In this document: positions 1-32,433 of the stretch, in pieces
Numbering within the stretch: position 1 is the first letter of the stretch
Layout of the letters: each line of letters begins with the position of its first letter
NCBI GenBank assembly: GCA_005787035.1
Contig: SYCI01000103.1
Span: 1 to 32,433, forward strand
Length of the DNA stretch: 32,433 bases
Direction: 5' to 3'
From: Actinomycetota bacterium
GTDB taxonomy: Bacteria; Actinomycetota; Acidimicrobiia; Acidimicrobiales; Ilumatobacteraceae
The notes under the pieces: model-generated
Told to the model about the DNA's origin: nothing
The model's database searches: none
Seen by the model: only the letters and a program-made list of their open reading frames with translations
Made by a program: the position numbers and the translations under genes

Positions 1-83
1 AAGTCGACCACAACGGGGGTCGAGGACGCATTCACGGTCTCGTCGAACGTGCTGCTGGTGAGGGTGACGATGCCTTCGGCCAT
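1..83 (-). CDS. trxA: thioredoxin, N-terminal fragment (gene runs off the left edge)
   Basis: Reverse strand from ATG at 83 reads MAEGIVTLTSSTFDETVNASSTPVVVDF, a thioredoxin N-terminus; directly upstream of it on the same strand is trxB. Confidence 0.85.
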   Translation of the reverse strand, partial: MAEGIVTLTSSTFDETVNASSTPVVVD

Positions 84-142
84 GGTGAATCCTTTGCGAA
101 ACCGTCGGAACGGGCGAGTGGATTGAGATTACCGCGCTGCGG

Positions 143-1087
143 TCAGTGGTGCGCTTCAAGCCAGCGTTCGGCGTCGATGGCGGCCATGCACCCCGACCCC
201 GATGCCGTGATCGCCTGCCGGTACACGTGATCCTTCACGTCTCCGCAGGCGAAGACACCCGGAATGTTGGTGTACGTCGAATCGGGTCGGGTGATGAGGT
301 ACCCACTGTCCTCCATGTCGAGAACGCCCTTGAACACATCGGTGTTCGGTCGGTGGCCGATGGCGATGAACAGACCCGTGACGTCCATGGTGCTCTCGGC
401 TCCGGTCGCGGTGTTGCGGACACGGATGCCCTCGAGTTGTTCGGTTCCGATGAGATCCGTGACCGCCGAGTTCCAGAGAACTTCGATCTTCGGATTGTTC
501 AGGGCACGGTCCTGCATGATCTTGCTCGCGCGGAACGAATCGCGTCGGTGGATGAGGGTCACCTTCGACGCGAACTTGGTGAGGAACGTGGCCTCCTCGA
601 TGGCCGAATCGCCACCTCCGACGACGGCGATCTCCTTGCCCCGGAAGAAGAATCCGTCGCAAGTGGCACAGGTCGACAGGCCATGGCCGATGAGTCGTTC
701 TTCGGCTTCGAGCCCGAGCATCAGACTCTGCGCACCGGTCGAGACGATCACCGAATCGGCTGTGTGGACGTCGTTGTACACGTGAACCTTGAGTGGCCGT
801 TCGCCGAACTCGACTTTGGTCGCCTTGGCAGTGAGGAACGTCGCTCCGAAGCGCGCCGCCTGTTCCTTGAACCGGCCCATGAGTTCCGGACCCATGATGC
901 CCTCGGGAAATCCGGGGAAGTTCTCGACCTCGGTGGTGAGCATGAGTTGTCCACCCGGTTGATCGCTCGTGCTCGACGGCTCACCTTCGATGACGAAAGG
1001 TGCGAGATTGGCCCGCGCGGTGTAGATCGCCGCCGTGAGTCCCGCCGGTCCCGATCCGATGATGATCACTTTGTGGTGCTGTCCCAT
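143..1087 (-). CDS. trxB: thioredoxin-disulfide reductase
   Basis: 314 aa with GSGPAGLTAAIYTARA FAD motif, redox-active CATCDG, and GGGDSAIEEA NADPH-binding motif. Confidence 0.97.
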   Translation of the reverse strand: MGQHHKVIIIGSGPAGLTAAIYTARANLAPFVIEGEPSSTSDQPGGQLMLTTEVENFPGFPEGIMGPELMGRFKEQAARFGATFLTAKATKVEFGERPLKVHVYNDVHTADSVIVSTGAQSLMLGLEAEERLIGHGLSTCATCDGFFFRGKEIAVVGGGDSAIEEATFLTKFASKVTLIHRRDSFRASKIMQDRALNNPKIEVLWNSAVTDLIGTEQLEGIRVRNTATGAESTMDVTGLFIAIGHRPNTDVFKGVLDMEDSGYLITRPDSTYTNIPGVFACGDVKDHVYRQAITASGSGCMAAIDAERWLEAHH

Positions 1088-1413
1088 CAGACGGACTCCT
1101 CACTTCGACGTCGGGCCATGAACCACGCTCCGATTGCGCAAAGGATCCCGCCGATGACGAGATACGAGACCCACACCGCCGAGTCGTGGTCGAGCGGCCA
1201 TTCGATGAGTGAGATCATCGCGCGAGTCAGTCCGACGATCAGTAGTCCGACGATCAGAATGCCGAGGAACGACGCCAAGAGTCCGAAAACGAGACCACGC
1301 GCCATGATGACGAGCGGCTTGGTGGTGCGGTCGCGAACCTTGTCGACGGTGTTGACGATCGAGTCGGTGACGTCGGCGGCCCAATTCGGATCGGTGAGCG
1401 GGTTGCCAGCCAT
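1087..1413 (-). CDS. small membrane protein (two predicted TM helices), function unknown
   Basis: Internal ATG (MAGNPLTDPNWAADV...) is preferred over the 1620 start, which would overlap the upstream gene. Stop/start overlap TGATG with trxB; hydrophobic segments LVFGLLASFLGILIVGLLIVGL and WVSYLVIGGILCAIGAWFM. Confidence 0.75.
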   Translation of the reverse strand: MAGNPLTDPNWAADVTDSIVNTVDKVRDRTTKPLVIMARGLVFGLLASFLGILIVGLLIVGLTRAMISLIEWPLDHDSAVWVSYLVIGGILCAIGAWFMARRRSEESV

Positions 1414-1439
1414 GTGGACGAGGCTAGCGAGGCGATCCG

Positions 1440-2159
1440 TCAGGGCGTGATGCCAGCCAGAACCATGCAGTCGGACAGAGCCACGACCTTCAGGTTGCTC
1501 GGGCCGAGATGGATCTCGGCGGGGATGCCGTCGAACATCACGTCCATGTCGACGCGTCGCATTCCCTCGGCGAGAGGGCACATTGCGGCCGGGCTCATCG
1601 TCGGTGGGGTGGTCCACCAACCATTCGTCAGTCGTCCTAGTTCGACCATGTCGGCGATCACGACGGATTCACCCGTCGACGACATCACCTCCGACTCGGC
1701 GGCTCCGGCAGCCTCGATGACTTCCTGTGACTCGGAGGCGGGAGCTTCTGTATCGATGGTCTTGGCGAGCGGACTCGACATCATCGGCTGATCGGCAGTC
1801 GCGAGATCGTCGGAGGATCGTGAATCACGACCGATGGCAGTGATTCCGATGGCGATGACACCGATCAGTGCGGCCGCCATACTGAGTGGTCCGCCGATGC
1901 GACGCCACGATGATCGGGGTGCCGTCTTCGCGGTTCTGATGGCTCGCGCGATGGCGATGTCGTCGATGACACCGGGCGTGCCGATCGCCGAAAGGCCGGT
2001 TCGGACGGCGGCGAAGTCAGCGGCGCGGGACTGTACCTGTGCACGAAGATCGGCCGGAACGTCGGCGAACTCGACCTCTCGATCGACGACGCGACTCGCC
2101 CACCAGTCGACCACGTCGACGGCGTCGTCGGTTGTTCGCTTGTCCGGGGTGTCGTTCAC
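1440..2159 (-). CDS. putative membrane-bound anti-sigma factor-like protein
   Basis: Starts in a 4-bp overlap with the ECF sigma gene; N-terminal soluble region, one TM (MAAALIGVIAIGITAIG), extracytoplasmic C-terminus. No HxxxCxxC zinc motif. Confidence 0.6.
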   Translation of the reverse strand: MNDTPDKRTTDDAVDVVDWWASRVVDREVEFADVPADLRAQVQSRAADFAAVRTGLSAIGTPGVIDDIAIARAIRTAKTAPRSSWRRIGGPLSMAAALIGVIAIGITAIGRDSRSSDDLATADQPMMSSPLAKTIDTEAPASESQEVIEAAGAAESEVMSSTGESVVIADMVELGRLTNGWWTTPPTMSPAAMCPLAEGMRRVDMDVMFDGIPAEIHLGPSNLKVVALSDCMVLAGITP

Positions 2160-2746
2160 GAGGGATCCTTCGTATCGAAACTCTGACGTTCGCCGACCCC
2201 ATTGCGGTTCCGAAGAACATCGGCCAGATGGGCCCGTCCGCGGGCGATGCGCGAGCGAACCGTTCCGATGGGGACCCCGAGAATCTGGGCGATCTGCTCG
2301 TAGTCGAGGTCGGCGACGTCCCGCAGAACCACGGCGACTCGGAAATCCTCGGGAACGGAGGCCAATGCACGTTCCAGCGCGTCACGCTCGTCGAGGGAAG
2401 CGAAGACCCGGTCACTCGAAAGATCCACGATTCGCGTGGCGTCGAGTTCTTCGCGCCCGACCCTCGGGCGTCGCTGCCGACGTCGAGCCTCGTCGAGTGC
2501 CGCGTTCGTGGCGATGCGGTAGGCCCAGGTGCCAAAGGCCGATCGACCATCGAATGACGGAAGCGCGCGAACGATGGCGATCAGCGCATTCTGGGTGGCG
2601 TCGTCGGCATCGGCGTCGCTGTTCAGGATGCGACGACACACCGCTCGCAGGCGTGGCTGGTGCCGGCGTAGAAGTTCTTCGACGGCCCGTGCGTCACCGG
2701 CGACAGCCGACTCGACGAGTTCGGAGTCAGTGTTGTCGATCATCAC
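2156..2746 (-). CDS. ECF-family RNA polymerase sigma factor (SigM-like position)
   Basis: Sigma region 2 (ILNSDADADDATQNALIAIVRALPSFDGRSAFGTWAYRIATNAALDEARRR) and region 4 (LPEDFRVAVVLRDVADLDYEQIAQILGVPIGTVRSRIARGRAHL-type) are readable. Confidence 0.93.
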   Translation of the reverse strand: MMIDNTDSELVESAVAGDARAVEELLRRHQPRLRAVCRRILNSDADADDATQNALIAIVRALPSFDGRSAFGTWAYRIATNAALDEARRRQRRPRVGREELDATRIVDLSSDRVFASLDERDALERALASVPEDFRVAVVLRDVADLDYEQIAQILGVPIGTVRSRIARGRAHLADVLRNRNGVGERQSFDTKDPS

Positions 2747-2772
2747 TCGGTCTTTCGATGCGCATGGTCGAC

Positions 2773-4368
2773 TCAGGGAGCGGGTGAGACACGAATCTCG
2801 GTGATGTTGCCACGGAACGGATTGTCCTTGCTGCAGCCACCGTCACGGCCCACCTCACGCAGGTAGATCAGCGCGTATTGCGCGGGTGTGTTCATCACAC
2901 CAGTAAGGGTCGGACCGTTCGATGCATCGGACGATCCGATCGATCCGCCCCAGTCGCTCACGTTGTCACTCAGAACGTTCGACGCGTAGACATCGGCCTT
3001 CCATTCGTCACCCGAGAGTTGAACGTCGATCTTGGCCAGACTCGCCTCGGTGAGCTTCACGACCAAACCGACTCCCGACTTGCTACCGAAAGTGGACGAC
3101 TTGTAACAGACCGTTGACCACACCGTTCCGACGTCGCCATCGGTCGTGAGGCTGACCGACGAATCGTTCTCGGTGCGGTCACCTTCCGGGTCGAACGCCG
3201 TCACACCGGCCATGACCGGCGGTCCGGAGGCGACGGGGACGGTCGTCGATTCCATCGGCGCGACACTCGTCGAATCACCACCGGTGGCGACGCGCACGAT
3301 GAGAGTGGCGAGAGCCACCAACGCCACCGCCAAGCCACCCCACAGGATGGGTGACCCGCGGAAGGGCTTCTTGGTGCCGTGCGCTGGCGTCGGGCGCGGA
3401 CGTGGTGAATTCCCCGACGGCGTGTGGCTCGGAGGCCGGATGATCTTGCCGGGGGTCGGGGTGCGATCGCCGGTGCTCGGATGGGCGACCGAACGGGGCG
3501 TTGCGTTGCCGTCGGAATTCGGAACCGCAGTTCGCAGAGCCGATTTCGCTTCGGCGCCACTTGCGTAACGACGATCGGGACGGCGTTCGAGCATGCGGTG
3601 GATGACCGCGGCGAGCTCGGCATTCACATCGGAACGAATCGTGGAGATGTCGGTGGCGTCGCGCTGCAGTCGGGCGAGCGCCGTCTCGGTGTCGTTCTTG
3701 CCCACGAAAGGCACGCGTCCGGCGAGGCATTCGTAGAGGACGAGCCCGAGCGAGTAGAGATCGGCGCGCAGATCGAGTTCGTCACCCTTCACCTGCTCGG
3801 GCGAGAGGTACTTGGCCGTACCCATCATGATGTTCTCGCTCGTCAGGTCTTCACCGCTCCCGAGCGCTTTGGCGATACCGAAGTCGGTGAGCATGACTCG
3901 TCCCGACTTGGTGACGAGAACGTTGCCGGGCTTCACGTCGCGGTGGATGATGTTGTTGCGGTGGGCCGCGTCGAGTGCTGCGCAGATGCTGGTGCCGATG
4001 TGGACCGTGAGTTTGGGGGACAGTCGTTTGGAGTCGTCGAGCAGATTGCGCAACGAACGTCCGTCGACGAACTCCATGATCACGGCTTGGCGTCCTTGAT
4101 CGGACACCGCGTCGTACACGGTGACGATGTTCGGGTGGCTCAGACTCGCGGCAGCAATTGCTTCGCGACGAAAGCGTTCGGCCACCGTCTCGTCGGCGGC
4201 GAGATGGGGCTTCAAGAGTTTGACGGCCACCACACGATCGAGTTGGAGATCGTGGGCCTTCCAGACGTCGGCCATGCCGCCATGAGCCCACGCCTGATCG
4301 AGTCGGTATCGTCCGGCGATCACCGTGTTCGGTTCGGGAGCGTTCACGGACGACATGTCAATCGTCAA
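2773..4368 (-). CDS. transmembrane serine/threonine protein kinase with extracellular discoidin-like/MviN-type C-terminal domain
   Basis: Kinase motifs VAVKLLK, HRDVKPGNVLVT, DFGIAKALG, GTAKYLSPEQ; one TM (ILWGGLAVALVALATLIVRVA); C-terminal beta-rich domain FDPEGDRTENDSSVSLTTDGDVGTVWST...GVGLVVKL...ITEIRVSPAP. Confidence 0.9.
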   Translation of the reverse strand: MTIDMSSVNAPEPNTVIAGRYRLDQAWAHGGMADVWKAHDLQLDRVVAVKLLKPHLAADETVAERFRREAIAAASLSHPNIVTVYDAVSDQGRQAVIMEFVDGRSLRNLLDDSKRLSPKLTVHIGTSICAALDAAHRNNIIHRDVKPGNVLVTKSGRVMLTDFGIAKALGSGEDLTSENIMMGTAKYLSPEQVKGDELDLRADLYSLGLVLYECLAGRVPFVGKNDTETALARLQRDATDISTIRSDVNAELAAVIHRMLERRPDRRYASGAEAKSALRTAVPNSDGNATPRSVAHPSTGDRTPTPGKIIRPPSHTPSGNSPRPRPTPAHGTKKPFRGSPILWGGLAVALVALATLIVRVATGGDSTSVAPMESTTVPVASGPPVMAGVTAFDPEGDRTENDSSVSLTTDGDVGTVWSTVCYKSSTFGSKSGVGLVVKLTEASLAKIDVQLSGDEWKADVYASNVLSDNVSDWGGSIGSSDASNGPTLTGVMNTPAQYALIYLREVGRDGGCSKDNPFRGNITEIRVSPAP

Positions 4369-4420
4369 CGCTAGTTGTGCACCGCCCCTGCGCTGGGGAA
4401 TTGCGAATCGTTCGCGTCGT

Positions 4421-5278
4421 CTACTTCACGAAGAAGGCGACACCGATCGTGCCGCGACCCGCGTGCGTGCCGATCACCGCGCCGATGTCACCAACGATGA
4501 TTTCGCCCGAATACACGGCCTTCAACTGATCGACGAAAGCGTCGACGTCACTGCAGTCGGCATGGAGAACCGCGAGCTCGGAGATACCGGGACTCGCCAC
4601 TGCTTCTTTGACCTTGTCGACCAAGAACGCAACGGCCTTGCTTCGCGTGCGCTGCTTGCCACCCTCTTCCACCACACCGTCCCGAACCTCGATGATCGGC
4701 TTGATCGAGAGAACCGAGGCGAGCATGGCCTTGGCTCCACCGATTCGACCGCCCTTCTTCAGGTTCTCGAGGGTGTCGAGTGCGCCCCAGACCTTGCAGC
4801 GAGTGGCCATGTCACGGGCCAAGGCCTCGACGTCGTCGATGGTCCGGCCGGCGCGGCCGGCGCGAGCGCAGGCCACCACGATCGAGCCGAGTCCCATCGA
4901 CACACTCCGGCTGTCGACGACCCGGACCGGGATCTCCGAACCGACGGCCGCGGCACCCAACTCGGCGCTCTGATGGGTCGCCGAGAGAGCCCCCGACAAC
5001 GACACGATGACGACCCCCGTAGCCCCCTGACCAGCGAGTTTCCTGATCGCAGCCTCGAAATGACCAGGTGAAGGCGCCGCCGTGGAGGGAAGTTCGGACT
5101 CACGAGCACACCGAGCCCAGAACTCGGCCGTGCTCAGTTGCTCGCGATCCACGAGCTCGTCGTCACCGAAGCGGATGTAGAGGGGAACGATCTCGATTCC
5201 GAGGGACGTCACCAAGTCGTCCGGAAGATCACACGCGCTGTCGGTGATGATGCGGACACAAGAAGGATGATCGGGCAC
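4421..5278 (-). CDS. DegV family (fatty-acid binding) protein
   Basis: VRIITDSACDLPDDLV... opening, SLSGALSATHQSAELGA, VWGALDTLENLKKGGRIGGAKAMLASVLSIKPII, IGTHAGRGTIGVAFF. Confidence 0.95.
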   Translation of the reverse strand: MPDHPSCVRIITDSACDLPDDLVTSLGIEIVPLYIRFGDDELVDREQLSTAEFWARCARESELPSTAAPSPGHFEAAIRKLAGQGATGVVIVSLSGALSATHQSAELGAAAVGSEIPVRVVDSRSVSMGLGSIVVACARAGRAGRTIDDVEALARDMATRCKVWGALDTLENLKKGGRIGGAKAMLASVLSIKPIIEVRDGVVEEGGKQRTRSKAVAFLVDKVKEAVASPGISELAVLHADCSDVDAFVDQLKAVYSGEIIVGDIGAVIGTHAGRGTIGVAFFVK

Positions 5279-5303
5279 GCACGGAGGTTAGTTCGGCGCG
5301 AAC

Positions 5304-7364
5304 TCAGCCTGGGGTGCGTGGGGAGGGTTCACCACTCGGATGACGAGAGGAGGTGTCGGCCACACCTTCCAGACGGCGTCGGTTCTCTCGACGGAAGTGG
5401 GCGATCCACCAGGTGGCGAGGAGCAGGAGGGCGACTCCGGTGACGAGTTGTCCGAGGCCCGCCAGCGCGTTGACGCGTGCAGTGAACACCGTGGGAGGTG
5501 CGAGCGAGATGTCACCGTCGGGGGTGAGAAGTTGCAGGGTGACCGGGAAGCGACCGTTGGTCCGAGCTTGCACGGGCACTTCGACCGAGGCGACGGTGCC
5601 GGCTGGTATTGCGACCACTTGCTCACCTTCGGGGATCCGAAGTTTGGACGACGTCAGCCGAACGCGGATGCGCAGTTCGGTGTCGCTGTCGTTGCGCAGA
5701 CTGAGGCGAATCGAACTGTCGCGACCGCCGAGGGTGAAAACGGTCGGAATCGGAGCGGCGACGGAATCGGCCAACCGCTGTGTCTCTTCGACGACCACGG
5801 CGAAATAGCCCTCTCGCTGTTCGTCGGAAAGGTTCTGATCAGGGATGACGTCGAGAACTCGGCGCCACATGGTGGGACGTTCATCACCATCGGGGAGCAT
5901 CGACACGAAGCCGGCGATGCGGGCCTCCGCCCGGTCCATGACGTCACTCAAGTTCGACGGTGACGGGTCCTCGTCGGCCGGCAGGCCGATGTTGACGGGT
6001 CGACCATCGGCGAGCGCGACCCGGCTGGTGGCCAAGGCATCGGCAACGGACACGAAAGAGACTTGCCCGGAAGCACCGAGGGTGTCGACGAGCGAGGCGA
6101 GTGTGTCGGCGTCCGGCAGTCGGCCGTCCCGGGTGGTGATGATCAGGGCCCGACCGGTCATGTCCTCACCGCGGTCGACGATGTCCTGACGAAGGATCGT
6201 GATGTCGGCGAGAACGTATTGCGCACTGAGGAACGCGTTGTCGGCGGATGCGTTCGAGAGGATGTCGGCCACGAGGGGATCGGCGATGAGTCCCTCGATC
6301 CGCCCGCCGTTCGGAAGATCGAGATCGACTAGGCGCGTGGAGTCCACGAGCAGGACGTCGTCGACCGACCCGGTTGCGAGGAGTGACGGCAACAACGTGA
6401 TGGAGCGGAATCCGAGGTCACGAATGAATTGCGCGCCGGCTGCCGAGAGTGGGCCGTCCTGCAACCAAGTCGTGCGATTCGGCGTGGTCTGGGGCAGCGC
6501 CTCACCGAGCACGTCCTCACCGAGGCGCAATTGGTTGGTGAAGACTTCGCGGTCGTCCGACGAAGCTGCCGAGGTCGGGTCGAGGTCGACGAAGGTGGTC
6601 GACACGACGTCGATCGAGTCCGCCAGTGACAACTGGGTGTAGATCTCGGCATCGTCCGGGTTCGAACGAGAGAGGCCCTCGATCAACTCGGGTCGGAGGG
6701 CGACACTGAGTGGCGTGCCGGATGTTGCGTCGACGGCCGTGAGAAGTTGGGTCACGGCCATTCGGTCGGCGGGGGAGACGAGGGTCGTCGAATCCGCCTG
6801 AAGGGTCGGACCACCATCCACCGAACCGACGATCGACACGGTGAGTGGGGTGTCAGCCTCGGGTTCGGAACGGCCACCCGGCAGTCGCTCGACGAAGGTG
6901 GTGATCGATGCGACAGCGACGTCGTCGACGAGAACCGAGATTCCGATGGGATACAGACCGGTCGCCGACATCTGGAGCCGATCGCGCGTCCGTCGGCCGA
7001 TTTCGATCGGGACGGCAACTTCGACCACCGGCGAATCCGTCGAACCGTTCGTCGTCAACGGAAGTTCCACCGTATCCACGACCGAGGTCATGTCACCCGC
7101 GATCACTCCGTGGACTTCCAGGCGATTCCGTACCGGTCGATACGAGGTGACCGTCGTCGTCAAGCGACCGGTCGATTCGCGCACTTCCTCACCGTCGAGG
7201 AGCAGCGAGATGGTGAAGACGGCGTCTTCCACTCCGGCGACGGTTTGATCCTGGGCGATCAACGACACGTTCACATCGTCGGGAGCCGCCTGCACATGAC
7301 CGGGAAGAATCCCGATCGACGCACTGAGCGCGACCAACGCGGCGATACCTGCGGATCGGTTCAC
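5304..7364 (-). CDS. secreted/membrane-anchored protein, DUF6049-like (Rv3909 position)
   Basis: 686 aa with signal peptide (AALVALSASIGILPGHVQAAPDD), long extracellular region and C-terminal TM plus basic tail; synteny with cca and the kinase/SigM/trx block as in mycobacteria. Confidence 0.7.
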   Translation of the reverse strand: MNRSAGIAALVALSASIGILPGHVQAAPDDVNVSLIAQDQTVAGVEDAVFTISLLLDGEEVRESTGRLTTTVTSYRPVRNRLEVHGVIAGDMTSVVDTVELPLTTNGSTDSPVVEVAVPIEIGRRTRDRLQMSATGLYPIGISVLVDDVAVASITTFVERLPGGRSEPEADTPLTVSIVGSVDGGPTLQADSTTLVSPADRMAVTQLLTAVDATSGTPLSVALRPELIEGLSRSNPDDAEIYTQLSLADSIDVVSTTFVDLDPTSAASSDDREVFTNQLRLGEDVLGEALPQTTPNRTTWLQDGPLSAAGAQFIRDLGFRSITLLPSLLATGSVDDVLLVDSTRLVDLDLPNGGRIEGLIADPLVADILSNASADNAFLSAQYVLADITILRQDIVDRGEDMTGRALIITTRDGRLPDADTLASLVDTLGASGQVSFVSVADALATSRVALADGRPVNIGLPADEDPSPSNLSDVMDRAEARIAGFVSMLPDGDERPTMWRRVLDVIPDQNLSDEQREGYFAVVVEETQRLADSVAAPIPTVFTLGGRDSSIRLSLRNDSDTELRIRVRLTSSKLRIPEGEQVVAIPAGTVASVEVPVQARTNGRFPVTLQLLTPDGDISLAPPTVFTARVNALAGLGQLVTGVALLLLATWWIAHFRRENRRRLEGVADTSSRHPSGEPSPRTPG

Positions 7365-8149
7365 GCCGGTGCCTCGATCTTTCGTTCGAACACCTGCAAT
7401 GAATCGGGAAGGAGGCGGAAACCGAAACGTTCGTAGAGCGCGAGTGCGCGATCGTTGTCGAAGTTCGTGTTGACGAGTACTTCACGCGCGCCGCGCCGCT
7501 GTAACCACGTGAGTCCGTCACACAGGAGCGACGTCGCGACACCCTGACCCTCGAGCGATCGTTCGACGGCCAATCGTTGTATGAATCCCGCCGCACCATT
7601 GCGTCCGGTGATGATGTAGCCGGCTGGTTGATCGGAACTCGTGATCGCGATTCGGATTCGGTGCGCCGGCGTCGCGTGGCAGGCATCGAGAATGCTGGGT
7701 GCGTCGAGCCCCCAGCGGTTCTCGAACGCCGAGCGGTCGAGGCGAGCAGCGACGGCGAGTTGGCGAGGGCCGCGTAGCGGCCGGAGTTCGTGCTGAATCG
7801 TTCCGAAACTCATGTTGCGACTGAGATCGAGCCGCAGGAGCGCGAGAGTCTGGATCGGTTCGAAACCCAACTCGACGAAAGGCGGAGTTGCGCTGATGGC
7901 GAGGGCCCCTGTCCGAACGCGTCGAAATCCGTGTTCGGTGATCACGGCGAGCCATTGCCCGAGGGTGTTGACCGACGGAGCTTTGGTGTGGTCGGTCAGC
8001 ACGAGTTGTGCGGTGGGTGGTTCGTTGGGCCATGGTCGGAGGCGGGCGCGCACGCGACCGTCGTCGAGCATTCGCGGCGGTTCGGTCCGTCGACGTTGAC
8101 GCATCCCGGCGATCACGTCATCGACGGTAGCGTTCTCGGAGATGGCCAT
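7361..8149 (-). CDS. GNAT family N-acetyltransferase
   Basis: GNAT core FIQRLAVERSLEGQGVATSLLCDGLTWLQRRGAREVLVNTNFDNDRALALYERFGF. Start uncertain: GTG 8161, ATG 8149 or ATG 8104. Confidence 0.88.
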   Translation of the reverse strand: MAISENATVDDVIAGMRQRRRTEPPRMLDDGRVRARLRPWPNEPPTAQLVLTDHTKAPSVNTLGQWLAVITEHGFRRVRTGALAISATPPFVELGFEPIQTLALLRLDLSRNMSFGTIQHELRPLRGPRQLAVAARLDRSAFENRWGLDAPSILDACHATPAHRIRIAITSSDQPAGYIITGRNGAAGFIQRLAVERSLEGQGVATSLLCDGLTWLQRRGAREVLVNTNFDNDRALALYERFGFRLLPDSLQVFERKIEAPA

Positions 8150-9167
8150 CTTGTTCGCCACGCACGAGGCGTATCTCGATCATCTGACCGGCCCACGTCA
8201 TCCGGAGCGCCCCGAGCGACTCGGAGCGGTGATCGATGGTTCTCGCGATTCCGGGGTCTTCGATGCACTCGTACCGCTCGTGCCCGAGCCGGCACAGATG
8301 CACCATCTGGAGCGGGTGCACACCTCGGCCCACGTGAAAGACGTCGAGTCACTCGTCGCCCGAGGCGGTGGACGGCTCGACCCGGACACGGTCGCCTCGT
8401 CGGGATCGTGGCGAGCCGCGTTGCTCGCCGCCGGGGCCGGACTCACTGCGGTCGACGCCCTCACCGAAGGCCGGGCCGATGCGGCGTTCTGTGCGGTTCG
8501 CCCACCGGGCCATCACGCGACTCGTTCGCATGCGATGGGCTTCTGTCTGATCTCCAACGTCGCAGTGGTGGCCGCCGAACTCGCCGAGCGCGGTGAGCGG
8601 GTGGCGATCGTCGACTTCGACGCGCACCACGGAAACGGAACCCAAGACGTCTTCTATTCCGATCCGCGTGTTCTCTACGTCTCGATTCACCAGTGGCCGC
8701 TGTATCCCGGAACCGGATGGTTCGAAGAAATCGGTGAGGGTGCCGGCCGCGGTTCCACCATGAACGTTCCACTGCCACCCGGTAGTGGTGGCGCGATCTA
8801 CTCGCGGGCGATCGACGAACTCGTTCTTCCTCTCTGTGCACAGTTCGATCCGACCTGGCTCATCATCTCGGCCGGCTTCGACGGACACCGCAACGATCCC
8901 ATCACCGACCTCGGACTCTCGTCGGGCGACTTCTCGTCGCTGACCGCGACTCTCTGCAAGCTGGTGCCCGCCGGTCGGCGACTCGTGATGCTCGAAGGCG
9001 GTTACGACCTCGATGCACTTCGGATGTCGACCGCAGCGTGTCTCGGATCCTTGGCTGGTCGATCGGTGTGTCCCGAGGAACCCACCATCGGTCGCACGAC
9101 TCTGGCCGACGACATGGTGGATCGGGTGCGGCGATTCTGGGTCGAGTCCGGACTTCTCACTGTTTGA
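8142..9167 (+). CDS. histone deacetylase / acetoin-utilisation (AcuC/HdaH-like) family protein
   Basis: HPERPERL, RPPGHHA, VDFDAHHGNGTQDVFY, SAGFDGHRNDP, LEGGYDLDAL: catalytic and zinc-binding motifs of the family are intact. Confidence 0.95.
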   Translation: MAILFATHEAYLDHLTGPRHPERPERLGAVIDGSRDSGVFDALVPLVPEPAQMHHLERVHTSAHVKDVESLVARGGGRLDPDTVASSGSWRAALLAAGAGLTAVDALTEGRADAAFCAVRPPGHHATRSHAMGFCLISNVAVVAAELAERGERVAIVDFDAHHGNGTQDVFYSDPRVLYVSIHQWPLYPGTGWFEEIGEGAGRGSTMNVPLPPGSGGAIYSRAIDELVLPLCAQFDPTWLIISAGFDGHRNDPITDLGLSSGDFSSLTATLCKLVPAGRRLVMLEGGYDLDALRMSTAACLGSLAGRSVCPEEPTIGRTTLADDMVDRVRRFWVESGLLTV

Positions 9168-9193
9168 GGAGTGGCGCGTCCTAACCTGCTGAC

Positions 9194-10615
9194 GTGGTTC
9201 CCGAGCGTTTCGCGCCCGTTCTCGCGGAGGTCGCCGACGTTGCGGCGCTGTTTCGACAGGCGGGTCACCGGTTGTATCTCGTGGGCGGGACCGTACGCGA
9301 CCTGTTGAGCGGACAACCGCTCGACAAACTGGATTTCGACGCGACCACCGAAGCCCGACCCGAGGCCGTGAAGAAGATCATCGCTGGTTGGGCTGACGCC
9401 GTCTGGACCCAGGGTGAGAAGTTCGGAACCATCGGGGCGCGCAAGGGTGAACGTGTCTACGAGATCACGACGCACCGGGCCGAGGCGTACCACTCCGACA
9501 CCCGCAAACCCGACGTGGAATTCGCCGACGCGATCGAGACCGATCTTTCGCGACGCGATTTCACGATCAACGCGATGGCTCTTGAGGTCACGACCGATTC
9601 GCCCACGCTGGTCGACCCTTTCGATGGTGCCGCCGATCTCCTCACGAAGACACTGCGCACACCACTCGCCGCTGATATCAGTTTCAGCGACGATCCGTTG
9701 CGCATGATGCGCGCCGCGCGATTCATCGCGCGCTTCGGCATGACTCCGGTCCCCGAGTTGGTGGCGGCCGTCCGGACCATGAAGGATCGGCTCGAGATCG
9801 TGTCGTCGGAGCGCATTCGCGACGAATTGAACAAACTCATCACAGTCGACACTCCCTCACTCGGCTTGTGGTTCCTGGTCGACACCGGGCTCGCCGATCT
9901 GTTCCTTCCCGAGCTCCCGGCCATGCGACTCGAGAACGATCCGATTCACCGACACAAAGACGTCCTGACGCACACCTTGGCCGTCATCGAGAACGTGCGT
10001 CCCGACGCCGCACCCGCGTTCGATTTCCGACTCACGCGCCTGGCCGCCCTTTTCCACGACATCGGCAAGCCGCGCACACGCGGTTTCCTCGAAGGCAAGG
10101 GAACGACGTTCCACATGCACGACGTCGTCGGCGCCAAGATGACCCGCAAGCGACTCGTTGCACTGAAGTTCCCGAACGAAGACGTCGAGAAGATCACCGA
10201 ACTCGTACGACTTCATCTTCGCTTCCATACCTACGAGATGGGCTGGACCGACTCGGCGGTTCGACGCTACGTGAACGACGCCGGACCACTCCTGGACGAA
10301 CTGAACGTTCTGACCCGGTGCGACTGCACGACGCGCAACGTCAAGAAAGCCGAACGCCTCGCCAAACGTATGGACGAACTCGAGGCCCGAATCTCGACGT
10401 TGGCCGCTCAAGAGGAACTGAAGGCGATTCGCCCGGAGATGAACGGTGTCGAGGTGATGGAGCATCTCGGTCTCGAACCATCGCCGGTGGTCGGAAAGGC
10501 GCTGTCGTTCCTGCTCGAGATCCGACTCGACGAGGGATTGATCGGCGACACCGAGATCCGACGCCGACTCGACGCGTGGTGGCAGGCGCGCTCGGGCGCT
10601 TCGACATCGGACTAG
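9194..10615 (+). CDS. cca: CCA tRNA nucleotidyltransferase / poly(A) polymerase family with HD domain
   Basis: LVGGTVRDLL, LDFDATTEA, RRDFTINAMALEV, RMMRAARFIARFG, LFHDIGKP; GTG start. Confidence 0.95.
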   Translation: MVPERFAPVLAEVADVAALFRQAGHRLYLVGGTVRDLLSGQPLDKLDFDATTEARPEAVKKIIAGWADAVWTQGEKFGTIGARKGERVYEITTHRAEAYHSDTRKPDVEFADAIETDLSRRDFTINAMALEVTTDSPTLVDPFDGAADLLTKTLRTPLAADISFSDDPLRMMRAARFIARFGMTPVPELVAAVRTMKDRLEIVSSERIRDELNKLITVDTPSLGLWFLVDTGLADLFLPELPAMRLENDPIHRHKDVLTHTLAVIENVRPDAAPAFDFRLTRLAALFHDIGKPRTRGFLEGKGTTFHMHDVVGAKMTRKRLVALKFPNEDVEKITELVRLHLRFHTYEMGWTDSAVRRYVNDAGPLLDELNVLTRCDCTTRNVKKAERLAKRMDELEARISTLAAQEELKAIRPEMNGVEVMEHLGLEPSPVVGKALSFLLEIRLDEGLIGDTEIRRRLDAWWQARSGASTSD

Positions 10616-10625
10616 CCTGCCCGTG

Positions 10626-11072
10626 ATGACGAACGACGGGACCCCGAGCCGTGGAACCTCGTTCGGTTCGAGTTCGTTGCGTGGTATGTCGTCGCTGCGC
10701 GGGGGTCTCGTCGACCATCGGATGGCCCGTCGGGCAACGATCAACGAAGTCCATCGCGGCCGGCTGGGACGGGAGGAAGTTTGTGATGCGCACCCCGAGC
10801 TCATGCGCGCCGCGCGGTCGGTGGGCAAGCGCACCGAAACCCCGTGTCCGATCTGTTCCGAGGACAATCTCGTACTCGTGACCTACGTGTTCGGCCCGAA
10901 ACTGCCGTCACACGGCCGACTCGCGGCCGACAACAAGGAGCTCGCGCAGTTCCATCGCCGGGCCGAGGAGTACACCGCCTACGTGGTCGAGGCGTGCTGT
11001 ACGTGCCGCTGGCACTATCTCGTTCGTGCGCTACCCATCGGCGGTCAGCGCGGTCGGCGACAGGTGGGCTGA
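10626..11072 (+). CDS. DUF5318-like putative zinc-binding protein
   Basis: MTNDGTPSRG...; CPICSEDNLVLVTYVFGPKLPSHGR and CCTCRWHYLVRALPI cysteine pairs; position immediately after cca. Track start is GTG 10623; ATG at 10626. Confidence 0.7.
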   Translation: MTNDGTPSRGTSFGSSSLRGMSSLRGGLVDHRMARRATINEVHRGRLGREEVCDAHPELMRAARSVGKRTETPCPICSEDNLVLVTYVFGPKLPSHGRLAADNKELAQFHRRAEEYTAYVVEACCTCRWHYLVRALPIGGQRGRRQVG

Positions 11073-11108
11073 GCCATCGCCTGGGGGAGCGGTTCTCGGG
11101 GGCGGGAC

Positions 11109-11753
11109 ATGTCGAGTTCCCGTGGGATACGCCGTTTCGGTCTGGGCCTGAGCCGTTCGTCGCGACGGAACAGTTGGCTGTCGTACGAGTCGAGCCGTCG
11201 ACTCCAGCGTGATGCCGTGACCGGTTTGGTGATGGTCTTCCTCGCCGCCCTCGTGCTGTTGGCCATCGGGGCCTTCGGAGGCTCGTTCTCGGTCCAGTCC
11301 GAAGACGGTCGTCCGGTCTCCGACGGCAAGGAGTGTGAGGTGCTCGTGGTGTCATCGGTCGACGACCCCTCGGCGCCGGTTCGTCAGATGATCGACTGCG
11401 GCGACGAGAGCGATCTCGGGTTCTCCGGATTCCTCCAATATGCGGCGGTCGCGGTGGGAGCGGTGGGAACTCTCCTGCTGTTGAGTGCCGTCTTCTCGCT
11501 CGTCCTCGCGGCGAGGATGCCGCGCGAAACCTTGGCGGTGCCGTTCTGTGTGGCGGCGATCGTGCTCGGTGTGATCTCGATCCTGTGGGGTCTGGGCGAC
11601 ACCGGCGGACCCGCCATCGTGTTTCAGGGCGACCGAACAGGTGCGGTGACGGGTGTGTTGCGCGCCGGCGGTCAGTTCACGACGCGCGACGGTGCAATTG
11701 CCGCCGGAGTGGGCCTGATCGCGGGGTCGATCGTGCGCCTCACGCGCCCCTAG
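11109..11753 (+). CDS. membrane protein of unknown function (about four TM helices)
   Basis: Hydrophobic stretches VMVFLAALVLLAIGAFGG, YAAVAVGAVGTLLLLSAVFSLVLA, VPFCVAAIVLGVISILWGLG, AAGVGLIAGSIV. Confidence 0.7.
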   Translation: MSSSRGIRRFGLGLSRSSRRNSWLSYESSRRLQRDAVTGLVMVFLAALVLLAIGAFGGSFSVQSEDGRPVSDGKECEVLVVSSVDDPSAPVRQMIDCGDESDLGFSGFLQYAAVAVGAVGTLLLLSAVFSLVLAARMPRETLAVPFCVAAIVLGVISILWGLGDTGGPAIVFQGDRTGAVTGVLRAGGQFTTRDGAIAAGVGLIAGSIVRLTRP

Positions 11754-11951
11754 CGTCCATCACCCCTGCTCAGACCACTTCGCCACACCCCGGTGGCACC
11801 ATGCCCACATGCTCGTTGCTTCTCCCGTGGTCTCAGGTGATCTGGTCGGTACCCCCCGATACACTCACCCGGTCCATATTCACCCTGCCCCATCCGGGGC
11901 CCCGGGGCCGATCGCATCGGCACCGAGTCCGAAGGGAGGTTTCGGTTCACC

Positions 11952-12275
11952 ATGCGTGGATACGAACTCATGATCATCATCGACGGCACTCTCGAAGAGG
12001 CTGCCGCTCAGCAGTGGATCGCCAGCGTGACCAAGAGCGTCAAGGCTGCCGGTGGAGAAGTTCACGGCAAGGTCGATTGGTGGGGCAAGCGTCGTCTCGC
12101 CTACCCGATCAAGAAGAAGGAAGACGGCTTCTACGTCGTTTTCAATGTCACCGCAGCCGGCGGTGCACTCGACGAGCTCGAGCGCTCGTTGCGTATTGCT
12201 GATGACGTCCTGCGTCACAAGCTGTTCCGTCTTCCCGAGGCCGAAGCGGCCCGTCGGGGACTCGTAGCCGCCTGA
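11952..12275 (+). CDS. rpsF: 30S ribosomal protein S6
   Basis: MRGYELMIIIDGTLEE...KVDWWGKRRLAYPIKKKEDGFYVVFN...; GGGAGG ribosome binding site upstream; followed by ssb, rpsR and rplI. Confidence 0.98.
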   Translation: MRGYELMIIIDGTLEEAAAQQWIASVTKSVKAAGGEVHGKVDWWGKRRLAYPIKKKEDGFYVVFNVTAAGGALDELERSLRIADDVLRHKLFRLPEAEAARRGLVAA

Positions 12276-12310
12276 TCAGCGCCGTTCGAACAACCACCAG
12301 GAGCATTCAC

Positions 12311-12760
12311 ATGGCATCAAACTCGATCACCGTCGTGGGCAACCTCACCCGCGACCCCGAACTGCGCTTCACCCAGTCGGGCAAGCCCACCTGCACGCTC
12401 GGTCTGGCCGTCAATCGTCGTTACCAGGTCAACGGCGAATGGCAGGATCAGACCTCTTTCATGAACGTGGTCCTCTGGGACCAGCTCGCCGAGAACGCGG
12501 CGGCCTCGCTCAGCAAGGGCACACGAGTCCTCGTCTCGGGTCGTCTCGACGTCCGCGAATACGAAGCCCGCGACGGCAGCGGCAAGCGCCAGTCGGTCGA
12601 CATCGTCGCTGACGAAATCGGTCCGACCCTGCGCTGGGCCACCGTCACCGTCGAGCGCACCGCTCCCCGTGGTGGTGGCGAGGGTGGCGGATACTCCGGC
12701 GGTCGGGGCGCGTCCTCGGCTCCCGCGGCCGACAACTACTCCGACGAAGAACCGTTCTGA
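12311..12760 (+). CDS. ssb: single-stranded DNA-binding protein
   Basis: NSITVVGNLTRDPELRFTQSGKP...SFMNVVLWDQLAENAAASLSKGTRVLVSGRL; Gly-rich linker and acidic tip DEEPF. Confidence 0.98.
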   Translation: MASNSITVVGNLTRDPELRFTQSGKPTCTLGLAVNRRYQVNGEWQDQTSFMNVVLWDQLAENAAASLSKGTRVLVSGRLDVREYEARDGSGKRQSVDIVADEIGPTLRWATVTVERTAPRGGGEGGGYSGGRGASSAPAADNYSDEEPF

Positions 12761-12801
12761 CCCGAACCCGAATACGACGAAAAGACTGAAGGAAGACCGA
12801 T

Positions 12802-13194
12802 ATGAGCAACAGCAAGAAGCCCGTCCGCCGGGGAGCCCCCAAAGACGGCGGACGCAAGATCAAGAAGAAGGGCAATGTTCTTGCCGCCGAGAAGATCGAG
12901 TACATCGACTACAAGGACGTCAACCTGCTTCAGCGGTTCATGTCCGACCGCTCGAAGATCCGCGGCCAGAAGATCAACGGCCACACGGTGCAGCAGCAGC
13001 GTGAACTCGTGACCGCCATCAAGAACGCCCGTGAGATGGCTCTTTTGCCGTACACCAAGCGCGTCGCTTCGGTGGGTCGCGGTCCTCGTCGTGGCCCGGC
13101 GGTCGAAGAGACCGTCGATCAGGTTGCCGAGGTCGAGATCGAAGATCAGGTCACCGAGAATCTGGTCGAGGAGACCGAAGAGGGCGAGGGCTGA
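12802..13194 (+). CDS. rpsR: 30S ribosomal protein S18 with acidic C-terminal extension
   Basis: [54 protein letters not shown] is S18; C-terminal tail [29 protein letters not shown]. Confidence 0.97.
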
Positions 13195-13196
13195 TC

Positions 13197-13643
13197 ATGA
13201 AGGTGATTCTCCGTTCCGACATTTCCGGTTTGGGCAAGCGCGGCGACATCGTCGATGTCGCCGATGGCCACGGCCGGAACTATCTCCTGCCGCGCGGCCT
13301 GGCCATCACGGCCTCCGATGCCGCTCAGTCGCAGGCCGCGGCCATGCGCCGTCGTCGCGACCTTCGCGATGCCGCCGATCGTGATGCTGCCCAGACGGTG
13401 GCTTCGGCCCTCGTTGCCAAGGTGATCGAAGTCAAGGTCAAGGCCGGTGGAGAGGGTCGTCTGTACGGCTCGGTTCACGCCGCCGACGTGGCCTCGGCCA
13501 TCGAGGCTCAGACCGGTATCGAGATCGATCGCAAGAAGCTGACCGTGCCCGACCACATCAAGTCGGTCGGTGAGTACAGCGTTGGAGCCAAGTTGCACTC
13601 CGACGTCGAATTCGCGGTCACCATCAACGTCGTCGCCAAGTGA
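13197..13643 (+). CDS. rplI: 50S ribosomal protein L9
   Basis: MKVILRSDISGLGKRGDIVDVADGHGRNYLLPRGLAITAS...GGEGRLYGSV. Confidence 0.98.
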   Translation: MKVILRSDISGLGKRGDIVDVADGHGRNYLLPRGLAITASDAAQSQAAAMRRRRDLRDAADRDAAQTVASALVAKVIEVKVKAGGEGRLYGSVHAADVASAIEAQTGIEIDRKKLTVPDHIKSVGEYSVGAKLHSDVEFAVTINVVAK

Positions 13644-13654
13644 GTTGGTCGGGG

Positions 13655-13683
13655 CTGTCCACAGCCCTGACGACTTGTCCACA
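13655..13683 (+). promoter_or_regulatory. two DnaA-box-like 9-mers, CTGTCCACA (13655-13663) and TTGTCCACA (13675-13683)
   Basis: Direct reading; TTGTCCACA matches the DnaA-box consensus reported for Streptomyces/Mycobacterium. Located in the rplI-dnaB intergenic gap, 20 bp start to start, same orientation. Confidence 0.6.
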
Positions 13684-13743
13684 GGAAGATCACAGGGCTA
13701 TGCCCCTAGCGATTAACAGGTCTATTGGGTCAGAGTGGTCCCG

Positions 13744-15165
13744 ATGACCGACACCGTTCCTCCCGTCTCGTCCTCGCGGGGATCGCGTGCGAACGTCAAG
13801 CCGGCAGTGACGACGCGCGTCCCACCGCACAACCTCAGTGCCGAGGAATCGCTCCTGGGTGCCATGTTGTTGTCGCGCGAGGCCGTGAACACCGTGAGCG
13901 AACTCGGTCTCTCGGTGGAGGCTTTCTACAAGCCGGCCCACCAACACGTCTTCGATGGCATCCGCAATCTCCTGTCGGGTGGTCAGCCGGTCGACGCAGT
14001 CACGGTGGCCGACGAACTCCGCCGGGTGGGTCTGCTCGACCAGATCGGCGGCCTCGATTTCCTCCTGCAGTTGCAGAACACCACACCTGTGATCGGCAAC
14101 GTCGGTCGTTACGCCAAGATCGTGATGGATACGGCGGCCTTACGTCGGCTGATCTCGGTGGCGAGTGAGATCGCTGAGATCGCCTACACCGAACCCGACG
14201 ATGTTTCGCGCGCCCTCGATGCCGCCGAATCGAAGGTGTTCGAAGTGGCCGATGAGCGAGTGACCGACTCGGTTCAGGAGATCCGTGAGGTCCTGCGCAT
14301 CACCACCGACGAACTCGAACGCCGCTATACGGAGAAGGCCGGTGTCACCGGAGTGGCCACCGGTTTCCACGACCTCGACAACGCGCTTCTGGGTTTGCAG
14401 CCCGCCTCGCTTCTCATCCTCGGTGCTCGCCCGGCCATGGGTAAGTCGGCGCTCGCTCTGAACATCGCCACCAACGTCGCCAAGTCAACGCGCAAGCCGG
14501 TGCTCGTGTTCTCGCTCGAAATGAGCCACAGCGAACTCGCTCACCGAATCCTGTCGTCGGAAGCCCGAGTCGATTCGAAGAAGCTTCGGACCGGCAATCT
14601 CACCGGCGCCGAGTGGAGCGACGTCAACAACGCAGTCGGTCGTCTGGAGGTACCGCTCTTCCTCGACGACAATCCGGCGGTCACGGTAATGGAGATCCGG
14701 GCCAAGGCCCGACGCCTGAAGGCGCGCTACGACGATCTGGGTCTGATCGTGATCGACTACCTGCAACTCATGAGTGGTGGTCCGCAGGCCGAGAACCGTC
14801 AGCTCGAAGTGAGTGAGATCAGCCGAAACCTGAAGGTGCTCGCGCGCGAACTCAACGTTCCGATCCTCGCCTTGAGCCAGTTGAGCCGTCGTCTCGAAGA
14901 ACGCTCCGACAAGAAGCCCCAACTAGCCGACCTACGTGAGTCCGGTTCACTCGAACAGGACGCTGACGTCGTGATGTTCTTGTATCGCGACGAGGTCTAC
15001 AAACAGGACTCCACCGATCCGGCATTGAAGGGCATGGCCGAACTCATCATCGCCAAGCACCGTGCCGGTCCCATCGCCACCATCCGTCTTGTGTTCCAGG
15101 GTGAGTTCACGCTCTTCCGCAGTGCGGCTCGAGGTGTGAGCACGCAGGTGGAAGAAGAGATCTGA
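13744..15165 (+). CDS. dnaB: replicative DNA helicase
   Basis: VPPHNLSAEESLLGAMLLS, LLILGARPAMGKSALALNIA Walker A, VFSLEMSHSELAHRI, LIVIDYLQLM, ALSQLSRRLEERSDKKPQLADLRESGSLEQDAD; no intein. Alternative GTG start at 13735. Confidence 0.98.
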   Translation: MTDTVPPVSSSRGSRANVKPAVTTRVPPHNLSAEESLLGAMLLSREAVNTVSELGLSVEAFYKPAHQHVFDGIRNLLSGGQPVDAVTVADELRRVGLLDQIGGLDFLLQLQNTTPVIGNVGRYAKIVMDTAALRRLISVASEIAEIAYTEPDDVSRALDAAESKVFEVADERVTDSVQEIREVLRITTDELERRYTEKAGVTGVATGFHDLDNALLGLQPASLLILGARPAMGKSALALNIATNVAKSTRKPVLVFSLEMSHSELAHRILSSEARVDSKKLRTGNLTGAEWSDVNNAVGRLEVPLFLDDNPAVTVMEIRAKARRLKARYDDLGLIVIDYLQLMSGGPQAENRQLEVSEISRNLKVLARELNVPILALSQLSRRLEERSDKKPQLADLRESGSLEQDADVVMFLYRDEVYKQDSTDPALKGMAELIIAKHRAGPIATIRLVFQGEFTLFRSAARGVSTQVEEEI

Positions 15166-15167
15166 TC

Positions 15168-15725
15168 TCAGCCCGCGGGCAGAAGGATCGCGTCACCTTC
15201 CGGTTGCCAGATCTTGGCCCCGAACACCTTTTCCATCTCCGGCTTCGGATCCATGAGTAGTTCCATCGCGTGCTTCTTCTCGTCGTCGGTGAAGTCGCGG
15301 ACGGTGTGGCAGAACTCGACGGTGTTGCCCTCGGGGTCGCGGATGTAGATCGAACGACAGAACTCGTGGTCGACTTCGAGCACGGTCTGCCCGTGGGCCC
15401 GCCACCGCTCGCGATGCCGCTCGAGGTCTTCGGCAGTGGGGGCGTCGAAGGCCAGGTGGTTGGCCCACCACGGAAGTCCGGCGCTCTTGTTGAGGTTTGT
15501 ACCGAACTCGGCTCCGATCGACTCGTCGTGGATCTCCCAGAACGCGATCATCCCTTGCTCACCACTCGGTGATGTACCGGTGGAATAGAAGAAGTGCTTG
15601 CTCCAACCCCCTTCCGGCGTGGGAGCGGTGACGACCTTGACCAACTCGAATCCCATCACGTTCGTGTAGAAGTCGTAATTGGCCTTCGTGTCGTGAATGG
15701 CGATGGCGACGTGGTGGAAACCCAT
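15168..15725 (-). CDS. VOC (glyoxalase/dioxygenase) family protein
   Basis: MGFHHVAIAIHDTKANYDFYTNVMGFELVKV...HLAFDAPTAEDLERH...RSIYIRDPEGNTVEFCHT. The 592-aa ORF extension upstream is rejected. Confidence 0.93.
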   Translation of the reverse strand: MGFHHVAIAIHDTKANYDFYTNVMGFELVKVVTAPTPEGGWSKHFFYSTGTSPSGEQGMIAFWEIHDESIGAEFGTNLNKSAGLPWWANHLAFDAPTAEDLERHRERWRAHGQTVLEVDHEFCRSIYIRDPEGNTVEFCHTVRDFTDDEKKHAMELLMDPKPEMEKVFGAKIWQPEGDAILLPAG

Positions 15726-15805
15726 GTGGGCAGTTTGGCGCACAACCATCGAGTTGTCAGCACCCGGAATCCCTTCGGCTGCTCGGAGGCTGGCAGACTC
15801 GGGAC

Positions 15806-16012
15806 GTGTTTCTCGGTGAAGACCTTCTCGCCTGGCTGGTGCTGGCCTTGGGCGGCGCATTGTTCGTGGGTAACTCCCTGGCCATCGTGAAGCCGCCGCC
15901 GCGAGCCAAAGAGGGGGACTTGGCCAAGGCTCCGGTTGCGCGGAGCGTGGGCATGGCCATCGTCGGTCTGATCGCTGCCGTGTGGGCCCTGGCCTCGCTC
16001 GTGGCCGGATGA
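15806..16012 (+). CDS. small membrane protein (two TM), unknown function
   Basis: 68 aa, GTG start; LVLALGGALFVGNSLAIV and SVGMAIVGLIAAVWALASLVAG. Confidence 0.6.
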   Translation: MFLGEDLLAWLVLALGGALFVGNSLAIVKPPPRAKEGDLAKAPVARSVGMAIVGLIAAVWALASLVAG

Positions 16013-16022
16013 AGGCTGTGTC

Positions 16023-16625
16023 GTGAGCGCTGACCGACTTCGCCAACAGCTCGATTTCCTGGTGGAGATCGACCGTCTCAAGCAGATCGAGCGCCAGACG
16101 CACATCACCGGCGGATCTCGTCGTGAGAACACGGCCGAGCATTCGTGGCATCTGGCCATGTACGCGCTGATCCTCGCCGAGTGGAGCAATGCTGACGTCG
16201 ATCTCTTTCACGTGCTGGCGCTCTGTTTGGTGCACGACATCGTGGAGATCGATGCCGGTGACACCTTTGCCTACGACACGTCGGCCAACGCCGACAAAGC
16301 CGATCGGGAGCAACGTGCCGCGGAGCGACTCTTCGGACTCCTTCCCGATGATCAGGCCCAGTACTTGTGGCGCCTGTGGGAGGAATACGAAGACCAGGAG
16401 ACTCCCGAGAGCAAGTTCGCCAACGCGGTCGATCGCATGCAACCGGCCATGCTCAACCACTTGGCCGGTGACGAATCGCCGTGGAAGCGACACGGCGTGT
16501 CGGTTCCACAGGCCATGAAGAGGTTGTCGCCCATCGGGGACGGCTCGGATGCCCTGTGGGAGCACACCTTGGGCCTCATTCACGATGCACGGCAGAGAGG
16601 TCATCTGGCCGAGGGCGACCTCTGA
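16023..16625 (+). CDS. HD domain-containing hydrolase (YfbR/HDDC2-like)
   Basis: RRENTAEHSWHLAMYALILAEW, CLVHDIVEIDAGDTFAYD, FANAVDRMQPAMLNHL; GTG start. Confidence 0.9.
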   Translation: MSADRLRQQLDFLVEIDRLKQIERQTHITGGSRRENTAEHSWHLAMYALILAEWSNADVDLFHVLALCLVHDIVEIDAGDTFAYDTSANADKADREQRAAERLFGLLPDDQAQYLWRLWEEYEDQETPESKFANAVDRMQPAMLNHLAGDESPWKRHGVSVPQAMKRLSPIGDGSDALWEHTLGLIHDARQRGHLAEGDL

Positions 16626-16661
16626 CTTCTCACTCCCGGCCGATCGGGCCGAGAATCGACC

Positions 16662-17423
16662 ATGCGCAAAATGTTTACGGCGGTGGCGGTGGTGGCGGCA
16701 CTCATGTGGGCGAGTCCGGCGAGCGCCCACGACCCGATCATCCTGACCGCCGAACAGCGAACGCCGGCCGATGGTCCGCTGCTTCCTGACGGAACGGTGT
16801 CGTTCGCCTTGTACGGAACGATCGATGCTCCTTCGGACACGCGCGGTTTCCGGGTGAGTTTCGCCGAAGGAGACCCGTTGTATCTGTCGCTCCTCATTCC
16901 GGATCTCGAGCCCGAGAACGCCTTGGCTGCCGAGGATCTGCCTCATCTCATCGTGGAAGACCCCAATGGTGTGATCACCGAATTCACGACCGATGAACGG
17001 GTTCCTTTCGCCGAACCATTCACCGGGACCAATTACGTCCGATTGATCGAGGACGTCGGAGTTGCCGTGGCGGGCACCTATTCGGTCACGATCAGCGGTG
17101 CGGTACCGGCGCGATTCACGGTGTCGGTGGGCACGAAGGAGTTGTTCGGTACCGAGGTGGAGAATGTTCCGAATCGCGAACTCGGTGTCGCGGGTGTGAT
17201 GGCTTGGTACACCACACCACCGGCAACATTGGCGCCCACGACGGTCCCGAACACCACCGTTGCCCCAACGTCATCGGTGACCCCGACCACCGAAGCTGCA
17301 ATGGCGGACAACGAAGACGAGTCGGATGACGGTTCGTCAAACACAGGCGTGATCGTGGCCGTGATCGCGGTGTTCGTGGTGGCCGCGGCGATGATGATGC
17401 GTCGCCGCCGACCGTCGGCCTGA
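16662..17423 (+). CDS. surface-anchored secreted protein of unknown function
   Basis: Signal peptide (MRKMFTAVAVVAALMWASPASAHD), Thr/Pro-rich stalk (TTPPATLAPTTVPNTTVAPTSSVTPTTEA), acidic segment, C-terminal TM and RRRRPSA tail. Confidence 0.75.
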   Translation: MRKMFTAVAVVAALMWASPASAHDPIILTAEQRTPADGPLLPDGTVSFALYGTIDAPSDTRGFRVSFAEGDPLYLSLLIPDLEPENALAAEDLPHLIVEDPNGVITEFTTDERVPFAEPFTGTNYVRLIEDVGVAVAGTYSVTISGAVPARFTVSVGTKELFGTEVENVPNRELGVAGVMAWYTTPPATLAPTTVPNTTVAPTSSVTPTTEAAMADNEDESDDGSSNTGVIVAVIAVFVVAAAMMMRRRRPSA

Positions 17424-17426
17424 GGA

Positions 17427-18473
17427 TCAGTCGTCCCAGGTGACGGTGCGATTGACTTCGCTGATCTCCTTGACTTCGCTGATCTCGTTGGCCGCCGGTA
17501 CCCCGAGTTCGCGCATTTTGCGCGATTGCGGCCGCAGACGGCTTTCGAATGAGGACGCCGCCTTGTTGAAGTTCTCAACGGCCGATTTGAGGCCGCTGCC
17601 GACTTTGTTGAAATGGTCGACGAAGGTGGCCAAGCGGTCCGACAACTCGGCGGCCTCCTTGGCGATGATGGCTGCGTTCTCGGCCTGAGCAACCTGCTTC
17701 CAGCCGTACTCCACCGAGCGAAGCATGCCGAGGAGAGTCATGGGCGTGGCAAGGAGGATGCGAGATCCGATGGCGAACTCCGACAACGCCGGATCGGCGG
17801 TGAGAGCAGTGGCCAGAACACCCTCGGTCGGAACGAAAAGCACCACGAAATCGACCGCACCATCGACGTAACGCGAGTAGTCCTTGGCCGCGAGTTCGCG
17901 GATGTGCTTCTTCAGAGCTTCGGCCTGAACCTTGGGTGCGTTGGTGTTGTTCTCGAAGTCGATCTTGGGTGCCTTGGCATCGACCACGATGCGACGACCG
18001 TTCGGAAGGCTGACGACGAGATCGGGGCGGATGTTGGAGTCCTCGCCCGTGGTCGTGGCCTGATCGACCCACGAGATGTGCTTGGTCATTCCGGCGAGTT
18101 CGACGGTCCGCTTCAACTGGAGTTCACCCCAGTCGCCGGAAACCTTGGTGCCCTGCAGTGCGGTGGAGATCTGAAGAGTGGCCTGATTGAGACGGTTGCC
18201 TTGTTCGAAGAGGCGGTTGTTCTGCTCCGAGACGTTCTGGAACTCCTTCAGAAGGGTGGCCTTCTCCTCGGCCGCGGCGACTCGGTTTTCCGCCAATGCC
18301 TTCTGGATCACCTGGATCTGTTCGCGCACCGGTGCGAGAAGTGACTCGGGATCGAGAACGGGCGCGACAGGTGCGACCACGGGAGGCGGGGTCGGAGCGG
18401 GTCGACCCCGCAGCGTGTTGAGTGCGAAGAGTCCGCACAGGACGACGAGGAGGATCAGGATGGCGGTGTTCAT
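17427..18473 (-). CDS. rmuC: DNA recombination protein RmuC family
   Basis: N-terminal TM, coiled coil, RmuC core GDWGELQLKRTVELAGM...RPDLVVSLPNGRRIVVDAKAP...FVVLFVPTEGVLATAL...GSRILLATPMTLLGMLRSVEYGWKQ. Confidence 0.95.
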   Translation of the reverse strand: MNTAILILLVVLCGLFALNTLRGRPAPTPPPVVAPVAPVLDPESLLAPVREQIQVIQKALAENRVAAAEEKATLLKEFQNVSEQNNRLFEQGNRLNQATLQISTALQGTKVSGDWGELQLKRTVELAGMTKHISWVDQATTTGEDSNIRPDLVVSLPNGRRIVVDAKAPKIDFENNTNAPKVQAEALKKHIRELAAKDYSRYVDGAVDFVVLFVPTEGVLATALTADPALSEFAIGSRILLATPMTLLGMLRSVEYGWKQVAQAENAAIIAKEAAELSDRLATFVDHFNKVGSGLKSAVENFNKAASSFESRLRPQSRKMRELGVPAANEISEVKEISEVNRTVTWDD

Positions 18474-18507
18474 GACTCTCCAACGCTCCGAGTGGGTGAA
18501 TGTGTGC

Positions 18508-19299
18508 TCACGGGACCCGAATTCCTTCGGCGGCCACGACTTTGCCTTCGATCACGGTGAGGAGATACGGGGTGAGGACGATGGCTTCGGTGTCTTCGTC
18601 GGGTACGACCACGGTGGTCTGTCGACCGTTCACGAGTGGCCACCAGTTGGCCGGGCTGATGCTGCGGCTGGTGAAGGCACCGGTGGCCGGATCGCCGAAA
18701 GTGGGTAGTGACACGAAGATGAGATCGGCAACCGCAACCTTGAGCAGGCCGCTTAGAGACGGGTCGGATCCGTAGTCGTCGAGGCAGGCATCGGGATCGT
18801 CTCCGAATTCGGCCCGACAGGATTCGGATCCCCAGAACACCTGGCGGAGTTCGAAGGTGATGGTCCGCTCGGGTTCGTCGGCTGATGAGTCGATGTAGCC
18901 CCAGTAGTAACCATCGGGCAGAGCGGCGGTGATGACACCCTTGCTGATCCAGCTCGGCGAGAGTTCGGCCGAGATCGCCGGAACAACCGGCGGATCGACC
19001 AAGGTGAAGTCGTCGAGCACCGAGCCATCGGAATGATCGGAGTCCTCGGTTTCGATGTGGACGGTGACGGGTGGAGCCACGGTGCCACCGGGCTCGGACA
19101 CCGAAGGTGTGGTGTCGGCCGATGCGGACTCGGTCGGGGTCGAGGTGTCGGCCCCGCCGATCAGCGCCGGACTCGTTGCGGTGTCGTCGGAACGGTTAGC
19201 GGCGAACACCACGAGGCCTCCGACACCAGCCATGAGCAGGACCAGGAGGAAGAGAGGAAGGCGACTCGCCTTCCTCTTGCGACGTTTGCGCTTGGCCAC
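18508..19299 (-). CDS. membrane-anchored protein of unknown function
   Basis: Basic N-terminus MAKRKRRKRKASR followed by TM (LPLFLLVLLMAGVGGLVVFAA), Thr/Ser-rich linker, extracellular region with a Cys pair. Confidence 0.65.
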   Translation of the reverse strand: MAKRKRRKRKASRLPLFLLVLLMAGVGGLVVFAANRSDDTATSPALIGGADTSTPTESASADTTPSVSEPGGTVAPPVTVHIETEDSDHSDGSVLDDFTLVDPPVVPAISAELSPSWISKGVITAALPDGYYWGYIDSSADEPERTITFELRQVFWGSESCRAEFGDDPDACLDDYGSDPSLSGLLKVAVADLIFVSLPTFGDPATGAFTSRSISPANWWPLVNGRQTTVVVPDEDTEAIVLTPYLLTVIEGKVVAAEGIRVP

Positions 19300-19339
19300 G
19301 ACGACAGTCTGACAGACCCGTGTGGCGGGGTGCGGTTGC

Positions 19340-20266
19340 TCAGAGTTTCCGCAGGCGGACGTCGGACACTCGGTGATCGTGTCCCTTGCGCAGGATCAAC
19401 GAAGCCCGGTCGCGGGTGGGCTCGATGTTTTCGCGCAGGTTGAGTCCGTTGATCTCTTTCCAGATGAATCGTGCGGTTGCGACTGCTTCATCGGAGGTGA
19501 GTTGCGCGTAGTGCTGGAAGAAGCTGTTCGGATCTTGGAAGACCGAGTTCATGAGTGAGAGAAAGCGATCGACGTACCAGTTCTCGATGTCGGCTTCGTC
19601 GGCGTCGATGTAGATCGAGAAATCGAAGTAGTCGCTCACGAACTCGGTCGCGTCGGATCCCGGTGCTCCCACCTGCAAGACGTTGAGCCCCTCGAGGATC
19701 AAGATGTCGGGCTGGCACACCTTGACCGATTCTCCGTCGACGATGTCGTACACCACGTGGCTGTAAACAGGAGCCGAGACGGTCGGTTGACCGCTCTTCA
19801 GATCGCGGAGGAACTTGAGAAGTGCCCGAGTGTCGTAACTCTCCGGGAACCCCTTGCGGTTCATGATGCCGCGTTCGTCGAGAACCCGGTTGGGGTGCAG
19901 GAAGCCATCGGTGGTGATGAGGTCGACCTTGGGATGGTCGGGCCAACGCGCGAGCAGTGCCTGCAGGATGCGGGCGAAGGTGCTCTTGCCCACAGCAACG
20001 GAGCCGGCGACGCCGATCACGTACGGAACCTTCGGGGCGAGAGTGCCAAGGAACGTGGCCGACACCTTGTGCAGATTCTGTGTGGCCGACACGTAGAGAT
20101 TCAGCAGGCGGGTGAGTGGCAGGTACACCGCAGCGACCTCGTCGAGGTCGATGCTCTCGTTGATGCCGCGCAGGTTGTCGAGATCGGTCTCCCGCAGGGT
20201 CATGGGTGTGGCGGCTCGAAGTTCGGCCCATTGATCGCGGTCGAAAGAGACGTAGCGCTCGCCCAC
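19340..20266 (-). CDS. coaA: type I pantothenate kinase
   Basis: [39 protein letters not shown]-loop, [42 protein letters not shown]. Confidence 0.97.
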
Positions 20267-20311
20267 GTCCCGAACGCTACGGCCCGACAGCCCGAACCGA
20301 CGACTTCGCCG

Positions 20312-21292
20312 TCAGGAGGGGCGACGAGGCGAGACCGATCCCTCGCCCGCGGTGAGTACATCGACGCCCGTGTCGGTCACGAGCACGGTGTGTTCGAACT
20401 GCGCGGTTCGCTTGCCGTCGGCGGTCACGGCAGTCCAGTCGTCGTCCCACATCTTGTGCTGCCAGGTGCCGATCGTGATCATCGGCTCGATCGTGACGAC
20501 CATGCCGGGCTTCATGATCATGTCGTTACGCGGGTCGTAGTAGTGCAACACCTGGATGTCGGTGTGGAACTGCTCGCCGATTCCGTGGCCGATGAACGCC
20601 CGCACGACACCCAGTCGATTCTTGGTGGCGTGATCCTCGATGGCCCGGCCGATATCGGACAACGGACGGTCGGGGCGCACGGCCTCGATCCCCCGCCACA
20701 TGCATTCTTCGGTGACCTTCACGAGTCGTCGGCTCTCAGCGTCGACATCACCCACGAAGAACGTCGCATTGGTATCGCCGTGCACGCCACCCACGTAACA
20801 CGTCACGTCGAGATTGATGATGTCGCCATCGTGCAGCACCGTGGAGTCGGGGATGCCGTGGCAGATGACTTCGTTGAGTGACGTGCACACACTCTTGGGG
20901 TAACGGTGATAGTTGAGCGGGCTCGGATACGCACCGCGCTCGACGGTCAGATCGTGCACGAACACGTCGATGTCGTCGGTGGTGATGCCGGGCTTCACGA
21001 ACTCACCCGCCAGACGCAGAATGTCGGCCGCCATCGTGCACGCGTGCCGCATGCGCTCGATGATCTCGGGAGATTTCACCCGTGGTTCGTTCCAGCGCGG
21101 TACGTCACCGCTATCGGCATACGGCGGTCGGGCGATGTGCGACGGAACAGTGCGCATCGGTGAGACGACTCCGGGAAGGATCCGCCCCTCCATGCCCTTG
21201 TGACACCGCTTGTAACGACGCCCCGAACCGCACCAGCACGGATCGTTCGACTGCGGCAGAACCGCAGGAGGAGTCCGGCTGTCGATCGTCAC
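20312..21292 (-). CDS. map: type I methionine aminopeptidase with N-terminal SEC-C zinc motif
   Basis: N-terminal CWCGSGRRYKRCHKG; CTSLNEVICHGIPD, GDIINLDVTCYVGGVHGDTNATFFVG, GHGIGEQFHTDIQVLHY, VTIEPMI. Confidence 0.97.
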   Translation of the reverse strand: MTIDSRTPPAVLPQSNDPCWCGSGRRYKRCHKGMEGRILPGVVSPMRTVPSHIARPPYADSGDVPRWNEPRVKSPEIIERMRHACTMAADILRLAGEFVKPGITTDDIDVFVHDLTVERGAYPSPLNYHRYPKSVCTSLNEVICHGIPDSTVLHDGDIINLDVTCYVGGVHGDTNATFFVGDVDAESRRLVKVTEECMWRGIEAVRPDRPLSDIGRAIEDHATKNRLGVVRAFIGHGIGEQFHTDIQVLHYYDPRNDMIMKPGMVVTIEPMITIGTWQHKMWDDDWTAVTADGKRTAQFEHTVLVTDTGVDVLTAGEGSVSPRRPS

Positions 21293-21431
21293 GCCGTCAG
21301 GTTATCGGTGGCCGCTTCGGTGACCGTCGGCCGAGTCGCCGATGAATGGGACTCCCGACCCATCGACCGTCAAGCCTCCGTCGCCCACGATCTCGATCAC
21401 ATCACTTCGTTCGGTCTCTGGTGAGGGAGTC

Positions 21432-22094
21432 ATGAATCAACAACCAACAACATCGATCGGTTCGATCGAAGGTCGCAAGGCCGCCGTCGACGCTCGGGTG
21501 CTGGCACCCCTTCGCCGACGAGGCGTACGTCTACCCGAACTCGGAATCGGGATCGCAGTCATCCTCGTGTCGGTCATCGGCTCGCTGTGGTGGCAGTCCC
21601 GAGGCGCCAGTCCGAATCGAATTGCCGTGGCGGCCGACGACTTGAGGGCGGGCGACATTCTGGAGTCGGATGATCTGGCCGCGGTCAGCATCTCGAGTGA
21701 CGACGAGTTGCTGCTCCTCGCGGCGGCCGAGGCGACAACGATCGTCGGTCAGCGGGTCGTCACCGACATCCCGGCGGGTACTCCTCTCACGCGAGCCCAG
21801 TTCTCGGAACTGATGCCACTTTCCTCGACCGAATCGTTGGTGGGAGTGGTCGTGGATGCTTCGCGGGCGCCGCTGGAGATCGTCGCCGGCGATCTTGTCG
21901 ATGTGGTCGCGCTCGATCGGGATCTCACCGGCTCCGACATCGTGAGTTCCGTCGTTCGGCAGGCCCAAGTGTGGTCGGTTTCCGTACCGAATGAGGTTCT
22001 CGATGAACGCTCGGTCACCTTGCGAGTACCCAAGTCGTCGATCGACCTCTTCGTGGGGCACGACGAGATCCACCTGATGAAAGCCGGCTCCTGA
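21432..22094 (+). CDS. SAF domain-containing protein (CpaB/RcpC-like pilus assembly)
   Basis: TM (ELGIGIAVILVSVIGSLWW) then SAF-like IAVAADDLRAGDILESDDLAAVSIS...GQRVVTDIPAGTPLTRAQF; first gene of the Tad cluster. Confidence 0.85.
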   Translation: MNQQPTTSIGSIEGRKAAVDARVLAPLRRRGVRLPELGIGIAVILVSVIGSLWWQSRGASPNRIAVAADDLRAGDILESDDLAAVSISSDDELLLLAAAEATTIVGQRVVTDIPAGTPLTRAQFSELMPLSSTESLVGVVVDASRAPLEIVAGDLVDVVALDRDLTGSDIVSSVVRQAQVWSVSVPNEVLDERSVTLRVPKSSIDLFVGHDEIHLMKAGS

Positions 22095-22095
22095 C

Positions 22096-22776
22096 ATGGC
22101 TCTCGTCGTCACTGCCACGACCGGTGGTCTGATGGACCTCGGAACGGTCTCGCTGCACATCGCCTCGATGTGGTCCACTCCGGTGTGCGTCATCGAGGCC
22201 GACCCCGATGGCGGTCGACTGGCCGCTCGACACAACTGGGAGGTCCGACCGGGGCTCGTGGAGCTCGCCGCTCGTTTGCGATCCTCGACCGGCACCCCAC
22301 CGAAGACCGATGAATTCATTCGACATCATGGTGATGGTGTGTCGGTGGTTGTTGCACCTCCGGCGGCCGAACCAGTCATCGCCGCCCTCGGTGTCCTGGC
22401 TTCCCGACCGCGAATGCTCGAAGAGGCGATTGGTACCGACGTGATCGTCGATGTCGGTCGCGCCCGACCGGATTCCCCGGCTCGAGAATTGATCGCAGCC
22501 GCCGACGTACGTCTCCTCGTGACCCGAACCGATCTCGAGGATGTCGTGTCGGTCGTCCATCGAAGCGATCATCTTCGGTCGCTCGGCGACTGGAAGGTAC
22601 TCACGGCCGGTGGTCGATACGGAATGGACGAGGTCGACCGCGCTCTGGAGTGGCCGGTGATCGCCGATCTGCTGCCGAGCGATCGGAGGAGTAGCGGCCG
22701 CCTGAAGGAAGCAGTTGCCCGACTTCGTTCGACTTCGATGGTGGACACATCTCATCTGGTGACGGCGGTGGCGTAG
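22096..22776 (+). CDS. TadZ/CpaE-like ParA-family protein with degenerate P-loop
   Basis: ALVVTATTGGLMDLGTVSLHIASMWSTPVCVIEADPDGGRLAARH; ParA/MinD-like layout and genomic position, but no Walker A lysine. Confidence 0.65.
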   Translation: MALVVTATTGGLMDLGTVSLHIASMWSTPVCVIEADPDGGRLAARHNWEVRPGLVELAARLRSSTGTPPKTDEFIRHHGDGVSVVVAPPAAEPVIAALGVLASRPRMLEEAIGTDVIVDVGRARPDSPARELIAAADVRLLVTRTDLEDVVSVVHRSDHLRSLGDWKVLTAGGRYGMDEVDRALEWPVIADLLPSDRRSSGRLKEAVARLRSTSMVDTSHLVTAVA

Positions 22777-22778
22777 CC

Positions 22779-24086
22779 ATGGACGACCAGATCCTGATGA
22801 ACAAGGTTCGTGAGCGAGCGGCCGAAGCACTGATCGCTCACCGCCAGGAGAGTCGAGAGACCGGCGCGCGACCGAGGCCCGGAGCCGAAGAGGTGGTCAT
22901 TCGCTCGGCTTGCGGAGTCCTCCTCGACGAGGAGGCGTCGTCGCGCCTGTTGAGTGGCCGTCCCACTCTCGACATCGACACCGAACGACGGATCACCAAG
23001 CGTGTCGTCGACGAGTTGCTCGGGATGGGGCCCCTGCAGGACCTCCTCGACGATCCGGAGATCACCGACATTCACGTCCGGGGCACCTCGCCGGTTTGGG
23101 TGAAGCGACGGGATGGAAGCCGGCTCGAGATTCCGTCCATCGTCGATCACCCCGATGAATTGGTTGCGCTCGTTCGAAATGCAGCTTCACGGTCGTCCCG
23201 CGGTGAGCGTCGCTTCGATGCCTCGACCGTCGAGTGCAACCTCTGTCTGGAAGATGGCAGCCGGCTGTTCGCCATCATGGACGTCTCGTCCGAGCCCTCG
23301 TTGGTGATCAGAAAGCACCAGTTCTCACTTGCATCCCTGTCCGATCTCGAATCCACCGGGATCTTCGGCTCCGAAGTGAGTGACTTCTTCCGAGCTGCCG
23401 TCCGGGCCCGTAGGAACATCGTGATCGCCGGTGGCACCGGGTCCGGAAAGACGACTCTTCTGCGCGCCCTGATCAACGAGGTTCCACGGGACGAGCGCAT
23501 CGTCACGATCGAGGATGCCTACGAGTTGGGTATCGACCGTTTCGGAGATCTGCACCCCGACCACGACGCACTGCAATCGAGGCCACCGAACATCGAGGGC
23601 AACGGCGCCATTCCTTTGGCCGATCTGACTCGGATGGCTCTACGAATGGATCCTGATCGAGTGATCGTCGGCGAAGTGCGGGGCGCGGAGGCCTTTCCGA
23701 TGTTGATGGCAATGAGCCAAGGAAACAACGGATCCATGTGCACGTTGCACGCCGACTCGACTCGATCGGTCTTCCCCAAGCTCGCGGCGTACGTTTCCAT
23801 GGCTGAAACAGGACTTCCCGTCGACATCGTCAATCTCGTGATCGCCTCGGCGGTGCACCTCGTCGTGCACATCGAAATTCGCAACGGCCGACGGAGGATC
23901 ACGAGCATTCGAGAGGTGGTCGATGCCGACGGGGCTCGCATCGTTTCGAATGAGATCTTCGAGAGTGATCAACGTGGTCGTCTCGAGTCCGCATTTCCGA
24001 TGACGGCCGAACTGCGGGATCTGCTCGACGAATACGGATATGCCGCGATTCGGGACAACTCACGCCGATTCCCGGTGGTGGCCTGA
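22779..24086 (+). CDS. tadA: TadA/CpaF-family pilus assembly ATPase
   Basis: RRNIVIAGGTGSGKTTLLRALINEVPRDERIVTIEDAYELGI, LTRMALRMDPDRVIVGEVRGAEAFPMLMAMSQGNNGSMCTLHADS. Confidence 0.95.
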   Translation: MDDQILMNKVRERAAEALIAHRQESRETGARPRPGAEEVVIRSACGVLLDEEASSRLLSGRPTLDIDTERRITKRVVDELLGMGPLQDLLDDPEITDIHVRGTSPVWVKRRDGSRLEIPSIVDHPDELVALVRNAASRSSRGERRFDASTVECNLCLEDGSRLFAIMDVSSEPSLVIRKHQFSLASLSDLESTGIFGSEVSDFFRAAVRARRNIVIAGGTGSGKTTLLRALINEVPRDERIVTIEDAYELGIDRFGDLHPDHDALQSRPPNIEGNGAIPLADLTRMALRMDPDRVIVGEVRGAEAFPMLMAMSQGNNGSMCTLHADSTRSVFPKLAAYVSMAETGLPVDIVNLVIASAVHLVVHIEIRNGRRRITSIREVVDADGARIVSNEIFESDQRGRLESAFPMTAELRDLLDEYGYAAIRDNSRRFPVVA

Positions 24087-24793
24087 TGTCGGTCGTCTGG
24101 TCTCTCGCCTTCGGTCTCTCCATCGGCTCGGGTGCGGTGTTCGTCATCGCGGCGTTGCGAGGTGTGGAGTTTCCGGGAGGTCATCGGTCCAAGGGAAGTT
24201 CTCGTTCCGGGAATTCCGACGATCGACCCCTGGTGGAAGGTCTTGCCGTCTGGATCGAGCAACTCCGCGACATGATGGCCGGCGCGCGGGGACTCGAGCA
24301 GGCCTTGTCGGCAAGTGCGACGACCGCACCCAGCATTGTTCGACCGGCTGTGGAGCGCCTTTCGGCCAATCTCGAGTTTCAATCGCTATCAACGGCGGCT
24401 CGTGGTTTCGCTTCGGATGTGAATCATCCCCTGGCCGACTTCGTGGCTGCGGTTCTGATCACGACTTCTCGGCATCAAGCCCGGGACGTCGTGGCTTTGC
24501 TGACCCAGTTGGCCGAGACATGTCGCGATGAGGTTTCGATGCGTACCCGGGTGTGGGTGTCGCGTGCGCGTACCCGAAGTGCGGTGCGGATCATCTCGGT
24601 GGTGGTCGTTGCATTCATTGCGGGTCTCTTCATCCTCAATCGCGACTATCTGGCTCCTTACTCGTCGGCAGGTGGCGCCATCGTGCTGGTCGTCGTGGTC
24701 TCGCTCTTCGCCGGATCCTTCCTGGGTCTCCGGCAACTGGCCCAATTCGACGTTCCTCCTCGGTTCGTGGCCGCATCAGAGGTCGAATCATGA
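24086..24793 (+). CDS. TadB-like type II secretion system F domain membrane protein
   Basis: T2SSF-like helical arrangement; C-terminal TMs IISVVVVAFIAGLFILNRDYLAPYSSAGGAIVLVVVVSLFAGSFLGLRQLA; start overlaps tadA stop. Confidence 0.8.
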   Translation: MSVVWSLAFGLSIGSGAVFVIAALRGVEFPGGHRSKGSSRSGNSDDRPLVEGLAVWIEQLRDMMAGARGLEQALSASATTAPSIVRPAVERLSANLEFQSLSTAARGFASDVNHPLADFVAAVLITTSRHQARDVVALLTQLAETCRDEVSMRTRVWVSRARTRSAVRIISVVVVAFIAGLFILNRDYLAPYSSAGGAIVLVVVVSLFAGSFLGLRQLAQFDVPPRFVAASEVES

Positions 24794-25635
24794 GCATTCT
24801 CATGGGGGCTTTGCTCGGTACGGGTGTGCTGCTGGTCATGATGGCGATGCGACCACGCGAACTGGAAGTGGCCCTGGCCACTTTTGGTACCGGGGCGATC
24901 CGCTCGGAAACGATGGCTCGACGAGCCCTCCGACTTTCCGCGACGCGATTTGCTCCAGCGTCGAGTGATCTTGCGGTCACCGGTCGTTCACTCGAGTCGT
25001 TTGCCCTCGAACGCATCGTGTGCCTGGCGATCGGCGCCGGGATTCCGATCGGTTGTGGAGTGATCACCCGAATCGGAGGCCTGACACTTCCGATCGGCTT
25101 GCTGTTGCCGTTCGTTCTCGCAGGAGCAACGGCCGGTGCGATGTTGCCCGTCATGACCGTTCGTCAATCGGCGGTGTCGGCCCGTCGGGACTTCCGCTCG
25201 TCCTTGTCCGCCTACCTCGATCTCGTTTCGATCATGCTGGCCGGGGGAGCTGGAGCGGAAACCGCCCTCGTCGCCGCGGCCCGAGTCGGATCCGGTCGAA
25301 CCTTTGCCGTCGTGACCGAGTGCCTCGAAATCGCGCGTTCCAGCCGACGTTCGTTGTGGAGCGTTCTCGCCGAAGAAGGCGACCGTCTCGGGATCATCGA
25401 GCTCCCCGAGCTCGCATCGACCATCCAGTTGAGTGGTGAGCACGGTGCTCGTATGACGGCATCACTCACCGCCAAGGCACGTTCCCTGCGCGCCAAGCAG
25501 ATGGCCGACATCGAAGCTTCGGCGAACGCGGCCACCGAACGAATGGGTTTACCCATGGTCCTGATGTTCATGGGATTCCTGGTGCTTCTCGGGTATCCGG
25601 CGATGCACCTCATCAGTCAGGGATTCAGCAGCTGA
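24790..25635 (+). CDS. TadC-like type II secretion system F domain membrane protein
   Basis: MSILMGALLGTGVLLVMMAMRP...RRDFRSSLSAYLDLVSIMLAGGAGAETALVAAARVG...LPMVLMFMGFLVLLGYPAMHLI; ATGA overlap with preceding gene. ORF track start at 24553 is upstream of the true start. Confidence 0.85.
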   Translation: MSILMGALLGTGVLLVMMAMRPRELEVALATFGTGAIRSETMARRALRLSATRFAPASSDLAVTGRSLESFALERIVCLAIGAGIPIGCGVITRIGGLTLPIGLLLPFVLAGATAGAMLPVMTVRQSAVSARRDFRSSLSAYLDLVSIMLAGGAGAETALVAAARVGSGRTFAVVTECLEIARSSRRSLWSVLAEEGDRLGIIELPELASTIQLSGEHGARMTASLTAKARSLRAKQMADIEASANAATERMGLPMVLMFMGFLVLLGYPAMHLISQGFSS

Positions 25636-25669
25636 ATCACTGGGAAACAACACACCAAAGGAGAAAGAA

Positions 25670-25864
25670 ATGACGCAATTCAGACAGATCTGGGACTACT
25701 ACTCGATTCGCTTGGCGGCGTCTCGAGAAGCGGACCAAGACGCTGGTGAGGTCAGCGCAACGACGGTGGTACTGGCCGCTGCGCTGATCGCCTTGGCGAT
25801 CTCGGTCGGGGTCATCATCACCAACAAGGTTCGTGACAAGGCGAACAGCCTCGACCTGGGCTGA
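25670..25864 (+). CDS. small Flp-pilin-like protein
   Basis: 64 aa with hydrophilic leader, EVSATTVVLAAALIALAISVGVIITNKV helix; between TadC and TadE genes; strong AAAGGAG ribosome binding site just upstream. Confidence 0.75.
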   Translation: MTQFRQIWDYYSIRLAASREADQDAGEVSATTVVLAAALIALAISVGVIITNKVRDKANSLDLG

Positions 25865-25871
25865 ATCCGAC

Positions 25872-26255
25872 ATGAGATCAACTCGTCGCGATCGAGGTTC
25901 GGCCACCTCCGAACTCGTGATCCTCACCCCGGTTTTGGTTCTTCTGATTCTGCTGGTCGTACAGATGTCGATCTACTTCCACGCTTCGCACGTGGCGTCA
26001 GCAGCCGCTTCGGAAGGCGCTGCGGTGGGGGCCGGGGCCGTACCGGACGAGGGCCGGGCCGAGATCGCGGCGACCGAGTTCGTTCGACAGCTGGGCGGGA
26101 CCATCACCCAACCACCCCGCGCGTCGATCGATTCCGAATTGATGAAGGTCCGGGTCTCGGTCGCCATTCCGGCGATCGTCCCGTTTTTCACCGAAGAGGT
26201 CGTGCGTGAGGCAGTGGAGCCGCTCGAAGAGGTCGTGGTGGAGGCCGAGCGATGA
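25872..26255 (+). CDS. TadE-like pseudopilin
   Basis: MRSTRRDRGSATSELVILTPVLVLLILLVVQMSIYFHASHVASAAASEGAAVGAGA. Confidence 0.88.
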   Translation: MRSTRRDRGSATSELVILTPVLVLLILLVVQMSIYFHASHVASAAASEGAAVGAGAVPDEGRAEIAATEFVRQLGGTITQPPRASIDSELMKVRVSVAIPAIVPFFTEEVVREAVEPLEEVVVEAER

Positions 26256-26659
26256 AGCGATTGCTCCGGGACCACGGGAGTGTGTCGGTCGAGATGGTCG
26301 TACTCACCCCTCTGCTCGTTGTACTCACCTTGTTCGGAGTCTTCGCGGGCCGAGTGACCGAAGGTCTCACCTCGGTCCGACACGCAGCCGATCAAGGGGC
26401 GCGGGCTGCTTCGAAGGTTGCCGTGGCGCGGATGGAGATGGTCGGCCGCGAGGCCGCTCTGGAGGATTTGCGGAGTCACGATGTGGCTTGCACTACCCCT
26501 CGCATTTCGGTCACCCGAGGTGACGGCGGACGGACGGTCACGGTGGGTATCGAATGCTTCTCATCCAACGATGGACTCGGACTCCTCGGCGTCTCCTCAC
26601 CCCCGACGCGAGCAAGCTCGACCGAAGTCATCGACTTCTATCGCGGAGGAGACGAATGA
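26252..26659 (+). CDS. TadE-like pseudopilin (second copy)
   Basis: MKRLLRDHGSVSVEMVVLTPLLVVLTLFGVFAGRVTEGLTSVRHAADQGARAASKVA; ATGA overlap with the preceding gene. Confidence 0.82.
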   Translation: MKRLLRDHGSVSVEMVVLTPLLVVLTLFGVFAGRVTEGLTSVRHAADQGARAASKVAVARMEMVGREAALEDLRSHDVACTTPRISVTRGDGGRTVTVGIECFSSNDGLGLLGVSSPPTRASSTEVIDFYRGGDE

Positions 26660-27048
26660 GGGCGACGTGTCGCGACCATGGGATCATCTCAGCTTTCGTC
26701 GTCGGCATCGTGCTGACTCTCATTCTGTCCACCGGGCTCGCTCTCGACAGTGGTCGATTGGTTGCCGCGCGAGTCGAGATCGCCGACCACGCCGAAAATG
26801 CAGCCCGACTCGCAGCGCAGGAAGTAGTGGGTATCCGTTCGGGCCGTCCGGTGGTCGACCCGGTACGAGGCCGCCGTGTCGCCTCCACTTACTTGGCAAG
26901 TCATGGCCTGGACGGAACCGTCACTATCGGATCGCGATCGGTCACCGTCGAGGTCCACACGACTCGGAACATGCTGATACTCCAGTTGGCTGGTATTTCG
27001 TCGAAGACGGTGTCGGCATCCCGTACTGCGGAGATCACCGACGCATGA
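26656..27048 (+). CDS. TadG/TadE-neighbourhood-like pilus protein
   Basis: MRATCRDHGIISAFVVGIVLTLILSTGLALDSGRLVAARVEIADHAENAARLAAQEVVG; ATGA overlap. Confidence 0.78.
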   Translation: MRATCRDHGIISAFVVGIVLTLILSTGLALDSGRLVAARVEIADHAENAARLAAQEVVGIRSGRPVVDPVRGRRVASTYLASHGLDGTVTIGSRSVTVEVHTTRNMLILQLAGISSKTVSASRTAEITDA

Positions 27049-29144
27049 GAAAGATGATCTTTCGTTTGCTATTGATCGTTTTCGTCACTCTTCCGTTGAT
27101 CGGTGGAACGATCGGTCTGGGGACGCAATTCGATTCCGGGTCTCTTGCTCGGGACATCACCCAGTTGTTCATTCGGACATGGAGTGGCGAGGTCGACGCT
27201 GGAGTTCTGATCGCCTGGTGTTCGATCGGTCTGTTGGTGACATGGTGGTTGGTCGGTCTCTCGTTGATCAGAGCGATGATCAGCCTGCGCAAGGGTGGGG
27301 GCACGAGAAGCGGTGTTGGTCGATGGCTTGCCGTCGCGGTGATCACCGGAGCTCTCCCCATCGGTGAAACAGCGGTGAGTGCTTCCGAGTCAGCGCCGAT
27401 TTCAGTCGAGTCATCGACGGTTGGTTCGAAGGTTGAGGACGAGTCGACTGCTCGCGGATTGGACGCCAACGAAGTCCTTTCTTTCAGTCTCGGAGCCGGA
27501 TCGGCATTGGTGGGGGCCGGAATGGTCAAGCGGATACGGCATAGCCAGCTCCGCCGGCTTCGTGAGGTTGATCGCGATTCGGAGCCGATCCGCGTCCCGG
27601 ACGAGCTCGTCGAGTGGCCGGCATGGAAACGCGCCGAAGTGCTCGTCGAGCGAATGGAGTCGGCGATCGCAATTGCCGCCGAGATCGAGCGGGAAGCACA
27701 GGTTGTCCAAGTGGTCGTTCACGAATCGGGGGATCTCCTCCTCGAGTTCGATCGAGTCCCCAAAGTCACCGAACCCTTCGAACGCGTCTCGAACCGAATC
27801 GCTCGTCTACGAAGTGCGGTCGATGTCGGCGCTTCGAGGTCGTCGGAGCTCCTGACCGTGCTGATCCACGTCGGGCGAACCACGGGTGGAAGCGTTTGGA
27901 TCAACCTCGCGGCAACACGAAGCTTCATGGTCGATGATGAGGCTGACGACTCCGCAGTGGTGTGGCGTGCACTGACCTCGGGCGTCCGACTCGGACCTTT
28001 CAATGAACGGGTGACGATCGTAGGCGGCGAGCAAGATGGAGCCGTCGGTACCGGTTTGATGACGACGGAGTCCGAGGTAGCCACGGTGGCTGGATTGATC
28101 TCGGATATCGGCCCGACTTTGGCGCTTCTGGAGGCACGGGACGAGAGGTTGAATCCCGCCAACATCCTCTGCCTCTGTCAGGGAAAAGCCGGTCCTCGCG
28201 ATCACGGTTTGGTCACGTCTGACAGTGGCTGGCGCCTCATGCCTTCGGGGATTGCAATCGAGCCAGTGGGGATGGCCGATGACGAAATTCAGCGCGTTCG
28301 TCAGTTGCTTGGTGACGAACACCTGCCGATGATCGTCCGGGAACGAGTCCCCGTGGAGATGGTGTGTGAGCCACACCATGCTCTGCCTCAGTGGACGTTC
28401 TTGGCGAGCGTGATGGGCCCACCCATGGTGGCTCATCGATCGCAGGGTCGAGTGGAGTTCGAGCGCTCGAAGGCCGAAGAACTCGTGATCTGGCTGGCTC
28501 TTCATCCGCAACAGCGACGTCGCTCACTTGCCCGCACTGCGCTCTGGAACGCCGCGGTCAAGGACGCAACTTTCTCGAACATCACTGCCGAGGTGCGCCG
28601 GGCATTGTCGATCATCGAAGACTCCGGCCCTGGTGAGCATTGGCTCGGTATCACGATGACCGACGATCTACCCCTGCACGAGTCCATCGTCGCCGACTCT
28701 CACATTCTGAAAGGGGCCTTGGACCATGCCCGGTCGGTACCGGAAGACGACGGGATCGGAGCTCTTCGCGAAGGCCTGGATCTTGTTCGGGGAACGCCGT
28801 TCTGTGGTTCGAACTTCATATGGCCTGATTACATCGGCGTGAGCAGTGATGTCGCCGTGATGATCGTACGTGCGTCGATGCTCATGGCCGATATGTGTCG
28901 GGAGGTTGGTGACCTGGAAGGTGTTTATTGGGCGACAGCGAAGGGGCTCGCAGCATTACCTGGGCACGAAGAACTCGTCGCGATACGCATGAAGGCTCAC
29001 GCCGACCACGGCGACTTCAGCGGTGTGCGTGCCGAGTGGGATTCGTATTGTCGGGCGATCGCTGCCGACGAATGGCGTCCGTCCGAGCCGGCCCCGAAAC
29101 TTGTCGAGTTATGGCGACAACTCGGCGGAAGGCCAGCTACCTGA
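27045..29144 (+). CDS. multi-TM protein with C-terminal BTAD (bacterial transcriptional activator)/SARP-like region
   Basis: 699 aa from ATG 27045 (ATGA overlap with preceding pilus gene). N-terminal TMs IFRLLLIVFVTLPLIGGTIGLG, VLIAWCSIGLLVTWWLVGLSLI and LAVAVITGALPIG; C-terminus ELVIWLALHPQQRRRSLARTALWNAAVKDATFSNITAEVRRALSI...ALREGLDLVRGTPFCG...ATAKGLAALPGHEELVAIRMKAHADHGD. Confidence 0.8.
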   Translation: MRKMIFRLLLIVFVTLPLIGGTIGLGTQFDSGSLARDITQLFIRTWSGEVDAGVLIAWCSIGLLVTWWLVGLSLIRAMISLRKGGGTRSGVGRWLAVAVITGALPIGETAVSASESAPISVESSTVGSKVEDESTARGLDANEVLSFSLGAGSALVGAGMVKRIRHSQLRRLREVDRDSEPIRVPDELVEWPAWKRAEVLVERMESAIAIAAEIEREAQVVQVVVHESGDLLLEFDRVPKVTEPFERVSNRIARLRSAVDVGASRSSELLTVLIHVGRTTGGSVWINLAATRSFMVDDEADDSAVVWRALTSGVRLGPFNERVTIVGGEQDGAVGTGLMTTESEVATVAGLISDIGPTLALLEARDERLNPANILCLCQGKAGPRDHGLVTSDSGWRLMPSGIAIEPVGMADDEIQRVRQLLGDEHLPMIVRERVPVEMVCEPHHALPQWTFLASVMGPPMVAHRSQGRVEFERSKAEELVIWLALHPQQRRRSLARTALWNAAVKDATFSNITAEVRRALSIIEDSGPGEHWLGITMTDDLPLHESIVADSHILKGALDHARSVPEDDGIGALREGLDLVRGTPFCGSNFIWPDYIGVSSDVAVMIVRASMLMADMCREVGDLEGVYWATAKGLAALPGHEELVAIRMKAHADHGDFSGVRAEWDSYCRAIAADEWRPSEPAPKLVELWRQLGGRPAT

Positions 29145-29147
29145 TCG

Positions 29148-29531
29148 TCAGATTCGCGAGAAGAGGACTCCGAAACAGCCCACCAAGAGCGTCATGATTG
29201 TTGCAGTGTTGATCCGCAATGACTTTTGGAATTCTGCCTGCAACCCTTTGATGGCCGAAACATTCTTTTCTTGATGAGACGCGATCTCGGTTCGGAGATT
29301 GGCTAGTCCGACTTCAGTCGTGGCATTCAATTCCGCGAATTTGATATCTATGTCCGCAAACTTCAAGTTCATCTCGTCGCGGGTGGCAAAGGCTTTCAGA
29401 TCATCCTTGGTGGCGACTTGATTCCAGTCGAAGGGAGGCAACGAGCTCATGAGAACCCCGGCCATTTCTTCGCCGATCTGTCGTTCGAGCGATTGGTGCA
29501 ATCGAAGTCGTTGCTGTTCATTGGTGGTCAT
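29148..29531 (-). CDS. small coiled-coil protein with C-terminal TM (DUF1640/CCDC90-like architecture)
   Basis: MTTNEQQRLRLHQSLERQIGEEMAGVLMSSLPPFDWNQVATKDDLKAFATRDEMNLKFADIDIKFAELN...INTATIMTLLVGCFGVLFSRI; GAGGAGAGGAG upstream of ATG 29531. Confidence 0.7.
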   Translation of the reverse strand: MTTNEQQRLRLHQSLERQIGEEMAGVLMSSLPPFDWNQVATKDDLKAFATRDEMNLKFADIDIKFAELNATTEVGLANLRTEIASHQEKNVSAIKGLQAEFQKSLRINTATIMTLLVGCFGVLFSRI

Positions 29532-29603
29532 TGTGTACCGTCTCCTCTCCTCAGACAATGCTTGAGAGTGGAAATGAGTCGGATGACTCAGGAAGGAAAC
29601 GGT

Positions 29604-30989
29604 TCAGAATTGTTGATCGAATGAGCCGTTCAGCCCAAGGGCTTGCATCGCTTCACGAAGGGTGGCGACGCGCTCGATCTTGATGTCGACGTCGACATCG
29701 GGTGATTTCGCCGGGACGATTGCTTTGGCGAATCCGAGGCGGGCGGCCTCGGCGAGTCGGCGCGAAGCATGCGGCACTTGACGTACTTCGCCTCCCAAAC
29801 CGACTTCACCAAAGGCGATCACGTTGGGTGGCACGGGCTTGTTGGAGATAGCCGACAACACAGCGATACACAGACCGAGATCGGTGCCCGGTTCGGACAA
29901 CTTCACCCCGCCTACTACGGAGGCATAGACGTCGTGCTTTTGCACCGGACTCTTGACTCGCTGAGCGAGAACGGCCAGAAGCATGGCGAGCCGACCGGGG
30001 TCGAGACCCTGTGCGCTGCGACGAGCCGGCATGTCGTTCTTCAACTCGTTGGTGAGCACTTGCAGTTCCACCATGAGCGGACGCTGACCCTCGAGCGTGG
30101 GCACCACCACGCTGCCGGGCACGCCGGTTTGCCGATCGGAGAGGAAGAGGGCACTCGGGTCGGGGACTCCTCGCAGACCGGCTTCGACCATCTCGAAGAG
30201 GCCGAGTTCGGTGGTGGGTCCGAAACGGTGCTTGGACGCACGCAGGAGACGCAGCGCGTGGTGGCGCTCACCTTCGAACTGCAACACGGTGTCGACCACG
30301 TGTTCCAGCACCCGCGGTCCGGCGAGGCCACCTTCTTTGGTGACGTGACCCACGAGGATCACGGGAACATTGCGCTTCTTGGCTTCCATCACGAGTTTGT
30401 GCGCGCAACCACGGACCTGCACCACGCTTCCGGGTGACGAGCCGAGTTCGGGATCGACGAGGGTCTGAATGCTGTCGATCACGACGAGTTCGGGAGAGAG
30501 TTCGTCGAGCGCGGCGATCACGTGGGGAAGGACCGTCTCGGAGAGGAGCCAGAGTTCGGGGCGGACGGCATCGAGTCGTTCGGCACGGAGCCGGACTTGC
30601 TGAGCGCTCTCTTCGGCCGATACGTACAACGTGCGACCGGGCCACGCGGCCAGCGCTTGCAGGAGCAGTGTGCTCTTGCCGATACCCGGCTCTCCACCGA
30701 GAAGCGTGACCGAACCAGGCACCAATCCGCCGCCGAGTACGCGATCGAGTTCGTCGATACCCGTGGAGCGCGGTGCGCCGTGGGCGGCATCGATTTCGCC
30801 GATGCGCTGGGCCGGTGCCGAAGCCAGGAGTGCAACGCCGGCGGCGAGTGACGAGATGTGATTGGCATTCGGATCTTCCACGTCTTCCACGAGGCTGTTC
30901 CAGGCTCCGCAGGCTGTGCACTTACCGGCCCACTTCGGGAACTGCGCGCCGCAGTCGGAGCAGTTGTAGACGAGACGAAGGCGGGCCAC
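29604..30989 (-). CDS. radA: DNA repair protein RadA (Sms)
   Basis: Zinc finger CSDCGAQFPKWAGKCTACGAWNSL, GGEPGIGKSTLLLQ, RadA KNRFG-type motif here KHRFG, Lon-like C-terminal domain. Confidence 0.97.
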   Translation of the reverse strand: MARLRLVYNCSDCGAQFPKWAGKCTACGAWNSLVEDVEDPNANHISSLAAGVALLASAPAQRIGEIDAAHGAPRSTGIDELDRVLGGGLVPGSVTLLGGEPGIGKSTLLLQALAAWPGRTLYVSAEESAQQVRLRAERLDAVRPELWLLSETVLPHVIAALDELSPELVVIDSIQTLVDPELGSSPGSVVQVRGCAHKLVMEAKKRNVPVILVGHVTKEGGLAGPRVLEHVVDTVLQFEGERHHALRLLRASKHRFGPTTELGLFEMVEAGLRGVPDPSALFLSDRQTGVPGSVVVPTLEGQRPLMVELQVLTNELKNDMPARRSAQGLDPGRLAMLLAVLAQRVKSPVQKHDVYASVVGGVKLSEPGTDLGLCIAVLSAISNKPVPPNVIAFGEVGLGGEVRQVPHASRRLAEAARLGFAKAIVPAKSPDVDVDIKIERVATLREAMQALGLNGSFDQQF

Positions 30990-30998
30990 GGTGGAAAG

Positions 30999-31826
30999 TT
31001 ATTCCTTGGGTGTGGCGCGGCTCGAGCGACGCTTCGGGTTCGGTTGGGCCACACCCTTGCGACGACGTGCGTACATCACGAGGAGTATCAAGCTGCCCAT
31101 GACGAGCAGCCAGGCTCCGAGGAGGATGCCCGTGGTGGTGGCTACCGCGCCCCACACACCTCCGCTCTTGCTCGATGCGTAGGTGCCGAGAACCACGGTT
31201 TGTGCCGAGCCGTCGAGCGGGGCCGACCACACGACTCCGCCCTCGGCTTCGGTTCCGGTCGTCTTGCGGATGTCACCGGGTAATTGTGCTTCCAGGGTGA
31301 ACGACACCGACTGCATCGGGTCCACGCCCAGTTTCTGAGCGGTGGAGTTCCAAGGCGCATCGCCGATGAGCGAACTGAGTTCGGAGTCCGAGAACGCTTC
31401 GATGCCTCCTACGAACTGCAGCGTGGCATCGAACGTGGTGGCGACGTTGCTGCCATCGATGGTTCGTTTGAGAGCCGGCGCGAGAAGAGGACCATTCGGG
31501 CCGTTGATCTGTTGCAGAGCGCGGTTGGCTTCAGCTGGCGACTCGAAGTCGAAGGTGAGCACGACCCGAAGTCCACCGTTGTTCACTTGCGTCGGACCTT
31601 CGACCTGCCAACCGCTCTGCAGCAGGTCGTCGAGCCGAAGGTCTTCGGCGAGACCAGGTACGAGGCTCGCAGCCTCGTTGTCGATGTCGGTCGTCAGTGT
31701 GAGGCGACCCGAACCGTCGGGCTCGGCGGCGACATCGAGTTTGATGTCGACCCGACACGCCGACAACAGAAGCAGCGACGCCCCGACCAAGAGCACGGTC
31801 CAGGCGCGTCGTGACATCGGTCTCAA
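30999..31826 (-). CDS. LppM-like lipoprotein with C-terminal TM
   Basis: Lipobox LLSAC after signal peptide; VDIKLDVAAEPDGSGRLTLTTDIDNEAASLVPGLAEDLRLDDLLQSGWQVEGPTQ; TM GILLGAWLLVMGSLILLVMYA and basic tail. Confidence 0.75.
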   Translation of the reverse strand: MRPMSRRAWTVLLVGASLLLLSACRVDIKLDVAAEPDGSGRLTLTTDIDNEAASLVPGLAEDLRLDDLLQSGWQVEGPTQVNNGGLRVVLTFDFESPAEANRALQQINGPNGPLLAPALKRTIDGSNVATTFDATLQFVGGIEAFSDSELSSLIGDAPWNSTAQKLGVDPMQSVSFTLEAQLPGDIRKTTGTEAEGGVVWSAPLDGSAQTVVLGTYASSKSGGVWGAVATTTGILLGAWLLVMGSLILLVMYARRRKGVAQPNPKRRSSRATPKE

Positions 31827-31852
31827 CCTAGTCGGCAGGGAAATGCAGAAGG

Positions 31853-32433
31853 TCAGTCGGTGGAAGGTGTGTCGGTGTCGCCACTGGCTTCACCGACGCC
31901 TGCCAACTCGATGGTCGACGGCGGCTGGAAGCCCTCCACGGCGCTGAACCCGAGACGCTTCTCGCCCGGACGATCGGGATCGTCCTCGGTGTCGACCACC
32001 ACGATCTCGCCGGCCTTGAACTGCTTGTAGAGGATCTTCTCGCTGAGCGCGTCTTCGATGAGTCGCTGGATCGCGCGACGCAGCGGACGTGCACCGAGTT
32101 GCGGGTCGTAACCCTTCTCGGCGAGGAACTCCTTGGCGGCCTGCGTGAGTTCGATACCCAGACCCTGCGCTTCGAGCTGACCCGTGAGCCGCTTGAGCAT
32201 GAGGTCGACCATCTGCATGACTTCGTTCTTGGCGAGTTCGTGGAACACGATCACTTCGTCGATGCGGTTCAGGAACTCGGGGCGGAAGTGGTTCTTCAGC
32301 GAGTCCATCACCTTGTCGCGCATGCGGGCGTAGCTCATGGCTTCGTCGGCCTTGGTGAAGCCCACGTTGGCCTTGCGCAAATCGGCAGTGCCGAGGTTCG
32401 ACGTCATGATGATGATCGTGTTGCGGAAATCGA
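31853..32433 (-). CDS. clpC: ATP-dependent Clp protease ATP-binding subunit, C-terminal part (runs off the right edge)
   Basis: IIIMTSNLGTADLRKANVGF, HFRPEFLNRIDEVIVFHELAKNEVMQMVDLML, LGARPLRRAIQRLIEDALSEKIL. Confidence 0.93.
   Translation of the reverse strand, partial: DFRNTIIIMTSNLGTADLRKANVGFTKADEAMSYARMRDKVMDSLKNHFRPEFLNRIDEVIVFHELAKNEVMQMVDLMLKRLTGQLEAQGLGIELTQAAKEFLAEKGYDPQLGARPLRRAIQRLIEDALSEKILYKQFKAGEIVVVDTEDDPDRPGEKRLGFSAVEGFQPPSTIELAGVGEASGDTDTPSTD

Follow-up and report, generated by a model that had tools for sequence, protein, structure and literature searches.

The tad operon and its last gene

The window, a stretch of 32,433 nucleotides from an actinobacterium of the family Ilumatobacteraceae, contains a Tad pilus operon that ends in a gene for a membrane-anchored, SARP-like protein, called the window protein below. 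The host genome assembly, a draft of 2.19 Mb and 166 contigs, is 77.5% complete and has one copy of the SARP-like gene. The operon contains the following features.

21342-22094, + strand: SAF-domain protein, CpaB/RcpC-like (Pfam); start probably at 21432, as in the same-genus locus L104
22096-22776, + strand: TadZ-like protein (position and homologues; without a Pfam match)
22779-24086, + strand: TadA/CpaF ATPase (Pfam T2SSE)
24086-24793, + strand: TadB (Pfam T2SSF)
24790-25635, + strand: TadC (Pfam T2SSF)
25670-25864, + strand: candidate Flp pilin of 64 aa (MTQFRQIWDYYSIRLAASREADQDAGEVSATTVVLAAALIALAISVGVII...), absent from the ORF list, between tadC and tadE (position and hydrophobic segment only)
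25833-26255, + strand: TadE-like pseudopilin 1 (domain search)
26252-26659, + strand: TadE-like pseudopilin 2 (domain search)
26554-27048, + strand: TadG-like protein; start probably at 26656, with an ATGA overlap with the preceding stop
27045-29144, + strand: membrane-anchored SARP-like (wHTH-BTAD) protein of 699 aa; ends the tad operon (ORF, translation, family searches)
27045-27048, + strand: ATGA overlap with the tadG stop codon, likely translational coupling

Within the last gene we distinguish these parts.

27066-27122, + strand: TM1, residues 8-26 (hydropathy)
27204-27260, + strand: TM2, residues 54-72, then an Arg/Lys-rich, presumably cytoplasmic loop (hydropathy, sequence)
27309-27365, + strand: TM3, residues 89-107, weak (hydropathy)
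27366-27470, + strand: short extracytoplasmic loop of ~35 aa, without LysM (Pfam LysM comparison, 20 aligned proteins)
27471-27527, + strand: TM4, residues 143-161, weak, then KRIRHSQLRRLR, presumably cytoplasmic (hydropathy, sequence)
27540-28364, + strand: central domain, residues 166-440, a probable degenerate FtsK/EccC-like fold without Walker A (Foldseek, profile, hhalign)
28383-28679, + strand: OmpR-type winged helix, residues 447-545 (AlphaFold, Foldseek, profile, AfsR residue mapping)
28680-29141, + strand: BTAD, TPR-like, all-helical, residues 546-699 (AlphaFold, Foldseek, profile; Pfam in relatives)

An earlier note on this DNA had described an ORF of 699 aa that overlaps the previous pilus gene by ATGA and has hydrophobic segments near its N-terminus. 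Translation of 27045-29144 gives 699 aa plus a stop, and the tadG ORF ends at 27048, in agreement with both statements. Hydropathy gives four hydrophobic segments, all within the first 165 residues, so the proposed membrane anchoring also holds. We infer an N-in/C-in topology. Most relatives have a start codon at -7 to +16 nt relative to the tadG stop, and the 4-nt overlap is possible in 14 of 33.

Relatives of the window protein are mostly 800-1,200 aa long, as compared with its 699 aa. Of 20 aligned proteins, 13 have a Pfam match to LysM, with one or two copies in the outer loop, and 14 have one to BTAD, but the window protein itself matches neither. LysM is likewise absent by sequence from L104, whose protein is 41% identical, and from L031. 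The spacing between TM3 and TM4 is only ~35 residues in the window protein and therefore leaves no room for this domain. In many relatives (e.g. L036, L037, L046 and L052) the end of TM3 is often a signal-peptidase-like A-x-A when inspected by eye. Such a stretch could allow cleavage ahead of LysM.

Searches with the window protein as a single sequence were uninformative: Pfam and NCBIfam gave no model match at E<=1, a PDB search was empty or noise, and a contig scan of genomes gave no matches. The earlier call of a winged helix and BTAD at the C-terminus therefore did not come from a domain match.

Occurrence and gene neighbourhood

The SARP-like gene recurs as the last gene of Tad operons in much of the phylum, and is not an oddity of one genome. 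A search with the C-terminal part found it in 73 of 198 genomes of the same order. Tad genes lie directly upstream, in the same order, in 18 of 20 loci fetched at this level; one exception starts at a contig end (L045) and the other is without tad genes (L043). With the central domain alone as query, 25 of 297 genomes of the phylum gave a match. Here tad genes are upstream in 17 of 20 fetched loci and mostly adjoin the SARP-like gene, with a gap of 0.85-6.5 kb in four loci (L111, L113, L114, L120). Two of the remaining loci are cut by contig ends, and L121 is without tad genes by the models used. Plasmids of Xylanimonas, Streptomyces, Nonomuraea and Cellulosimicrobium have the same tad gene order in all four cases, and their copies are labelled by NCBI as "LysM peptidoglycan-binding domain-containing protein" or "BTAD domain-containing putative transcriptional regulator". 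The common order in Actinomycetota is CpaB-TadZ-TadA-TadB-TadC-Flp-TadE-TadE-TadG, then the SARP-like gene.

The converse search agrees with this picture. For 54 of the best 80 TadA matches in the order, a SARP-like gene is encoded within 14 kb on the same strand, and 51 of these genes are 4.3-7.1 kb downstream. Several TadA matches that lack such a neighbour sit at contig ends. There is one SARP-like copy per tad cluster, and genomes with two clusters (G436 and G350) have two copies each. G436, which is of the same genus as the window, has a SARP-like gene in each cluster (L103 and L104); one cluster has a longer relative of 1009 aa, while the other matches the window cluster and is without LysM. 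The earlier note had mentioned large BTAD proteins near tad genes in other actinobacteria, which the loci and plasmids bear out, and the neighbourhood survey that it proposed finds homologues together with tad genes rather than away from them.

We did not count the gene at L043:13360-15369 as a full member. Its product of 669 aa has a SARP-like C-terminus, but it has neither tad genes beside it nor the N-terminal anchor pattern, and tad genes were not found in that genome.

The C-terminal SARP unit

The predicted structure of the C-terminus resembles known SARPs. In an AlphaFold model built from a 20-sequence alignment, residues 451-694 have a pLDDT of mostly 90-97, with the wHTH-BTAD part at ~95. 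Foldseek with the C-terminal ~250 aa places AfsR first (8k60, 8hvr; E about 2e-6) and EmbR next (2ff4, 2fez; E 1e-5 to 3e-5). A PDB search with the alignment profile also has AfsR first (E 4.3e-8), and gives weak matches to CadC (E 0.0055), TcpP and ToxR. The winged helix and BTAD that had been read from the letters alone are thus borne out by the AlphaFold model, Foldseek and the profile search. As in AfsR and EmbR, an all-helical BTA domain directly follows an OmpR-type winged helix. Unlike in these proteins, the unit is C-terminal (residues 447-699 of 699) in a protein with four TMs, while extra domains of known SARPs lie C-terminal to the SARP unit (PMC10936776).

We compared the family with the DNA and sigma contacts reported for AfsR (PMC10936776). 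Two residues that contact the DNA backbone are kept, namely the equivalents of R94 (43 of 44 members) and W74 (41 of 44). The S91 equivalent is S or T in 32 of 44, and that of K95 is conservative, mostly R. By contrast, the equivalent of R92, which contacts a base, is variable and is E in the window protein, those of P79 and R87 are not conserved, and the acidic residues that contact sigma (E68, D71, E76 and E77) have no conserved equivalents. The recognition helix has a net charge of +1 in the window protein, 2.0 on average in the family and 3 in AfsR. On this evidence, and that of the upstream regions (see below), DNA binding by the wHTH-BTAD unit is plausible; the R94 and W74 equivalents may be kept for the fold alone.

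The central domain

The earlier note could not assign the long central region, but an alignment of 20 sequences, AlphaFold, Foldseek and hhalign make an assignment possible. Foldseek with the model gives FtsK first (6t8g, E 3.6e-4), then TcpA, the EccC of ESX-3 and the Thermomonospora EccC, with low TM-scores of 0.28-0.34. A family profile searched against the PDB has the DUF domain of EccC5 as its best match, at an E-value of only 0.048. The hhalign scores of the profile are 41 with EccC D1 and 40 with the DUF domain of EccC; shuffled columns reach at most 14.4 and 17.6, respectively, in 100 trials. Walker A is absent at the P-loop position in all 24 proteins checked. We therefore consider, with moderate confidence, that the middle ~270 aa are a degenerate FtsK/EccC-like domain without Walker A; the confidence is only moderate because the TM-scores are low and the alignment has 20 sequences.

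Conservation and conflicting trees

Both parts were measured in 11 pairs, and in each of them the SARP part exceeds the central part in conservation. In pairs of relatives it is mostly less conserved than TadA. Between the window protein and L104, for example, identity is 63% in the SARP part, 31% in the central part and 29% at the N-terminus.

The trees of SARP domains and of TadA disagree. Host-family SARP domains form one clade (97/97), whereas the TadA proteins of the same family fall in three places; L103, a further host-family copy, stands apart in both trees. The conflict concerns eight rows (window 21342-29144, L031-L034 and L104-L106). In an AU test the TadA data reject a single clade for these rows (p 0.0075), and the SARP data reject a grouping of the window and L104 with L110 (p 2e-5), although these p-values are optimistic because the groups were chosen after the trees were seen and some TadA branches are long. 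The conflict suggests an exchange in which pilus genes were replaced beside a resident SARP-like gene, or the SARP-like gene beside resident pilus genes. By pairwise scores, the other pilus genes of the window appear to go with TadA, which would place the exchange break near the junction of tadG and the SARP-like gene.

Upstream regions

Known SARP sites are direct repeats of 11 or 22 bp. None are present in the upstream region of the window, and 30 regions upstream of tad operons show no enrichment of such repeats (p 0.185). The 22-bp spacing taken separately has a p-value of 0.075, which is meaningless because a control spacing of 12 bp gave a higher score (p 0.035). We also found no promoter-like site above chance. 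A regulated target may be a promoter other than that upstream of the tad genes. In L104, a perfect inverted repeat, GTGATGT-CC-ACATCAC, occurs just upstream of 9605 (minus strand), before the CpaB start; the window has only the ACATCAC half at the corresponding position, near 21400.

Relation to known proteins

Annotation pipelines already recognise the family, but it is functionally unstudied as far as we found. In the tad locus of the Cutibacterium acnes plasmid pIMPLE-HL096PA1, PAGK_2369 has LysM and BTAD and is labelled TadB (PMC3666418, 2013). PAGK_2369 follows tadE/tadG and has a C-terminal BTAD, as in the window; its published domain list is what places it with the family. XCEL_RS17175, annotated as "LysM peptidoglycan-binding domain-containing protein", has the same position and C-terminus. 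Our search places the annotated plasmid proteins in the same family as the window protein, but they are longer (roughly 950-1130 aa), and the window protein is without LysM. A paper on eCIS that mentions LysM and BTAD concerns separate shell domains and not this protein. Open-licence papers on BTAD with LysM or tad, and on actinobacterial Tad systems, gave us no functional study of the family. New here are the putative pseudo-ATPase middle, the absence of LysM, the SARP part as the best conserved part, and the conflict between the SARP and TadA trees.

Three other groups of proteins are partly similar. The middle domain resembles the FtsK, EccC and TcpA ATPases in its predicted fold, but is without Walker A and is fused to a SARP unit. 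ToxR, CadC and TcpP are membrane proteins with a cytoplasmic OmpR-type winged helix, as predicted here. Their wHTH is N-terminal and they have a single TM, while that of the window protein is C-terminal after four TMs and occurs with BTAD. Finally, the polar hubs FimV and HubP consist of LysM, a TM and a cytoplasmic TPR domain (PMC12918733), and are connected with pili in some species. The extracytoplasmic LysM, TM and cytoplasmic TPR-like C-terminus of our family resemble this arrangement, with LysM in relatives only. The window protein is without LysM, and FimV as described has neither a wHTH nor FtsK-like domains (PMC12918733).

Possible functions

We slightly favour a membrane-tethered regulator over a FimV-like scaffold. 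We put close to an even chance on a dedicated SARP-type regulator that the Tad operon carries and that is tethered to the membrane. Its extracytoplasmic loop, with LysM in most relatives, would read the cell wall or the base of the pilus, and the pseudo-ATPase domain would relay the sensed state or mediate oligomerisation at the machine. The wHTH-BTAD unit would bind DNA from its place in the membrane, in the manner of ToxR and CadC, and would tune the expression of the tad operon or of genes employed together with it. With its gene last in the operon and translationally coupled, the regulator would be produced only alongside the whole machine. The modelled fold, with AfsR and EmbR as best matches at high confidence, argues for this reading, and so would the kept backbone contacts (R94 and W74, with S or T at S91) and the high conservation of the SARP part, which stays where LysM is absent. 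An intact SARP clade with a split TadA would also follow from a SARP end that is fitted to the host cell more than to any one machine. Against a regulator would count the variable R92, the lost sigma contacts, the low charge of the helix and the lack of repeat enrichment. The wHTH-BTAD fold would also suit an ordinary stand-alone SARP that adjoins tad genes by chance, but this is very unlikely: the TMs, central domain and position after tadG recur across the phylum, and the neighbourhood survey, with a SARP-like gene near 54 of the best 80 TadA, contradicts it.

A strong rival reading, which we rate somewhat short of an even chance, is that the protein serves as a hub for the structure or assembly of the Tad machine where cells have no outer membrane. 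The missing base- and sigma-contact residues speak for it. LysM, where present, would anchor such a hub to peptidoglycan, the TMs and the Walker-less FtsK-like domain would sit at the machine, and wHTH-BTAD would be a TPR-like docking platform for TadA/TadZ, after FimV/HubP. The near-invariant gene order, the single copy per cluster, LysM in 13 of 20 aligned proteins, a middle domain like machine ATPases of the FtsK/EccC kind and the analogy with the FimV/HubP architecture (PMC12918733) are consistent with this. However, the window protein, L104 and L031 lack LysM and most of the outer loop, the N-terminal and central parts, where contacts with the machine are expected, are least conserved, and the history of the SARP domain disagrees with that of TadA. 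The protein might also do both: it would be part of the machine, and transcription would depend on its conformation or on its release, through a SARP end that moonlights or is freed by proteolysis. The mixed architecture, the retention of SARP along with the tad position and the signal-peptidase-like TM3 end seen by eye in several relatives would fit, but we consider this reading, with its hypothetical cleavage or release of the SARP end, improbable.

With the regulator reading in mind, we tentatively propose, at somewhat less than even probability, a dedicated, phylum-wide component of actinobacterial Tad systems. In it, a membrane-embedded pseudo-ATPase with a SARP unit would let one protein signal how the pilus machine or the cell wall stands directly to transcription machinery on the DNA. 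As far as we found, a membrane SARP layout has not been described before.

Several parts of Gram-negative Tad pili have no known counterpart in bacteria that lack an outer membrane, and to our knowledge the anchoring and control of the pili of such bacteria are little studied. The component described here is kept at the operon end from uncultured relatives to plasmids of Streptomyces, and so is a clear candidate for anchoring or control. If it is a true membrane SARP, it would be a new layout for a regulator family that controls antibiotic production. Moreover, the conflict between the SARP and TadA trees gives a starting point for sorting host parts from machine parts.
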